Positions 1 to 64,000 of a DNA stretch of 64,000 nt are shown here, piece by piece; positions within the stretch are counted from its first letter, which is position 1; every line of letters begins with the position of its first letter. A program made the translations under genes and the position numbers. The DNA comes from Lysobacter concretionis Ko07 = DSM 16239 (GTDB lineage Bacteria > Pseudomonadota > Gammaproteobacteria > Xanthomonadales > Xanthomonadaceae). The notes beneath the pieces are model-generated. The model was not told the origin of the DNA, ran no database searches, and worked only from the letters and a program-made list of their open reading frames with translations. Location of the stretch: the NCBI RefSeq assembly GCF_000768345.1, contig NZ_AVPS01000008.1, forward strand, positions 124,001 to 188,000, written 5' to 3'.

Positions 1-509
1 TCGGCCAGAAGGCATCGGTGTTCTTCCGCCGGGTCAAGGTCAACATGCTGGCCTCGGTCACCCACCTGGGCGACCAGCCGAAGCTGGAGCAGCTGATCGG
101 CGTGATCAAGGTCGTGCTGGACGGTTACAGCGCCGGCACCATCGATCGCGTGTTCATCTGCTACAACGATTTCGTCAACACCATGGTCCAGCAGGCGACG
201 TTCGAGCAGTTGCTGCCGCTGCCCGCGTCGGATGCGCCGGTCTCGCGCCACGACTGGGACTACATCTACGAACCCGATGCGCAGACCGTGCTGGATCACG
301 TGCTGACGCGCTACATCGAGTCGCTGGTGTACCAGGCGGTGCTGGAGAACGTGGCGTCAGAACATGCCGCGCGCATGGTCGCGATGAAGTCCGCTTCCGA
401 CAACGCCAACAAGCTGATCGACACCCTGCAGCTGGTCTACAACAAGGCGCGGCAGGCGGCAATCACGCAAGAGATTTCCGAAATCGTCGGCGGCGCGGCG
501 GCGGTCTGA
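1..509 (+). CDS. atpG: ATP synthase F1 gamma subunit, 3' part only
   Basis: This is the C-terminal ~168 residues of the F1 gamma subunit, the central rotor shaft of ATP synthase. The gene starts before the window; the first complete codon is at base 3. The frame opens with [10 protein letters not shown] and continues with a VTHLGD segment, both typical of the gamma middle region. The C-terminal coiled-coil helix ([16 protein letters not shown], about 40 residues before the end) is the segment that sits in the alpha3beta3 cavity. It ends 84 bp before atpD, in the usual A-G-D-C order. Identification is firm. Confidence 0.95.
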
Positions 510-2003
<1,494 letters not shown>

Positions 2004-2025
2004 TCCCGCCGGTCGGCGGCTGAGT

Positions 2026-2169
2026 CTTCTCCCGTTCGTGGGAGAAGCGCCTGCCCCCGGATGCTGTAGCCGGGGGTGCCCGCAGGGTGGATGTGGGCAC
2101 CTATCGCCAAGGCATCCCATGCAAACCGGTTCGCACGGCCTCACCCCAGCCCTCTCCCGCAAGCGGGAG
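2026..2169. repeat. Two hairpin repeats between atpD and atpC
   Basis: Two stem-loops of the same flavour lie in the atpD-atpC gap: CTTCTCCC...GGGAGAAG at 2026-2047 and CTCCCGCAAGCGGGAG at 2154-2169. A similar CTCTCCCG/CGGGAGAG hairpin sits at about 9629-9651. Copies inside an operon could modulate mRNA stability or subunit ratio (inference). They look like a dispersed palindromic element rather than terminators, since no T-run follows. Confidence 0.6.
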
Positions 2170-2195
2170 CGGGGGAATAGGAAGAAGAGACAATC

Positions 2196-2621
2196 ATGGC
2201 AAGCACGTTCCGTTGCGACATCGTCAGCGCCGAGGAAGAGATCTTCCACGGCGAGGCCACCCTGCTGGTGGCGACCGGCGAGATCGGCGAGCTCGGCATT
2301 GCGCCCAAGCACGCCCCGCTGATTACCCGCCTGAAGCCGGGCAAGGTCGTGGTGACCCTGCCCAACGGCGAGCAGCTGGATTTCGCCGTCACCGGCGGCA
2401 TCCTGGAAGTGCAGCCGCAGGTGGTCACCGTGCTGGCCGACACCGCGATCCGTGCCCAGGACATCGATGAGGCCGCCGTCCGCGCCGCCAAGGAAGAGGC
2501 CGAGCGCATCCTGGCCCGCCGCGGCGAGCCGATGGAAGTCGCCGAAGCCCAGGCCCGCCTGGCCGAGGTGACGGTCCAGTTGCAGGCGCTGGAGCGCCTG
2601 CGCAAGAACATGAAGCACTGA
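2196..2621 (+). CDS. atpC: ATP synthase F1 epsilon subunit
   Basis: Epsilon subunit (141 aa; E. coli has 139), part of the rotor stalk and an inhibitor of ATP hydrolysis. The N-terminal beta-sandwich ([17 protein letters not shown]..., with [14 protein letters not shown] near 30-43) and the C-terminal two-helix domain (from about residue 88, [16 protein letters not shown]) are both complete. Start ATG 2196 has GGAAGAAGAG upstream. It is the last gene of the atp operon and is followed at 2649 by a terminator. Confidence 0.97.
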
Positions 2622-2648
2622 GGCAGGACACCGCCGATTGCAGTACCG

Positions 2649-2680
2649 ACGCCGGCCTTGTGCCGGCGTTGTTGTTTCCG
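2649..2680 (+). terminator. Terminator of the atp operon
   Basis: Perfect 8-bp stem ACGCCGGC/GCCGGCGT (2649-2656 and 2662-2669) with a five-base loop, followed by TTGTTGTTT. It starts 27 bp after the atpC stop codon, as expected for a rho-independent terminator. Confidence 0.75.
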
Positions 2681-2689
2681 GGGAGGTGG

Positions 2690-2875
2690 GGCGGCGCATT
2701 GTTGATGCGCCCTACGGTGCGTTGCCGTTTCCCCGCGTTGTAACAATGCGCGGGACCGCGTCAATCGTTTTCCGGAGTTGTAGAGCGCATCAACAATGCG
2801 CCGGACCGCGTCGGGGTGTTGTTCCCGGGGATGTAGGGCGCATTAGCCAACGGCGTAATGCGCCGGACGACCGCG
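2690..2875. repeat. Cluster of GCGCATT palindromic repeats
   Basis: Several imperfect copies of a short palindromic unit built on GGCGCATT...AATGCGCC lie between atpC and the GtrA-like gene: GCGCATTGTTGATGCGCC at about 2693, GAGCGCATCAACAATGCGCC at about 2785, and GGCGCATTAGCC...GTAATGCGCC at about 2837. Each is linked by a CCGGACCGCGTC or TGTAGGG spacer. A related copy lies at 26250-26345. No coding signal is visible. Confidence 0.6.
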
Positions 2876-3259
2876 TCAGCGCCGATAGACCCAATGGCGT
2901 GACAGCAGGAATCCGATGCCGCCCAGCACGACTTCCACGCCCGGCTTGGCCAGCCAGGCCCATTTCAATCCGGCGAAGTGGTTGATCGCTCCAAGCGACC
3001 AGGTGCTGATGGCGGTGGTCAGCAGCCACATCAGCAGGAACCGCAACAACTGGCGCCGGCCGACGCAGGTGTCGTCGCCGGCAAAGGTGATGCGGCCGTT
3101 GAGCCAGAATCCCAGCAGAGCGCCGCTGATCCGGCCGACGATGTTGGCTGCCTCCACGGACATTCCGTGGTGGCTCAGGCCGACCATCACCGCCCAGTCG
3201 AGCAGCCATTGCACGATGCCGATGCCCAGGTAATGTCCGCCTTGTCGCGACAGACTCAT
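2876..3259 (-). CDS. GtrA-family small membrane protein
   Basis: A 127-residue protein with four predicted membrane segments and the GtrA-like pattern: a helix starting HYLGIGIVQWLLDW, then the NIVGRISGALLGFWLNGRITF block near residues 40-60, and a C-terminal RHWVYRR. GtrA-like proteins are thought to move lipid-linked sugars (undecaprenyl-phosphate-glucose) across the inner membrane. I chose ATG 3259 rather than the longer frame to 3301 because it gives an ATGA overlap with the upstream GT-C-like gene, which implies translational coupling. The substrate is unknown. Confidence 0.75.
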   Translation of the reverse strand: MSLSRQGGHYLGIGIVQWLLDWAVMVGLSHHGMSVEAANIVGRISGALLGFWLNGRITFAGDDTCVGRRQLLRFLLMWLLTTAISTWSLGAINHFAGLKWAWLAKPGVEVVLGGIGFLLSRHWVYRR

Positions 3260-5274
3260 GGCGATTGCGGCCTCGGGCTCGCGGCGGGCATCCGCCACCA
3301 TTGCGCGTCGCCGACCGTCAATTCCAACCGGGCGCCGGTTCTCTCCAGGCCGGCACGGCGCGCGGCCGTCAGGCCGTCGGTCGACACGATCAGCTCGCCG
3401 ATCCGGCTGCGACCCAGCAATTGCGCCCAGGCCGCGCCGGTAGCGTCGGCATCGGCGGCATCGCCTTGGGCCTGCATGTCCGGCGCGTACCAGCTGATGG
3501 TGCGGCCGCGTCCGGCGAACTCCGCGTAATACGGATTCGACAGCACCAGCACCGCGCCCGAGTCCGGTGCCCGCTCGCGGATGGCCGCCGCGATCACCCG
3601 CTCAGGAGCGTAGCGGGTGAACAGCGCCTCGTCGTTGCCCAGCGTCGCCAGGCTGCGCTTGGCACCACCGACATGCAGCAGCCAGTGGGAGTTGGCCTGG
3701 AAGGCGAGGTTGAGCAGGCAGGTCGCCACGATCAGGCAGGTCGCGGCCCGCAGCGGCAGCCATCGCTGGATGGCCAGCAGCAGCGCGGGCAGCAGGAGCA
3801 CCATGCCCGGATGCACATAGCGGCCGTACTGCAGCGCTACCAGCGGTAACACCATCGCCAGGCTGGCGCAGATCGTCAGGCCACGGGCGCGTTTGTCGAA
3901 AAGCGCCAACAGCCACGCGCCGGCCAGTGCCACCAGCACGAATCCCATGCCGCCATTCCAGCCTTCCAGGTACCGCGCGGTGTTGAAGGTGAGATTCCAG
4001 GGCAGACCCGGACTGAAGCCGGCGTGCCAGCGCCCGTCGTCAAAATTGAGCGCTGCGAAATAGGGCGACTGGAACATGCCGTTGAACAGCGGCAGCACCG
4101 GATTGCCGGCCACCAGCCACGCGTAGATGAAGCTGGAGCCGCCGGCCATCAGCACGAGCAGTGCCGCACCGGCCAGCGGCTTGATCGCCAGTCGATCGCG
4201 GTGACGCCAGCCGGCCCATGCCAGCAATGGCAATGCGGCCAGCCCATGCATCAATTTCAGCGAGCACAGCAACACGAACAGCAGCGCACCGATCCACAGC
4301 CGGCGACGGACCTCGCCCTTATCCAGAACCAGCAGCGCCAAGGCGATGGTGACCGCCGTGGCCGGGGTTTCGGTCTGCATGCCGCTGAGCAGGCCGGCGG
4401 TCATCGGCAGGCTGGCAAACAGTGCCACCGTTGCCCAGCGCAGGGCGGGACGCAGGCCGATGTGCGCACCGATCTGACACAGGCCTGCCGCGCTGGCGAT
4501 CAGCCAAACCAGATTGAGTGCGCTGCGGGCCTCGGCGTGTGCCAGCACTTGCGGCACCGCCTGCAACACGTCACCCGCCCACGGCGCCAACGCCCATACC
4601 TGATGGGCCGGATCGAGTGCATAGCGCCCGTGGAGCATCAACTGCCAGGGCAGGCCGAGGTGGTAGGCCAGATCGTCGTGCTGCATGGTCGGCAACCAGG
4701 CGCCGGTCGATGCCAGTCCCAGCGCCAATACCGTCCATGCGGCGGCGCGTGGCGCGGAGCGTACGGCGTCGAGCCAGCCGGCGATGCCGCATTGCAGTTG
4801 CTCATGCAGAGCACGACGCCGCCATATGATCGTCAGCAGCAGCAACGGCAGGTAGACCCACCAGCGATGTAGCGGCAGCGGCAGGGTCCAGCCGACCAGT
4901 GCGGCAATCAGGGCAAGCCCGGCCAGGCAGGCCAGCAGCGGGCGCGCCGGCCCGGTCAACAGGCTGCCCACGGAAATCGCCGCCCCGACCAGCGCGGCCA
5001 CCGCCAATGCCGGCAGCACGCCGGTCAATGCGACCAGCATCAGCAGCCACACCGCAGCCAGGGCGTCTGCCCATGCCCCGCCGCGCCAGCGCCGGAGCGA
5101 CCAGGCGACCAGCGAAACGATCGTCGCAATCGCCAGGCTCTCGGCAAAACGCCCACCCGGCAGCACCTGCCAGAACCGGTGCAGCGCGAGGCCGGAAACG
5201 CAGGCGGCAACGCCCGCCCAGATGGTCGCCTGGGCCGTCAGGAGTCTGGCGCGAGGGGCGGCAGGATCGGGCAC
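3256..5274 (-). CDS. Large polytopic membrane protein, GT-C glycosyltransferase-like
   Basis: A 672-residue inner-membrane protein with roughly a dozen hydrophobic segments and a soluble C-terminal stretch (from about residue 560). A paired acidic motif [12 protein letters not shown] (near residue 200) lies in a periplasmic-type loop, like the Asp motif of GT-C (Dol-P-Man/ArnT-like) glycosyltransferases. With a coupled GtrA-like partner downstream it probably adds a sugar from a polyprenyl-phosphate donor to an envelope acceptor. Donor and acceptor cannot be told from the sequence. It could instead be a non-catalytic relative. Confidence 0.6.
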
Positions 5275-5447
5275 CGCGGCATCCTAGCAGGTGGTCGGGT
5301 GTGCGGGCCGGGGGCGCGACGATCAGTGGTGAATCGAGCGGTGCCCGTCTGACGGGCGGTCGAACGCGGTCGCGGAGATGCGGATTGCCTCGGAGTTTCA
5401 CGAACGACCTAGAATTGCCGTGTACTGCCTTTCCTATCGGAGTCCGC

Positions 5448-6812
5448 ATGCCCGCACCCCTGCACGTCGTGATCCTCGCCGCCGGCGAAGGCAAGCGCAT
5501 GAAATCCACAGTGCCCAAGGTGCTGCAGAAGATCGCTGGCGAGCCGATGCTCGGCCACGTCATCGCGACCGCGCGGGTGCTCGATCCGGCCGGCATCCAC
5601 GTGGTGTTCGGGCACGGCGGCGAGCAGGTGCGCGAGGGGTTTTCCACGCAGCAGGATCTGCACTGGAGCGAGCAGGCCGACCGCCTCGGTACCGGCCACG
5701 CGCTGCAGCAGGCCATGCCGGCGGTGCCCCAGGACGCGCGTGTGCTGGTGTTGTACGGCGACGTGCCGTTGATCGCCGCGCAGACCCTGAAGCGGTTGCT
5801 CGCCGCGGACGGCCGCATCGCGGTCCTGGTCGCCGATCTGGACGATCCGACCGGTTATGGCCGCGTCCTGCGCGATGCCGAGGGCCGGGTCGCGCGCATC
5901 GTCGAGCACAAGGACGCCAGCGGCGAGCAGCGCGAGATCAAGACCGTCAACACCGGCATCCTGGTCGCCGACGGCGAGCCGTTGCGGCGCTGGCTGGACC
6001 ATCTGGAAAACGACAACGCCCAGGGCGAGTACTACCTGACCGACGTGTTCGCGTCGGCCTCGGCGGAGTTCAACGCGGCGGAGATGGTCCACGTGCATGA
6101 CGCGGTGGAGGTCGAGGGCGCCAACGACCCCTGGCAGCTTGCGCAACTGGAACGCGCCTACCAGCTGCGCGCTGCGCGGGAACTGTGTGCGTCCGGCGCT
6201 CGGCTGGCCGACCCGGCGCGGCTCGACGTGCGCGGTGAAGTGACGGTCGGCCACGATGTCGAGATCGACGTGAACGTGGTGCTGGAGGGCCGCGTGGTGC
6301 TCGGTGACGGAGTCCGGATCGGGCCGTTCTGCCGTCTGCGCAACGTCACCCTCGGCGCCGGCACCATCGTGCGCGCGCATTGCGACCTCGACGGCGCGGT
6401 GGTCGAGGGGGCCGCGACGATCGGCCCGTTCGCGCGCCTGCGCCCGGGCACCGTGCTCGCCGATGGCGCGCACGTGGGCAATTTCGTGGAGACCAAGAAC
6501 ACCCGCCTCGGCGTCAGCAGCAAGGCCAACCACCTGACCTACCTGGGCGATGCGGTGATCGGCAGCGGCGTCAACATCGGCGCCGGCACCATCACCTGCA
6601 ATTACGACGGCGTGAACAAGTCGACGACGACGATTGAAGACGGCGCGTTCATCGGCTCCAACACCTCGCTGGTCGCGCCGGTGACGGTCGGCAAGGACGC
6701 GACCATCGCGGCCGGCTCGGTGATCACCCGGCCGGCGCCGGATGGCCAACTGAGCGTTGCCCGCTCCCGTCAGACGGTGGTGGAAGGCTGGCAGCGACCG
6801 AAGAAGAAATGA
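5448..6812 (+). CDS. glmU: Bifunctional UDP-GlcNAc pyrophosphorylase / GlcN-1-P acetyltransferase
   Basis: GlmU (454 aa) acetylates glucosamine-1-P and then couples it to UTP, giving UDP-GlcNAc for peptidoglycan and LPS. The nucleotidyltransferase signature LAAGEGKRM is at residues 10-18. The left-handed beta-helix hexapeptide domain runs from about 230 to the end and keeps the [12 protein letters not shown] and [10 protein letters not shown] blocks. The reading frame is open much further upstream, but ATG 5448 gives the canonical N-terminus. glmS, the preceding pathway step, lies 7.8 kb downstream. Confidence 0.97.
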
Positions 6813-6816
6813 CCTC

Positions 6817-6895
6817 TGTAGGAGCGGCTTCAGCGGCGACGGAAAGATGGTTCCCCGTGCCTGGCCCCGTGATCGCGGCTGACGCCGCTCCTACA
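6817..6895. repeat. REP doublet (TGTAGGAGCGGC) after glmU
   Basis: Inverted copies TGTAGGAGCGGC (6817-6828) and GCCGCTCCTACA (6884-6895) flank about 55 bp in the convergent gap between glmU and the histidine-kinase gene. The same GTAGGAGCG head occurs at 12250 and 60499. This is the arrangement of RAYT-mobilised REP doublets known in pseudomonads and xanthomonads. No RAYT transposase is in the window. Confidence 0.75.
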
Positions 6896-6908
6896 GACAG
6901 ATCGCGCG

Positions 6909-8240
6909 TTAATCCGGCAGCACCAGCGACACGCACAGTCCACCGCCTTCGCGGTTGAGCAGGGCGATGCGGCCGCCGTGGGCTTCGGCGATCTCGCGCG
7001 CGAGCGCCAGGCCCAGGCCGGTGCCGTGGCGCTTGGTCGAGTAGAACGGCAGCAACGCGTTGGCCAGCACGGCCTCGTTCATGCCCTGGCCGCGGTCGAG
7101 TACGTCGATGCGCCAGGCCTCGGGCATACGACGCAAGGACAGCTGAACATCCCCGGGCGCCGAGCCGGATTCGTGCGCGTTCTTGAGCAGGTTCAGCAGG
7201 CACTGTTCCAGCTGGGCCACGTCCAGGTGGGCGATGCCGTCGGTGCCAGCGTCCGCGGTGACGAAATCGATCTGGCTGCGCAGCTGCCCGATGAAGTGCG
7301 ACCAGACGACCGGTTCGCGGCGGGGATTGGGCAGCTTGGCGAAGCGGGCGTAGTCGCGCAGGAAACCTTCCAGGTGGCGGGCCCGGTCCTCGATGGTGGC
7401 CAGCGCGGTTGGCAGTCGCTCGTGCTGGCCGCGCCGCAGCAGCTCCGCACCGGAGTGGGCGAGCGAGGCGATCGGCGCCAACGAGTTGTTGAGCTCGTGG
7501 CTGATGACGCGGATGACCTTCTTCCAGGTCTGCACTTCCTGCCGGCGCAGCTCGGCAGTCAGCACCCGCAGCAGCACGAGTTCGTGACGGCGGCCGTTGA
7601 GGCGGAACTGGCGCCGGCTCAGGTGGTAGATGTCCTCGCTGGCGTTGTCGAACTCGTCGTTGTCGTTGCCGACGGTGAACATCCCGTCGCCGCCGCGTTC
7701 CAGCGCGTCGCGCATTGCCTCGGGGGTCCGTGCCACCACCGTGTCGAATGACTGGCCCTCCAGCTTGCGGCCTTCGCCGAGCAGCTTGCGGGCCGCGAGG
7801 TTGGCGTGGACGATCCGCCGCGACGGGTCGACCAGCAGCATCGCCACCGGCGAGTTCTGCACCATCGTGTCGAGCAGCAACTCGCGCTCCACCAGTGCGA
7901 GCCGCTGCTCGCGCAGGGTGTCGCCGAGACGGTTGTGGGCCCGCACCAGCTCGCCCAGTTCGCCGTGCACGTCGGCGGACAGGCTGAAGTTGTAGTCGCC
8001 GTCGCGGTAGCTGGCGACGCTGCCGGCCAGGGCGCGGAACAGCGAGTTCATCGGCGCGAACACGCGCCGCACGTGGTAGATGAGCAGCGGCAGGTCGATG
8101 GCGAGCGCCGCCGCCCAGGCCATCCACAGTGGCGAAAACCAGTGCGTGAGCCACAGCGCCAGTGCGGTGACCCCGGCCACGTGCAGCAGCGCCAATGCGG
8201 TGAAGACGAGGCTGATCGGGAGTCGCCGTAGCCAGCTCAT
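6909..8240 (-). CDS. NtrY-like membrane sensor histidine kinase
   Basis: A 443-residue kinase: two N-terminal membrane helices (about 9-55), a HAMP-like linker, a PAS domain (about 125-200), a HisKA dimerisation helix with the phospho-acceptor in VISHELNNSLAPI (about 247-259), then an HATPase domain with N box LLNLLKNAHESG, G1 DRGQGM and G2 GTGLGLALA. It lies six bases after the NtrC-type regulator gene, so the two should be partners. The stimulus is unknown. The block also encodes an ABC exporter, so envelope or antimicrobial-peptide stress is plausible (inference). Confidence 0.88.
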   Translation of the reverse strand: MSWLRRLPISLVFTALALLHVAGVTALALWLTHWFSPLWMAWAAALAIDLPLLIYHVRRVFAPMNSLFRALAGSVASYRDGDYNFSLSADVHGELGELVRAHNRLGDTLREQRLALVERELLLDTMVQNSPVAMLLVDPSRRIVHANLAARKLLGEGRKLEGQSFDTVVARTPEAMRDALERGGDGMFTVGNDNDEFDNASEDIYHLSRRQFRLNGRRHELVLLRVLTAELRRQEVQTWKKVIRVISHELNNSLAPIASLAHSGAELLRRGQHERLPTALATIEDRARHLEGFLRDYARFAKLPNPRREPVVWSHFIGQLRSQIDFVTADAGTDGIAHLDVAQLEQCLLNLLKNAHESGSAPGDVQLSLRRMPEAWRIDVLDRGQGMNEAVLANALLPFYSTKRHGTGLGLALAREIAEAHGGRIALLNREGGGLCVSLVLPD

Positions 8241-8246
8241 GGCGGG

Positions 8247-9602
<1,356 letters not shown>

Positions 9603-9628
9603 GAAGGCTCGAAGTCGGAGGGTGTTGT

Positions 9629-9651
9629 TCCCTCTCCCGCCGGGAGAGGGA
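9629..9651. repeat. CTCTCCCG hairpin between permease and regulator genes
   Basis: A CCCTCTCCCG-CCGGGAGAGGG stem-loop fills most of the gap between the second permease gene and the regulator gene. It belongs to the same palindromic family as the atpD-atpC hairpins. It may act as a partial terminator or stability element that lowers kinase/regulator expression relative to the exporter. Confidence 0.5.
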
Positions 9652-9680
9652 CTCAGCGGTCACTCTAAACGCTGCCTGCT

Positions 9681-10907
9681 TCAGACACTGCGTGTTGCCA
9701 CCGCCGGCGGTACCGCGGCGGCGCGTCGCGCGGGACCGAACACCGCGAGCTGGCCCAGCACCCACAGGGTGATTGCGCCGATGGGCAGGTAGATCGCGGG
9801 CAGGCGGGCCAGCTCGTAGTGCTGCATCAGCAGCTGGTTGATGCCGTAGGCCATCGCCATGCCGAGCGCGATGCCGACGCTGGCCAGCAGGAAGTTCTCG
9901 GTCTGGAAGTAGCGCAGGATCTGGCCGCGGGTCGCGCCCAGCGCACGGCGCACGCCGATCTGCTTGGTGCGCTGCTGCACCCAGAAGCTGGCCAGCCCGA
10001 CAATGCCCAGCGCGGTCACCACCAGCAGGCCGATGCAGACCGCCACCAGCAGCCAGACCATCGCGCGGTCCTGGGCGTAGAACTTGTCGCGCAGGACTTC
10101 AAATGTCTCGTCCTTCAGCAGGATACGGTTCGGATTGATCTGGTCGAGCTTGTCGACGGCGGCCTTCAACACCTCGTCGCGGCGGTCTGGGTCGGTGCGC
10201 AGGACGTAATTGCTGCCGATGCTGTAGGGCACCCGGATCGGCATGATCATCGAGTCGTACAGCGTTGCCGGGCTGGCGTTGCCGGGCCGGATCAATGTCT
10301 CGATCACGCCCACCACCCGTTTCGGTTCCTTGCCGCTGGCGTAGATCGACTTGCCGATCGCACTCTCGCCGGGGAACAGCTTTTCGGCCATGGCCCGGGT
10401 GATGATGATCGCGGGGACGGTGGTCTTGGAGTCGGCCGCATTGATCGATTCCCAGTCCACGTATTCATCGTCGTTGAAGTCGCGCCCGGCCACCAGCTGC
10501 AATCCCAGTGCTTCCAGCAATTGCTCGTCGCCGAGATACATCGCCGCGTTCATGGTCGGGTTTTCCTGGTCGGGCGCCAGGTTGATCGACGTGTTCCAGG
10601 AAGAGTTGCCATACGGGATCTGGTTGGTCAGCGCGGCCGCCTTGACGCCGGGGATGGCTTGCAATGCGGCCACATCCTCGCGGCTGAGTGCTTCGGCATT
10701 GTCGTCACGGCCGATGCCGGTGAGCTGGATGCGGACGATCTCCGACTCGGCCACGCCGCTGGGGCGTTCGATGCGCTCGATGCGGGTACCGATCAGGAAC
10801 ACCGCGTTGCAGATGATCGCGCAGCTCAGCGCGATCTCCAGCACGATCAGCGCCGAGGCGGTCTTGTGGCGACGCAGGGTCGACAGGATGGGGCGGATAT
10901 CAAACAT
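9681..10907 (-). CDS. MacB/FtsX-type ABC transporter permease (second subunit)
   Basis: A 408-residue permease with the MacB layout: one N-terminal membrane helix (about 17-37), a large periplasmic core domain (about 45-275) and three C-terminal FtsX helices (from about 285), including the QIGVRRALGATRGQILRYF coupling segment. It is separated by nine bases from a similar permease gene, so the transporter is probably a heterodimer served by the upstream ATPase and membrane-fusion protein. Confidence 0.85.
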   Translation of the reverse strand: MFDIRPILSTLRRHKTASALIVLEIALSCAIICNAVFLIGTRIERIERPSGVAESEIVRIQLTGIGRDDNAEALSREDVAALQAIPGVKAAALTNQIPYGNSSWNTSINLAPDQENPTMNAAMYLGDEQLLEALGLQLVAGRDFNDDEYVDWESINAADSKTTVPAIIITRAMAEKLFPGESAIGKSIYASGKEPKRVVGVIETLIRPGNASPATLYDSMIMPIRVPYSIGSNYVLRTDPDRRDEVLKAAVDKLDQINPNRILLKDETFEVLRDKFYAQDRAMVWLLVAVCIGLLVVTALGIVGLASFWVQQRTKQIGVRRALGATRGQILRYFQTENFLLASVGIALGMAMAYGINQLLMQHYELARLPAIYLPIGAITLWVLGQLAVFGPARRAAAVPPAVATRSV

Positions 10908-10916
10908 GGCGGGGCC

Positions 10917-12227
10917 TCACTGGCTCTTGAGCTGGATGGCGGGCGTGACCTGGCAGGCGCGCCACGCCGGCAATACACCGGCGAGCAGGCTGGCGACGAT
11001 CGCGAGCACGAAGGTGGTCAGCAGCATCAGCGGATCCAGCCGGGCCAGCTCGGCGTAGCTGGCGGGTTGCTGACGCACGGCCCACAACCCGAGCAACGCC
11101 AACCCGAGTCCCAGCACCCCGCCGGCCAGGCCCACCGTGCCGGCCTCGACCAGGCACTGGGCGAAGATCGCCCGGCGCGAAGCCCCGAGCGCTCGGCGCA
11201 CGCCGATCTCGCTGGAGCGGCGCAGGAACTTGGCCAGCAGCAGGCCGACCGTGTTGACCAGGCACACCAGCAGGAAGCCGAACGCCAGCCAGGTCTGCAG
11301 GCGCACGTCGTTGGGCACCACGCCCTTGAAGTCCAGCCATTGCATGACATTGCGCAGGCGCACGTTGGTCGGGCGCTCGAAGCGGCCGGCGGCGCGCTGC
11401 TGGTCGGAGTAGTTTTCCAGGTAACGGCGGTAGTCGGCGGCCTTGGCCGGGCTGTCCAGCTGCACCCAGTACTGCAGCCAGGTGCAGGGCGCGTTGAGGC
11501 CGTACTGGCCTTCGTCGGTTTCGCGTGAATCGCCCCAGCAGTTCATGCTTCCGGCGTGGCCGAGCTTCAGGTCGCGCGAGGTCCAGAACGGCAGGAACAC
11601 CTGCTCCAGATCCCCGAAACGGCTGGTGTTGAGATCGTAGAAACGCGGCGTCAGGCGCCAGTCGTCGACCACCCCGATCACCCGGAAGCTGGTCTGCTCC
11701 AGCCGGATCGTCTGGCCGACGCTGTTGCCGCCCTCGAACAGCTTGTCGTTGAGCGCCTTGGAGATCACCGCGACGCGATCGCGGGCCTGGTCCTGCGCCG
11801 CAGTCCAGCCGTTGCCGTAGGCGAAGGGCACGTCGAACATCGGGAAGAAGTCGCCGGTGGTGTAGCGCGCATCGGCGTTGAACGGCTTCAGGCCATCGCG
11901 CTGTGGTTCCACCGATACATTGCCGCCGGCCATGATCGCCTGGCGATCGCCCTTGGCATCGGCCTGCAGGGCTTCGGCGTCGAAGCGGGTGAGTTGCTCG
12001 TCGGGCTCCTCGCCGGGGACGTGGCCGCCTTTTCCGCCGGGGTCCAATTGCGGATAGAACAGCGTCTGGCTTTTGCCCGGCAGCGGATCGCCGGAGAGCA
12101 CATGGAACACCGTCAACGTGGTCATGCTGGCGCCGATGCCCAGCGCGATCGCCAGCACCATCAGCGCGGTGAGGACCTTGTTGCGGCGGAAGCTGCGCAG
12201 GGCGAGGTCGAGATAGTAGCTGAACAT
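10917..12227 (-). CDS. MacB/FtsX-type ABC transporter permease (first subunit)
   Basis: A 436-residue permease with a helix near 17-40 (MVLAIALGIGASMTTLTVF), a periplasmic core and three C-terminal FtsX helices with EIGVRRALGASRRAIF. The frame is open to 12416, but ATG 12227 gives the standard MFSYYLDLALRSF start and excludes the REP doublet from the protein. It pairs with the next permease gene. These transporters usually export peptides, lipids or small hydrophobic compounds through a TolC-like outer-membrane channel; none is encoded here. Confidence 0.85.
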   Translation of the reverse strand: MFSYYLDLALRSFRRNKVLTALMVLAIALGIGASMTTLTVFHVLSGDPLPGKSQTLFYPQLDPGGKGGHVPGEEPDEQLTRFDAEALQADAKGDRQAIMAGGNVSVEPQRDGLKPFNADARYTTGDFFPMFDVPFAYGNGWTAAQDQARDRVAVISKALNDKLFEGGNSVGQTIRLEQTSFRVIGVVDDWRLTPRFYDLNTSRFGDLEQVFLPFWTSRDLKLGHAGSMNCWGDSRETDEGQYGLNAPCTWLQYWVQLDSPAKAADYRRYLENYSDQQRAAGRFERPTNVRLRNVMQWLDFKGVVPNDVRLQTWLAFGFLLVCLVNTVGLLLAKFLRRSSEIGVRRALGASRRAIFAQCLVEAGTVGLAGGVLGLGLALLGLWAVRQQPASYAELARLDPLMLLTTFVLAIVASLLAGVLPAWRACQVTPAIQLKSQ

Positions 12228-12249
12228 GGCAATCCTTCGAAACAGATTC

Positions 12250-12320
12250 TGTAGGAGCGACGTAAGTCGTGATGGGTCTTGTCGGACAAGTTGTGGTCGC
12301 GACTTGCGTCGCTCCTGCAG
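12250..12320. repeat. REP doublet (TGTAGGAGCGACG) within the exporter operon
   Basis: Inverted copies TGTAGGAGCGACGTAAGTCG (12250-12269) and the matching CGACTTGCGTCGCTCCTGCAG-type arm (12300-12320) lie between the ATPase and first permease genes. The head is shared with the elements at 6817 and 60481. A REP doublet inside an operon can stabilise the upstream message. Confidence 0.75.
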
Positions 12321-12348
12321 CCGAAGTCCCAGCGGGATCTGAAAGGAA

Positions 12349-13059
12349 TCAGGCGGACGCTTCGACCGGCTTGCGGACCAGCCCCGCCCCGGCCGCCATA
12401 TCCGTCGCCATGCCATCGACTATGTGCACGTTGCGCTGCGCGCGCGCGGCCAGTTCCGGATCGTGGGTCACCATCACGATGGTGGTGCCTTCGGCGTTGA
12501 TCTCCTCCAGCATCTCCATCACGCCGCGGGCCATCTGCGAGTCCAGGTTGCCGGTTGGCTCATCCGCCAGCAGCAGGCGCGGGCTGCCGGCCAGTGCACG
12601 CGCGATCGCCGCGCGCTGCTGCTGGCCGCCGGACAGTTCGGCCGGGTAATGCTTCATGCGCGAGCCCAGTCCGACCCGCGCCAGTGCGCTTTCGATGCGC
12701 TGCCTGCGGTCGGCCGCCGACATGCCGCGGTAGCGCAGCGGCACGTCGACGTTGTCGAACAGGTTGAGGTCGGGAATCAGGTTGAAGCTCTGGAAGATGA
12801 AGCCGATCTTGCGGTTGCGCAGCTTCGAGCGGGCGTCGTCGGACAACGTGCTGACATCCTCGCCGTCGAGCCGGTAGGTACCGCTGCTGAAGGTTTCCAG
12901 CAGGCCGGCGATGTTGAGGAAGGTGGTCTTGCCCGAACCCGACGGGCCGGTGACGGCGACGAACTCGCCTTCGCGCACGTGCAGGTCGAGCGCGCGCAGG
13001 GCGTGGGTCTCGACCAGTTCGGTGCGGTAGACCTTGGTGACGGCGTGCATCTGCAGCAT
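12349..13059 (-). CDS. MacB/LolD-type ABC transporter ATPase
   Basis: A 236-residue ATP-binding subunit. Walker A GPSGSGKTT lies near residues 38-46, the Q-loop near 90, the signature AELSGGQQQR near 140, Walker B LLLADEPTG near 160 and the H-loop VMVTHD near 193. This class (MacB/LolD/FtsE-like) drives tripartite efflux or lipid release by mechanotransmission. It lies between the membrane-fusion protein gene and the two permease genes. Confidence 0.92.
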   Translation of the reverse strand: MLQMHAVTKVYRTELVETHALRALDLHVREGEFVAVTGPSGSGKTTFLNIAGLLETFSSGTYRLDGEDVSTLSDDARSKLRNRKIGFIFQSFNLIPDLNLFDNVDVPLRYRGMSAADRRQRIESALARVGLGSRMKHYPAELSGGQQQRAAIARALAGSPRLLLADEPTGNLDSQMARGVMEMLEEINAEGTTIVMVTHDPELAARAQRNVHIVDGMATDMAAGAGLVRKPVEASA

Positions 13060-13140
13060 GGGGAAACTCCGTGGTTTGCGGCGGCCGGTGGCCGGCCGTG
13101 AATGGGGATGTGGGTGAAGGCGCAGGCGGGGTGGCAGTGG

Positions 13141-14424
13141 CTACAGCCCGCTGATGCGGACCCGTTCGGCATCGCCGAACTGGTCCGCGCCGGAGACCAC
13201 GACGCGGTCGCCGGGCGCAAGGCCTTCGACGACTTCCACCGCGCCGATGCTGCTGACGCCGGTCTGGATGCGCTTTCGGACCGCAATGTTGCCATCCATC
13301 ACGTAGGCGAGGTTGCCGCTGCCTTGCTCCAGGAACGGGCCGCGCTCGACCATCAGCACGTCTTCGCGGGTGTCCAGCACGACGCGCGCGCGCATGCGCT
13401 GGTTCTGCCGCAGGCCGGGCGGTTGCTGGTCGGCAAAGCGCAGGCGCGCGGTGACCTCGCCGTTGACCACTTCCGGGGACACCGCCGACACCGTGGCCGG
13501 ATACGGTTCGCCACCACCGCCGGTCAGTTGCGCCGACATGCCGATGGCCAGATCGCGGGCGAAGCTCTCCGGCACCTTGACCTCGACCTCGAACCGGGTC
13601 AGGTCGACCACGCCCAGCACCGGCGCGTTGGCGGCGACGTTCGCGCGCTGCTCGACCAGCACCTGGCCGACCTGGCCGTCGAACGGCGCGCGCAGGGTCA
13701 GCGCGTCCACCTGCCGCTGCAATTCGGTGACCACCGAGCGCTGGCGGTCGGCCAGCAACTGCTTGTTGCGGCTGTCGAGATTCGCGCCCTGGCCCTGCAG
13801 GGAAAACTCGCGGCGGGCGTGGATCAGCCCCAGATCGGCCTTCTTGAGCGCATCGTCGGCGCGCGCCACGTCGATCTGCGAGACCGCGCCGCCCTCGAAG
13901 CCCTTGCTGAAGCGCTGCAGGTCGCGCTCGGCCGCCTGGCGATCCACGCTGGCCTGGTCCAGCGCGCGTTGCGCCGCCGACAACGCGACCTGTGCGTCCA
14001 GCGCCGCGCGCCCGGCCTCGGCTTCCAGACTGGCCAGGGTGGCCTGCTCCTGCGCGAGCTGGCTGCGCAGCTCGGGACTGTCGATGACCGCCAGTTCCGT
14101 GCCCTGCTCCACCACGTCGCCGGCGACCACGTTGAGGCTGACCGTGCCGCCAGCAATCGCGTACAGGGTCGGGCTGTTGGCGGCGATCACGCGGCCGTCG
14201 GCGGAGATGTCGCGGACCAGGTCGCCGCGGGTCACCGTGGCCACGCGCACCCGCGCGGCATCGAAGGAGCGGCTGCCGGCACTCCAGCCCGACACCAGCC
14301 AGCCGGCCAGCAACAGCACGGCGACCCCGATCGCGCCGCCCAGCAGCCAGCGCCGACGTTTGCGCGCCTGCCCGGAAGTGGCGGCAACGGGTTGGTCCTG
14401 GCCGGAGGTGTCGCGGATGCTCAT
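13141..14424 (-). CDS. Periplasmic membrane-fusion protein (HlyD/MacA-like)
   Basis: A 427-residue adaptor with one N-terminal anchor helix (about residues 27-45, LLGGAIGVAVLLLAGWLVSG), a biotinyl-lipoyl half-domain around VSLNVVAGDVVEQGTELAVID, a long coiled-coil hairpin (about 125-240), then the second lipoyl half and beta-barrel (LRAPFDGQVGQVLVEQRANV). It should link the ABC transporter to an outer-membrane channel. As first gene of the six-gene block, it sits directly behind the sigma-54 promoter. Confidence 0.88.
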   Translation of the reverse strand: MSIRDTSGQDQPVAATSGQARKRRRWLLGGAIGVAVLLLAGWLVSGWSAGSRSFDAARVRVATVTRGDLVRDISADGRVIAANSPTLYAIAGGTVSLNVVAGDVVEQGTELAVIDSPELRSQLAQEQATLASLEAEAGRAALDAQVALSAAQRALDQASVDRQAAERDLQRFSKGFEGGAVSQIDVARADDALKKADLGLIHARREFSLQGQGANLDSRNKQLLADRQRSVVTELQRQVDALTLRAPFDGQVGQVLVEQRANVAANAPVLGVVDLTRFEVEVKVPESFARDLAIGMSAQLTGGGGEPYPATVSAVSPEVVNGEVTARLRFADQQPPGLRQNQRMRARVVLDTREDVLMVERGPFLEQGSGNLAYVMDGNIAVRKRIQTGVSSIGAVEVVEGLAPGDRVVVSGADQFGDAERVRISGL

Positions 14425-14467
14425 TCGGGTCTGCCCTGGGTATGTCGACGATCTATCAAGATAGTCA

Positions 14468-14485
14468 AAGCAGGTTCCATGCCAA
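14468..14485 (-). promoter_or_regulatory. Sigma-54 (RpoN) promoter for the exporter/two-component block
   Basis: Read on the minus strand, TTGGCATGGAACCTGCTT matches the -24/-12 consensus YTGGCACG-N4-TTGCW at all but two positions. The invariant GG and GC are exactly spaced. Predicted transcription starts near 14458, leaving about 34 nt before the membrane-fusion protein ATG. The same block encodes an NtrC-type activator with an intact GAYTGA loop, which supports the call. Confidence 0.7.
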
Positions 14486-14530
14486 ACCCCAAGCGATTGA
14501 TTTGAAAGAAAAACACTGCCAGCCGCCTGC

Positions 14531-14563
14531 GTCCGCCGGACGGTTCCGGGTGTCCGCGCGGAC
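14531..14563. promoter_or_regulatory. Tandem palindromes, candidate enhancer (UAS) for the NtrC-type regulator
   Basis: Two copies of one dyad lie upstream of the sigma-54 promoter: GTCCG-C-CGGAC at 14531-14541 and GTCCG-CG-CGGAC at 14552-14563 (within TGTCCGCGCGGACA). Their centres are 21.5 bp apart, two helical turns, and about 78 and 100 bp upstream of the predicted start. That is classic activator spacing. A weaker half-site is at 14580-14591. Confidence 0.6.
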
Positions 14564-14643
14564 AGCCTGCCGGTCGGTCGTCCGGCCGGTGCGGGGTCGC
14601 CTTCCCGGCTAAACTGTCCGGCTTACCTGCAGGAGTTCTCGCC

Positions 14644-16473
14644 ATGTGTGGAATCGTCGGTGCGATCGCGGATCGCGATGTGGTCCCGGTCCTGATCGAA
14701 GGCCTGAAGCGGCTGGAATACCGCGGCTACGATTCCGCCGGCATCGCCGTGATCAACGACCAGGAAGTGCGCCGCGTACGCCGCACCGGCCGCGTGGCGG
14801 AGATGGAAGGCGCGGCGCTGGCCGAGGGTTTCCAGGCCCAGCTCGGCATCGGCCACACCCGCTGGGCGACCCACGGCGGCGTGACCGAGGCCAACGCCCA
14901 CCCGCACGTCAGCGCCGGCGTCGCGCTGGTGCACAACGGCATCATCGAGAACCACGACGAGCAGCGCGAAAAACTCATCGCGATGGGCTACGTGTTCGAG
15001 TCGCAGACCGATACCGAGGTCATCGCCCACCTGATCCATTCGCACCTGACCGAAGGCAAGGACCTGCTGCACGCGGTGCAGGCGGCGGTGCATGAGCTGC
15101 ACGGCGCGTACGCGCTGGCGGTGGTGAGCCGCAAGGAGCCGGGTCGCCTGATCGCCGCGCGCATGGGCTGCCCGCTGCTGATCGGCCTGGGCGAGGGCGA
15201 GAACTTCATCGCCAGCGACGTCTCCGCGATCCTGCAGGCGACCCGCAAGGTGATCTTCCTGGAAGAGGGCGACACCGCCGAGATCACCCGCGACAGCGTC
15301 ACGGTGTTCGGCCCGGACAACGCCCGGATCGAGCGCGAGGTGCACCTGTCGGACGTGTCGCTGGCGTCGCTGGAGCTCGGCCCGTACAGCCACTTCATGC
15401 AGAAGGAGATCCACGAGCAGCCGCGCGCGATCGCCGACACCATCGAGGGCGTGATCGACGCCGGCACCTTCTCCGCCGAGCTGTTCGGTGACGACGCGGC
15501 GGACGTGCTGGCCGGTATCGAGGGCGTGCAGATCCTCGCCTGCGGCACCAGCTACTACGCCGGCATGACCGCGCGCTACTGGATCGAGGCGATCGCCGGG
15601 CTGCCGTGCTCGGTGGAGATCGCCAGCGAATACCGCTACCGCGACGTGGTCGCCAACCCGAAGCACCTGATCATCACCCTGTCGCAGTCGGGCGAGACGC
15701 TGGACACGATGGAGGCGCTGAAATACGCCAAGTCGCTGGGCCAGGAGCGGACGCTGTCGATCTGCAACGTGCCCGAAAGCGCGATCCCGCGCGCCAGCCG
15801 GCTGGTCTGCTACACCCGCGCCGGTGCCGAGATCGGCGTTGCCTCGACCAAGGCGTTCACGACCCAGCTGGTCGCGCTGTTCACCCTGACCGCAACCCTG
15901 GCCAAGCTGCGCGGCCGCCTCGATGAAGCGCGCGAAGCCGAGTACCTCGACGCCCTGCGCCACCTGCCCGGCAGCGTGCAGCACGCGCTCAACCTGGAGC
16001 CGCAGATCACCGCCTGGTCGGAGCATTTCGCACCGAAGGAGCACGCGCTGTTCCTCGGCCGTGGCGTGCATTACCCGATCGCGCTGGAAGGCGCGCTCAA
16101 GCTCAAGGAAATCTCCTACATCCACGCCGAGGCCTACCCCGCCGGCGAGCTCAAGCACGGCCCGCTGGCGCTGGTGACCGACGCCATGCCGGTGGTGGTG
16201 ATCGCCCCCAACGACAGCCTGCTGGAGAAGGTGAAATCCAACATGCAGGAAGTCCGCGCCCGCGGCGGCGAGCTGTTCGTGTTCACCGACGAGGAAAGCC
16301 AGTTCGGCCCCTCCGAAGGCGTCCACGTCATCCGCGCCCCCCGCCACGTCGGCGTGCTCTCGCCCGTGATCCACACCATCCCGGTGCAACTGCTCGCCTA
16401 CCATGTCGCCCTGGCCCGCGGCACCGATGTGGACAAGCCGAGGAACCTGGCCAAGTCGGTGACGGTGGAGTAA
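14644..16473 (+). CDS. glmS: Glutamine-fructose-6-phosphate aminotransferase
   Basis: GlmS (609 aa) makes glucosamine-6-phosphate from fructose-6-P and glutamine, the first step to UDP-GlcNAc. The Ntn-type glutaminase domain starts [12 protein letters not shown], with the catalytic Cys2 exposed after Met removal and the [10 protein letters not shown] block at about 27-36. Two SIS sugar-isomerase domains follow (about 290-425 and 460-600), ending KSVTVE as usual. ATG 14644 has AGGAG upstream. There is no glmS ribozyme; the 5' region instead holds the divergent sigma-54 promoter region. Confidence 0.97.
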
Positions 16474-16506
16474 CCGGGCCCGGAAATTCTCCGCGCCTCA
16501 AGCGAC

Positions 16507-18192
16507 CTACGATCCGCGGATGGTCTCGCTCACCGGCTCGGTGAGCGCCTGCGGGCCCGAGGTTGGCACAGCGTGCAGATCGCTGGGCTGGCGCTCGATC
16601 ATCCGCCGCACCCGAGGCCCGTCGGGGCCGCAGTGCAGCGCGCGCAGCTGCGCCGGAATGGTCGCGTCGTCGTGGGTGAGACGGCTGTTGTGGCGGACGT
16701 AGTCAAGCCAGGTCGGGGTCAGGTAGCGCTCGATCCAGACCTGCGGATCGGCGAGATCGCGCAGCACACGCCAGTGGCGGGCGCCGTCGCGGCGCCGGAT
16801 GCGTCGCCGCTCCGCCATCGCGCCAAGGAACGCCGGCACGTCCTCGTCGCGGATGCGGTATTCGATCGTGATCACCACCGGTCCGGTACGCGGCTGGATG
16901 GGCACGGCGGTGGCGGGCTCCTGCCAGTGGCTGAACGGATCCAGGTTGAGTTCGGTCAGCCGGGCCAGCGGACGCCAGAACCCCAGCAGCGCGCAGGCGA
17001 GCATGACCAGCGCTGCCGCCAGCAAGGACATGCGCACGTCGCCGTGGTCGGCCATGATCCCCCACAGCCAGCTGCCCAGCGCGATGCCGGCGAACGCCGC
17101 CATCTGGTACAGCGACAGCGCGCGCGCCACGACCCAGCGCGGCGTGGACAGCTGCACCGTCACGTTGAACGTCGACAACGCCAGCACCCACGACGCGCCG
17201 CCCAGCATCAGCGCCACCATCGTCAACAGCAGCCAGCTGCTCATGGCGGCAACCGCCGCGGCAATCGCGAAGGCGATGCAGGACCAGCGGACCAGGCCTT
17301 CGGTTGACAGCAGGTCGCGCAGGCGCGTGCTGCCCATCGCACCGGCGATCGCGCCCAGGCCGAATGCACCGAGTAGCAGGCCATAGGTCAGCGGTCCGCC
17401 CGCGACCAGGTCCCTGGCAACCAGCGGCATCAGTGCCATGACCGCGCTCGCGCCGGCGCCAAAGACGAAGGCGCGGCCGAGGACGGCGCGGATGGCGGGC
17501 GACATGACCACGTAGCGCACGCCCGCAGCCATCGCGCTGCCGAGCGCTTCGCGCGGCAGCAGCTGCGGATTCGGCGGCGGGCGCCAGCGCGCCAGCACCA
17601 CGAGCAAAGCGACATAGCTGACGGCATTGATCCCGAACGCCGCCGCCGCGCCGGCAGCCGCAACGATCGCACCGCCAAGCGCCGGGCCGACGCTGCGCGC
17701 GATGTTGAAGCCCATGCTGTTGAGGGCGACGGCGCCCGGCAGTTCCGCCCGCGGCACCATGTCGCCGACCGAGGCCTGCCACGCCGGCGCATTGAATGCC
17801 GCGCCGCAGCCGATGAGAAAAGTAAAAAGCAGCAGCAGCCACGGCGTGATCAGGCCCGACCAGGCGCACAGCGCCAGCGCGACCGACACCAGCAACATGA
17901 ACAGCTGCGCGCCGAACATCATCCTGCGGCGGTCGTAGTTGTCCGCCATGGCGCCCGCGACCAGCGAGAACAGCATGACCGGCAGGGCGACGGAGGCCTG
18001 CACCAGCGCGACCATGTCGGCTGACTTGGCGATCGAGATCATCAGCCAGGACGCGCCGACCGACTGGATCATGCCGCCGAAGTTCGAGGACGCACTGGCG
18101 AACCAGACCTGGCGGAAGATCGGATAGCGCATCGCCGACAGCGCCGAAGGACGCTGCGCTGGATCAGTCACGCGGTTGGGAGTGTGTGCCAT
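16507..18192 (-). CDS. MFS exporter with soluble C-terminal domain (EntS/MFS_3-like)
   Basis: A 561-residue transporter with about eleven to twelve membrane segments in residues 20-420 and a long cytoplasmic tail of about 130 residues (from VITIEYRIRDEDVPAFL). That tail is typical of the MFS_3 (enterobactin exporter-like) family. The substrate is unknown. It is transcribed divergently from the Mn riboswitch/TerC-family gene, with about 125 bp between its start and the riboswitch. Confidence 0.82.
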   Translation of the reverse strand: MAHTPNRVTDPAQRPSALSAMRYPIFRQVWFASASSNFGGMIQSVGASWLMISIAKSADMVALVQASVALPVMLFSLVAGAMADNYDRRRMMFGAQLFMLLVSVALALCAWSGLITPWLLLLFTFLIGCGAAFNAPAWQASVGDMVPRAELPGAVALNSMGFNIARSVGPALGGAIVAAAGAAAAFGINAVSYVALLVVLARWRPPPNPQLLPREALGSAMAAGVRYVVMSPAIRAVLGRAFVFGAGASAVMALMPLVARDLVAGGPLTYGLLLGAFGLGAIAGAMGSTRLRDLLSTEGLVRWSCIAFAIAAAVAAMSSWLLLTMVALMLGGASWVLALSTFNVTVQLSTPRWVVARALSLYQMAAFAGIALGSWLWGIMADHGDVRMSLLAAALVMLACALLGFWRPLARLTELNLDPFSHWQEPATAVPIQPRTGPVVITIEYRIRDEDVPAFLGAMAERRRIRRRDGARHWRVLRDLADPQVWIERYLTPTWLDYVRHNSRLTHDDATIPAQLRALHCGPDGPRVRRMIERQPSDLHAVPTSGPQALTEPVSETIRGS

Positions 18193-18318
18193 CAGGAGCC
18201 TGACCGAAGGGAGCGGCGGCCATTGGGCCAGAATCTTCGTAGGACATGATGGGCATGGTACCGCCGGGCGTCGCCGACATTGGTATTCAACCCCCCAAAG
18301 CGCGTGCTAGTCTCCGCG

Positions 18319-18420
18319 CTCGAAGGGGAGTAGCTCCCGAACGCTGTACCCGTCAATACGAGCTTCGGCTCCGGCGCAGCGGCATGGCCTCCACGGCCAT
18401 GCGAGCAAGACCTTCGCGAG
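18319..18420 (+). promoter_or_regulatory. yybP-ykoY (Mn2+) riboswitch
   Basis: The region upstream of the TerC-family gene has the conserved yybP-ykoY landmarks. A P1 helix pairs CTCGAAGG (18319-18326) with CCTTCGCGAG (18411-18420). The 5' box GGGGAGTAGC lies at 18325-18334, CTGTACCCGTCAATACG follows, and the second metal-binding box is GCAAGACCTTCG. Known members bind Mn2+ and switch on manganese exporters, including TerC/Alx-type proteins. It ends about 97 nt before the start codon, leaving room for an expression platform. Confidence 0.88.
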
Positions 18421-18517
18421 TCACTGCATGGCACCGGTCACCACCGGTGTCGCGCAGCGGCGACCGACTGCGTGCTGGCATTCCGCCAGCAGGTCGGCAA
18501 CGCGAAGGAAGCATCCG

Positions 18518-19252
18518 ATGGAAACTCTCGCCAATCCCGAACTGTGGGTCGCGCTCGCCACGCTGACCGCGCTGGAACTCGTGCTCGGGATCGACAACAT
18601 CATCTTCATCTCGATCCTGGCCGGGCGGCTGCCGGTCCACCAGCGCGACCGGGCGCGCAAGATCGGCATCCTGCTGGCCGCCGTTTCCCGGCTCCTGCTG
18701 CTGTTTACGATCGTCTGGATCATCGGTCTGACCGCGCCGTTGTTCAGTCTCCTCGGGCAGACGTTCTCGTGGCGCGACCTGATCCTGATCGGCGGTGGCC
18801 TGTTCCTGATCGCCAAGGCCACCCATGAAATCCACCAGAAGGTCGAAGGGGCATCGCAGCATGTCGTCTCGGCCGCGACCGCATCGTTCGCTGCCGTCCT
18901 GGCCCAGATCATGGTGCTCGACATCGTGTTCTCGCTGGACTCGATCATCACCGCCGTCGGTATGGTCGACGAGCGCTGGGTGATGGTGACCGCGATCGTG
19001 ATCTCGATCGTCTTCATGCTGGCGTTTGCGCGCCCGATCAGCGAGTTCGTCGAACGCCACCCGACGGTCAAGATACTGGCGCTGAGCTTCCTGCTGATGA
19101 TCGGCCTGGTGCTGATCGCCGACGGCTTCGGCGTGCATATCCCGAAGGGCTACGTGTACGCGGCCATGGCGTTCTCGGTGTTCGTCGAGCTGATCAACCT
19201 GTGGATCCGTCGCCGCGCCGGGGCGCCACAGGTCGGCGCGCCCGTGGCCTGA
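18518..19252 (+). CDS. TerC-family integral membrane protein, probable Mn2+ exporter
   Basis: A 244-residue protein with seven to eight membrane segments and the TerC signature acidic motifs LVLGIDNIIFISILAGRLP (about residues 20-38) and MVLDIVFSLDSIITAVG. TerC/Alx/YkoY proteins export Mn2+ and help metallate secreted proteins. ATG 18518 is chosen over the longer frame (which would translate the riboswitch), giving METLANPELW with AAGGAAGC upstream. The riboswitch argues strongly for manganese-dependent expression. Confidence 0.87.
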   Translation: METLANPELWVALATLTALELVLGIDNIIFISILAGRLPVHQRDRARKIGILLAAVSRLLLLFTIVWIIGLTAPLFSLLGQTFSWRDLILIGGGLFLIAKATHEIHQKVEGASQHVVSAATASFAAVLAQIMVLDIVFSLDSIITAVGMVDERWVMVTAIVISIVFMLAFARPISEFVERHPTVKILALSFLLMIGLVLIADGFGVHIPKGYVYAAMAFSVFVELINLWIRRRAGAPQVGAPVA

Positions 19253-19258
19253 CCGCCG

Positions 19259-19957
19259 CTACCCGAACCGCATCGCCATGAAGGCTTCCCTGGCGGCGCC
19301 GACGACACTTCCATCGTCTGCCTGGGTTGGCGGGCTGGTCTTGACCAGCTTCCGGCCGCGAAGGAACAGCTTGATGCCGAAGAAAATGGTGCCGGCGCGG
19401 ATCAGGAACGTGACGGCGCCGATCACCAGAAGCAGCAGTCCCAGGCCCAGTCCGCCCCATCGGATCGCCTTCCGGGTGCCGAGCTCGAGCACTCCCCTGG
19501 AAGGTGCTGCGGCGAGGTAGTGGACATCGACCGGCTCACCGATGCTCCGGTTGCAGGTCCTGTCGGAGCCGAAGCCCGAGTTGACGGTGTAGTCCCTGCC
19601 GTCAACGGTGTAGCTGGCGTCGTAGGAGCAGGTCCTGCTGCCGTCGTCCTTGTCGACCCTCGGTGCTGATATGCGCGAGATGGAGCCCGCAACCACGGAG
19701 TCGACCTGCGGGACTTGCACGATGAAAAACGCGCCGGCCGCGATGGCCAGACCCATGATGGAAAGCACGAGCGCGCCGAAGATTCCCGCGCGGGATTTCG
19801 TTCTGTTGAAGGGGTTTTCCAGCCCGACCAAACCATCGGCCACCAGCAGCCCGCCGACGGCCTGGCAGACGCGGCCGGCGGTACGGGGATTTTCCCCCTC
19901 GTGCCTGCGGACGATGTCGCTGGCACCGGACTTGAGTCTTGCGATCTGCTTGAACAT
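19259..19957 (-). CDS. DUF3592-like membrane protein
   Basis: A 232-residue protein with two to three membrane segments (about 65-90 and 175-205) flanking an extracytoplasmic domain. That domain carries Cys residues in GSRTCSYDASYTVDG and SDRTCNRSIGEPVDVHY, plus the YTVDGRDY pattern of DUF3592 proteins. The function of the family is unknown. ATG 19957 (MFKQIARLKSG) is preferred to the long upstream frame. It converges on the TerC-family gene with six bases between stop codons. Confidence 0.6.
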   Translation of the reverse strand: MFKQIARLKSGASDIVRRHEGENPRTAGRVCQAVGGLLVADGLVGLENPFNRTKSRAGIFGALVLSIMGLAIAAGAFFIVQVPQVDSVVAGSISRISAPRVDKDDGSRTCSYDASYTVDGRDYTVNSGFGSDRTCNRSIGEPVDVHYLAAAPSRGVLELGTRKAIRWGGLGLGLLLLVIGAVTFLIRAGTIFFGIKLFLRGRKLVKTSPPTQADDGSVVGAAREAFMAMRFG

Positions 19958-20289
19958 GGGAATCCTGCCCGGATCGGGCCGGTTGGCGATCAGGCGCTCG
20001 AAGGCCTGCCTGACAGCGTGGAAAATTGATGGCGCGGCGGATGTCCGCGTTCGGAAGTGATGTGGTTTGTCTGGTGGTCGTGCCGCCGTGTCGGTGGGTC
20101 TTCGGCGGGCCGGACTGTCCATCGCTGGCAGCCCGCTCACCAGTACACGAGCCCCGATGCGGGATCCGGACAGCGGCGGAGGCTGTCCCAACCCGGCTGG
20201 CTGCCGCGGCAGCGTTTCGCTGCAGTTGGGGCGCTTCCGGAACAGGTCCTTTGCCGCGGCGCCGGCCGATGGCGTAGACTTCGCCGGCT
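19958..20289. other. Intergenic region before the cobalamin riboswitch
   Basis: About 330 bp between the start of the DUF3592-like gene and the cobalamin riboswitch. I see no convincing ORF, repeat or RNA. It should hold the two divergent promoters, but I could not pick out clear -35/-10 boxes in this GC-rich sequence. Confidence 0.4.
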
Positions 20290-20506
20290 TTCAGGTGACC
20301 TGTGGACACTCCCGTCCGCAGGTTGAAACGGGAAGCCGGTGACCTCCATCACGTCCTCATGGACCGGGGATGGAGCATTCCGGCGCTGCCCCCGCAACGG
20401 TAAGCGAGACGAGTCGAAGCACGTCGCCACTGTGCACTGCACGGGAAGGCGCTTCGGCGGCAACGGCACGACCGTTGCGCTCGCGAGTCCGGAGACCGGC
20501 CTGGAA
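20290..20506 (+). promoter_or_regulatory. Cobalamin riboswitch
   Basis: The 5' region of btuB carries the conserved boxes of the B12 riboswitch: CGGGAAGCCGGTGA (about 20329-20342), the B12 box with its complement GCTGCCCCCGCAACGGTAAGCG-type core at 20385-20406, and the 3' segment GAGTCCGGAGACCGGCC (about 20484-20501). Cobalamin binding is expected to shut off btuB. About 135 nt separate it from the start codon, enough for an expression platform. Confidence 0.92.
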
Positions 20507-20641
20507 GTCGACTGGTTGCGACGCGGCGGGCGTTGCGGCGGCGTGCCGTCGTCCGCCCGGCATCTCCGCAGCTCTCCCGCCTTGTCCAACTCCCCTTTCT
20601 TGCCGGCGCGGGCGTGCGTCGGCGCCTGGAGTTTCCCGACA

Positions 20642-22489
20642 ATGCCCCAGTTCCGCCTCCTTTCCATGGCCGTTGCACTGGCCCTTCCCGTGGCCGCGTT
20701 TGCGCAGAGTGGCAACACCGACACCGCCACCGACCTGGACCAGATCGTGGTCACCTCCACCCGCACCGCCATCGCGCTGGAAGACAGCATCGCGCCGACC
20801 CAGGTGATCGACCGCGCGACCATCGAGCGCAGCCAGGCAACTTCGCTGCAGGAGCTGCTGCAGGGCCGCGCCGGCATCAACCTGGTCAATTCCGGCGGCG
20901 CCGGCAAGCTGACCACGTTGTTCATGCGCGGCACCAACTCCGCCCACACGCTGGTGCTGATCGACGGCGTGCGGGTCAACCTGGCCGACTTCGCATTCGC
21001 CACCTTCCAGAACATTCCGGTCGAGCAGATCGAGCGCGTCGAGATCATGCGCGGGCCGGGTTCCAGCCTGTACGGATCGGAGGCGATCGGCGGGGTGATC
21101 CAGATCTTCACCCGCCGCGACCACGGCGCGTTCGCACCGCATTTCCAGCTTGGGGCCGGCAGCAACGGCCTGCGCGAGGCCAGCGGCGGGTTCGGCGGCA
21201 GCATCGGGCGTGGCTGGTTCGGTGCCGACGCGGGTTACCAGCGCACCGACGGCATCAATGCCTGCCGCGGATCTGCGACGTTGTTCCAGGGTTGCTACGC
21301 CGACGAGCCCGACCGCGACGGCTACCGCAACCACTCGCTCAACCTGCGCGGTGGCTACACCTTCAGCGACGCACTTAGCGTCGAGGCCAGCGCGCTGCGT
21401 ACCGAGGGCGAGAACGAGTACGACGGCTTCTACAACTACTCCGAGATCATGCAGCAGGTGTTCAGCGGCAAGCTGCGCTACACCCCGAGCGAGCGCGTGG
21501 CGGTGACCGTCAACGCCGGCCGCAGCGACAACGAGTCCGACAACTACACCGGCGACGTCCACGCCAGCACCAACAACACCCACCGCGACACCGCCTCGGT
21601 GCAGGCCGATGTGACCGTCGCCAGCGGGCAGCTGCTCAGCGCCGGCGTGGACTGGTACCAGGACCACCTGGACAGCAGCACCGCCTACCTGGTCGACAGC
21701 CGCGAGAACACGGCGGTGTTCGTGCAATACCAGGGCACATTCGGCGCCCAGCAGTGGCAGGCGGGCGTGCGCAACGACGACAACGACCAGTTCGGCAACC
21801 ACACCACCGGTTCGCTCGGCTGGGGCATGACGCTGGACAACGGGTTCCGGCTGTCGGCGAGTTACGGCACCGGCTTCAAGGCGCCCACCTTCAGCGATCT
21901 GTACGACCCGTGGAGCGGCGTGCCGGGCCTGAAGCCGGAAGAGTCCGAAAGCCTCAACCTGGGTCTGGCGCAGACCGCGGAAAACTGGAACTGGGCGCTG
22001 GACGTGTACGAGACCCGCATCGACGACCTGATCACCTACGACTCGACGACGTGGATGATGAGCCAGGTCGAGCGGGCGCGGATCCGCGGCGCGGAGTTCA
22101 CCTTCAACACCACCGTCGCCGGTTGGGACCTGTCGACCCAGCTCAGCCACACCGATCCGCGCAACCGTTCCGCGGGTGTCCAGCACGACAACCTGCTCGC
22201 GCGCCGGGCCCGCAACACAGCGCGGGTGGATCTGGACCGCCGCTTCGGCGACTTCCGCTTCGGCACCACGCTTATCGCCGCCGGCGAGCGCTTCGACGAT
22301 GCCGCCAACAACGTGCGCCTGGGCGGTTACGGCACGCTGGACCTGCGGGTGGAATACGCGCTCAGCCCGGCCTGGTCGCTGCAGGCACGGGCGAGCAACG
22401 TGCTGGACCACGACTACGAGACCGTGGCCTGGTACAACCAGCCCGGCCGCGAGTACGGACTGCGCCTGAAGTACCGCCCGGCGCATTGA
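20642..22489 (+). CDS. btuB: TonB-dependent vitamin B12 receptor
   Basis: A 615-residue outer-membrane receptor: signal peptide (MPQFRLLSMAVALALPVAAFAQ), TonB-box-like segment DQIVVTSTRT, plug domain (about 30-150, with PGSSLYGSEAIGGVIQIFT), then a 22-strand barrel ending in a C-terminal beta strand (YGLRLKYRPAH). The upstream frame is open but runs through the riboswitch, so ATG 20642 is the start. The riboswitch assigns the substrate to cobalamins. No other cobalamin transport or salvage gene is in the window. Confidence 0.93.
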   Translation: MPQFRLLSMAVALALPVAAFAQSGNTDTATDLDQIVVTSTRTAIALEDSIAPTQVIDRATIERSQATSLQELLQGRAGINLVNSGGAGKLTTLFMRGTNSAHTLVLIDGVRVNLADFAFATFQNIPVEQIERVEIMRGPGSSLYGSEAIGGVIQIFTRRDHGAFAPHFQLGAGSNGLREASGGFGGSIGRGWFGADAGYQRTDGINACRGSATLFQGCYADEPDRDGYRNHSLNLRGGYTFSDALSVEASALRTEGENEYDGFYNYSEIMQQVFSGKLRYTPSERVAVTVNAGRSDNESDNYTGDVHASTNNTHRDTASVQADVTVASGQLLSAGVDWYQDHLDSSTAYLVDSRENTAVFVQYQGTFGAQQWQAGVRNDDNDQFGNHTTGSLGWGMTLDNGFRLSASYGTGFKAPTFSDLYDPWSGVPGLKPEESESLNLGLAQTAENWNWALDVYETRIDDLITYDSTTWMMSQVERARIRGAEFTFNTTVAGWDLSTQLSHTDPRNRSAGVQHDNLLARRARNTARVDLDRRFGDFRFGTTLIAAGERFDDAANNVRLGGYGTLDLRVEYALSPAWSLQARASNVLDHDYETVAWYNQPGREYGLRLKYRPAH

Positions 22490-22524
22490 CGCGGCCGGGT
22501 TGGAAACAGTGATTGATTGAAACG

Positions 22525-22550
22525 ACAACGCCCCTGGACCGGGGCGTTGT
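22525..22550. terminator. Bidirectional hairpin between btuB and the TfoX-C-like gene
   Basis: A perfect 10-bp stem ACAACGCCCC/GGGGCGTTGT (22525-22534, 22541-22550) with a six-base loop sits in the convergent gap, 36 bp after the btuB stop. There is no long T-run, so efficiency is uncertain. Confidence 0.65.
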
Positions 22551-22577
22551 TGCTGGTGCGCGGGCAGACGGTTGCGG

Positions 22578-22931
22578 CTACCCGTCCGCGACGTCATCCG
22601 GCCGTGGCGCGACGGTGTCGGCGGTCAGCACGGTGACGGTGACCGGCCCGGCTGGCGGCTTGTTCCGCGGTGCTGGCAACTGGTCGATGGCCTCGTTCGC
22701 GGCGGCGGCCAGCTCGTTGCGGCGGTGCTCGGGAACGTCCTGCCAGTGGCAATCCAGCAGCGCGCCCTCGATCGAATAGAGCAGGTTCAAGGTCGGCCGG
22801 AAGCCCGCGCGCTTGACCCGCATGAACGCCTCGACCGGGCCGACCTGGGCCAGTTCATGGCGGCTGCGCAGACCGACCTGGCGCAACCAGGCGGTGGATT
22901 TCGGGCCGATGTTGCGCAGTTTTTCCTTCAT
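22578..22931 (-). CDS. TfoX C-terminal-domain-like protein
   Basis: A 117-residue protein. Its first ~80 residues (MKEKLRNIGPKSTAWLRQVG...VEAFMRVKRAGF...NLLYSIEGAL) match the TfoX/Sxy C-terminal helix-hairpin domain, which in small stand-alone proteins has no assigned role. ATG 22931 overlaps the stop of the upstream methionine-sulfoxide-reductase gene (ATGA), so the two are translationally coupled. The last ~25 residues are a Pro/Thr/Val-rich tail. A role in competence is not supported for the C-terminal domain alone. Confidence 0.72.
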   Translation of the reverse strand: MKEKLRNIGPKSTAWLRQVGLRSRHELAQVGPVEAFMRVKRAGFRPTLNLLYSIEGALLDCHWQDVPEHRRNELAAAANEAIDQLPAPRNKPPAGPVTVTVLTADTVAPRPDDVADG

Positions 22932-23410
22932 TCCAGTGACTCCAGGAAGATCTGCGCGATCGCTTCCATGCCGCGCTGGTCGTCGGCATCGAAACGGTCG
23001 AGCTGCGGACTGTCGACATCCAACACGCCGATCAGTTCGTCGCCGCGTACCAGCGGCACCACGATCTCCGAGCGGGACGCCGAGTCGCAGGCGATGTGGC
23101 CGGGGAATGCGTTGACGTCGGCGACCCGCTGGGTCTGCCGGGTGGACGCGGCCGCGCCGCAGACGCCCTTGTCGAGCGGGATGCGCACACAGGCCGGCTG
23201 GCCCTGGAACGGCCCGACCACCAGTTCGCGGCCGTCGAAGAAATAGAACCCGACCCAGTTCAGCGCCGGCAACGCGTGGTAGACCAGCGCCGACAGGTTG
23301 GCCGCGTTGGCGATCCGGTCGCGCTCGCCGGCGAGCAGGGCGCGGAGCTGGGCGGCCAGGTCCGCGTATTGTTCCGGCTTGCTGCCGGACAGCACGGTTG
23401 AAGTGAACAT
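22928..23410 (-). CDS. Free methionine-(R)-sulfoxide reductase (GAF domain)
   Basis: A 160-residue single GAF-domain enzyme (fRMsr class) that reduces free Met-(R)-sulfoxide in the cytoplasm. Three cysteines are at residues 74, 84 and 108, with spacing 10 and 24, identical to the catalytic/resolving set of the E. coli enzyme (84, 94, 118). WVGFYFFDG and GVLDVDSP are the other family blocks. Its stop codon overlaps the start of the TfoX-C-like gene. It likely contributes to oxidative-damage repair. Confidence 0.88.
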   Translation of the reverse strand: MFTSTVLSGSKPEQYADLAAQLRALLAGERDRIANAANLSALVYHALPALNWVGFYFFDGRELVVGPFQGQPACVRIPLDKGVCGAAASTRQTQRVADVNAFPGHIACDSASRSEIVVPLVRGDELIGVLDVDSPQLDRFDADDQRGMEAIAQIFLESLE

Positions 23411-23664
23411 CGGGCCAGTCTAGCAGCGCCGGTCCGGGCGGGTCGGACAACGCCGGCATCGCCGGGCCGGGCTTTGCAAGGCCGGACTGGGTCGGCTCGG
23501 GCGGGGCACCGGTCGAGTGGCTCAGGTCCGGTGGCGGTCAGATGGGGCCGGGTTCATATCGGCCGGATACAGCGGTCTCGACACGGCCGGCAGTGGGTCA
23601 GGCCAGGCGCTGATCCGGCGGCTTCTGGTCAGGCCAGCTCCATGTCAAGCATTACCATGCCCGC

Positions 23665-24369
23665 ATGGATATCCGCGGTTTCTATGTGACCGGCACTGAT
23701 ACCGGGGTCGGCAAATCGGTGGCCAGCGCGAGCCTGCTGCATGCGCTGCGCGCGCGCGGCCGGCGCGCAGTCGGGATGAAGCCGGTTGCGAGCGGTTGCG
23801 AGTACATCGACGGCGCCTGGCGCAACGAGGATGCGCTGCTGTTGCAGGCGGCCAGCGAGCCGCGGCCGGCGTATGCCGACATCAACCCGTATGCGTTGCG
23901 TTCGCCGGTCGCACCCGAGCTGGCGCTGCGCGAGGACGGGGTCGAACTGGGCTTCGACCGGATCCTGGCCGCGCACGCGCGACTGGCGGCACAGGCCGAC
24001 ACGGTGGTGGTCGAAGGCGTCGGTGGCTGGGCCGCGCCCTTGTCGGTGCACCATGACCAGCTCGATCTGGTGCGCGCGCTGGATCTGCCGGTGGTGCTGG
24101 TGGTCGGCCTGCGGCTGGGCTGCATCAACCACGCACGGCTGAGCGTGCGGGCCATCCAGGCCGACGGCGTGCGGCTGCTGGGCTGGATCGCCAACGAGGT
24201 GGACCCGGCGATGGCCCGCATCGACGACAACGTCCAGATATTGCGTGATCGCCTGCCGGTGCCGTGTTGGGGCCGGCTGCCTTACCGGCCCCGGCACGAC
24301 CCGGCCGAACTGGCCAGTTGCCTGCACTTGCCGGATGCCGGATTGACGGAGCGGCAGTCGCCGGCCTGA
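23665..24369 (+). CDS. bioD: Dethiobiotin synthetase
   Basis: BioD (234 aa) closes the ureido ring of dethiobiotin from DAPA, CO2 and ATP, the penultimate step of biotin synthesis. P-loop TGTDTGVGKS is at residues 9-18, the GMKPVASG block near 38-45 binds substrate, and VEGVGGWAAPL is the Mg/CO2 site region. It stands alone; no other bio gene is in the window. About 250 bp upstream holds only GC-rich sequence with no clear feature. A strong terminator follows. Confidence 0.93.
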   Translation: MDIRGFYVTGTDTGVGKSVASASLLHALRARGRRAVGMKPVASGCEYIDGAWRNEDALLLQAASEPRPAYADINPYALRSPVAPELALREDGVELGFDRILAAHARLAAQADTVVVEGVGGWAAPLSVHHDQLDLVRALDLPVVLVVGLRLGCINHARLSVRAIQADGVRLLGWIANEVDPAMARIDDNVQILRDRLPVPCWGRLPYRPRHDPAELASCLHLPDAGLTERQSPA

Positions 24370-24383
24370 GCGCAGGCAACAAA

Positions 24384-24411
24384 AAACCCGGAAGCCTGCG
24401 CTTCCGGGTTT
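24384..24411. terminator. Bidirectional terminator between bioD and the phasin gene
   Basis: A perfect 12-bp stem AAACCCGGAAGC/GCTTCCGGGTTT (24384-24395, 24400-24411) with loop CTGC. It is preceded by an A-run (useful on the minus strand) and followed by TTT. It lies between convergent stop codons. Confidence 0.85.
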
Positions 24412-24444
24412 CGTGTTCCGGCCGTGGCTGGAGAGAGAGACGGT

Positions 24445-24882
24445 TTACTTGGCCTTGGCAGCCTTGGTCGCGCCCTTGGCAAACGACTCGGCCTTCTCGG
24501 TCACGCTCTTGGCGACCTGCTCGGCGTTGGCCTGGGTGGTCTTTACCGCGGCTTCGAGCTGCGACTTGGCGATATCGCCGATCTGCTCATTGGCCTTGGT
24601 GGTGCGGCCGATGACTTCCTGGCCGACGGCGACGCCGCGCTCGACGTTCTCGCGGGCGACCTGCACGCCCTTCGGCCAGATCTTCTTCAGGCCGTCGGCG
24701 TCGCGCACTTCGGCGAACTCGCCCAGGAACGCGAAGGTGGCATTGGCGCGGTCTTCGATCGCGGCCAACTGCAGGCCGAACAGGGCCTCGGTGTTTTCGA
24801 TGGCGAGACGGTTGACCTGTGCCGCGGCTTCCGCGAACTGACGCGTGGCGACGGCGAACTGCTCGTTGAATTGCTGGTACAT
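24445..24882 (-). CDS. Phasin-family protein
   Basis: A 145-residue, almost wholly helical protein (MYQQFNEQFAVATRQFAEAA... FGLQLAAIEDRANATFAFLGEFAEV...) with the Phasin_2 pattern and an Ala/Lys-rich C-terminal tail. Phasins coat polyhydroxyalkanoate granules; in species without PHA they can act in stress or membrane association. ATG 24882 is preferred over an open frame to 24966 because GGAG lies just upstream. No PHA synthase is in the window. Two inverted repeats lie upstream. Confidence 0.82.
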   Translation of the reverse strand: MYQQFNEQFAVATRQFAEAAAQVNRLAIENTEALFGLQLAAIEDRANATFAFLGEFAEVRDADGLKKIWPKGVQVARENVERGVAVGQEVIGRTTKANEQIGDIAKSQLEAAVKTTQANAEQVAKSVTEKAESFAKGATKAAKAK

Positions 24883-24936
24883 GACGGGAGTCTCCTGCTT
24901 GCGTCGACAAGAGATTTGTCGATTTGTGCGGTGCAG

Positions 24937-24965
24937 CATAATCCCGATTATGTTGCGATGCAACA
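24937..24965 (-). promoter_or_regulatory. Two adjacent palindromes upstream of the phasin gene
   Basis: CATAATC-CC-GATTATG (24937-24952) abuts TGTTGC-GAT-GCAACA (24951-24965), about 55-83 bp before the phasin start. The second has the TTGC-N3-GCAA form reminiscent of PhaR-type sites that control phasin genes. It may be an operator; the regulator is not encoded here. Confidence 0.45.
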
Positions 24966-25029
24966 ACAGGTGCTCTGTCAGGTGGAATCCGTTCAGCTTC
25001 GGCGGCGACCGGCTCGCCCGGCCGCGCGA

Positions 25030-25383
25030 TCAACCCCGGTAACGGCAGCCTGACGTGCAGGTCTCGTGCACCACGACCTCGCTCAGCAACGGCAACGTAG
25101 GTTTCAGGCGCTCCCAGATCCACATCGCGATGCGCTCGCTGGTGGGGTTGTCGAGGCCCTCGATGTCATTGAGGTAGTTGTGGTCGAGCTGCTCGTACAG
25201 CGGGCGGAAAGCCGCCTTGATGTCGGCGAAATCGACCACCCAGCCGGTGTCCGCGCCGGGTTCGCCCTCCAGGTGGATCTCGACCCGGAACGAATGCCCG
25301 TGCAGGCGGGCGCACTTGTGCCCTGGCGGGACGTTCGGCAGCCGGTGGGCGGCCTCGAGGGTGAAGATCTTGAAAATATTCAT
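25030..25383 (-). CDS. queD: 6-carboxytetrahydropterin synthase
   Basis: QueD (117 aa) converts dihydroneopterin triphosphate to 6-carboxytetrahydropterin, an early step toward queuosine. Zn-binding histidines are in AAHRLP and RLHGHSF, the catalytic Cys precedes them in [12 protein letters not shown], and the [11 protein letters not shown]-terminus with a Glu is typical. It could in principle be a pyruvoyl-tetrahydropterin synthase homologue. It is transcribed divergently from fnr. Confidence 0.9.
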
Positions 25384-25450
25384 CCACGCATTGTATCGCC
25401 GCCCGAACCGGTATCACGTTCCGGCCCCGGGCATGGCACGATGACGCCCC

Positions 25451-26227
25451 ATGAACACTTCTGCCGCGGCTTCGTCCGTCATCGACCTTGCCTCCCTGCG
25501 CCGGGGCTGCGCGCAGTGCTCGCTGCGGCAGTTGTGCCTGCCGGCGGAGATCGGGCCGGTGGACCTGCAGCAGCTTGACGAGATCGTCCGCCGCCGGCGT
25601 CCGGTGGAGCGCGGTGAGTGGCTGTTCCGCACCGGCGACCGGCTGGGCTCGGTGTATGTGGCCCGCGACGGCGCGTTCAAGACCGTCAGCACCACCGAGG
25701 ATGGGGATGCGCAGGTGGTGGGTTTCCATCTGCCGGGCGAACTGATCGGGCTGGATGCGCTGGGGACCGGTACGCACCGCTGCGATGCGGTGGCGTTGAC
25801 CACCGCGAATGTCTGCGAAGTGCCGTTCGAGCAGCTCACCACGATCGCCGCGCAATTGCCGAGCCTGCAGCAACAGCTGATGCGGGTGATCGGCCAGAGC
25901 GTCGGCCGCGACCAGGACCACCTGGAGATGCTGGTGCGCCGCCAGGCCAACGAGCGCATCGCGTTGTTCCTGCACGGCCTGGGCGAGCGGCTGAGCAATA
26001 TCGGCCAGTGCGGCAACAAGTTCCGGTTGCCGATGGGCCGGCAGGACATCGCCGATTTCCTGGGCCTGGCGCTGGAAACCGTCAGCCGCGGCTTTACCCG
26101 CCTGCAGGACGACGGTGTGATCGTGGTGCTCGGTCGCAGCGTGGAGATCGTCGATGTCGCCGAACTGCACCGCCTCGCGCACGGCTGCGAGCCACCGGCG
26201 CCGGCCGCGCAAGCGCGGCAGCGATAG
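25451..26227 (+). CDS. fnr: FNR oxygen-sensing transcription regulator
   Basis: A 258-residue Crp/Fnr protein. Cysteines at 20, 23 and 29 match the E. coli FNR cluster ligands exactly, and C111 (in THRCDAV) is the likely fourth, so a [4Fe-4S] oxygen sensor is expected. The cNMP-like beta-barrel (about 35-150), dimer helix and HTH (RQDIADFLGLALETVSRGFTRL, about 197-218) follow. The recognition helix keeps E-x-x-S-R, which reads TTGAT half-sites. Matching sites precede ccoN, ubiU and ubiD and lie near nirK in this window. Confidence 0.93.
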   Translation: MNTSAAASSVIDLASLRRGCAQCSLRQLCLPAEIGPVDLQQLDEIVRRRRPVERGEWLFRTGDRLGSVYVARDGAFKTVSTTEDGDAQVVGFHLPGELIGLDALGTGTHRCDAVALTTANVCEVPFEQLTTIAAQLPSLQQQLMRVIGQSVGRDQDHLEMLVRRQANERIALFLHGLGERLSNIGQCGNKFRLPMGRQDIADFLGLALETVSRGFTRLQDDGVIVVLGRSVEIVDVAELHRLAHGCEPPAPAAQARQR

Positions 26228-26249
26228 GGCTGCGACTCGACGGGTTGAA

Positions 26250-26345
26250 GATACAAGGGCGCAATAAGCCGCCCTGGCGGTGCATTGCGCCGGGGTCCGG
26301 TGCGGCGTGCAGGTCCGCGGCGCAATACGCCTCCGGCTATGGCGC
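26250..26345. repeat. GCGCAAT palindromic repeat after fnr
   Basis: The gap between fnr and the convergent safE-like gene contains GGGCGCAATAAGCC, GGTGCATTGCGCC and GGCGCAATACGCC...GGCGCCCTACAG, variants of the GCGCATT unit seen after atpC. No coding or RNA signal otherwise. Confidence 0.5.
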
Positions 26346-26363
26346 CCTACAGATCCGGTGGAT

Positions 26364-27092
26364 TCACATTGACCGCGGCAGGCAGCCCAGCGCGGCCAGC
26401 AGGCCGTGCATCGCCGGCACCTGCATCAGCCACGGCGATGCCAGTGTCAGCAGGCCCGCCGCGAGCACGAGCAAGCCCGCACCCAGCCGCCAGCCGCCGC
26501 GCTGCAGGCGCTGGCCCAGCCGCGCGCCCGACCAGGTCAGCGACACCATCAGCGGCAGGGTCCCGAGCCCGAATGCGGCCATGGTCAGCGCACCGTTGCG
26601 CGTGTCGGCCTGCAGCCAGGCGGCGGCGAGCATGGTGGTGCTGAGTCCGCACGGCATCCAGCCCCACAACATCCCCAGTCCGATCCGTTTTGCGCTGGTG
26701 TTGGCCGGCAGCAGGCGGCGTTGCAGCGGTCGCAGTCTTGCCCACAGCGCGCCGGTGCCCGGCCCGGACAGGAAGGCGAGCCGGCCCTTGCGATCCAGCA
26801 GGCGCACGGCGACCACCACCAGCACCAGTCCGACCGCCGCGCGCAGGCCCATGGCGAGCCAGTCCAGCCGGGCCAGGTCGAGGATGCCGTGGCCGATGCC
26901 GCCGGCGATCGCGCCGGCCGCGGTGTAGCCCAGTACGCGGCCCAGGTTCGGTTCGATCGCGTATTTCCAGCTGGCGCGCGGGCCCATCGCCGAGAACCCG
27001 GTGGCGATGCCGCCGCACATCGCCGCGCAATGCACGCCGCCCATCAGGCCGGTCAGCAGCGCCGCGCCGAGGGTGAGCCAGTCCAGCGGCAT
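26364..27092 (-). CDS. TauE/SafE-like membrane protein of the cbb3 oxidase operon
   Basis: A 242-residue inner-membrane protein with about six helices. It has the LLTGLMGGVHCAAMCGGI N-terminal motif typical of the SafE/UreH-like (cytochrome-biogenesis DsbD-like) family found next to ccoS in many proteobacteria. The Cys-x3-Cys (CAAMC, about residues 22-26) suggests copper or thiol handling during cbb3 oxidase assembly. It starts two bases after ccoS and is the last gene of the cco operon. The transport substrate is unproven. Confidence 0.75.
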   Translation of the reverse strand: MPLDWLTLGAALLTGLMGGVHCAAMCGGIATGFSAMGPRASWKYAIEPNLGRVLGYTAAGAIAGGIGHGILDLARLDWLAMGLRAAVGLVLVVVAVRLLDRKGRLAFLSGPGTGALWARLRPLQRRLLPANTSAKRIGLGMLWGWMPCGLSTTMLAAAWLQADTRNGALTMAAFGLGTLPLMVSLTWSGARLGQRLQRGGWRLGAGLLVLAAGLLTLASPWLMQVPAMHGLLAALGCLPRSM

Positions 27093-27094
27093 GC

Positions 27095-27481
27095 TCAGCC
27101 GTCGCGCCCGTCGCGGGACGGGGTCTGCGCGGCATCCAGTGGTTTGCTGCCGGTCTCCGTCTCACCGCTCGTGTCAGTGCCGGTGGAGGTCGCCGCCGGA
27201 GTCGGGTCGGCCGGAGTCGAGTCGGCTGGTGTCGTGGCGGAGGCGGGCCTGTCGAGCGGCACCGCCGGGGAAGCCTGGCCCGGACCGGTCGTGGGGCTGT
27301 CGCCGGTCGCCGGCGTGGACGGGGCGCGCACCGGCCGGTCGTGTTCATCCTCGCGCAGGATGTCCAGCGCGGGCGTGTCCAGGTCCTCGAACTGGCCGCG
27401 CCTGACCGCCCAGACGAACGCCCAGGCCGCGAGGATCAGGGCCGCCATGCTGACCGGGATGAGAAACAGCAGGATGTTCAT
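27095..27481 (-). CDS. ccoS: cbb3 oxidase assembly protein CcoS with a long tail
   Basis: The first ~50 residues are standard CcoS: one membrane helix (MNILLFLIPVSMAALILAAW) followed by RRGQFEDLDTPALDILREDE. CcoS is needed to insert heme b and CuB into CcoN. The usual length is about 50-75 residues; this protein has 128, the extra part being a Pro/Thr/Ser/Asp-rich disordered tail with no recognisable domain. The start overlaps the ccoI stop (ATGA). Confidence 0.88.
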   Translation of the reverse strand: MNILLFLIPVSMAALILAAWAFVWAVRRGQFEDLDTPALDILREDEHDRPVRAPSTPATGDSPTTGPGQASPAVPLDRPASATTPADSTPADPTPAATSTGTDTSGETETGSKPLDAAQTPSRDGRDG

Positions 27482-29964
27482 GGGTGGGCGCTCGCGGTGG
27501 CGGAAGTGGTGGCTGCGGGCGCCGAAGGGGCCGTGGTCGCCCGCACACGGGTGAGGCGCAGCGCGTTGGCGGTCACGATCAGCGATGACAGCGCCATGCC
27601 GAGCGCGGCGATCCATGGCGTCACCAGGCCGGCCGCGGCCAGCGGCAATGCCAGCAGGTTGTAGCCCAGTGCCCAGCCGATGTTCTGCCGGATCACCCGG
27701 CGGGTGCGGCGGGCGACCGCGATCGCCTCGGGCACGCGCGTCAGCGAACGCCCGGTCAGCACCAGGTCGGCGGCGCGCTGGGCAAGGGCGGCGCCTTCGC
27801 CGATCGCCAGCGACACGTCGGCACCGGCCAGCACCGGCGCATCGTTGAGGCCGTCGCCGACCATCGCCACGATGCGCCCGCGCTGCTGCAGCCCGCGCGC
27901 GTACGCGAGCTTGTCTTCCGGGCTTTGCCGCGCGTGCGAATCCTCGATGCCGACCTGGTGCGCGAAACGTTCCACGGCCTGGGCGGCATCGCCGCTGGAC
28001 AGGTGCACCGCCAGTCCCTGCGCGCGGAGCGCGTCGACCGCCGCGCGGGCATCGGGGCGCTGGGATTCGGCCAGCTGGAAGCACGCGACGCCACGCCAGC
28101 CGTCATCGGGATGGTGGTCGCCGAGCCAGATCCGGCCATCATCGACGGCTTCGGCGGCGAAACCGGCCTGGCCCAGTCGCCAGTGCCGCCCCTCGACATC
28201 GCCCTGGATGCCCTGGCCGGGCACCGCGAGCACGTCGCGGGCGGGCGGCGGGTTGTCGATCTTCGCGAACGCGGCCGCGATCGGGTGGCCGCTGTCGCGT
28301 TCCAGTGCGGCGGCGATACGCAACGCCTGGTCGGACGTGAAGTCGCCGAAAGTCTCCACGTCGGCGATCACCGGGCGGCCGTCGCTGAGGGTGCCGGTCT
28401 TGTCGAACACGACGTCGGTCGCGTCGGCAAGCCGGTCCAGCGCGTTCTCGCGCACCGCCAGCACGCCCAGCCGCGCCAGTGCGCCATGGGCCGCCGCAAG
28501 CGCGGTGGGCACGGCCAGCGACAGCGCGCAGGGGCAGCTGATCACCAGCAGGGCGAGGGTGACCTCGAACGCGCGCGAAGGGTCGTGGGCGCGCCAGCCG
28601 AAATACACCGCGACCGTCGCCAGCAGCAGCCCGCTGACGAAGTAGTGGGCAATGCGCTCGGCCGCGCGCGCCAGAGCTGGCCGCTGCGCCTGCGCCTGTT
28701 CGACCAGCCGCGCCAGTTGCGACAGCCGGGTCGCGCTGCCGGTCTCGGTGACGCGCAATCTTGCGGGCTGTTCGCGGCAGACGGTGCCGGCGTACACGCG
28801 GTCGCCGGCGGCCTTGTCGACCGGGCTGGATTCGCCGGTCAGCAGGGCTTCCTCGAACCGGGCCTGGCCGTCGACCAGCTCGCCGTCGGCCGGCACCACC
28901 TCGCCGACCGCGACGCAGGCGAGATCCCCGACCAGCAGGGCAGACAGCGGGATCGACTCGCGGCTTCCGTCGGCCAGCTCGCGGGTCGCGAACGCCGGCC
29001 GCGCCCGCGCCAGTGCATCGACCTGCGCGTTGGCGATGTTGCGTGCGCGCTGCTCCAGCAGCCGCGCGATCGACAGCAGGAACACGAACATCACCGCCGC
29101 GTCGTACCAGACGTGCTCGCTGCCGCGGATGGTGCCGACCACGCTGGCGAAGTAGGCCAGCAGGGTCGAGCCGGCGATCAGGGTGTCCATGCCGAGCTGG
29201 CGATGGCGCAGCTCGCGCCAGGCACCGGTGATGAACGGCCAGCCGGCGTAGAACACCACCGGGGTGGAGACCAGGAAGGTCAGCCAGCGGAAGAAGTCGC
29301 GGGTCGGCACCGGCATCGAGCCGGTGGTGTCCAGGTACAGCGAGCCGGCCAGCATCATCGCCTGCATCGCGCCCATCCCGGCGACGCCGACCCGGATCAG
29401 GTCGCGGTTGCGCTGGCGCCGCCTGGCGCTTTCACGCGCTTCGCCGCTGGCCAGATAGGGCCGGTAGCCGAGCGTCACCAGCCGTTGCAGCGGTCGCGAC
29501 AGGGTGGTTTCGGCCGGGTTCCAGGCCAGCCGGATACGGCCGGTGACGGCGTTCGCGCCGGCCTCCAGCACGCCGGGTTCGCGCGCCAGCACGCGGTCGA
29601 TCAGCCACGCGCAGGCAGCGCAGCGCATGCCGTCGGTGAGCAGGGTGATTTCGCGGCCGCCGTCGATGTCGTGGGCGTGTTCGGCCAGCAACTCGTCGCG
29701 GTCCCACACGGCCAGGTCGACCGGCTCCGGGTCGACGCGGCCGGCGTGTTCGCTGCGCAGGCGGTAGTAGTCGCCCAGGTCGGCCTCGCGGATCCACTGT
29801 GCGGCGGCCGCGCACCCGTCGCAGCAGAAGGCGCGTACCGCACCGTCCAGCTCGACCCGCGCCGGCGTCGCGGGCAGGGCCTCGCCGCAGTGATGGCAAC
29901 CGCCGGTGTCGGCGAGCAGCGCATCGGGGTGTGCGGCCACGCCGGAGGTCAGCGCCACGCTCAT
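27478..29964 (-). CDS. ccoI: Copper-exporting P1B ATPase for cbb3 oxidase assembly
   Basis: CcoI/FixI/CopA2 (828 aa) pumps Cu+ outward for the CuB site of cbb3 oxidase. An N-terminal Cys-rich metal-binding domain (CHHCGEALP, residues 23-31, and CCDGCAAAA) precedes an HMA domain with GMRCAACAWL. Then come eight membrane segments with the CPC motif (ISCPCALS, about 475), the phosphorylation site DKTGTLSDG (about 520) and the GDGLNDAPVL hinge. ATG 29964 excludes a Cys/Arg-rich upstream extension. It overlaps ccoS. Confidence 0.93.
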   Translation of the reverse strand: MSVALTSGVAAHPDALLADTGGCHHCGEALPATPARVELDGAVRAFCCDGCAAAAQWIREADLGDYYRLRSEHAGRVDPEPVDLAVWDRDELLAEHAHDIDGGREITLLTDGMRCAACAWLIDRVLAREPGVLEAGANAVTGRIRLAWNPAETTLSRPLQRLVTLGYRPYLASGEARESARRRQRNRDLIRVGVAGMGAMQAMMLAGSLYLDTTGSMPVPTRDFFRWLTFLVSTPVVFYAGWPFITGAWRELRHRQLGMDTLIAGSTLLAYFASVVGTIRGSEHVWYDAAVMFVFLLSIARLLEQRARNIANAQVDALARARPAFATRELADGSRESIPLSALLVGDLACVAVGEVVPADGELVDGQARFEEALLTGESSPVDKAAGDRVYAGTVCREQPARLRVTETGSATRLSQLARLVEQAQAQRPALARAAERIAHYFVSGLLLATVAVYFGWRAHDPSRAFEVTLALLVISCPCALSLAVPTALAAAHGALARLGVLAVRENALDRLADATDVVFDKTGTLSDGRPVIADVETFGDFTSDQALRIAAALERDSGHPIAAAFAKIDNPPPARDVLAVPGQGIQGDVEGRHWRLGQAGFAAEAVDDGRIWLGDHHPDDGWRGVACFQLAESQRPDARAAVDALRAQGLAVHLSSGDAAQAVERFAHQVGIEDSHARQSPEDKLAYARGLQQRGRIVAMVGDGLNDAPVLAGADVSLAIGEGAALAQRAADLVLTGRSLTRVPEAIAVARRTRRVIRQNIGWALGYNLLALPLAAAGLVTPWIAALGMALSSLIVTANALRLTRVRATTAPSAPAATTSATASAHP

Positions 29965-29971
29965 CGCATGC

Positions 29972-30517
29972 CTACGGTGCCTGCAACGAAGGCCGCAGGT
30001 CGGTGGCTTGCTGGTCCTTCGGCAGGCGTCCCCGCAGACGCCAGTGGCTGTCCTCGGGGCCGAGCGAGACCTTCCAGTCGTGGCTGATATCCAGCTCGGC
30101 CGGCGCACGCCAACCCAGTTCGTAGGGCTCCAGCACGAAGGCCTGGTCCTGCGACGAGAGCGTGGGATGGGCGAGGGTCAGCCACAGCGGTGCGGCAGTG
30201 TCGAACTTCCCGCTGACCGGCAGCACCTCGATGATTCCGAGTTCGGCGTCGATGCGCACGATCGCGCTGAGCTTCTCCTGCGCGGCGACCGCGTCCGGGC
30301 CCAGGTCGGCGGTCTGGATCTGCGCGGTGCGCTGGACATCGTCGCGGATCACGTCGTTGTTGCCGTCGCTGGCGATGAAGATCAGCCCGATGCTGGCGAT
30401 GACCACCACCGCCGGCAAGGCGATCACCAGCCAGATGATCGGCATGCGCCACGGCGACTCCGGCTTGCCGTCGTGCTGGCCGGCGGAGGGTTTGTCGTTG
30501 GGGTCTGGTCGGTTCAT
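29972..30517 (-). CDS. ccoH: FixH/CcoH-family protein
   Basis: A 181-residue protein with one N-terminal membrane helix (about residues 26-50, WRMPIIWLVIALPAVVVIAS) and a periplasmic beta-rich domain. CcoH/FixH stabilises the CcoNOQP complex during assembly. It has the expected place between ccoG and ccoI, its start overlaps the ccoG stop (ATGA) and it ends seven bases before ccoI. Confidence 0.85.
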   Translation of the reverse strand: MNRPDPNDKPSAGQHDGKPESPWRMPIIWLVIALPAVVVIASIGLIFIASDGNNDVIRDDVQRTAQIQTADLGPDAVAAQEKLSAIVRIDAELGIIEVLPVSGKFDTAAPLWLTLAHPTLSSQDQAFVLEPYELGWRAPAELDISHDWKVSLGPEDSHWRLRGRLPKDQQATDLRPSLQAP

Positions 30518-32079
30518 TGGGTCGGTCCGAAGAAGCTGCTGTCCACGACCTGGCGGGTCTTGCCGTCAGCGGACTCAATCACGAACCGCAGGTCGTGGCG
30601 GCCCTGCACGGTGGCTGGCGCGGTCACCTCGACCGGCAGCGAGATCACCTGCGCCGCGTCGGCCTGGGCGGACTGGGTGCCGCCGCGCAGGACGATCCCG
30701 GGCGTGGTCGACTCCAGCTCGATGCGGTACTGCTGCGGCCGGTCGGTCTTGTTGACGAGCTTCAGGGTGTAGCCGTTGTCGATGCCGTCCGTGGTTACCC
30801 GGTACAGCGCATTGCGGTCGCGCAGCACGTCGACGATCAGCGGGCTGCGTGCAGCGATGCCCCAGGCCCAGGCGCCGACCAGCACCACCAGCAGCGCGGC
30901 ATAGATGAACACGCGCGGACGCAGGATACGGGTGGGCTCGCCGTCGATCGCGTTCTGGGTGGAATAGCGGATCAGGCCACGCGGGTAGCCCATCTTGTCC
31001 ATCACCTCGTCACAGGCGTCGATGCAGGCGCCGCAGGCGATGCAGTCGTATTGCAGGCCGTCGCGGATATCGATGCCGGTTGGACAGACCTGGACGCACA
31101 TGGTGCAGTCGATGCAGTCGCCGGCGGCGTCGGGCGCGGGACGCGGCAGTGCGACTTCCAGACTGGCGCCGAAGGCCGCGTCGTTGGGCTTGCCGGCCTC
31201 GGTGCGCGCGTACTCCATCGCGTTGCCGGCCGCGTCATGGCGGCTGGCGCGGAATACCAATTCGTACGCCAGCGCCTTGTCGAGCAGGCCGCGACCGCGG
31301 GAGATCACGTCGCCCAGGCCACGGCGGCGCGGGCCGCGCGGCTCGCCGCGCATCGGGTCGTAGGCGATGATCAGGGTGTTGCGGTCGAACATCGCGCTCT
31401 GGAAGCGCGCATACGGGCACATGTACTTGCACACCTGTTCGCGCAGGAAGCCCGCGTTGCCCAGCGTGGCCAGGGCATAGAACAGCACCCAGAAAGTCTC
31501 CCAGCCGTTCCAGTCGAACGGCCAGGCGCGTTCGGCCAGGCTGACGATCGGGGTGAAGAAGCCGACGAAGGTGAAGCCGGTCCACAGCGCGAACGCGATC
31601 CACAGCACGTGCTTGGAGCCCTTGCGCAGGATCTTGTCGCGGTTCCACGGGCCGGCATCGAGCTTCATCCGCTTGGCGCGGTCACCCTCGGTCCAGCGCT
31701 CCATCCACAGGAACACCTCGGTCCAGACCGTCTGCGGGCAGGCGTAGCCGCACCAGATCCGTCCCGCCAGCGCGGTGACGAAGAACAGCACCAGCGCCAG
31801 GATGATCAGCAGCATCGCCAGGAAGGTGAAGTCCTGCGGCCAGAAGGTCAGGCCGAACACGTAGAACTTGCGCGCCGGCAGGTCGAACAGCACCGCCTGG
31901 CGGCCGTCCCAGTCCAGCCACGGAAACACGTAGTACATCCCCAGCAGCCAGAACACCGCCAGTTTGCGCAACCGGTCCAGCCGGCCGCTGACATCGCGCG
32001 GATACACCTTGCGCTCCTTGACGTAGACGGAGCTTCCGCTGCCGTCGTCGAGGAGGTCGATGTCGATTTTCTTGCTCAC
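30514..32079 (-). CDS. ccoG: cbb3 oxidase accessory iron-sulfur protein CcoG (FixG)
   Basis: A 521-residue membrane protein with about five helices, a membrane CGYACPQTVW motif, and a ferredoxin-like pair of [4Fe-4S] motifs (CIDCTMCVQVCPTG near 323-336; CIACGACIDACDE about 20 residues on). A C-terminal Ig-like periplasmic domain (from about 400) follows. CcoG is thought to reduce Cu2+ to Cu+ for cbb3 assembly. It lies 22 bp after a small membrane gene. Confidence 0.93.
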   Translation of the reverse strand: MSKKIDIDLLDDGSGSSVYVKERKVYPRDVSGRLDRLRKLAVFWLLGMYYVFPWLDWDGRQAVLFDLPARKFYVFGLTFWPQDFTFLAMLLIILALVLFFVTALAGRIWCGYACPQTVWTEVFLWMERWTEGDRAKRMKLDAGPWNRDKILRKGSKHVLWIAFALWTGFTFVGFFTPIVSLAERAWPFDWNGWETFWVLFYALATLGNAGFLREQVCKYMCPYARFQSAMFDRNTLIIAYDPMRGEPRGPRRRGLGDVISRGRGLLDKALAYELVFRASRHDAAGNAMEYARTEAGKPNDAAFGASLEVALPRPAPDAAGDCIDCTMCVQVCPTGIDIRDGLQYDCIACGACIDACDEVMDKMGYPRGLIRYSTQNAIDGEPTRILRPRVFIYAALLVVLVGAWAWGIAARSPLIVDVLRDRNALYRVTTDGIDNGYTLKLVNKTDRPQQYRIELESTTPGIVLRGGTQSAQADAAQVISLPVEVTAPATVQGRHDLRFVIESADGKTRQVVDSSFFGPTQ

Positions 32080-32101
32080 CGCGGACTGCCTTTCTGGATG
32101 A

Positions 32102-32404
32102 CTACTTCTGGGGGGGTAAGGACCGGTTGAAACGGCTCGCCGGCCGCAGCAGCAGCCAGGTGAACAGGCTCGACGACGCCGTCGCCAGCCAGAACATGAA
32201 GAAACCGATCGTGTAACCGACCCCGCTGGTGATCGGCACGTCCGGGAAGGTCATGTCGCGCAGCTGCAGCGGGTCGATGAAGGCGAAGAACACCATCGTC
32301 GCCACGCCGGCGGCGAAGAAGCTGGGCCAGAGGATCGCGCCGACCCGCTGCGCCATCGGGCGCGGCGGGTGGTCCATCGGGGATGGCGGCGCGTACTGGC
32401 TCAC
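32102..32404 (-). CDS. Small two-helix membrane protein between ccoP and ccoG
   Basis: A 100-residue protein with two predicted membrane helices (about 28-48 and 66-88). I take GTG 32404 as start because it forms a GTGA overlap with the ccoP stop; MDHPPRPM at 32377 is an alternative. I do not recognise a named family. Position in the operon and coupling to ccoP suggest a cbb3 assembly or stability role (inference only). Confidence 0.6.
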   Translation of the reverse strand: MSQYAPPSPMDHPPRPMAQRVGAILWPSFFAAGVATMVFFAFIDPLQLRDMTFPDVPITSGVGYTIGFFMFWLATASSSLFTWLLLRPASRFNRSLPPQK

Positions 32405-33351
32405 GGGGCGGCCTTGGGCGTGGTGCCCGTGGCTCCTGCTGCGGGCGGGTTGGACAGCGACCACACGTAGGCCGCGACCAGCCGCGAACGGGTCTCTCCG
32501 AGCAGCTCGCGATGCGCCGGCATCACGCCGTGGCGACCATTGACGATGGTCTGTCGGAGGCTTTCCTTGCTGTCGCCGTACATCCAGTAATTGTCGGTCA
32601 GGTCGGGCGCGCCGACGGCCTGGTTGCCCTTGCCATCGACCCCGTGACAGGCCACGCACACGCCGTCGTAGAGCTTCTTGCCCTGCGCGGCCATGAAGTC
32701 GTTCTGCACCGACTGGCCGGGCGTGCCGAGGACGTGCACGTAGGCGATGACGTAATCCACCGCATGCTCGCCGCCCATGCCGGTCAACACCTTGCCCCAC
32801 TCGGGCATCACGCCTTCGCGGCCGTCGAGCACGGTTTCCAGCACCTGGTCGGGTGCACCGCCCCAGTGCCAGATGTCGTCGGTCAGGTTGGGGTAGCCGA
32901 TCGCGCCCTGCGCCGACGAGCCATGGCAGGTGGCGCAGGTGTTGGCGAAGATCGAGCGGCCCAGATTGAGCGCGACCGGGTCGTTCGCCAGCTGGTCGAT
33001 CGGCTTGCCGTCATACGGACGGAAGGTTTCGGCCAGGGTGGCATCCCAGACCTGCTTGTCGCTGGCGTGCTCAGCCTGCGAGCTCCAGCCGCTGAGGCCG
33101 GAGTAGGTACCCCAGCCGCCGTACCAGAACAGGTAGGCAAAACCGAACGCGATCGCGATGAAGAAGCCCTGGATCCACCAGCGCGGCATCGGTTTGTTGT
33201 ACTCGGTGATGTCCTCGTCCCAGTAGTGACTGGTCTCCTCCGGCTTGGGATCGCCGGGGCGGCGCTTGGACGTCCACCACAGCAGCCAGACGCAGCCCAG
33301 CAGGTTGAACGCCGCAAGGACGATGACATACCACGACCAACTGGTGCTCAT
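32401..33351 (-). CDS. ccoP: cbb3 cytochrome c oxidase subunit III (diheme)
   Basis: CcoP (316 aa) feeds electrons from cytochrome c to CcoN. One or two N-terminal helices, with FFIAIAFGFAYLFWYGGWG near 63-81, anchor two periplasmic cytochrome c domains with CATCHG near 137 and CVACHG near 232. Distal Met ligands are in the downstream loops. Its start overlaps the ccoQ stop (ATGA) and its stop overlaps the next gene. Confidence 0.95.
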   Translation of the reverse strand: MSTSWSWYVIVLAAFNLLGCVWLLWWTSKRRPGDPKPEETSHYWDEDITEYNKPMPRWWIQGFFIAIAFGFAYLFWYGGWGTYSGLSGWSSQAEHASDKQVWDATLAETFRPYDGKPIDQLANDPVALNLGRSIFANTCATCHGSSAQGAIGYPNLTDDIWHWGGAPDQVLETVLDGREGVMPEWGKVLTGMGGEHAVDYVIAYVHVLGTPGQSVQNDFMAAQGKKLYDGVCVACHGVDGKGNQAVGAPDLTDNYWMYGDSKESLRQTIVNGRHGVMPAHRELLGETRSRLVAAYVWSLSNPPAAGATGTTPKAAP

Positions 33352-33515
33352 GCGTGCGGCTCCCCCGCGCCTTCGGCGGTGTTGTTGCCCGGACCCTCGT
33401 CGAGCGCGAGGCGTGCGGTTTCATCAAAGGATTGCTTGTTCCGTGGGCTCCAGGCCCAGACCCAGACCGCCACGAATATCAGCATCAGCACGACGGTGAT
33501 GATTCCCGAAAGCAT
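33348..33515 (-). CDS. ccoQ: cbb3 oxidase small subunit CcoQ
   Basis: A 55-residue ORF found by reading the ccoO-ccoP gap. It has one membrane helix (IITVVLMLIFVAVWVWAW, about residues 5-22), then SPRNKQSFDETARLAL, the standard CcoQ signature, and a short Gly/Glu-rich tail. CcoQ stabilises the oxidase in the presence of oxygen. It begins three bases after ccoO and overlaps ccoP by ATGA. Confidence 0.9.
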   Translation of the reverse strand: MLSGIITVVLMLIFVAVWVWAWSPRNKQSFDETARLALDEGPGNNTAEGAGEPHA

Positions 33516-33518
33516 GGC

Positions 33519-34133
33519 TCAACCTCCACGCGGGGCATTCAGGCCCAGGCCCTGCAGGTACGCCACCACCGCGTCGAGCTCGGTCTTGCCGGCCACGTCG
33601 TCGGCGGCGCTGGCGACTTCCTCGTCGGTATACGGGTCGCCCAGGCGCTGCAGGGTCTTCATGTGGCGGGTGATGGCCTTGCCGTCGACCTCGTTCTTTT
33701 CCAGCCACGGGAACGCCGGCATGTTCGACTCCGGCACCACCGCGCGCGGGTCGGTCATGTGGACGCGGTGCCAGTCGTCGGAATAGCGTCCGCCGATCCG
33801 GGCCAGGTCCGGCCCGGTGCGCTTGGAACCCCACTGGAACGGGCGGTCGTACACCGACTCGCCGGCCAGCGAGTAGTGGCCGTAGCGCTCGGTCTCGAAA
33901 CGCAGGGTGCGGATCATCTGCGAGTGGCAGTTGTAGCAGCCCTCGCGCACATAGACGTCGCGGCCGGCCAGCTGCAGTGCGGGGTAGGGCTTGACGCCCG
34001 GCAGCGGCTCGATCGCCTCGGCCTGGTACATCAGCGGCACGATCTCCGCCAACCCGCCCAGCGATACCGCCACGGCGACCAGGACGGCCATCAAGCCGAT
34101 ATTTTTCTCAACCTTCTCGTGTCCAATAGCCAT
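33519..34133 (-). CDS. ccoO: cbb3 cytochrome c oxidase subunit II (monoheme)
   Basis: CcoO (204 aa): one N-terminal anchor helix (about 12-32) and a periplasmic cytochrome c domain with [10 protein letters not shown] near residue 66-75. [35 protein letters not shown] is the diagnostic family block (given in part), with the distal Met in [10 protein letters not shown]. It lies ten bases after ccoN. Confidence 0.95.
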
Positions 34134-34143
34134 CTTTTTGTCC

Positions 34144-35652
34144 TCAGCCCTGCACTTCGGCCGCGTGCGGCGCCAGCACCGGATGTGCGGCCGGAGCCAG
34201 CACGCTCTGGCGCGTGCGCCACATGTTCCAGGACATCAGGCAGATGCCGGCCAGCACCATCAGCCCGCCGAGCAGGCGTCCCAGGTAGTACGGATAGGTC
34301 ACCGCCAGCGACTCCACGAAGCTGTAGGTCAGCGTGCCGTCGGCGTTGGTGGCGCGCCACATCAGGCCCTGGGTGATGCCGGCGATCCACATCGAGGCGA
34401 TGTAGAACACCACGCCGACGGTGTGCAGCCAGAAATGGCCGTCGATCCACTTGGTCGAGTACATCGCCTTGGCACCGATCAGGCGCGGATACAGCGAGTA
34501 CAGCGAGCCGAAGGAAATCATCGCCACCCAGCCCAGGGTGCCGGCGTGGACGTGGCCCACGGTCCAGTCGGTGTAGTGGCTGAGCGAGTTGACGGTCTTG
34601 ATCGACAACAGCGGGCCTTCGAAGGTCGCGATCATGTAGAAGCTGATCGCCACGATCAGGAACTTCAGGATCGGGTCGGTGCGCAGCTTGTGCCACACGC
34701 CCGACAGGGTGAGGATGCCGTTCATCGCGCCGCCCCAGCTCGGGGCCAGCAGGATCACCGAGAACACCATGCCGACCGACTGTGCCCAGTCCGGCAGCGC
34801 GGTGTAGTGCAGGTGGTGCGGACCGGCCCACATGTAGACCGAGATCAGCGCCCAGAAGTGCACGATCGACAGCCGGTAGGAGTAGATCGGCCGCTGCGCC
34901 TGCTTGGGCACGAAGTAGTACATCATCGCCAGGTAGCCGACGGTCAGCAGGAACGCCACCGCGTTGTGGCCGTACCACCACTGCGCCATCGCATCGACCG
35001 CGCCGCTGTAGACCGAGTAGGACTTGAACAGCCCGGCCGGGAAGACGAGGTTGTTGACGATGTGCAGCAAACACACGCCGATGATGTAGGCGCCGTAGAA
35101 CCAGTTGGCGACGTAGATGTGCTTGACCCGGCGTTTGGCGATGGTGCGGAAGAACAGCCAGCCGTAGGCGACCCAGACCACCGCGATCAGGATGTCGATC
35201 GGCCATTCCAGCTCGGCGTATTCCTTGCCCTGGGTGATGCCCATCGGCAGGGTGATGACGGCACTGACCATCGCCGCCTGCCAGCCCCAGAACACGAAGC
35301 TGGCCAGCTTGTCGGAGATCAGCCGGACGTGGCAGGTGCGCTGCACGACATACAGACTGGTGGCGAACAGCACCGAACCGCCGAACGCGAAGATCACGCC
35401 GTTGGTGTGCAGCGGCCGCAGCCGGCCGTAGCTCAGCCAGGGGGTGTCGAAGTTCAGAGCCGGCCAGTAAAGCTGGGCGGCGATGAACACGCCGACGGCC
35501 ATCCCCACGATGCCCCAGAACATGGTCGCGACCACGAACTGGTGGACCACCTTGTCGTTGTAGTAGCCGCGGGGCGCGGCCAGCGCGGAGTCACCCAGCG
35601 CGGAGTCACCGGGGCCAGCCGGCATCGCCATGGCATCGTCATGCACAGTCAT
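34144..35652 (-). CDS. ccoN: cbb3 cytochrome c oxidase catalytic subunit I
   Basis: CcoN (502 aa) reduces O2 at a heme b3/CuB centre with very high affinity. Twelve membrane segments and the ligand histidines are visible: [13 protein letters not shown] (CuB region), [13 protein letters not shown] (HH pair), [12 protein letters not shown] (heme ligands). The first gene of the cco operon, it is preceded by a perfect FNR site centred 62.5 bp before its ATG. Confidence 0.96.
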
Positions 35653-35707
35653 GGAAAACCTTCATTTGTGTAGGCACCTATTTTCCTGGAGCCAACTGGG
35701 TGGGGAG

Positions 35708-35721
35708 TTGATCTGGATCAA
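35708..35721 (-). promoter_or_regulatory. FNR box of the cco operon
   Basis: TTGATCTGGATCAA is a perfect match to TTGAT-N4-ATCAA. Its centre is 62.5 bp upstream of the ccoN start, so activation from -41.5 would leave a leader of about 20 nt. An FNR with the matching recognition helix is encoded at 25451. Confidence 0.9.
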
Positions 35722-35783
35722 ACCGGTCCGGGCCGTGGGGAGGTACGGCGGGCGGGGTCGCAAGGCCGGTCAGGCATCGCCAG

Positions 35784-35990
35784 TCAGGCACCGACACCGT
35801 GAGGCTGGAGGATCCCCATGGCGATGCCGGCAATCACCAGCCCGATCAGCACGATCGATAGCGTGATGCGTCTGGTCAACGCGTTGACCGTGCGTTTGCT
35901 GGTGCCGGTATCGACCAGCATGTAATACAGGCCAGCGCCGAGATTGTAGATGATCACGCCGAGGAAGCCGAGGATGAGCAGGGTCTTCAT
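35784..35990 (-). CDS. DUF2909-like two-helix membrane protein
   Basis: A 68-residue protein with two membrane helices (about 3-24 and 43-63) around TSKRTVNALTRRITLS. This is the twin-helix DUF2909 pattern, found near heme-copper oxidase genes; the function is not known. ATG 35990 overlaps the upstream gene's stop (ATGA). It ends 63 bp before the FNR box of ccoN. Confidence 0.72.
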   Translation of the reverse strand: MKTLLILGFLGVIIYNLGAGLYYMLVDTGTSKRTVNALTRRITLSIVLIGLVIAGIAMGILQPHGVGA

Positions 35991-36367
35991 GACGCGAACT
36001 CCCGGGTCGAGGCGGGTGCGGAGGCGGTTGCGGCCTCCGGCGAGGGGGCGCCGGCGTCGCGGAGCCGCCGCAGCCAGCGGTGGCGCAGGCCGACGGCGAC
36101 CGTCATCGCCAGCAGGAACATCCCGTACGCGCCCATCGTGGCGACCACCTGCTTCCACATGGCGCCATAGGCCGGGTCGGCCAGGTGGTAGCCGCGCTGC
36201 ATGCCCCACGCGGCCAGCGCGGTGGCGGTCGCCAGGCTGAGGCTGTCGAACACGGTGCGGGCGGGCATCCGCGGCTGCCGTGGATAGACCCAGAACAGCA
36301 CCGCGAGGATGGAAAACCACGGCACGAACAGGATCAGGGCGAGGGTGATTTCGACTTGCGGGTTCAT
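35987..36367 (-). CDS. Small integral membrane protein upstream of the cco operon
   Basis: A 126-residue protein with three to four predicted membrane helices, starting MNPQVEITLALILFVPWFSI. It includes YGMFLLAMTVAVGLRHRWLRRL and has an Ala/Ser-rich tail. I do not recognise the family. ATG 36367 has GGAAGC-type purines upstream; a longer frame to 36418 is less likely. It is coupled to the DUF2909-like gene and divergent from the MocR-type regulator, which may control it. Confidence 0.6.
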   Translation of the reverse strand: MNPQVEITLALILFVPWFSILAVLFWVYPRQPRMPARTVFDSLSLATATALAAWGMQRGYHLADPAYGAMWKQVVATMGAYGMFLLAMTVAVGLRHRWLRRLRDAGAPSPEAATASAPASTREFAS

Positions 36368-36434
36368 CGGAAGCGGTTCCGTTGGGGGGTGTCCGGTCGG
36401 AACGTCCGGCAGGAACATCCATTCAACGTCGCAG

Positions 36435-36495
36435 GATACGGTGACCGGATCAGTTCCCGTAGACTCAGGCGATTGGTAAAAAACCGTATCAGTTC
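36435..36495. promoter_or_regulatory. Inverted and direct repeats in the MocR-type divergent promoter region
   Basis: GATACGGT-g-ACCGGATC (36435-36451) is a near-perfect palindrome. ACCGGATCAGTTC (36444-36456) is repeated as ACCGTATCAGTTC (36483-36495), 39 bp on. MocR-type regulators such as GabR and PdxR bind direct repeats of this kind in their own divergent promoters. Confidence 0.6.
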
Positions 36496-36532
36496 AGCGG
36501 GTTCAGGTTCGACCGAAGGCGAGGAGCCGACG

Positions 36533-37948
36533 ATGAAGCTCTATGAAGCGCTGGCCGAGGACGTCGCCGGGTCGATCCGGCAGGGGCTGCTGAAGCCCGG
36601 CGACCGCTTGCTGTCGGTGCGCCAGGCCAGTGCCGCCCACCGGGTCAGTCCGTCGACGGTGTTCCAGGCGTACTACCTGCTGGAGGCGCGCGGGCTGGTC
36701 CATTCGCGGCCCCGTTCGGGCTACTACGTGAACGCCGCCGCGGTGGCCCGTGCGCCGGAGCCCGAGTTGCCGTCGCAGCCCGATGGCGAGTCGCGTTCGG
36801 TGGAGGTCAGCGACCTGGTGTTCCAGGTGCTGGAGTCGTCGATGGCGCGCGACGTGGTGCCGCTGGGCTCGGCGTTCGTGGATCCGGAGCTGTTCCCGCT
36901 CCGGCAGCTGGGCCGCGCGCTCGCCTCCACCGCCGTCCATCTCGATCCCCGCAGCACCGTCGATGACCTCACGCCCGGCAACGCGGAGCTGCGCCGGCAG
37001 ATCGCGTTGCGGTACCGGCTCGGCGGCATGCAGGTCGGCAGCGACGAGATCGTCGTCACCAACGGCGCATTGGAGGCGCTGAACCTGTGCATCGGCGCGG
37101 TGACCGGGCCGGGCGATGCGGTGCTGGTCGAGTCACCGTGTTTCTACGCGACCTTGCAGGTGCTGCAGCGCTTGCGCCTGCGCGCGATCGAGGTGCCCAC
37201 CCATCCGCGTGAGGGTATCGACCTGGCGGCGATGGAGGCGGCGATCGCGCGGCATGCGCCGAAAGCCTGCTGGCTGATGACGAACTTCCAGAACCCGCTC
37301 GGCGCGAGTCTGTCGAGCGAGCGCAAGCGTGCGCTGGTGGAACTGCTGGCGCGGCACCGGATTCCGCTGATCGAGGACGACGTCTACGCCGAGCTGTATT
37401 TCGGCCACGAGCGTCCACTGCCGGCCAAGGCGTTCGACCGCGAAGGACTGGTCATGCACTGCTCGTCGTTTTCCAAGAGCCTGGCGCCCGGTTACCGGAT
37501 CGGCTGGGTCGCACCGGGCCGGTTCGCGCAGCAGGTCGCCCGTCGCAAGTTGACCACCACCCTCAACACCAGCGTGCCGACCCAGGCGGCGCTGGCGAAG
37601 TACCTCCAGCACAGCGGCTTCGACCGCCACCTGCGGCGGCTGCGCAAGGCTCTGGCGACGCAGCAGGCGCAGTACCTGGATGCAGTGGCCCGGCACTTTC
37701 CGTCCGGCACCCGGGTGACGCGACCGGCCGGCGGCTACTTCCTGTGGCTGGAGCTGCCGCCGCCCGCCGACGCGCTGGTGATCCAGCAGCGTGCCGCGCA
37801 GTTGGGCATCAGCATCGCGCCGGGACCGATGTTCTCGGCCGGCCGCAGCTTCGGCCATTGCCTGCGGCTCAACTGCGGCCACCGGCTGGACGCGCGGACG
37901 GAGTCGGCGCTGGCGACGCTGGGGCGACTGGCCCGCGAGACCGCGTAA
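36533..37948 (+). CDS. MocR-type (GntR-aminotransferase) transcription regulator
   Basis: A 471-residue protein: N-terminal winged HTH of the GntR family (residues 1-70, DRLLSVRQASAAHRVSPSTV) fused to a fold-type I aminotransferase-like domain (about 105-470) with the PLP lysine in SSFSKSLAPGYR near 313. MocR proteins sense PLP plus an amine or amino acid and regulate neighbouring genes. The divergent small membrane-protein genes are the closest candidates. Upstream frame extension is discarded; ATG 36533 gives the normal N-terminus. Confidence 0.88.
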   Translation: MKLYEALAEDVAGSIRQGLLKPGDRLLSVRQASAAHRVSPSTVFQAYYLLEARGLVHSRPRSGYYVNAAAVARAPEPELPSQPDGESRSVEVSDLVFQVLESSMARDVVPLGSAFVDPELFPLRQLGRALASTAVHLDPRSTVDDLTPGNAELRRQIALRYRLGGMQVGSDEIVVTNGALEALNLCIGAVTGPGDAVLVESPCFYATLQVLQRLRLRAIEVPTHPREGIDLAAMEAAIARHAPKACWLMTNFQNPLGASLSSERKRALVELLARHRIPLIEDDVYAELYFGHERPLPAKAFDREGLVMHCSSFSKSLAPGYRIGWVAPGRFAQQVARRKLTTTLNTSVPTQAALAKYLQHSGFDRHLRRLRKALATQQAQYLDAVARHFPSGTRVTRPAGGYFLWLELPPPADALVIQQRAAQLGISIAPGPMFSAGRSFGHCLRLNCGHRLDARTESALATLGRLARETA

Positions 37949-38095
37949 ATCCCTTCTCCGCCCTGCACGCCGTTCTGCCTCAGCCCGCCGGGTGTGCGTG
38001 GCTGAGGCGGTGTCCGGCAGGGATGCAGGCCAGCCATTGCCTGCGTCTTGAGCTGCGACGCGGCGTCGCCCGGGCGGATCGGTCCATGGGGTGCG

Positions 38096-38680
38096 TCAGC
38101 GCAACGCCTTGCGGACGGCGGCAACGAACTCCGGATCGGGCTGGCTGCCGACCTTTTCAGTGCGCGCCAGTATCCGGCCTTCGCTGTCCAGCAGGACCAG
38201 CGCACTGGTGTGGTTGAACTCGCCATCGGCGAGCGCGCGGTAGCGGATGCCGAGCACGCCGGCGATTGCACGCACGTCGCTGGCGGGCGGGCTGGCCAGG
38301 GTCCAGCGCGCCGGATCGAGCTTGCGCTTGTCGGCCACGGTCTTCAGTGCGGCCGGGGTGTCGCGCACCGGGTCCATGCTGATCAGGGTGATGCCCAGGC
38401 GCGCGCGTTCGGCGTCGGTCAGCTGCTTCTCGACCGCCTTGCCGCTGTCGATGATCAGCGGGCAGATGTACTGGCACGAGGTGTAGAACATCGACACCAG
38501 CTGGGGCGCGCCGCGCTTGCTGGCCCAGGCGGCCTGCCGGCCGTCCTGGTCGGTCAGCTGCACCTGCAGCTGGTACACCGAGTCGCGCGGCAGGGGTGCC
38601 TGTTTCTGTGGGGTGGGCGGGGCCGCCAGCGCGTTGCTGCACAACAGCGCGGCGGCGAGGGTGAGCATCAGTCGTTTCAT
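38096..38680 (-). CDS. SCO1/SenC-family copper chaperone
   Basis: A 194-residue exported thioredoxin-fold protein with a signal peptide (MKRLMLTLAAALLCSNALA), the copper-binding C-x3-C (residues 69 and 73, in YTSCQYICP) and the conserved His in FNHTSALVL (about 157). SCO proteins deliver Cu to oxidases or other cuproenzymes. Here the gene overlaps nirV by ATGA, so the likely client is the copper nitrite reductase NirK, or possibly cbb3 oxidase. Confidence 0.88.
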   Translation of the reverse strand: MKRLMLTLAAALLCSNALAAPPTPQKQAPLPRDSVYQLQVQLTDQDGRQAAWASKRGAPQLVSMFYTSCQYICPLIIDSGKAVEKQLTDAERARLGITLISMDPVRDTPAALKTVADKRKLDPARWTLASPPASDVRAIAGVLGIRYRALADGEFNHTSALVLLDSEGRILARTEKVGSQPDPEFVAAVRKALR

Positions 38681-39453
38681 GGTGTGTCCTTGACGCACCG
38701 GAAACCGAGGTTGCCGGTGGTGGCTTCGGCACTGAGCGAGGACAGCATCGCCACCCGCATCAGTACGGCGTAGTTGTCGCGGTCGTTCATCGACAGCGCG
38801 CCGGCGCCGCAGAAGCGGGCATTGTCGGGATCGCCCTGGTTGCGGTTGTCGGCGTCCATCAGCAACGAGGAGAAGTCCTCGGTCCATTCCCATACCAGGC
38901 CGTGCAGGTCCTGTATCCCGTACACGTTGGCCGGCTGCAGGCCGGCGCGCGGCAGGGCGGTGTTGGACGGGCGCGAGTACCAGCGCAGGATGCGTTCGCG
39001 CCAGGCCCGGTCGCGGCGGGCGTCGCGGCGGGTCTCGTCGGCCGCCGCGACGTACTCCCATTCGGTCCAGGTCGGCAGCCGCGCGCCCTGCGCGGCGCAG
39101 TAGGCATCGGCGGCGAACCAGCTCACCTGCACGACCGGCTGGCCGGGCTTGGCGTCCTCGCCCAGTTCCACCGGGCCGGCCCAGTGCGACAGGTAGCGCG
39201 CCTCGGCCAGCACGCCGGGGACGCGGTCGCGCCGCCATTGCGGCTGGGCCTTCACGAACGCGAGGAAGTCCGCATTGGTGACCGGCGTGCGCATCATCGA
39301 GAAGGCCGCGACCGGCTGCTTGCCGGGCGCGTCCTCGTAGTTGAGCGCGCTGGCGAAGCTGCCGCCGGGTACGGGCAGGTAGTCCGCGCCGCCGGCGAGA
39401 GCACCGGCGACGGGGATCGCGACCAGCAACGCGGCGGCGAGCTTGCCGATCAC
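38677..39453 (-). CDS. nirV: NirV, formylglycine-generating-enzyme-like accessory protein
   Basis: A 258-residue exported protein (signal peptide to about residue 20) with a complete SUMF1/FGE-sulfatase domain: VPGGSF, TPVTNADFLAF, PVVQVSWFAADAYC, LPTWTEWEYVAAAD, GLVWEWTEDF and a C-terminal GNLGFRCVK. Such genes directly downstream of nirK are called nirV; their exact role in nitrite reduction is unclear. It starts one base after the nirK stop and is coupled to the SCO gene. Confidence 0.85.
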   Translation of the reverse strand: MIGKLAAALLVAIPVAGALAGGADYLPVPGGSFASALNYEDAPGKQPVAAFSMMRTPVTNADFLAFVKAQPQWRRDRVPGVLAEARYLSHWAGPVELGEDAKPGQPVVQVSWFAADAYCAAQGARLPTWTEWEYVAAADETRRDARRDRAWRERILRWYSRPSNTALPRAGLQPANVYGIQDLHGLVWEWTEDFSSLLMDADNRNQGDPDNARFCGAGALSMNDRDNYAVLMRVAMLSSLSAEATTGNLGFRCVKDTP

Positions 39454-39454
39454 G

Positions 39455-40978
39455 TCAGTGGCCCGCCGAGGCGTTGGCCGGCTTGGTCTTGCGCATCTCG
39501 GCGACCTCGGCCTTGGTCACCTTGCCGCCCGGGTTGTTCCAGCTGTTGAGCACGTAGGTCGAGATGTTGGCGATCTCGTCGTCGGTGAGCTGGTTCATCG
39601 GCGGCATGATCGAGTTGTAGTCGGTGCCGTTGACCGTGACCGGGCCTTCCAGGCCATGCAGGATCACCCGCGGCAGGGACTTCGGGTCGGCCTTGATGTA
39701 GTCCGAGTCGGCGATCGGCGGGAACACGCCGGCCATGCCCTGGCCGTTGGCCTGGTGGCAGGTCGAGCAGGTGCCCATGAACAGTTCCTTGCCGGCCTGG
39801 ATCTGCTCCTCCACGGTCAGCTCGCCGGTCTTCTGCGCGGCGGCGGCCACGGCGACGGCGGCCAGGTTCGGTGCCGCGCGGTCGCCGATGTACATCTCGT
39901 CGACTTCCAGGCCCGAGTAGATCTCCTTGTTCTCCGGCCCATCGGCCTTGAGGATCGCCAGCGCACCCTTGTTGAACGCGCGGAAGATGCTGTGGTCGAC
40001 CAGCACGTAGCTGCCCGGCACTTCCAGGTGGAACTCCATCATCGCCGCGCCGCCCGCCGGGATCAGCGTGGTCTGCACGTTCTCCTGGTACTTGGTGCCG
40101 CCTTCGTACCAGACCTTGTCAAAGATCTCGCCGATCACGTGGAAGCTCGACACCAGGTTCGGGCCGCCGTTGCCGACGTACATCCGCACGGTTTCGCCGA
40201 CTTTCGCGGTCAGCGACTTGTCACCGGTGGTGGAGCCTTCCGAGCCGTTGAACAGCACATAGGTCGGGTGCTCATCGATCGCCTTTTCCATGTCGAACGG
40301 CTGCAGGCCCTTCTCGCGGTATTTGCCGGTGGTGTAGAAGTCGCCCTGCATCACGTAGTACTCCTTGTCCACCGCCGGCAGGCCCTCCGGCGGCTCGACC
40401 AGGATCATTCCGTACATGCCGTTGGCGATGTGCATGCCGACCGGCGCGGTCGCGCAGTGGTAGACATACAGGCCGGCGTTGAGCGCCTTGAAGGTGAACT
40501 GGGTGCGGCGGCCGGGCGCGGTGAAGCTCGAGGCCGCGCCGCCGCCGGGGCCGGTCACGCCGTGCAGGTCGATGTTGTGGGGCATCTTGCTGTCGGGCAT
40601 GTTGCGCAGGTGGAACTCCACCGTGTCGCCCTGCCGCACGCGGATGAAGCTGCCCGGCACGGTGCCGCCGAAGGTCCAGAACGTGTAGTCCACGCCTTCG
40701 GAGATCGGCATGACTTTCTCGATCACGTCCAGCTCGACGATGACCTTGGCTGGGTGGCTGCGGCCGGTGGCCGGTGGCACATGCGGCGGGCTGGTCAGCA
40801 CGGCCTTGATCGGTTCCCCCTGCGGCGGTCCGAAATCGCCCTTGCGGGAACCGCCGGTCTCCTGCGCGGTGGCATCGGCCGCCGGCGTGGCAGTGGGTGT
40901 GCTGCTCCGGTCACAGGCCGGCAAGGCCAGTGCCAGCGCCGCCAGCAGCGGTATCAGGTAAACGGTTGTGCGCTTCAT
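39455..40978 (-). CDS. nirK: Copper nitrite reductase with C-terminal cytochrome c domain
   Basis: A 507-residue, probably lipid-anchored periplasmic enzyme reducing nitrite to NO. An N-terminal lipobox (LALPAC, Cys about residue 22) and a Ser/Thr/Ala-rich linker precede two cupredoxin domains. Type 2 Cu histidines are in PHNIDLHG, the type 1 Cu set in [11 protein letters not shown] (about 173-183) and the catalytic second-domain His in SSFHVIGE. A heme c domain with CSTCHQ near 403 is fused at the C-terminus, as in the Ralstonia pickettii type. Two FNR-like sites lie upstream. Confidence 0.95.
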
Positions 40979-41090
40979 CTGCGGACTCTCCGGGAGAGGG
41001 GAAACGGTGGGTAATGCGGACAGGAATGGCGGGCGGAATTGCGACCGGCGTGGATTTTCGGGAAGGGTGGCAGGAATGACGCAGCGGATT

Positions 41091-41104
41091 CTGATCTGGA
41101 TCAA
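41091..41104. promoter_or_regulatory. FNR/DNR-type box 1 in the nirK divergent region
   Basis: CTGATCTGGATCAA differs from the FNR consensus at one base. Its centre is 119.5 bp before the nirK ATG and 137.5 bp before the small ORF at 41235. Either gene, or both, may be controlled, possibly by an NO-responsive Fnr homologue. Confidence 0.75.
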
Positions 41105-41139
41105 ATTTTCCGGGCTGCCGGAGCCGTTGTGGCAAGCGC

Positions 41140-41153
41140 TTGATCCAGATCAC
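41140..41153. promoter_or_regulatory. FNR/DNR-type box 2 in the nirK divergent region
   Basis: TTGATCCAGATCAC matches the FNR consensus except for the last base. It lies 49 bp from box 1 and 88.5 bp (centre) before the small ORF at 41235, so it is better placed for the rightward genes. Confidence 0.7.
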
Positions 41154-41234
41154 GGGTGTCGCGGGCTGTGCGTGGTCTGCTGCAGGCGCAGTGCGGTGAT
41201 TGCCTGCGTGTCGCGGTAAAGAGGTCCATACGTC

Positions 41235-41405
41235 ATGAGTGAGTACGAATTCGGCGGGTTTCAGCCCATGCCGTGCTGCGGCCTGGCCGAATGCCTGGAC
41301 GCGGCCGGAATCGATGGCCGGGTGCCGGTGTCGCATCTTGTCAAGGATCTGCCGCGGATGTCGTCGACGCCGGTCGTGGAGTCGCGCAGCGAGACCCTCC
41401 AATGA
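41235..41405 (+). CDS. Small cysteine-containing protein (56 aa), unrecognised
   Basis: A short ORF beginning MSEYEFGGFQPMPCCGLAEC, with a CC-x5-C cluster, then a weakly hydrophobic segment and a polar end. AAAGAGG lies 11 bases upstream and two FNR-like boxes precede it, so it looks like the first gene of the rightward denitrification-linked group. I do not recognise a family. The clustered cysteines could bind metal or a cluster (inference). Confidence 0.5.
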   Translation: MSEYEFGGFQPMPCCGLAECLDAAGIDGRVPVSHLVKDLPRMSSTPVVESRSETLQ

Positions 41406-41457
41406 GCATCCGTCCGTGTCGTTGATCCGTCGGCTGTGGACACCGGCGGCGCCGGCC

Positions 41458-41814
41458 ATGGACGACGATGCCGGGCCGTCAATGGATGCACGGCCTGAAA
41501 CCGCGCTCGACTTCCGCGGGTTGCCGGCGCCCGAGCCGATGGCGCGTGCGCTGGCGGCCGCCGATACGTTGCTTCCGGGCGGAGAGGTCGCGGTGCTGAC
41601 CCCGTTGATGCCGCTCCCGTTGCTGGATCTGTTGGCGGCGCGTGGCCTGCTGACGCAAAGCCGGGCGCTGGCCGATGGCGGCGTGCTGACGCTGATCCGG
41701 TGTCCGCATGGACAGGGTGCTGCGGACCCGCCGGAGCAGGGCGAGCCGGCGCAAGCCCGGCAAGCACAGGCCCGACAAAAGCAGGGCGCGGACATTGGCA
41801 CGACTCGCCCTTGA
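41458..41814 (+). CDS. DUF2249-domain protein
   Basis: A 118-residue protein whose core (LDFRGLPAPEPMARALAAAD, then PGGEVAVLTPLMPLPLLDLL and GGVLTLIR) is the DUF2249 domain. These small domains recur in denitrification and NO-related clusters, but no activity is established. ATG 41458 is my start; GTG 41416, eleven bases after the small ORF's stop, is an alternative. The Gln/Ala-rich tail overlaps the next gene by 107 bp, so either this tail or the next gene's N-terminus may be mis-set. Confidence 0.68.
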   Translation: MDDDAGPSMDARPETALDFRGLPAPEPMARALAAADTLLPGGEVAVLTPLMPLPLLDLLAARGLLTQSRALADGGVLTLIRCPHGQGAADPPEQGEPAQARQAQARQKQGADIGTTRP

Positions 41815-43138
41815 TCGCGCGCCGGCACCGGCGTTGCCGCGCCGGTTCCTGCTCAGCGCACCGCTGTGGGGTGCGTTGACGGGCGTGCTGCTGTTGGCCG
41901 GCGGCGAGGCGGCCGTGGTCGATCGCTGGTCGCCGATGACGCTGGCGGCCGTGCACATGTTGACCCTGGGAATGCTGGGCAACGTCATGTTCGGCGCACT
42001 GCTGCAGTTTCTGCCGGTGGTGGCGGGGGTGCGGATCACCGGCGGCCCGCGCGCAGCGCATCTGCTGCACGCGCTGCTCAATCTGGGCGCGGCCGGACTG
42101 GTGGCGGGATTCCTGGGCCGGTGGTGGGACGGTTTGCTGATGGCGGCGGCGGTGCTGGCGTTGGCATTCGGCTGCCTGGCGGTGATGACATTGCCGGGTC
42201 TGTGGCGGGCGGCCGGCCAGGCATTGCTGCGGACCGGTATCGCGATGGCGATCCTGGCGGCGCTGGTGACCGCGGCGCTCGGGATCGGCATGACCGTGGG
42301 GCTGTCGGGCCGTGCCGGACTGCCACTGCAGCCCTGGGCGGACATCCACGCCGGCTGGGGCGTGCTGGGCTGGATGCTGGTGCTGATCGCCAGCGTGGGG
42401 CGGGTCACGATGCCGATGTTCCAGGGCACGGCCAGCACGTCGGTGCGCAGCCAATCCACCTGGCTGCTGGCCGTACTGATGGTGCTGCTGCCCGGATCGA
42501 TCCACTGGGTGGTGGACGGCGAGCCGGGCGCGCTGCGGCTGGGTGCGGCGCTGCTGGTGACCGCCTTCGCGCTGGCGGGCTTGTGGTTGCAGTGGAGCGC
42601 GCCGCGCAAACGCGGCCGGCCGCTGGTGCGCAGCTGGCGCGCAGGCCTGCTCGCCCTGCTGGTTGCACCGTGGCTGCTGGGCGTGGGCGACGGGATGCTG
42701 GCGGGCATCTTGGCCATTGCGGTCGGCGTGCCGCTGCTGGTGATCGGCATGCAGATGGAGATCGTGGCCTTCCTGGGCTGGATCGGCCTGCAGCGCGCCT
42801 GCCCGCGCGGCGTGCTGGTTCCGAGCGTGCAGCAGTTGCTGCCCGATGCCGACAAGGGCCGCGTGCTGGCCTGGCACGTGGCGGCGTGTGCGTTGCTGAT
42901 CGCCGCCGTGGCGTGGCCGCACGACGGGCTGGCGCGGCTGGCCGGGCTGGCGTTGCTTCTGGCGTATGGCGCGCTGTGGTGCGCGTTGCGCCGGGTCGGA
43001 CGGCGCAGCGATGACTTCCTGTCGTCGCGTCCTTTCCACCCACCGGCGAGCGCGCCGGACCGCCATTCCGCCGCGGAGCCCGCCAACCAGGACGACCGCC
43101 ATGCAGCCGACCCCACCCATGCCACCAACGACGCCTGA
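41708..43138 (+). CDS. Polytopic membrane protein, NnrS / heme-copper-oxidase-like
   Basis: A 476-residue protein with about eleven to twelve membrane helices. Histidines in helices (AAVHMLTLGMLGNVMFGALL, near residues 79-98; WADIHAGWGVLGWML, near 215) resemble the heme-binding helices of the NnrS family and distant oxidase subunit I relatives. NnrS-type proteins protect against NO or appear with nitrite reductases. The first ~45 residues are basic and overlap the DUF2249 gene; a TTG near 41796 may be the true start. Family placement is tentative. Confidence 0.55.
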   Translation: MDRVLRTRRSRASRRKPGKHRPDKSRARTLARLALDRAPAPALPRRFLLSAPLWGALTGVLLLAGGEAAVVDRWSPMTLAAVHMLTLGMLGNVMFGALLQFLPVVAGVRITGGPRAAHLLHALLNLGAAGLVAGFLGRWWDGLLMAAAVLALAFGCLAVMTLPGLWRAAGQALLRTGIAMAILAALVTAALGIGMTVGLSGRAGLPLQPWADIHAGWGVLGWMLVLIASVGRVTMPMFQGTASTSVRSQSTWLLAVLMVLLPGSIHWVVDGEPGALRLGAALLVTAFALAGLWLQWSAPRKRGRPLVRSWRAGLLALLVAPWLLGVGDGMLAGILAIAVGVPLLVIGMQMEIVAFLGWIGLQRACPRGVLVPSVQQLLPDADKGRVLAWHVAACALLIAAVAWPHDGLARLAGLALLLAYGALWCALRRVGRRSDDFLSSRPFHPPASAPDRHSAAEPANQDDRHAADPTHATNDA

Positions 43139-43994
43139 CCCGGTCGCGCTGGCCTGGGTACGCCGGGCGATCGACGGTGTCGACGACGCGATGCTGCTGC
43201 TGCTGGCCGGTCGCGGCCGGCTGGCGCGCCACGCCGCGCGGATCAAGCAGCGCGCCGGCGTACCCGGTCGCGATGCGGGCCGCGAGGCGCGGGTGCATGC
43301 ACGCGCGCAGTCGCTGGCATCGCGGATCGGCCTGCCCGCGGCGACCGCGCGGGCGATGACCTGCCTGGCGATCGACCACGCCTGCCGCCAGCAAGGGCTC
43401 GCAACTGATCTGGATCAAGGCCGGCAACCTGCCATCCACCGCATGATCGTTCCCGCCATGCACGACACCTCCGCACACAACGCTCCCTCCCCTCGCCATT
43501 CGGCGCTGCTGCGTCTGATCCCGCCGCCGTCGCGGCTGGCGCCGTTGTTGCGCGTGGTGCCCCTGACCGCCCAGCGGCGCCTGCTGGAACGTGCGATGCA
43601 GCGCGTGCTGGCGGCGCCGCTGGCGGACGGCACGCTGGACTTCATGCAGGGCCGCCGGCTCGGCATCGAAGTCACCGACCTGGGCCTGCGCTGGGTGATC
43701 GAGCAGCACGGCACCCGGTTGACGGTCACCGACGAGGCGCCCGAGGCCAGCGTGCGCGGTACCGCGACCGACCTGCTGCTGCTCGCCAGCCGGCTGGAGG
43801 ATGCGGACACGCTGTTCTTCCAGCGCCGGCTGGTGCTGACCGGCGATACCGAGCTGGGCCTGACCGCGCGCAACCTGCTGGAGCGGTTGCCGTGGGAATC
43901 GGTGCCGCTGGGCCTGCGCATCGGCCTCAACCGCGGCGCGCGCCTCGCCCGCGCGGCCCGCACGGCGCATGCGGCGGGTCGCCAGCGCACCTGA
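43101..43994 (+). CDS. ubiT: Chorismate mutase (AroQ-like) fused to UbiT (SCP2-like) ubiquinone factor
   Basis: One 297-codon frame holds two units. Residues ~14-105 form an AroQ chorismate-mutase-type helical domain (AWVRRAIDGVDDAMLLLL, R in RLARHAARIKQRAG, REARVHARAQ, GLPAATARAM). Residues ~130-275 are UbiT, the SCP2-type lipid-binding factor of oxygen-independent ubiquinone synthesis (ADGTLDFMQGRRLGIEV, DADTLFFQRRLVLTGDTELG). An FNR-like box is embedded in codons 102-106 just before the UbiT part, where ATG 43443 and ATG 43458 could start a separate UbiT. It overlaps the NnrS-like gene by 38 bp. Confidence 0.8.
   Translation: MQPTPPMPPTTPDPVALAWVRRAIDGVDDAMLLLLAGRGRLARHAARIKQRAGVPGRDAGREARVHARAQSLASRIGLPAATARAMTCLAIDHACRQQGLATDLDQGRQPAIHRMIVPAMHDTSAHNAPSPRHSALLRLIPPPSRLAPLLRVVPLTAQRRLLERAMQRVLAAPLADGTLDFMQGRRLGIEVTDLGLRWVIEQHGTRLTVTDEAPEASVRGTATDLLLLASRLEDADTLFFQRRLVLTGDTELGLTARNLLERLPWESVPLGLRIGLNRGARLARAARTAHAAGRQRT
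43405..43418 (+). promoter_or_regulatory. FNR-like box inside the chorismate mutase-ubiT frame
   Basis: CTGATCTGGATCAA, identical to box 1 near nirK, is translated here as part of ATDLDQG. It is centred 31.5 and 46.5 bp before in-frame ATGs at 43443 and 43458. It may be an internal promoter for ubiT or a remnant of a promoter caught in a gene fusion. Confidence 0.6.
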
Positions 43995-44066
43995 TCCGCC
44001 TCGTCCGCACGGTGTTTATTCCCGCACGGTGTTTTACGTGCCTGATCCCTTCAGCTATGTGATGCC

Positions 44067-45092
44067 ATGAACCACTCCACAGCCCTCGCCACACCGCGCT
44101 GGCGGCCCGGACTCGAGCTTGAATACGCGCCGCTGGTGGAAAAGCTCGAGCAGTTGATCCCCTGCATGGAGGTGCCGATCCATCTGCCATGGATCGACGC
44201 GATCAACATGCTCAAGCAGCAGCGCGGCGCGGTGATCATGGCGCACAGCTACCAGTCGCCGGAGATCTTCCACGGCGTGGCCGACATCACCGGCGACTCG
44301 CTGGCGCTGGCGCAGGCGGCGGCCGATTGCGACGCCGACCTGATCGTGCTGTGCGGCGTCCACTTCATGGCCGAGAGCGCGAAGATCCTCGCGCCCGACA
44401 AGACCGTGCTGCTGCCGGACCTGGAAGCCGGCTGCTCGCTGGCGTCCTCGATCACCGCCGCCGACGTGCGTGCGCTGCGGGCGCGCCATCCCGGCGTGCC
44501 GGTGGTCAGCTACGCGAATACCTCCGCCGCGGTGAAGGCCGAATCCGACGCGATCTGCACCTCCGCCAACGCGGTGCAGGTGGTCGAGTCGATGGGCGCC
44601 GCCAAGGTGATCTTCCTGCCCGACCAGTACCTGGGCAAATGGGTCGCCGGCCAGACCGACGTCGAGCTGGTGCTGTGGAACGGCACCTGCGAAGTGCACG
44701 ACCAGTTCACCGCGCAGCAGGTCCGGCATACGCGCGAGCAGTTCGACACCCTGGTGGTCGCGCACCCCGAGTGTTCGCCGGAGGTGCTGGCCGAGGCGGA
44801 CTTCGTCGGCTCCACCAGCGCGATGGGCCGGTGGCTGGAGAAGGTCCAGCCGGCGCGGGTGGCGATGGTCACCGAGTGCTCGATGGCCGACAACCTGCGC
44901 GACCAGTTTCCGCAGGTCGAGTTCATCAAGCCCTGCAACCTGTGCCCGCACATGAAGCGGATCACCCTGCAGAACATCCATGCCTGCCTGCGCGATCTCC
45001 AGCACGAGATCACGATCGCGCCCGAGGTCGTCACGCGCGCCCGCGCCGCGCTGGACCGGATGCTGGCCGTGGGAAGGCGCGAGCGCATCTGA
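44067..45092 (+). CDS. nadA: Quinolinate synthase
   Basis: NadA (341 aa) condenses iminoaspartate with DHAP to quinolinate, the second step of de novo NAD synthesis; it carries an oxygen-sensitive [4Fe-4S] cluster. Cluster Cys candidates are in VLCGVHFMAES, WNGTCEVHDQFT and KPCNLCPHMKR; AHSYQSPEI and HPECSPEV are substrate blocks. Its stop shares a base with the nadB start (TGATG), so the two enzymes of the unstable iminoaspartate intermediate are co-translated. Confidence 0.96.
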   Translation: MNHSTALATPRWRPGLELEYAPLVEKLEQLIPCMEVPIHLPWIDAINMLKQQRGAVIMAHSYQSPEIFHGVADITGDSLALAQAAADCDADLIVLCGVHFMAESAKILAPDKTVLLPDLEAGCSLASSITAADVRALRARHPGVPVVSYANTSAAVKAESDAICTSANAVQVVESMGAAKVIFLPDQYLGKWVAGQTDVELVLWNGTCEVHDQFTAQQVRHTREQFDTLVVAHPECSPEVLAEADFVGSTSAMGRWLEKVQPARVAMVTECSMADNLRDQFPQVEFIKPCNLCPHMKRITLQNIHACLRDLQHEITIAPEVVTRARAALDRMLAVGRRERI

Positions 45093-46612
45093 TGGCGTCG
45101 GTCGGCCCCGTGGTGGTGGTCGGTGCCGGGGTCGCCGGCCTGTGCGTCGCGCTGGCCGCCGCGCCACGCCCGGTGCTGCTGCTGGGCCGAGGCGCGCACG
45201 CCGAAGACACCGCCAGCACCCTGGCACAGGGCGGTATCGCCGCCGCGCTCGGCAAGGACGACAGCGTCGAGGCACATATCCGCGACACGCTGGCGGCCGG
45301 CGCGTCGTGCAACGAGCAGGAGCCGGTCCGCATCCTGGCCGCCGGTGCCGCCGATGCGGTGGCATGGCTGGAGGCCCAGGGCGTGGCACTCGACCGCGAT
45401 GCCGACGGCCTGTTGCTGGGACGGGAGGGAGGGCACAGCGCGGCCCGTATCGCGCACGCCGGGGGCGATGCGACCGGTGCGGGCGTGATGGCGGCGTTGT
45501 CGGCGGCGGCCCTGCGCGCGCCGCACATCCACTGGCGCGGGGGCGTCGAGGTGGATGCGTTGCGGCTGCGCGCGGGGCGCGTGGCGGGGGTGCGCTGGCG
45601 GCACTGTGGTGGACATGACGGACACGACGGCGAGTGGGTGGACACCGACACCGTGGTGCTGGCGACGGGCGGGATCGGCGCGTTGTTCGAGCGCACCACC
45701 AACCCGGCCGGTGCCGACGGCGCGGGACTGGCGTTGGCGCTGGCCGCCGGCGCCCAGCCGCGCGACCTGGAGTTCGTCCAGTTCCATCCCACTGCACTGG
45801 ACGTGCGCGCCAGCTCGCTGCCGCTGATCACCGAAGCGCTGCGCGGCGCAGGTGCGCGTTTGCTGGATGCGGCGGGTCGGCCGCTGATGGATGGCGTGCA
45901 TCCGCTGGGCGACCTCGCCCCGCGCGATGTGGTGGCGCGCCAGGTCTGGCAGGCCCACTGCGATGGCGGACTGGTCAGGCTGGACGCGCGCCGGCTCGGG
46001 ATCTGCTGGCCCTGCGAGTTCCCGACCGTGCTGGCGGTCTGCATCGCACATGGCATCGACCCGCGGGTCAGCCCGATTCCGGTCACGCCGGCGGCACATT
46101 TCCACATGGGTGGGTTGGCGGTCGACGAGCTCGGCCGCACCAGCCTGCCGGGCCTGCATGCGGTGGGCGAGGTGGCCTGCAGCGGCGTCCACGGTGCGAA
46201 CCGACTGGCCAGCAACTCGCTGCTGGAGGGCGTGGTGTTCGGCCGCCGCCTCGGCGCGCACCTGGCTTCGTTCCGCGAAGCAGGGGCGGACCAAGGAGCC
46301 GGGGACGGCGAGACCGTGCAGATCGAGCGGGGGCCGGGTCTGGGTGCGGATGCCCTGCGAGAACTACGCGCCTTGATGTGGCATGCGGCCGGCCCGGTGC
46401 GCTCGACCGGGCGTCTGCAGGAGGCCATCGCCCGCACCGGCGTGCTGGGCGCGGCGGGCTGGCAGGCGCGGCTGGCCAACGCGATCCTGGTCGCCGCGTT
46501 GGATCGCCCGGCCAGCCTCGGCGCGCACTGGCGCACAGACGACGGGGCGTTCCGGACGGCTGGCCAGGGTGCCGGCAGCGACATCGGCAGCCGTGCCCAC
46601 CAGGCCGCGTGA
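45092..46612 (+). CDS. nadB: L-aspartate oxidase
   Basis: NadB (506 aa) oxidises L-aspartate to iminoaspartate with FAD; it can use fumarate or O2. The FAD-binding VVVGAGVAGLCVALA is at residues 9-23, followed by TLAQGGIAAALGKDDS and HPTALDV (substrate region), AAHFHMGGLAVDELG and the RLASNSLLEGVVFG stretch. The C-terminal helical domain starts near 430. The frame is open far upstream across nadA, but ATG 45092 gives the standard start. Confidence 0.96.
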   Translation: MASVGPVVVVGAGVAGLCVALAAAPRPVLLLGRGAHAEDTASTLAQGGIAAALGKDDSVEAHIRDTLAAGASCNEQEPVRILAAGAADAVAWLEAQGVALDRDADGLLLGREGGHSAARIAHAGGDATGAGVMAALSAAALRAPHIHWRGGVEVDALRLRAGRVAGVRWRHCGGHDGHDGEWVDTDTVVLATGGIGALFERTTNPAGADGAGLALALAAGAQPRDLEFVQFHPTALDVRASSLPLITEALRGAGARLLDAAGRPLMDGVHPLGDLAPRDVVARQVWQAHCDGGLVRLDARRLGICWPCEFPTVLAVCIAHGIDPRVSPIPVTPAAHFHMGGLAVDELGRTSLPGLHAVGEVACSGVHGANRLASNSLLEGVVFGRRLGAHLASFREAGADQGAGDGETVQIERGPGLGADALRELRALMWHAAGPVRSTGRLQEAIARTGVLGAAGWQARLANAILVAALDRPASLGAHWRTDDGAFRTAGQGAGSDIGSRAHQAA

Positions 46613-46649
46613 ACCGCGCTGGTCCAGCAGTGGAAAGGGTTGCGGCATG

Positions 46650-46665
46650 CATACGCTTTCGTATG
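46650..46665. promoter_or_regulatory. Palindrome upstream of fabA
   Basis: CATACG-CTTT-CGTATG lies 82-97 bp before the fabA start in the nadB-fabA gap. The position suits an operator, such as for a FabR/DesT-type fatty-acid regulator. The sequence does not exactly match a site I know. Confidence 0.4.
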
Positions 46666-46746
46666 GAAAGCAGCCGTTGATGCGCGTCAATACATTCTTC
46701 GCGCCAAACCGGCAAAATCCACCGTTTCCCCTCGTTGCGTGAAAAC

Positions 46747-47262
46747 ATGAATCGACCTTCTTCGTTCGACTACGAGCAGTTGCTCGCCTGCGGCCGTGGC
46801 GAGATGTTCGGCCCCGGCAACGCGCGCCTGCCTGCTCCGCCGATGCTCATGTTCGACCGCATCACCCAGATCACCACCGACGGCGGCAAGTACGGCAAGG
46901 GCTTCGTGCGCGCCGAGATGGATATCCGTCCCGACCTGTGGTTCTTCCCCTGCCATTTCGAAGGCGACCCGGTGATGCCCGGCTGCCTCGGACTGGATGC
47001 GATGTGGCAGCTGTGCGGTTTCTACCTGCCCTGGTTGGGCGCTCCCGGCCGTGGTCGCGCGCTCGGCGTGGGCCAGGTCAAGTTCAGCGGCCAGGTGCTG
47101 CCGGACGCGAAGCTGGTCACTTATGAGCTGGACATCCGCCGGGTCATGCGCGGCAAGCTGGAGCTGGTGATCGCCGACGGACGGACGCTGGTCGACGGCC
47201 GCGAGATCTACAATGCCTCCGACCTGCGGGTCGGGCTGTTCACCTCGACGGAGGGCTTCTGA
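46747..47262 (+). CDS. fabA: 3-hydroxydecanoyl-ACP dehydratase/isomerase
   Basis: FabA (171 aa; E. coli 172) dehydrates 3-hydroxydecanoyl-ACP and isomerises trans-2 to cis-3-decenoyl-ACP, the branch to unsaturated fatty acids. The hot-dog catalytic His and Asp are in [20 protein letters not shown] (about residues 66-85). ATG 46747 fits the family N-terminus; a TTG four codons upstream is also in frame. It is followed by fabB after two bases. Confidence 0.96.
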
Positions 47263-47264
47263 GC

Positions 47265-48500
47265 ATGCGTCAAGCAGCAAACCGACGCGTGGTCGTCACC
47301 GGAATGGGCGTGGTGTCGTGCCTGGGCAATGACCCGGCCAGCGTCACCGACTCGCTGCGCGAGAGCCGTCCGGGCATCCGCTTCATTCCCGAGTACGCCG
47401 AGCTGGGCCTGCGCAGCCAGGTCGCCGGCGAGCCGCAGATCGACCTGACCGAACAGATCGACCGCAAGCTCAAGCGCTTCATGGGTGATGCGGCGGGCTT
47501 CGCCTACGTCGCGATGCGCGATGCGATCGCCGACGCCGGACTGAGCGATGAGCAGGTCCGCGATGTGCGCACCGGCCTGATCGCCGGTTCCGGCGGCGGT
47601 TCGCCGCAGTGGCAGATCGAGACCGGCGACCTGCTGCGCAACAAGGGCGTGCGCAAGATCGGCCCGTACATGGTGCCGCGCACGATGGGCTCGACCGTGT
47701 CGGCAACGCTGTCGACCGCGTTCGGCATCCGCGGACTGAGCTACTCGATCTCCGCCGCCTGCGCGACCTCCGCGCATTGCATCGGCGCGGCGGCCGACCT
47801 GATCCGCCACGGCGCGCAGGACGTGATCGTGGCCGGTGGCGGCGAGGAACTGCACTGGGGCATGACCGCCCAGTTCGATGCGATGGGCGCGCTGTCGACC
47901 AAGCGCAACGACAGCCCGCTGACCGCCTCGCGCCCGTACGACATCGACCGCGACGGCTTCGTCATCGCCGGCGGTGGCGGCATGCTGGTGCTGGAAGAGT
48001 ACGAACACGCCAAGGCGCGCGGCGCGAACATCGTCGCCGAGCTGGTCGGCTACGGCGTGACCTCCGACGGCGTCGACATGGTGGCCCCGTCCGGCGAAGG
48101 CGCGGTGCGCTGCATGCAGATGGCGCTGGCAGGCTTCGGCGACCGCGCCGTCGACCCGATCGACTACCTCAATACGCACGGCACCTCGACCCCGCTGGGC
48201 GATGTGGTCGAGCTGGAGTCGGTGCGCAACGCGTTCGGCGACAAGATCCCGCCGCTGTCATCGACCAAGGCGCTCAGCGGCCACTCGCTCGGCGCCGCCA
48301 GCGTGCACGAGGCGATCTACTGCCTGCTGATGATGCGCGAGGGCTTCATTGCCGGCTCCGCCAACATCGACACCCTCGACCCGCGCGTGGAAGGCTTCCC
48401 GATCGTGCAGCAGAGCCGCGCGGCGACGCTGGACACGGTGATGTCGAACAGCTTCGGCTTCGGCGGTACCAACGGCAGCCTGGTGTTCGCGCGGGTGTGA
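47265..48500 (+). CDS. fabB: Beta-ketoacyl-ACP synthase I
   Basis: FabB (411 aa) elongates cis-3-decenoyl-ACP and so commits FabA's product to unsaturated fatty acids. The thiolase fold is complete: catalytic Cys in [11 protein letters not shown] (about 168), histidines in [12 protein letters not shown] and [11 protein letters not shown], and the C-terminal [15 protein letters not shown]. It is co-transcribed with fabA. Confidence 0.97.
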
Positions 48501-48933
48501 TCAGGTGCCGCTGCGGCGGCCGCGATTGATGATTGATGCAGGCGCGTCGTCCGGAAGGGCGGCGCGTTTTGTTTTGTGGGGTTGGGTTGCATCGAGTCGC
48601 TGAAAGCGGAGGCTTCGATGAGGGGACGCGCTGCGGCCGCCGGCCTGCAGGGGATTGCTACTCGGCTCGGTCGGACATCCTGTCCGACTCGCCGCCGCAG
48701 GCCATCCATGGCCTGCTCTCCGCAATTCCCCCGCAGTCCGTCGCCCGCGGTGAGGGCGAGGGTGAGTCAAGCGAAAACCAGGTTCGGTGTGGTCTGCCAT
48801 AGACGACGGCGGCTCTCGGCCAGAAACGGTTATTGGGAAGTGAACCTGACCCGTTTTCCTTCTTTCCCTCGAAGCCGGCTTTCGCCGGGCTTCCTATTGG
48901 GCGTTTGGTCGCCTTCCGGCGGGGCTGCAGCAA
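48501..48933. other. Intergenic region with nested palindromes after fabB
   Basis: About 430 bp without a credible gene. It holds two perfect inverted repeats, GTCGGACA-TCC-TGTCCGAC (48670-48688) and GCAGGCCA-TCCA-TGGCCTGC (48697-48716), spaced by eight bases. Toward the right end lies the terminator at 48871. The palindromes look like a xanthomonad-type dispersed repeat. Confidence 0.55.
48871..48893 (-). terminator. Terminator of the restriction-endonuclease-like gene
   Basis: GAAGCCGGC-TTTC-GCCGGGCTTC forms an almost perfect stem about 41 bp after the minus-strand gene's stop. On the minus strand no strong T-run follows. Confidence 0.6.
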
Positions 48934-49731
48934 TCAGGCGGGGACTTCTTCTTGTCCGGCAGCAGCGCTTTCCACCTTGGCAGTTTTGGCCCGCAACTTT
49001 TGAGCGGCCGCCTTGGCGACCTTCTTCTTTGCTGCGTCGGCTTGATCACCTTCAAGGACTTCGCGCTTGATGACTTCGTTCACCAACACGTCCCGAATCT
49101 GGTCGGAGTCAATGCGAACGTCCGGCGACATCCTTCGGAGCTCGCGCCGGATCACGTCGACGACGGGGTCGGACTGCAGCATGGCGCCAACGTAGAACCG
49201 TGAAAGGGCTTGTTTCTGGGTGTGGTACTCGCCCAGCACCGAGCGCTGCCAGCCTTCCTTGCACCACAGATAGAGGAGTTCCAGATCGCTTTCGAGCCGA
49301 GGGTTGAGTGCGCAGAAGTCGATTTCCAGCACCAACTCTTGAGATATCGGTTTGGCGAATATCAGGTGGTACACGCGCCAAGTCACGCCATTGGTCAGCA
49401 GCACCCAGTCGACGCCCTGATTGGCCGCGTAGTCGATGGCCTGCTTCACATGCGGGTCTTTGAGATCCAGGCCGATGGCTTTGACCTCAATCAGCGTTGC
49501 CAGCTGGCCGTCGATCTTGATGGCCAGATCGCAGTAAGTTCCGCGGATCGCGTGCTCGGAGGTCACGTCCGAATACTTGTCGTACCCGAACACGTCCGCG
49601 AGCATGTCTTTGATGATGGTGACCGTATCCGCCTCACCGACGTCTCTGGCCTTTGCTGCGGCCAAGATGGGCTGGTACCGCTTAAGCCCTGCAATCAGTC
49701 GCGCCCCAACTTTCTTCGGTACAGCCGCCAT
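48934..49731 (-). CDS. Orphan HSDR_N-like restriction-endonuclease-fold protein
   Basis: A 265-residue protein. Residues ~45-110 resemble the type I restriction HsdR N-terminal nuclease domain: DMLADVFGYDKYSDVTSEHA followed by the PD-(D/E)xK pattern in YCDLAIKIDG...LIEVKA (D and E-x-K), then QAIDYAANQGVDWVLLTNG. The C-terminus is a Lys/Ala-rich tail. No helicase, HsdM or HsdS gene is near. The gene is visibly less GC-rich than its neighbours, suggesting transfer. ATG 49731 is chosen (MAAVPKKVG); a longer frame to 49794 exists. Confidence 0.7.
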   Translation of the reverse strand: MAAVPKKVGARLIAGLKRYQPILAAAKARDVGEADTVTIIKDMLADVFGYDKYSDVTSEHAIRGTYCDLAIKIDGQLATLIEVKAIGLDLKDPHVKQAIDYAANQGVDWVLLTNGVTWRVYHLIFAKPISQELVLEIDFCALNPRLESDLELLYLWCKEGWQRSVLGEYHTQKQALSRFYVGAMLQSDPVVDVIRRELRRMSPDVRIDSDQIRDVLVNEVIKREVLEGDQADAAKKKVAKAAAQKLRAKTAKVESAAAGQEEVPA

Positions 49732-49942
49732 GCCTCTCTCCCAGGCTGAAGTCGTCCCGACCATACAAGACACGATCTGCTGACGCACCTGCACTGAGTC
49801 GTTACACCCATTCCTCCGCTTACGGTTGGAATTCGGAGCGTCAAGCGTGTTGGCTCCACGACGTCACAGCTAGACGCCGCCCAACTCCGCTGCGGGCCGA
49901 AAGCAGTCCAATTGCCGCTTGGAGGTATCTGAATGGGGTTCT

Positions 49943-50833
49943 CTACCCAGCCGCAACCGCCATATGCTCCGGCCGCATCCCCGGCTCGCCGTGCCAGAAG
50001 CCATTGCGGGCGCCCATGCGGGGGGGCGGGGTCATCGACTGCCGGGCGAGGTCGAAATGCTCCACCACCTCGCGGCAGCCGTCGGCCTGCGGGTAGATCC
50101 GCAGCAGGTCGACGCCGAGGGCGCGCAGGGAGGGCAGTTCGGGGCCGAGGTCGACGGTTTCCTCGCCCTGGATCTGGATGCCGTTGATGCGCAGGAAGGC
50201 GTTGCCTTCGCGGGTCGCCAGCGGCATGCCGTCGGGGTAGTCGATGCAGCGGAAGCCACACTGGTCCTTGGCGACGTCCAGTGCGCGGGCGGTGAAGCAG
50301 CGGGCGGAGTACGACAGCGGCAGGCGGCCCCAGACGGTGACTTCCAGCTCGGGCATGGCGATGCCGTCGGCGAGCAGGGCGTCCTTGAGTTCGCGGATCA
50401 GCTGCTCGCCCTGTTCGACGCCGGGCACCCAGCGACGCAGGCCGTCCTCGATCAGCATCGCCAGCGCGCGGTGGTTGTAGACGTTCAATGACGGTCCGGC
50501 GACGAACGGCAGGCCGGCGGACCGGCACATCTGCACCGCGGACAGGTCGTTGGCCTCGACCCAGAACCCGCCGTGATCGACCAGCCGGGACAGCACGCTG
50601 AGCTCGGATTCGGCCTCGATCAGCGCCAGGCTCGACAGCACGATCTGCTTGTCGCTGGCGGCCAGTTCCTCGGCCAGCGCGATCCAGTCGCGGGTGCCCA
50701 GCTCGCGGCGTTTGCTGCAGACCGTCTCGCCCAGGTAGATCACGTCCAGCGGCCAGTCGGCGGTCTCGCGGTAGAACGCCAGCGTGCGCTCGCGCGGCCA
50801 GAAATACTGCAACGGTGCCAGGCTGAGTTTCAT
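49943..50833 (-). CDS. ubiV: UbiV, U32-family oxygen-independent ubiquinone hydroxylation factor
   Basis: UbiV (296 aa) forms a complex with UbiU that hydroxylates the ubiquinone ring without O2. Cysteines at 39, 179, 192 and 196 line up, within one residue, with the four [4Fe-4S] ligands of E. coli UbiV (39, 180, 193, 197). Start MKLSLAPLQYFWPRE (ATG 50833) is the family N-terminus; the long upstream frame is discarded. It follows ubiU by 16 bases. Confidence 0.93.
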   Translation of the reverse strand: MKLSLAPLQYFWPRERTLAFYRETADWPLDVIYLGETVCSKRRELGTRDWIALAEELAASDKQIVLSSLALIEAESELSVLSRLVDHGGFWVEANDLSAVQMCRSAGLPFVAGPSLNVYNHRALAMLIEDGLRRWVPGVEQGEQLIRELKDALLADGIAMPELEVTVWGRLPLSYSARCFTARALDVAKDQCGFRCIDYPDGMPLATREGNAFLRINGIQIQGEETVDLGPELPSLRALGVDLLRIYPQADGCREVVEHFDLARQSMTPPPRMGARNGFWHGEPGMRPEHMAVAAG

Positions 50834-50849
50834 GGGTGTCGTTCCTCCC

Positions 50850-51848
50850 CTAGTGCCAGGCGCGGTGATACGGGCCGAGCGTGGTCTGGTGGCCTTCGGC
50901 GTGACCCGACAGGGTGCGCTGCCAGTCGGGCTGCAAGGCCCAGCTCTCGGGATTGGCTTGGTAGCGATCCAGCGCCGCGCGCCAGGTGCGGGTGACCGAG
51001 CCGACATAGGCGACGCCGCGCTGGCGGCCTTCGATCTTCAACGCCACCACGCCGGCCTGCGCCAGTCGTGGCAGCAGCTCCAGGGTGTTGAGGCTGGTCG
51101 GTTCCTCCAGCGCGTGGAAGATCTCGCCGCCGACATCGAACCGGCCCTTGCAAACGGTCGGATAACCGGCCGGTTCCTCGGGCTGGAAGCGGTCGATCAG
51201 CACGTTGTTGAGGCGCGCGGTGCGGCTGCCGTCGTCGAACTCGTCCCAGCGCACGAACTTCGCCGGCGAGCACACGCCGTGCCGGTTCGGCGAGGCGCCG
51301 GTGACGTAGCTGGAGAGCTGGCAGCGGCCTTCGACCATGATGCACAGGCTGCCGAACGCGAACACTTCGATCGCCACCGGCGAGCGCTCGCACAGGCGCT
51401 CGACCTGCTGTATCGATAGCACCCGCGGCAGCACCGCGCGGGTGATGCCGAAGCGTTCAAAGGCGTAACGCAGCGCCGGTTCGGTGGTGGCCGATCCCTG
51501 CACCGACAGGTGCCGCGCGAGGTCGGGATGGGTGCGCGCGGCGTAGTCCAGCACGCCCATTTCGGCGGCGATGATCGCGTCGCAGCCGAACTCGGCCGCC
51601 TTGTCCACCGCCGCGTGCCACTGCGCGAGGCGCACGCTGTCGGGGTAGGTGTTGAGGGCGAGGTAGACCTTCGCGCCCTTGGCGTGGGCGTAGCGGATGC
51701 CGCAGCGCAGTTCCTCGTCGGAGAAGTTCAGGCCGGGGAACGCACGCGCGTTGGTCTGGTCGCGGAAGCCGGCGTAGACCGCGTTCGCGCCGGCATCGAC
51801 CGCAGCCTGCAGGGCCGGCAGGTTGCCGGCGGGACACACGAGTTGCAT
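50850..51848 (-). CDS. ubiU: UbiU, U32-family oxygen-independent ubiquinone hydroxylation factor
   Basis: UbiU (332 aa; E. coli 331) works with UbiV and UbiT in anaerobic ubiquinone synthesis. Cysteines 169, 176, 193 and 233 match the E. coli cluster ligands (169, 176, 193, 232), and MQLVCPAGNLPALQAAVDAGA is the family start (first 20 residues). ATG 51848 replaces a much longer open frame. A near-consensus FNR box lies 62.5 bp (centre) upstream. Confidence 0.94.
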   Translation of the reverse strand: MQLVCPAGNLPALQAAVDAGANAVYAGFRDQTNARAFPGLNFSDEELRCGIRYAHAKGAKVYLALNTYPDSVRLAQWHAAVDKAAEFGCDAIIAAEMGVLDYAARTHPDLARHLSVQGSATTEPALRYAFERFGITRAVLPRVLSIQQVERLCERSPVAIEVFAFGSLCIMVEGRCQLSSYVTGASPNRHGVCSPAKFVRWDEFDDGSRTARLNNVLIDRFQPEEPAGYPTVCKGRFDVGGEIFHALEEPTSLNTLELLPRLAQAGVVALKIEGRQRGVAYVGSVTRTWRAALDRYQANPESWALQPDWQRTLSGHAEGHQTTLGPYHRAWH

Positions 51849-51903
51849 GCGGACCTCGCTTGGATTCGGTGCCGCATCCTCCCGCGGGCGCCGTGGCGCG
51901 GCC

Positions 51904-51917
51904 TTGATCTGGGTCAG
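51904..51917 (-). promoter_or_regulatory. FNR-like box of ubiUV
   Basis: TTGATCTGGGTCAG keeps the full left half-site and GTCA of the right half. Its centre is 62.5 bp before the ubiU ATG, the same distance as the perfect box before ccoN. Confidence 0.7.
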
Positions 51918-52041
51918 GTCGCGCCGGTTCGCGTCGGCAGCGGTCTCCCGCGCAGCCTCGATCGCCGATGCGTTGAAGCGCGTCGTGCCGGATGGATTTC
52001 CACCGCCGTGGAACCGGATTGACAGACGGAGCCGGCCAGTT

Positions 52042-52067
52042 AAAGATAGCGAGTACTCACTATCTTT
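52042..52067 (+). promoter_or_regulatory. Operator palindrome upstream of the TetR-family gene
   Basis: A 26-bp near-perfect dyad, half-sites AAAGATAG-CGAGT and ACTCA-CTATCTTT around a central AGTACT, ends nine bases before the TetR-family ATG. Position and symmetry fit autorepression and control of the downstream exporter genes. Confidence 0.7.
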
Positions 52068-52076
52068 CAGGTCGTC

Positions 52077-52703
52077 ATGTCCGGACTCCCCGCCCACCAG
52101 CCCCCACGCAACCTGCCGGCCGCCGAGCGTCGTGCCCACGCCGTGGCGACGGTGCTGGAGCTGGCTTCCGAGCAGAACCCCAGCGAGATCACCACCGCCG
52201 CTATCGCCGAGCGCATGCGGTTGACCCAGGGGGCGCTGTTTCGTCATTTCCCCAACAAGCAGGCGATCTGGCTGGCGGTGATGGAGTGGGTGTCCGGGCA
52301 GCTGATGAAGCGGGTCGCCCGCGCCGCGGCGCAGACGACAGGGTCGCCGCTGGCCACGCTGGAGGCGGTATTCATGGCGCATGTGGACTTTGTCGCGCGT
52401 CATCCGGGCATCCCGCGGATGTTGTTTGGCGAGTTGCAGCATGCGGATTCCACTCCGGCCAAACAGTGTGTCCAGCACATGATCAGCCAGTACCGGGAGC
52501 AGATCAGCCTGTTGCTGGAGGCCGGCAAACAGGCCGGCGAGGTGGCTGCCGAGGTGGACGTCCCGGATGCCGCCACGTTGTTCATCGGCACCATCCAGGG
52601 ACTGGTGATGCAGGCGTTGCTGCGGGGAAGCACCCGGCGCATGCGGTCCGATGCGTCGGGCGCTTTCGCGATCTATCGGCGCGGCATCCGGAGCGGCTCG
52701 TGA
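52077..52703 (+). CDS. TetR-family transcription regulator
   Basis: A 208-residue repressor-type protein. The N-terminal HTH (about 20-65: AERRAHAVATVLELASEQ...ITTAAIAERMRLTQGALFRHF, key part) is typical, with a helical ligand-binding C-terminal domain. Its stop overlaps the GTG start of the membrane-fusion gene, making a four-gene operon. It probably represses the operon through the upstream palindrome and responds to a compound the pump exports. Confidence 0.88.
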   Translation: MSGLPAHQPPRNLPAAERRAHAVATVLELASEQNPSEITTAAIAERMRLTQGALFRHFPNKQAIWLAVMEWVSGQLMKRVARAAAQTTGSPLATLEAVFMAHVDFVARHPGIPRMLFGELQHADSTPAKQCVQHMISQYREQISLLLEAGKQAGEVAAEVDVPDAATLFIGTIQGLVMQALLRGSTRRMRSDASGAFAIYRRGIRSGS

Positions 52704-53890
52704 AATGGCCCCGGCTGGCTCCGCGCACGCTGGCGCTGGCAGCCGTGATCGCGACCCTGCTGGGCCTGCTGGCGTATGTGGCCGTGCGCAGCGGCCCGAT
52801 GAGTCCGGTAGCGGTGACCGTGGAGACGGTGCAGCAACGGGCGATCACGCCGGGGCTGGCCGGGATCGGGGTGATCGAGGCGCAGCGCAGTTACCAGGTG
52901 GGCCCGACCGCCGCAGGCCGGGTGTTGGAGCTGCAGGTGGAAGTGGGCGACCGGGTGCAGGCCGGCCAGGTACTGGGACGGATGCAGCCGGTGGACATGG
53001 ACCAGCGGTTGCAGGCGCAGTCGGCGGCCGCGCAACGCGCCGGCTCCGGGGTGGCGGCGGCCGAGGCGCAGTTGCGCGACGCGTCGGCAATGCTGGTGCA
53101 GGCGCGTGCGCAGTACGAACGTTACGAAGCCCTCGGGCGCACGCAACTGGTCAGCCGCGAGATGGTCGACAACCGTGCGCTGGACCTGCAGCGCGCGCAG
53201 GCCGCACGCCAGACCGCCGAAGCAGGCCTGTCGGCGGCCCGGCAGGAGTTGTCCCGCCTGCACGCCGAGCACGGCGCGGTCGTCCAGCAGCAGGCCAACC
53301 TGCAACTGCTGGCGCCCGTGGATGGGCTGGTCACGGCGCGCCGTGTGGAGCCCGGTTCGACCGTGCTGCCCGGCCAGCCGGTGCTGGAACTGGTCGATCC
53401 GGCCAGCGTGTGGGTCAACGTGCGATTCGACCAGGCCGGCGCCGGTGCGCTGGTCGCGGGCCTGCCCGCCTCGGTGGCGCTGCGTTCGCGGCCCGGTGAG
53501 CCGTTGCCGGGTCGCGTGCGGCGGGTCGAGCCTCTGGCCGATGCGGTGTCGGAGGAGATCCTCGCCAAGGTCTCACTGAGCGTGGATGACCGGGGTCTGC
53601 CGTCGATCGGCGAGCTGGCCGAGGTCACGGTGATGCCGGCGCCGCTTTCGCCGGGGCCGGCGGCGCGCAATGCGAGCCTGCAGCGGGTGGACGGTGAACT
53701 GGGCGTGTGGCGCGTGCGCGACCAGCAGCTGGAGTTCGTCCCGGTGCGGGTGGGCCGGAGCGACCGCGACGGCTGGGTGCAGATCCTGTCGGGCGTGGCG
53801 GTGGGCGATGCGCTGGTCGTCTACAGCGAAGGTCCGCTGGCTGCCGGTCAGCGGATTTCGGTCCGGCAGCAACTGGCCGTCGCGCGATGA
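52700..53890 (+). CDS. Membrane-fusion protein of an ABC exporter (HlyD-like)
   Basis: A 396-residue adaptor with a helix (about 9-28), lipoyl half-motif GRVLELQVEVGDRVQAGQVL, a coiled-coil hairpin (about 105-195), then QLLAPVDGLVTARRVEPGS and a beta-barrel region. GTG 52700 is inferred from overlap with the TetR stop (GTGA); the frame itself is open further up. The stop overlaps the permease ATG, so the subunits are co-translated. Confidence 0.85.
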   Translation: MKWPRLAPRTLALAAVIATLLGLLAYVAVRSGPMSPVAVTVETVQQRAITPGLAGIGVIEAQRSYQVGPTAAGRVLELQVEVGDRVQAGQVLGRMQPVDMDQRLQAQSAAAQRAGSGVAAAEAQLRDASAMLVQARAQYERYEALGRTQLVSREMVDNRALDLQRAQAARQTAEAGLSAARQELSRLHAEHGAVVQQQANLQLLAPVDGLVTARRVEPGSTVLPGQPVLELVDPASVWVNVRFDQAGAGALVAGLPASVALRSRPGEPLPGRVRRVEPLADAVSEEILAKVSLSVDDRGLPSIGELAEVTVMPAPLSPGPAARNASLQRVDGELGVWRVRDQQLEFVPVRVGRSDRDGWVQILSGVAVGDALVVYSEGPLAAGQRISVRQQLAVAR

Positions 53891-55089
53891 TCAGCCTGGC
53901 CGGTCGCGACATCCTCCATGCCTGGGGGAAATTCGTGTTCACCGGGATCGGGCTGGGCCTGCTGATCGGCGCCACCCTGACCATGGCCGGCGTCTACCGC
54001 GGGATGGTCGATGACGCGCGCGCCCTGCTCGACAACAGCCATGCCGATCTGTGGGTGGTGCAGCAGGACACGCTCGGGCCTTACGCGGAGCCGTCCAGCG
54101 TCGCCGATGACGCCTATCGCCGGATCCTCGCGACTCCCGGGGTCGCGCAGGCGGCCAATGTCACCTACCTGACGATGCAGGTCCGCACCGGGGGCGGTGA
54201 CGTGCGCGCGCTGGTGGTGGGCGTGGTGCCGGACGGACCGGGCCGGCCCGGGCAGCCGCCGCGGCTGGTGGCCGGACGCCACCTGGTGGCGGATCACTAC
54301 GAAGCGGTGGCGGACGTGTCCAGCGGTCTGCGGCTGGGCGAGTCGGTGCAGATCCGCCGCCATCGCTACACCGTGGTGGGCCTGACCCGGCGCATGGTGT
54401 CCTCCAGTGGCGATCCGATGCTGTTCATCCCGCTCAGGGATGCCCAGCAGGCGCAGTTCCAGAAAGACAGCGACGCGATCGTGCAGCAGCGGCGGCGCAC
54501 GCTGGCCAATCCGCTGACCAATCCGCCCGGCACGCCCGGCGTGGCATCGGCGGTGCTGGCGTCGCAACAGGACAACCGTTTCGTGAACGCTGTGCTGGTC
54601 CGGCTCGCGCCGGGTTTCAGTGCGGATCAGGTCGCCGAACCGATCCGGCGCTGGCAGCGGCTGCAGGTCTACACGCGGCCGCAGATGGAGGCGATCCTGG
54701 TCGGCAAGCTGATCGCGACCTCGGCGCGCCAGATCGCGATGTTCATGGTGATCCTGGCGATCGTCAGCGCGGCGATTGTCGCCTTCATCATCTACAGCCT
54801 GACGATGGGCAAGATCCGCGAGATCGCCGTGCTCAAGCTGATCGGAACCGCCAACCGCACCATCGCGATGATGATCCTGCAGCAGGCGCTGGCGCTGGGA
54901 TTGATCGGTTTCGCGGTGGGCAAGGTCGTCGCGACATTCTGGGCGCCACTGTTTCCCAAGCATGTGCTGCTGGAGACCGGTGATGCGGGCCTGGGGCTGG
55001 TGGCAGTGCTGGTGATCTGCGCGCTGGCCAGCATCCTGGCCATCCGCGCGGCGCTGAAGGTCGATCCGGCGGAGGCCATCGATGGCTGA
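53887..55089 (+). CDS. FtsX/DevC-type ABC exporter permease
   Basis: A 400-residue permease: N-terminal helix (about 17-40), extracytoplasmic domain (about 45-270), three C-terminal helices including IREIAVLKLIGTANRTIAMM. The pattern DLWVVQQDTLGPYAE near 57-71 is typical of DevC-like exporter permeases. ATG 53887 overlaps the previous stop, and the gene overlaps the ATPase gene by eight bases. Confidence 0.85.
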   Translation: MISLAGRDILHAWGKFVFTGIGLGLLIGATLTMAGVYRGMVDDARALLDNSHADLWVVQQDTLGPYAEPSSVADDAYRRILATPGVAQAANVTYLTMQVRTGGGDVRALVVGVVPDGPGRPGQPPRLVAGRHLVADHYEAVADVSSGLRLGESVQIRRHRYTVVGLTRRMVSSSGDPMLFIPLRDAQQAQFQKDSDAIVQQRRRTLANPLTNPPGTPGVASAVLASQQDNRFVNAVLVRLAPGFSADQVAEPIRRWQRLQVYTRPQMEAILVGKLIATSARQIAMFMVILAIVSAAIVAFIIYSLTMGKIREIAVLKLIGTANRTIAMMILQQALALGLIGFAVGKVVATFWAPLFPKHVLLETGDAGLGLVAVLVICALASILAIRAALKVDPAEAIDG

Positions 55090-55795
55090 TCCGCGCACGG
55101 GCGGCATCCTGATCGAGCAGTTGCGCAAGCGTTATGGCAGCGGCGATACAGCGGTGGATGCGCTCAAGGGAGTCGACATGCACGTCGCCCCGGGCGAGGT
55201 CGTGGGCCTGGTCGGGCCGTCCGGCTCGGGCAAGAGCACCCTGCTGAAGTGCCTGGGCGCGGTGATCGAGCCCAGCGGCGGGCGCATGAGCCTGGGTGGC
55301 GAGGTCATCTACGACGACGGCTGGAAGACATCCGACCTGCGCGTGCTGCGCCGTGACCGCATCGGCTTCGTGTTCCAGGCGCCGTACCTGATCCCGTTTC
55401 TCGACGTGACCGACAACGTCGCCTTGATGCCGATGCTGGCCGGTCGCAGCAACGACGACGCACGCCGGCGTGCGCGCGAGTTGCTGGACGCGCTCGACGT
55501 GGGTCACCGGGCGCAGGCAATGCCCGCGCAGCTGTCGGGCGGCGAGCAGCAACGCGTGGCGATTGCCCGGGCGCTGGTCAACCGGCCGCCGGTGATCCTG
55601 GCCGATGAACCCACCGCGCCGCTGGACAGCGAGCGGGCGCTGAGCGTGGTCGCCATCCTCAACCAGATGGCGCGGCAGTACGCCACCGCGATCATCATCG
55701 TGACCCACGACGAGAAGATCATTCCCACCTTCAAGCGCATCTACCAGATCCGCGACGGGCGCACCCACGAGCTGACGGGGGAGGAGACGCCTTAA
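55082..55795 (+). CDS. ABC exporter ATPase (DevA/LolD-like)
   Basis: A 237-residue ATPase: Walker A GPSGSGKST (about 45-53), signature QLSGGEQQR, Walker B VILADEPTA and switch His in IIVTHDEK. It powers the membrane-fusion/permease pair. The signature motif and spacing are intact. The exported substrate is unknown. Confidence 0.92.
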   Translation: MADPRTGGILIEQLRKRYGSGDTAVDALKGVDMHVAPGEVVGLVGPSGSGKSTLLKCLGAVIEPSGGRMSLGGEVIYDDGWKTSDLRVLRRDRIGFVFQAPYLIPFLDVTDNVALMPMLAGRSNDDARRRARELLDALDVGHRAQAMPAQLSGGEQQRVAIARALVNRPPVILADEPTAPLDSERALSVVAILNQMARQYATAIIIVTHDEKIIPTFKRIYQIRDGRTHELTGEETP

Positions 55796-55862
55796 GTCCG
55801 GCATAAGCAAGCAAGGGTCTACTGCGGTCCAGGGCATCCCGTCCTGCAACCGGAGCATCCAC

Positions 55863-56141
55863 ATGAAAACCCTTGCCACCCTTTCGCTGCTCGCCGTGGC
55901 GGCGCTGTATTCCACGGCTTCACTTGCCGCACCCCCATGCACCGATGCGCCGCGTGAGCGCTGGATGCCGGAGGCGGCGATGAAGGCGCGCGTCCTCAAG
56001 GACGGCTACACGATCGACAAGTTCAAGGTCTCCGGCCAGTGCTACGAGATCTATGGCAAGGACGCACGCGGCAACAATGTGGAGATCTACTTCGATCCGA
56101 CCGACGGACGCATCGTCAAGCAACGCGGCGACAAGAACTGA
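55863..56141 (+). CDS. Small exported PepSY-domain protein
   Basis: A 92-residue periplasmic protein: signal peptide MKTLATLSLLAVAALYSTASLA, then one PepSY-like domain (MKARVLKDGYTIDKFKVSGQ, YEIYGKDARGNNVEIYFDP). Two Cys (in PPCTDAP and SGQCYEIY) could form a disulfide. PepSY proteins often sit beside cytochrome b561 and two-component genes and may modulate metal or redox signalling. It precedes cytochrome b561 by 23 bases. Confidence 0.85.
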   Translation: MKTLATLSLLAVAALYSTASLAAPPCTDAPRERWMPEAAMKARVLKDGYTIDKFKVSGQCYEIYGKDARGNNVEIYFDPTDGRIVKQRGDKN

Positions 56142-56164
56142 CTGCCACTTTCCGGAGCGATGCC

Positions 56165-56728
56165 ATGAACGCGGACGTCAAGGTGTGGGACCCGCTGGTG
56201 CGGGTGGTTCACTGGTCGCTGGCGGGCTGCTTTTTCGCCGCGTTCCTGGTCGAGGAGGGCGATACCGCGCACCGGTGGCTGGGCTACGCCGCCCTGGCGC
56301 TGGTGGCGGTGCGGCTGGTCTGGGGCGTGGTCGGCAGCGGCCATGCCCGTTTCTCGAGCTGGGTGCCCAGGCCGGGCGATGTGACGGTCTACCTGCGTGA
56401 GCGCATGGCCGGGACATCGCGCCGGCGCCTGGGCCACAACCCGGCCGCGGCGGTCATGATGCTGCTGCTGTTGGCGATGATGGCCGCGGTGGGCGCCACC
56501 GGCTGGATGCAGACCACCGACCTGTTCTTTGGTGCGGAGTGGCTGGAGGAACTCCACGAGCTGCTTGCCTACAGCCTGCTGGCACTGGTGGCGGTGCACG
56601 TGCTGGCGGCGATCGTGGAAAGCATCCACTACCGCGAGAACCTGATCGCCTCGATGTTCACCGGCCGCAAGCGCAAGCTCGATCCGGACGATGGCCGGGA
56701 ACTCGATGGCTGGAGACACGATGGTTGA
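56165..56728 (+). CDS. Cytochrome b561-family diheme membrane protein
   Basis: A 187-residue protein with four membrane helices. Heme-ligand histidines are in VRVVHWSLAG (about 18), TAHRWLGYAAL (about 36), ELHELLAY (about 124) and VAVHVLAA (about 138). This bacterial b561 class passes electrons between quinol and small periplasmic partners. The neighbouring PepSY protein may be one (inference). The end of the protein is Asp/Arg-rich. Confidence 0.85.
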   Translation: MNADVKVWDPLVRVVHWSLAGCFFAAFLVEEGDTAHRWLGYAALALVAVRLVWGVVGSGHARFSSWVPRPGDVTVYLRERMAGTSRRRLGHNPAAAVMMLLLLAMMAAVGATGWMQTTDLFFGAEWLEELHELLAYSLLALVAVHVLAAIVESIHYRENLIASMFTGRKRKLDPDDGRELDGWRHDG

Positions 56729-56764
56729 CGGCACGATGGCTGAAGATCGGGATACCGTACCGGC

Positions 56765-57526
56765 ATGCGCATCCTGATTGCCGAAGACGACCCCGCGCTC
56801 GGCCCGGCACTGGCCGATGGCCTGCGGCACCTGGGCTATGCGGTGGATCTGGTCACCGATGCCCGGCATGCGGCCGCGGCCCTGGAAAGCACGCGGTATT
56901 CGGCGGCGGTGATCGACTGGAACCTGCCACGTGGCAACGGTCCGTCGATCATCGCCGGCTTGCGCCAGCGGGGAGACGACACCCCCGTGCTGCTGCTGAC
57001 CGCACGCGACGAGCTGGCGGACCGGGTCGCGGGGCTGGATAGCGGCGCCGACGATTACGTGGTCAAGCCGGTGCACCTGGACGAGTTGGCGGCGCGGATG
57101 CGCGCGCTGTTGCGGCGGGCCGACGGCCATGTCGACCCCGCGATCGCGGTCGGTCCGCTGGTGCTCAACCCGGCATCGCGCAGCGCGAGGCTGGATACGG
57201 TCCCGCTGGACCTGTCGGCGCGTGAGTACGCCCTGCTGGAGATGCTCGCCAGCCGGCCGGGGCGCGCCTACTCGCGCGCGCAGCTGGAGGAGGCGGTGTA
57301 CGGCTGGGGCGAGGAGGTGGCGAGCAACGTGATCGAGGTGCACGTCCACCACCTGCGCCGCAAGCTGGGCCCGGAGTGGATCCGCACCGTGCGCGGCGTC
57401 GGTTACGCGCTGTATCCGCCAGCCACCCCGAAACCAACCGGCACGGGGCCAGCCGCCACGGGGCCGACTGGGCCGACCGGTATGGGGCCGACCGATATGG
57501 AGTCGACCGGTATGGAGCCGACATGA
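56765..57526 (+). CDS. OmpR-family response regulator with a repeat-encoded tail
   Basis: A 253-residue regulator. The receiver domain (1-118) has acidic pair EDD at 8-10, phospho-acceptor D in AVIDWNLP (about 51), T in LLLTARD and K in YVVKPV; the winged-helix DNA-binding domain is at about 125-220. The last ~30 residues are a Thr/Gly/Pro/Met-rich tail encoded in part by three 15-bp repeats, an unusual addition. It overlaps the kinase gene by ATGA. Confidence 0.9.
   Translation: MRILIAEDDPALGPALADGLRHLGYAVDLVTDARHAAAALESTRYSAAVIDWNLPRGNGPSIIAGLRQRGDDTPVLLLTARDELADRVAGLDSGADDYVVKPVHLDELAARMRALLRRADGHVDPAIAVGPLVLNPASRSARLDTVPLDLSAREYALLEMLASRPGRAYSRAQLEEAVYGWGEEVASNVIEVHVHHLRRKLGPEWIRTVRGVGYALYPPATPKPTGTGPAATGPTGPTGMGPTDMESTGMEPT
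57476..57520 (+). repeat. Three 15-bp tandem repeats at the regulator-kinase junction
   Basis: ACCGGTATGGGGCCG, ACCGATATGGAGTCG and ACCGGTATGGAGCCG follow each other without gaps and encode TGMGP-TDMES-TGMEP. The GGAG of the third unit sits eight bases before the kinase ATG and can serve as its ribosome binding site. Being a multiple of three, copy-number change would not shift frame. Confidence 0.8.
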
Positions 57527-58920
57527 AACGACCCGCGCTGAGCCGGCGATTGATGGTGTGGGTCGGCGTGCCGGTGGTGCTGCTGTGGCTGGTTGCAGCT
57601 GCCTGGGTGGCGATGGAAACCGCGCACGAGGCGGACGAGATGTTCGACCAGCAGTTGATGCGCACCGCCAGCAGCGTGCTGGCGGTGATGCCCGCCAAGT
57701 TGCGCGCGCGCTCATCGCGGGTGCCCGGCCAGGAGCTGCCCCGCTCCGGTCGCGAAGAAGACCACCTCGCGATCACCGTGCACGACCGGTACGGCCACCG
57801 GATCGTGTACAGCACCGAGCTGCCGACGCTGGTGTTCGACCCCGGCCCCGCGCATTTCCATACCGTTGCCCACCAGGGCCGGCGTTGGCGGGTCTACCAG
57901 CGCTGGGACGCGGCGCAGCGCTACTGGATCCAGGTGGCCGCGCCGCTGGACGAACGCGACGAGCTGCTGCAGTCCGTCGCGCGGGCCTTGCTCCTGCCGT
58001 TGCTCGCGATCCTGCTGCTGGTGCCGCTGGCCATCTGGCTGGGACTGTGGATGGGACTGCGGCCGTTGCGCGCGCTGTCGCGGTCGGTCAGTGGACCGTT
58101 GACCCGGACTCCCCGGCTGACCCGCGACGACCTGCCGGCCGAGCTGGTCCCGTTGACCACCGCGCTGGACACCCTGGTGAGCGACCTGCGCGGGACCTTG
58201 GAGCGTGAGCGGCGATTCACGGCCGACGCGGCCCACGAGCTGCGCAATCCACTGGCGGTATTGCGCCTGGAGCTGGACCTGGCCGGCGTGGCTGCCGATA
58301 CCGCAGCCCGGGCCGATCACCTGCAGCGCGCGCGTACCGGCCTGCAACGCATGGAGCGGCTGGTCGCACAACTGCTCACTCTGGCGCGGGTGGAGAACCT
58401 GGAGTCGCTCGGCGATGCGGGCCCCTTGCAACTGGAGTCCGTCGCATCCCAGGTGGTGGGCGAGGCCGGCGAGCGTGCCGTCGCCCGGGGGATTTCCCTG
58501 GGGCTGGACGTCCGCGGCAACTCGTGGGTGCAGGGCAGCGATGGCCTGCTCGCCGTCGCGCTGCAGAACCTGGTCGACAACGCGATCCGTCACGCGCGTG
58601 ACAACGGCGAGATCAGCGTTGGCATTGAACACCGCGACGGATCCGTCGAGCTGGTCGTGGACGATGACGGGCCGGGCTTTCCCGATACTGCACGCCTGGG
58701 CGAGCGGTTCCATCGGCCCGAGGGCAGCATCGGCGTCGGCACCGGGCTGGGGCTGTCGATCGTCGAGGCGATCGTCGCGCTGCACCAGGGCCGGATCGAG
58801 CTGGACCGCTCCCCCGCCGGCGGCGCGCGGGTGCGGTTGTCGCTGCCGGCCCTCAACCGGTCGTCGTCACCTGCGCCCACAACGCGTCCACGCGTTTCTC
58901 CACCGCCGGATCCAGCGTGA
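57523..58920 (+). CDS. Sensor histidine kinase (PmrB/QseC-like layout)
   Basis: A 465-residue kinase: helix (about 10-32), periplasmic domain (about 35-155), second helix (about 160-185), HAMP, HisKA with [17 protein letters not shown] (about 235-250), and HATPase with N box [13 protein letters not shown]1 DDDGPGF and G2 [12 protein letters not shown]. It pairs with the OmpR-type regulator. Its Pro/Ser-rich C-terminus overlaps the convergent ubiD 3' end by 68 bp. Confidence 0.9.
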
Positions 58921-60325
58921 TCGTCCGGCTCCAGGTGCGGCTGGTCTCGCCCGGCCACTTGTTGGTCGCGTCGATGCCGAGCTTGGAACCGATGCCGGCG
59001 ACCGGGGTGGCGAAATCGAGGTAGTCGATCGGGGTGTTCTCCACCAGCATCGAATCGCGTGCCGGATCGACCCGTGTGGAGACCGCCCAGATCACCTGCG
59101 ACCAGTCGCGCACGTCGATGTCCTCGTCGGTGATGATCACGAACTTGGTGTAGGTGAACTGCCGCAGGTACGACCACACGCCCATCATGATCCGGCGCGC
59201 GTGGCCGGCGTACTGCTTGCGGATGCTGACCACCGCGATGCGGTACGAGCAGGCCTCCGGTGGCAGGAAAAAGTCGACGATCTCCGGGAACACCTTGCGC
59301 AGGATCGGCACGAAGATGTCGTTCAGCGCCAGCGCCAATACCGAAGGTTCGTCATGCGGCGCGCGGCCCATGTAGCTGCCGTGGTAGATCGCGTCGCGGC
59401 GCAGGTGCAGGCGCTCGATGGTCAGCACCGGGAAGTGGTCCTGCGCGTTGTAGTAGCCGGTGTGGTCGCCGAACGGGCCTTCCAGCGCGGTGTCGCCGGG
59501 GTGGATCACGCCTTCGATCAGCATCTCCGCGCCGGCCGGGGCATCCAGCCCGGTGCGTTCGCTGTGCCAGATGCGGGTGCGCTGGCCGCGCAGCAGGCCG
59601 GCGAATTCGTATTCCGACAAGGTGTCCGGCACCGGCGCGACCGCCGCCAGCGTGGTCGCCGGGTCGGCGCCGATCGCGACCAGTACCGGGAACGGTTTAT
59701 CGGGATGCGCGGCCTTCCAGTCGGCGTAGTCGAGCGCGCCGCCGCGGTGCGGCAGCCAGCGCATGATCACCCGGTTCGGGCCGATCACCTGCATGCGGTA
59801 GATCGCCACGTTCTGGCGCGGCTTGCGGGTGCCGCGGGTGATCACCAGACCGAGCGTGATCAGGCGCGCGGCGTCTTCCGGCCAGCAGCGCTGGATCGGC
59901 AGACGCGACAGGTCGATGTCCGCGCCCTGCAGGGTTTCGTGTTCGAACGCCACCTCGCGCACGCGCTGCGGCGCGACGTGGGCCAGCTGCGCCAGTTCGG
60001 GCCAGCTCGACAGGGCTTGTTTCAGGTTCGATGGCCAGCGCGGTTCCTTGATCGCGGCCAGCAGTTCGCCCAGTTCGCGCAACGAGGCGAGCGGCCGTCC
60101 GGCCAGCGCGGCCTCGATCCGGTCGCGATGACCGAACAGGTTACCGAGCAGGGCGTGCGGGCTGCCGACCGGATTTTCCATCAGCAGCGCCGGTCCGCCT
60201 TCGCGCAGCGCGCGCAGGCACAGCGAGGTGGATTCCAGCTCCGGATCGACCGGCGCCGCCACCCGCTGCAACTGGCCGGAGCGTTCCAGCCGGGACAGGA
60301 AAGAGCGCAGGTCGTGGTCGGCCAT
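58853..60325 (-). CDS. ubiD: UbiD, 4-hydroxy-3-polyprenylbenzoate decarboxylase
   Basis: UbiD (490 aa) decarboxylates the prenylated ubiquinone precursor using prenylated FMN. Family blocks are present: [14 protein letters not shown] at the start, [16 protein letters not shown], the prFMN-binding [20 protein letters not shown] region (near 167-185, part), an E-x2-R-type catalytic stretch and [18 protein letters not shown]. No ubiX is in the window. A candidate FNR-like site lies 62.5 bp upstream. The 3' end overlaps the convergent kinase gene. Confidence 0.94.
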
Positions 60326-60380
60326 GGGGGCACCGCAAGTGAAGGTGGCGACAGCCTCGTCGCTGCGTCAGCGTTGCGCC

Positions 60381-60394
60381 CTGATGCGGGTCAA
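60381..60394 (-). promoter_or_regulatory. Candidate FNR-like box of ubiD
   Basis: CTGATGCGGGTCAA has two mismatches to TTGAT-N4-ATCAA. Its centre is 62.5 bp from the ubiD ATG, equal to the ccoN and ubiU spacing. The match alone is weak; the spacing makes it worth recording. Confidence 0.45.
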
Positions 60395-60480
60395 GTGGGT
60401 GTCGGTGTGCTGTGCCGATCACCGCCGGGTGCGTTGTCCGTAAGCGGTTGCGACTCCAGCGCATGCGAGGTTCTGGGCGT

Positions 60481-60586
60481 TCGCGACTCACGTCGCTCCT
60501 ACGACCGGGAAGTCCAGTCGGACATCGCGGCCATCGCTTTCGGGCAAGGGCCCGCAACCGCTTCCATAGGAGCGACGTCAGTCGCG
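60481..60586. repeat. REP doublet upstream of ubiD
   Basis: Inverted arms TCGCGACTCACGTCGCTCCT (60481-60500, continuing ACGA) and ATAGGAGCGACGTCAGTCGC (60566-60585) flank about 60 bp. The head GTAGGAGCGACG is shared with the element at 12250 and resembles that at 6817. Confidence 0.7.
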
Positions 60587-60680
60587 CCCCGTGCATCGTC
60601 GAACCATCGGGCGATCACCTGCGATGTACCCATGTGGCCGCGCGGTGCGGATCGCTGGCTGTGGCAAGCGCGACCCCGCT

Positions 60681-61823
60681 TCAGGCCACCGGGTGCCAGT
60701 CGCCGGTGGTCAGGGTCGCGCGCAATGCGGCTTCCGCGGCGCTCGGGTCCAGCCCGTTGCGGGCCAGCCAGTCGGGGCAGTACAGGGTCTGGTCGTAGCG
60801 CTCGCCGGGGTCGCACAGCAGGCTGACGATGCTGCCGCGCTTGCCGGCGGCGCGCATCCGGGTCGCCAGTAGCAGGCAGGCGACCAGGTTGGTGCCCGAG
60901 GAGCCGCCGTAGCGCCGGCCGATCTGCTCCTCCAGCAGGGTCATCGCGGCGATCGAGGCGCTGTCGGGTACTTCGACCACGTCATCGACGACCTCGAACA
61001 GGAAGCCCGGCTCCACGCGTGGGCGGCCGATGCCCTCGATGACGGTCGGCTCGCTGCCGGTGGCCGTGCGGTCGCGGCTGCGCCAGCCATGCGCGAACGC
61101 GCTGCCGGCCGGTTCGGCCACGCACAGGCGGGTCGGCAGGCCGCGGTAGCGCAGGTAGCGGCCGATCGTCGCCGAGGTGCCGCCGGTGCCGGCGCCGCAG
61201 ACGATCCAGGCCGGCTCGGGGTGCGGCTCCTGCGCCAGCTGGCCGATGATCGATTCGGCGATGTTGTTGTTGCCGCGCCAGTCGGTTGCGCGCTCGGCGA
61301 GGCCGAACTGATCGAGGTGGCAGGCGCCGTTGGCGGCATGCCAGGCGGCGCGTTCGTAGACCTGCGACGGGTCGTCGATCAGATCGCACCGGCCGCCCAG
61401 CGCCTGCACGTCGGCGATCTTGCGCGGGGCGGTGGCGGCTGGCATCACGGCGGTGAACGGCAGGCCGAGCAGTCGCGCGAACCAGGCCTCGGAGATCGCG
61501 GTGCTGCCCGAGGACGCATCCACCACCGGCTGCCCGGGATGCAGGCGACCGTTGCACAGCGCGTACAGGTACAGCGAGCGGGCGAGGCGGTGTTTCAGGC
61601 TGCCGGTCGGGTGCGCGGCCTCGTCCTTGAAGTAGAACTCGATGCCCGGGAAGCCGGGGAATTCCAGCCGCAACAGGTGGGTGTCGGCCGAGCGGGCGGC
61701 TTCCTGCCGCAGCCGCGCCAGTGCCTGGCCGGTCCACGCGCGCAGGGTGGCGGTGTCGCAATGCGGGTGCGCGCCGGCCACGGCATCGCAGACGGGCGGA
61801 GGGTGCGACGAGGGCGCGCTCAC
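60681..61823 (-). CDS. PLP-dependent cysteine synthase-like enzyme
   Basis: A 380-residue fold-type II PLP enzyme. The PLP lysine is in PTGSLKHRLARS (about residue 75), the substrate loop in DASSGSTAISEAW and the phosphate-binding Gly loop in GAGTGGTSATIG. It is closer to the Cds1/PLP-dependent cysteine synthase-like group, which includes cysteine desulfhydrases, than to CysK or CysM (inference). It starts with GTG 61823, overlapping the decarboxylase stop (GTGA), so the pair is co-translated. Confidence 0.82.
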   Translation of the reverse strand: MSAPSSHPPPVCDAVAGAHPHCDTATLRAWTGQALARLRQEAARSADTHLLRLEFPGFPGIEFYFKDEAAHPTGSLKHRLARSLYLYALCNGRLHPGQPVVDASSGSTAISEAWFARLLGLPFTAVMPAATAPRKIADVQALGGRCDLIDDPSQVYERAAWHAANGACHLDQFGLAERATDWRGNNNIAESIIGQLAQEPHPEPAWIVCGAGTGGTSATIGRYLRYRGLPTRLCVAEPAGSAFAHGWRSRDRTATGSEPTVIEGIGRPRVEPGFLFEVVDDVVEVPDSASIAAMTLLEEQIGRRYGGSSGTNLVACLLLATRMRAAGKRGSIVSLLCDPGERYDQTLYCPDWLARNGLDPSAAEAALRATLTTGDWHPVA

Positions 61824-63856
61824 GCCGGCATCCCCGCCAGCAAGGCGCGGATGCGCCGGCCCAGATGCTCCAGGTACAGGTCGATGTAGCTGATGCCGTT
61901 CTCGTGGTCGATCAGGTACGGGTTCATCAGCGTGTGGCGCAGGATCACCAGCCGGTCGTTGTCGGCCGACTCGTGGTCGCCATCGCCAAGCGAGGCCGGA
62001 TCGATCTGCAGCGCCGACAGGATGCGGCGCATCTCGGTCATGCCGAGTGCCTCGGGCTGCAGGGTGGTCATCGAGCCGAAGAACTGCTTGAGCTGCAGGG
62101 GCTGGCTGGGATCGCAGCGCAGCTCATCGTGCAGCGTGCGCACGAAGGCGTTGGCGCGGGCGATGTCGCGGTTGCCGGCCGGATTGATCGCCACGCAGAC
62201 CAGGTTGCTGTCGGGCGCGAACGGCACCAGCACATGGGCGATGCCGTCCAGCTCGTCGGCCAGCCGCCGGGTGCGCGCATGGAAGGCCTCGGCGGCCAGC
62301 ACGGTCTGGCGCGGCAGGCGGCCGAAGTGGATGTGGTCCAGCGGCAGCACCTTGTGGGTGACGTACACCGCCGCGGCCGCGGCACCGGACTTGGAGCCTT
62401 CCGGCACGAACTGGCCGAGCCGGCGGTAGCGGCTCATGTAATCGGTGGCGCGGGTGTCGTGGAACACGTAATCGGCCGCCTCGGCCAGCAGCGCGGTCGC
62501 GCGGTGGTCGCGGCAGATGAACGCTCCGGCGCCGTAGGGCAGGTAGCCCAGCTTGTGCGGGTCGACGGTGACCGAGTCGGTCCGGCCGAGCGCGGCGAAC
62601 GCGGCATGCACTTCCGGTTGCGGGAAGTGGGCAAAGCCGACACCCACTTCGGCCCGGCTGCGCAGGCTGCCGTCGGGGTTGCGGAACAGGGTCGCCAGAT
62701 AACCGCCCCAGGCGGCATCGACGTGCACGCTGAAGCCCAGCCCGCGGGCCTGGGCGCGGTCGCGCGCGTCGACCACGGCATCGACCGGATCGACCGTGCC
62801 GTATTCGGTGGTGCCGAGCACGGCGACCGCCATCAGCACCGGCTGGCGTTCGCGCTCGCAGCGCTGCAGCGCGTCTTTCAGCGCGTCCGCGTCCAGCCGC
62901 ATGCCGCGCTCGGGCAGCAGTTGCAGCTGGTCGCGACCCAGGCCGAGCAGCTTCAGGCCCTTGCTCCACGAGTAATGCGCGGTGATCGGGGCGAGCACGA
63001 CCGGCACGCGCAACTCGCGGTGGCGGGCGAAAAACTCGACCAGTCCCAGATGCTCCAGCCGCTGCGCCTGCACTGCATCGCGCCAGTGGCAGCGCTCGCC
63101 GGCGGGCTGTGCGGCCAGCCAGGCCTGCCAGTGCTCGAGCAGTTCGATACCTGCGGCTGGACCGAGGTTGAAGGCGGCCCAGTCGTCGGCCGGCAACGCC
63201 AGCTCCGGCACGCCGGCGGCCAGCAGGGCGACCGGGAACGCCTTCAACGCCAGCGCTAGCCGCAGCGCCTGGTAGTTGGCGACGGTGCCGCCGGAGGTGA
63301 GGTGGCCGAACGCGCAGTCCGCGCGCGTGATGTCGTCCGGATAACCCAGCATGCGCGCCAGCTGCAGGCCGACCTTGACCTCCAGGTCGATCGTGACCGG
63401 CGCGGCGTCCTCGCTGACGTTGTTCGGGTTGTACGGCAGCGTCAGGATCTGCGCGGCCAGCCCGGGCAGCAGCAGGTCGGAGGCCATGTGGCCGATGTAG
63501 CGCGGGCTGTGGAACGGCACCGAGCGTTTCAGCGACGCCGACAGCTGGTGCAGTTCGCGCCGCAGCCGCGCCTCGAACGCCTTGTAGTCCGGGTGCTGCG
63601 CGGCGTGGGTCGGGATCGCCGGCGGGTCCTCGGGATGGAAGTTGCGTCGCCAGTACACGTGGTCGCGCAGGAACTCGACCATGAGCTTTTCCAGCAGGCC
63701 GTCGTTCTCGCCGTAGGGCCCGAGGAACAGCGCGTCCAGCATCGGCCGGTCGGGATCCGCTGCGGGCGGCGACGGTACGCGACCCGGCAGGTTGTCCATG
63801 CGCGGCCCGTCCGCCGCTGCGCTTCCAATGTCCACGATGTCAGCCGACCAGACCAT
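61820..63856 (-). CDS. Group II pyridoxal-dependent decarboxylase
   Basis: A 678-residue (from ATG 63856) fold-type I decarboxylase related to glutamate/aromatic/cysteine-sulfinate decarboxylases. The PLP lysine is in VDPHKLGYLPYGAG (about 432) and the Asp-Ala-Ala-Trp block in VHVDAAWGGYL; ITAHYSWSKG and GTTEYGTVDPVD are other anchors. The substrate is unknown. ATG 63856 slightly overlaps the upstream gene; ATG 63799 (MDNLPGR) is an alternative. It is coupled to the cysteine-synthase-like gene. Confidence 0.85.
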   Translation of the reverse strand: MVWSADIVDIGSAAADGPRMDNLPGRVPSPPAADPDRPMLDALFLGPYGENDGLLEKLMVEFLRDHVYWRRNFHPEDPPAIPTHAAQHPDYKAFEARLRRELHQLSASLKRSVPFHSPRYIGHMASDLLLPGLAAQILTLPYNPNNVSEDAAPVTIDLEVKVGLQLARMLGYPDDITRADCAFGHLTSGGTVANYQALRLALALKAFPVALLAAGVPELALPADDWAAFNLGPAAGIELLEHWQAWLAAQPAGERCHWRDAVQAQRLEHLGLVEFFARHRELRVPVVLAPITAHYSWSKGLKLLGLGRDQLQLLPERGMRLDADALKDALQRCERERQPVLMAVAVLGTTEYGTVDPVDAVVDARDRAQARGLGFSVHVDAAWGGYLATLFRNPDGSLRSRAEVGVGFAHFPQPEVHAAFAALGRTDSVTVDPHKLGYLPYGAGAFICRDHRATALLAEAADYVFHDTRATDYMSRYRRLGQFVPEGSKSGAAAAAVYVTHKVLPLDHIHFGRLPRQTVLAAEAFHARTRRLADELDGIAHVLVPFAPDSNLVCVAINPAGNRDIARANAFVRTLHDELRCDPSQPLQLKQFFGSMTTLQPEALGMTEMRRILSALQIDPASLGDGDHESADNDRLVILRHTLMNPYLIDHENGISYIDLYLEHLGRRIRALLAGMPA

Positions 63857-64000
63857 GCAGGAACCCCCAGGGACTGTGTGCGCGGGCAATCGAATACACC
63901 ATCGCGAAGGTCAGCAGCGCGGCGACATAGAAACCCGCCTTGGCCAGCCGGGTGCGCCCGCGTTTGATCGCGAACGCGCCCAGCACGACGTACACCACCA
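63840..64000 (-). CDS. SirB2-family membrane protein, 3' part
   Basis: The C-terminal 53 residues of a membrane protein. On the minus strand the last codons read VVYVVLGAFAIKRGRT, then a hydrophobic helix (KAGFYVAALLTFAMVYSIAR) and GFLHGLVG before TGA at 63842-63840. This pattern fits the end of SirB2-type small membrane proteins of unknown role. The 5' part lies outside the window. Confidence 0.65.
   Translation of the reverse strand, partial: VVYVVLGAFAIKRGRTRLAKAGFYVAALLTFAMVYSIARAHSPWGFLHGLVG

Follow-up and report, generated by a model that had tools for sequence, protein, structure and literature searches.

In Escherichia coli, ubiT, whose product is a lipid-binding factor that takes part in ubiquinone synthesis without O2, has an FNR promoter (ubiTp2) and its anaerobic induction is known (reported in PMC10470549). 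Gene fusions of UbiT are likewise on record: in Zymomonas mobilis the protein is joined to UbiU, an arrangement that has been taken as a sign of shared function (reported in PMC6747719). Prephenate was reported in 2024 to be the oxygen donor of the O2-independent ubiquinone hydroxylations, a role whose direct enzymology is called undemonstrated in a 2024 review (PMC11574389).

The window analysed here, a 64,000-nucleotide stretch of Lysobacter concretionis DNA to which all coordinates refer, contains a gene in which a chorismate mutase (CM) is joined to UbiT, a combination for which we found no report in the open-access literature searched. We consider it likely that this gene yields two products, a full-length CM-UbiT that would supply prephenate to UbiU-UbiV and a free UbiT that would be made at low oxygen.

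A conserved chorismate mutase-UbiT fusion

The fusion gene (43101..43994, forward strand) is a single unbroken frame of 297 codons (297 aa) from the ATG at 43101 to the TGA at 43994. Pfam and NCBIfam matches bear out its initial annotation as an AroQ-type CM joined to UbiT. CM_2 (PF01817) matches residues 20-98 (43158..43394; 46.9 bits, cut-off 27), SCP2 matches residues 168-260 (49.3 bits, cut-off 21.3), and the UbiT equivalog NF047962 matches residues 150-266 (43548..43898; 128.5 bits, cut-off 46.9), the fusion being the only match to this last model in the genome. On 43458-43991 by itself, the UbiT model scores 129.8 bits. Helices predicted at residues 14-52, 59-76 and 80-97 give the CM domain the three-helix AroQ fold, and the predicted structure resembles 5vht/1ecm (target-normalised TM 0.82-0.84, E-values 0.005-0.02); a PDB sequence search with this domain returned one weak match, 2d8d. 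The top structural match of the predicted UbiT domain is UbiJ-SCP2. Residues 101-130 (43401..43490) form a linker, predicted to be disordered at residues 108-115 and 117-123 (pLDDT below 50), and its DNA is also the predicted internal promoter discussed below.

Both domains share one stop-to-stop frame in 73 of the 79 family genomes with a match, and this in-frame recurrence rules out an assembly or reading error as the origin of the fusion. According to the initial annotation, homologues with a stop codon or a frameshift separating the two domains would speak against a fusion. Such breaks were seen in two of the 79, G327 (one contig, 86% complete) and G306 (two contigs, 89% complete), for which sequencing indels are a probable cause. 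Flags reading '1 TGA' were discounted as frame breaks, the inter-domain frame being intact in the loci classed as fused. Outside the family, there are 22 full-length matches at the level of the order; all 20 of the candidates fetched, from three further families of the order, are fused. With six wider re-fetches and identical sequences left out, the set of 98 fused junctions comprises 73 from the family, 8 from genome_contigs and 17 from the order.

We placed the fused rows, save six (L026, L033, L076, L081, L092 and L093), in a UbiT tree with a class-level sample of 31 loci that includes four of the five with an adjacent stand-alone CM (see below). The 92 fused rows form one clade (support 100/87), within which some relatives have a UbiT without the CM. 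One class-level UbiT row, L116, also falls inside this clade; its branch is very long, and we do not trust its placement.

Catalytic residues and the use of prephenate

We take the AroQ active site to consist of R11, R28, K39, D48, R51, E52, S84 and Q88, and applied this numbering to the fused CM by alignment to the E. coli enzyme. The window protein holds all of these positions except S84, and among the 98 fusions they are kept in 97 (R11), 97 (R28), 96 (K39), 96 (D48), 98 (R51), 98 (E52) and 93 (Q88). S84 is replaced by alanine or glycine in 93 of the 98, alanine being the residue in the window protein. AroQ domains dimerise, and this property, together with the loss of S84, would suit a catalytically dead scaffold, such as a dimerisation module for UbiT; however, the retention of the remaining positions and the presence of alanine at position 84 in the PheA of a relative make such a role very improbable. 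From its residues, the fused CM looks catalytically active.

Some members of the AroQ fold, such as PchB, are lyases, and the conserved residues are compatible with one; the domain could thus be imagined to make the ubiquinone ring precursor from chorismate by lyase-like chemistry. None of the NCBIfam CM subfamily models reaches its own cut-off on the fusion, but CM models nevertheless score best, and the isochorismate lyase model attains 12.8 bits, its cut-off being 126. A lyase is therefore extremely unlikely, and a mutase would compete with 4-hydroxybenzoate synthesis rather than supply it. The pairing had been explained in the initial annotation by chorismate being the precursor of the ubiquinone ring; CM diverts chorismate from the 4-hydroxybenzoate branch and gives prephenate, so this metabolic reason is probably wrong. 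As the reported oxygen donor, prephenate accounts for the pairing of CM with UbiT better than the ring-precursor idea.

The neighbourhood of the gene contains two further components of this pathway. UbiU, a U32 hydroxylase of O2-independent ubiquinone synthesis, is encoded at 50850..51845 on the reverse strand (NF047963, 527 bits, cut-off 440; with the model of the prephenate-dependent TrhP it scores 145.9 bits, far under the cut-off of 534), and UbiV, also on the reverse strand, at 49943..50833 (NF047965, 341.4 bits, cut-off 275; start taken at the Met of MKLSLAPL). Immediately upstream, a multi-pass membrane protein gene (41708..43138, forward strand), which may be NnrS-like and for which neither Pfam nor NCBIfam gave a hit at 0.001, overlaps the start of the fusion with its 3' end. 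A site scan found two FNR-type boxes (41091-41104 and 41140-41153) in the interval separating nirK from the operon whose last gene is the fusion; they are a possible promoter of the full-length form. We propose that the full-length CM-UbiT would be transcribed from upstream promoters together with the preceding gene, that its CM domain would convert chorismate to prephenate beside UbiT, and that the prephenate would then act as the oxygen donor for UbiU-UbiV.

In seven of the 34 fused genomes tested (G000, G003, G055, G083, G109, G354 and G076), among them the window genome, the fusion gives the sole CM_2 match. In these seven, prephenate dehydratase (PDT) was not found and a family TyrA query, which misses other dehydrogenase types (as in G005 and G057), gave no match; chorismate synthase is present in all of them. 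Weak PDH_N matches (22.5-29.6 bits), whose identity is assigned for G000 alone, occur in five of the seven; besides G000, they sit in G003, G083, G109 and G076. The weak prephenate dehydrogenase match in the window genome was rejected as a TyrA, the protein matching PF03446 (153.6 bits) and being of the 3-hydroxyisobutyrate dehydrogenase type. In 27 of the 34 genomes there is another CM, together with a dehydratase (in three pieces in G081), and the fused CM is thus not the sole source of prephenate there.

Accidents of gene order could have fused an ordinary CM, whether a housekeeping or an anaerobic isoenzyme of Phe/Tyr synthesis, to UbiT. The active site is ordinary, the fusion's prephenate could feed Phe in the 27 genomes that keep PDT, and PheC or other dehydrogenases could still consume it in the seven sole-CM genomes. 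Yet those seven retain the CM with its catalytic residues. The one unfused panel genome without PDT (G002, n=1) has no CM_2 match either. Moreover, unfused CM genes adjoin ubiT in other families. We examined 91 other gammaproteobacterial genomes, those whose match includes UbiT, with ubiT flanks of ~1.5-4 kb (shorter at contig ends); a stand-alone CM adjoins ubiT in five, which belong to five GTDB families and differ in orientation, and the fetched flanks of the other 86 contain no CM. In all five, ubiU and ubiV lie in that stretch as well. We regard an amino acid isoenzyme as an unlikely explanation. Against the prephenate reading, on the other hand, speak the residues of the five stand-alone CMs, none of which has the equivalent of Q88 and four of which lack D48, and the absence of a CM from the flanks of the 86 genomes.

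The prephenate could also be destined for other users, namely the U32 tRNA/rRNA hydroxylases TrhP and RlhA, or CmoA, the link to UbiT being one of co-regulation only. TrhP is reported to require prephenate, and a CM-only PheA to restore TrhP function (PMC6599085). Nevertheless, the fusion partner is UbiT itself and the adjacent stand-alone CMs are likewise found with ubiTUV, which makes this destination quite unlikely.

An FNR-type box in the linker-coding DNA

The initial annotation had placed an FNR-like box within the coding frame, and the sequence agrees: CTGATCTGGATCAA, with one mismatch to TTGATNNNNATCAA, occupies codons 102-106 (43405..43418) and is identical to the site at 41091-41104. 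The ATGs that it listed at 43443 and 43458 are likewise in frame with the fusion. Six sites with at most one mismatch to TTGATNNNNATCAA occur in the window, against 0.31 expected, and none of 100 shuffles reaches six. Across the genome (3.03 Mb) there are 68 such sites, against five for the reversed pattern, or about one per 45 kb, so a box right before the start of ubiT is unlikely to arise by chance. Conservation is the stronger argument that the box is not fortuitous. At two or fewer mismatches it is present in 47 of the 98 fused junctions, in one phase in all of them. Counted from the box, NANNNT stands at offset 23 in every one of these 47, compared with 0-4 of 47 at any other offset from 10 to 34; the junctions are related sequences, and after thinning at 75% identity the figure is 26/26. 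In the window this -10-like hexamer is CATGAT (43442..43447, forward strand).

In class-II FNR-type promoters the box is centred near -41.5 and is followed by a -10 element. By this rule, the 23-nt gap implies a box centre at -41.5 or -42.5, and the conserved geometry predicts a transcription start for an internal ubiT transcript at 43453..43454 (forward strand). An in-frame ATG follows the box by 36 or 39 nt in 46 of the 47 boxed junctions, and the geometry sets it 1-5 nt past the predicted start. For the window, the predicted free UbiT frame would run from 43458 to 43994 on the forward strand with a leader of 4-5 nt, consistent with the UbiT model match; inspection by eye shows no evident Shine-Dalgarno sequence ahead of 43458. 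The very short leader suggested earlier for this ATG thus agrees with the geometry, as a prediction.

The peptide xDLDQG recurs across junctions, and the box could be a by-product of conserved DLDQG with no regulatory role. In synonymous recoding, the probability of an equally good box exceeds 0.25 in seven of the 47 junctions and is below 0.01 in 21, values that favour a box because the best-matching site per junction was used. The box nevertheless prefers AT-richer codons, with GAT for Asp in 61/81 cases, versus 301/763 elsewhere, and CAA for Gln in 35/46, versus 84/411 elsewhere. The palindrome also stays while the residues change (DPGQ, DVGQ, DTDQ), and the -10 bases and their spacing are kept though the residues there vary (Met, Ile, Thr, Ser, Lys). 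Finally, three ubiT genes without CM that are nested in the fused clade (L041, L042 and L147) retain the box, which in them lies beyond the upstream gene's stop codon. A pure by-product of the peptide is accordingly highly improbable, and these comparisons indicate that the box is under constraint at the DNA level. The single phase, the fixed spacing to the -10 element and the ATG, and the persistence without CM suggest that the linker-coding DNA doubles as a class-II FNR-type promoter, predicted to give a near-leaderless ubiT mRNA. An FNR-type activator would switch on this promoter at low oxygen, yielding the free UbiT. The window encodes a candidate regulator at 25451..26227 (forward strand), with Crp-type HTH and cNMP domains and a score just above the cut-off for the PRK11161 Fnr subfamily (229.1 bits, cut-off 228).

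The box is not strictly tied to the fusion, a point on which the initial annotation had invited comparison: in 51 of the 98 fused junctions no box is present at two or fewer mismatches, and there are ubiT genes lacking CM that possess one. The fusion thus does not require the internal promoter, which we rejected as an explanation of the fusion as a whole. Two of the sole-CM genomes are among those without such a box, their best sites having three (G109) and five (G354) mismatches. Of the ten sites with three mismatches, two (L068 and L082) look like chance. Bearing on whether the promoter is older than the fusion, one of the eight loci of the f9 outgroup has a box at two or fewer mismatches, in a different geometry, and three UbiT-only loci within the fused clade have the box. 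The earlier choice had been between a fused protein, an internal FNR promoter, or both; 'both' is best supported, by the conserved fusion on the one hand and by constraint on the DNA on the other.

On balance, we lean towards a reading in which CM-UbiT is a dedicated generator of the oxygen donor, handing prephenate directly to UbiU-UbiV, in which the CM survives only for anaerobic ubiquinone where Phe/Tyr synthesis has been lost, and in which the linker serves as the FNR promoter of a leaderless free UbiT.

Comparison with described systems

The claim that an organic molecule, prephenate, is the oxygen source when ubiquinone is made anaerobically is recent, and the fusion of a prephenate-making enzyme to the pathway's lipid-binding factor provides independent genomic support for it. 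Genomes that seem to have lost Phe/Tyr-branch enzymes yet keep the fused CM would allow a test of the role that prephenate has where no amino acid derives from it. If the predicted promoter is correct, the junction would be an unusually clear example of a single piece of DNA acting as both protein linker and promoter.

Among described systems, E. coli UbiT (YhbT) resembles the fusion in being a UbiT equivalog with an FNR-type box before its gene. It differs in having no CM domain and in that its box and promoter are intergenic, unlike those in the in-frame linker of CM-UbiT; nor do the portions of PMC10470549 available to us describe ubiTp2 as leaderless, in contrast to the near-leaderless mRNA predicted here. 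The UbiT-UbiU protein of Z. mobilis is also a UbiT gene fusion, but its partner, according to PMC6747719, is the hydroxylase, whereas that in CM-UbiT is the enzyme making the oxygen donor. The P-protein PheA of the family (CM-prephenate dehydratase) is similar in joining an AroQ CM to a user of prephenate, or in the case of CM-UbiT to the partner of a user; the PheA partner is prephenate dehydratase, and whole PheA CM domains score ~75-83 bits versus 36-61 for the fused CMs. TrhP/RlhA and UbiU-UbiV provide the prephenate-donor biochemistry that gives CM-UbiT its sense, but their prephenate comes from general metabolism, and the available portions of PMC6599085 and PMC11574389 describe neither a dedicated mutase nor a fused one, while in CM-UbiT the mutase is part of the same polypeptide as the pathway's lipid-binding factor.

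A fused chorismate mutase and UbiT gene

The frame at 43101-43994 (+; 297 aa) is open, and profile searches place both of its domains above curated cut-offs: a type II chorismate mutase (CM) domain at residues 20-98 and a UbiT/SCP2 domain at residues 150-266, bearing out the single uninterrupted CM-UbiT frame proposed in the initial annotation. The window also encodes an Fnr-type regulator (25451-26227), UbiV (49943-50833) and UbiU (50850-51845). Between the fusion and ubiUV, at 46735-48500, lie genes that we take to be FabA/FabB-like; genes presumably of this type are also near ubiT and CM in a distant family (locus L121 of genome G761). The nirK protein (39458-41062, minus strand) has a cytochrome c-like C-terminal stretch beyond the copper nitrite reductase domain; its residues ~400-508 score 35.6 bits against the ccoP model, under that model's cut-off.

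The family search returned a match in 79 of 395 genomes, and in 73 of the 79 CM and UbiT share a single stop-to-stop frame. An interruption between the domains, in the form of a frameshift, was found in two of the 79 (G327 and G306), which belong to the six non-fused genomes. Among the others, the junction is masked by a run of N (G281), the two parts sit at contig ends (G151), or the fetched stretch holds only UbiT (G104). On contig C10 of G323 (loci L088 and L089) ~8-9 kb separate CM from UbiT and a perfect FNR-type box lies 225 nt upstream of the UbiT match, an arrangement that is perhaps a split of the fusion. The order scan gave a match in 84 of 299 genomes, and some of these, from three additional families (f2, f3, f12), were full-length; 20 of the 22 full-length matches seen outside the family were fetched and all 20 are fused, which, with the family count, establishes the fusion as genuine. 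UbiT occurs without CM at all 15 of the order-level partial-match loci that were fetched (f7, f9, f11, f12), and none of 91 class-level UbiT loci carries the fusion. The UbiT tree places all 92 fused rows inside one 102-row clade (support 100/87), together with seven UbiT-only main-family rows (two families), two f11 rows and one long-branch row; the UbiT-only rows of f11 and of the main families appear to have lost CM secondarily. Judged from these sequences, the fusion is old and conserved.

At another locus (L146, in G593), the frame of a CM-less ubiT is continuous from a shortened membrane protein, which we take to be NnrS-like, across a box with three mismatches and on into UbiT. This may be another UbiT fusion, of a different kind.

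Probable mutase activity and a proposed source of oxygen

To assess the CM domain, 98 distinct fusions were aligned with the E. coli CM sequence, itself checked against 1ecm. The catalytic positions (E. coli numbering) are kept in nearly all: R11 in 97, R28 in 97, K39 in 96, D48 in 96, R51 in 98, E52 in 98 and Q88 in 93. Position S84 is Ala in 83 and Gly in 10; Ala is also found there in PheA of a relative. The predicted model (mean pLDDT 88.3, pTM 0.60) shows three CM helices, a linker with pLDDT <50 at residues 108-115 and 117-123, and the SCP2 domain. Its best structural match in the PDB is UbiJ-SCP2 (6h6p), with E. coli CM (5vht, 1ecm) lower among the matches (E 0.005-0.02) and covered over the whole enzyme length. 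By its retained residues and predicted fold, the fused CM domain looks active.

In a panel of 48 genomes (34 fused, 14 unfused), CM_2 was matched in 47 (13 of 14 control genomes positive), prephenate dehydratase in 40 (14 of 14 controls positive) and family-TyrA in 25, two of them weakly. Seven fused genomes (G000, which is that of the window, G003, G055, G083, G109, G354 and G076) gave neither a prephenate dehydratase nor a family-TyrA match, the latter absence being less firm since the query is blind to other dehydrogenase types, and their sole CM_2 match is the fusion. They are 99-100% complete, G083 and G354 being single-contig; all seven have chorismate synthase (present in 12 of 12 genomes tested), and their fused CMs retain the listed catalytic residues except S84. 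Weak PDH_N matches (22.5-29.6 bits) occur in five of the seven; the only one identified, in G000, is of the 3-hydroxyisobutyrate dehydrogenase type. Four same-genus genomes without the fusion retain the CM-dehydratase, and G152, a genome of that genus with the fusion, retains both. Only one unfused panel genome (G002) gave no dehydratase match, and it gave no CM_2 match either. On three contigs (G004:C108, G005:C27, G057:C18), a third CM match shares an open frame with a prephenate dehydrogenase match.

Separate CM frames lie near ubiT in five of the 91 class-level UbiT genomes (G899, G653, G761, G793, G846), representing five GTDB families. The distance is -5 to 73 bp (stop-to-stop frames). 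Four of the pairs are divergent, in the fifth CM follows ubiT in the same direction, and every one of the five stretches also encodes UbiU and UbiV. Given 1-2 CM genes per genome, we estimate that chance would yield well under one such genome. All five stand-alone CMs (L113, L118, L121, L124, L207) are CM_2 by Pfam and keep R11, R28, K39, R51 and E52; D48 is kept in one and the Q88 equivalent in none. From their sequences, these enzymes might be fully active only with a partner protein.

The fusion and box of the initial annotation stand, but its reason for the pairing, chorismate as the ring precursor, probably does not: the product of CM is prephenate. U32-dependent tRNA hydroxylation is reported to need prephenate and to be restored by a CM-only PheA (PMC6599085), and a 2024 review, citing Ferizhendi et al., PNAS 2024, derives the hydroxyl group in anaerobic ubiquinone synthesis from prephenate, direct evidence for the enzymes still being missing (PMC11574389). 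Because prephenate is the reported oxygen donor in such hydroxylations, CM would supply the donor and not the ring precursor, which explains the pairing better; the interpretation in the initial annotation is partly supported. Each part belongs to a known family, and the novelty lies in how they are combined. No report linking UbiT or UbiU with chorismate mutase was found in the open-access literature, and the passages on fusions or chorismate seen in UbiTUV papers do not mention the fusion.

A predicted promoter in the linker

The linker-coding DNA contains the FNR-type 14-mer CTGATCTGGATCAA at 43405-43418; its identity to a copy near nirK (41091-41104) and the in-frame ATGs at 43443 and 43458, both noted earlier, were confirmed. 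Sites with at most one mismatch to TTGATNNNNATCAA number six in the window versus 0.31 expected, and 68 in the whole genome versus five for the reversed pattern. The ccoN gene (34147-35652, minus strand) has a perfect TTGATCTGGATCAA immediately upstream, at 35708-35721.

The box occurs with at most two mismatches in 47 of 98 distinct fused junctions and with three in another 10, and its codon phase is identical in all of these. NANNNT, which holds the two most conserved bases of the -10 element, lies exactly 23 nt past the box in all 47, and in all 26 of the junctions left when the set is thinned at 75% identity. The remaining offsets between 10 and 34 each have it in 0-4 of 47, and at offset 35, where the motif falls on the ATG, the count is 31. 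The first codon at this -10-like site encodes Met in 35, Ile in 5, Thr in 5, Ser in 1 and Lys in 1. Of the 47, 46 have an in-frame ATG at offset 36 or 39 and, as transcription usually starts 6-7 nt after the -10 hexamer, the predicted leader is 1-5 nt. Codon choice is skewed inside the box: Asp is GAT in 61 of 81 codons versus 301 of 763 elsewhere in the same genes, and Gln is CAA in 35 of 46 versus 84 of 411. Fusion and box co-occur in the 47 junctions, but not exclusively: the box, with spacing and ATG retained, also stands beyond the upstream gene's stop codon at three CM-less ubiT genes (L041, L042, L147). These patterns mark the box as a predicted promoter element. At several other ubiT loci (L149, L108, L110, L113, L118, L129), ~50-60 nt separate an FNR-type box from the following in-frame start codon; the short leader may therefore be a peculiarity of the fused clade.

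Transcription of full-length CM-UbiT would start at promoters ahead of the gene before it, in a region with boxes at 41091 and 41140, and under anoxia the internal promoter would supply additional free UbiT. We regard these two products, a prephenate-making CM-UbiT and an FNR-driven free UbiT, as a fairly probable account of the locus. A search of the open-access literature found no description of a ubiT FNR site inside a coding fusion with near-leaderless geometry. FNR control of ubiT itself is known from E. coli ubiTp2 (PMC10470549) and FNR sites are predicted upstream of 1001 of 1566 ubiT genes (PMC11707229). An FNR-type box before ubiT is common ground with ubiTp2; the site predicted here lies within a coding fusion.
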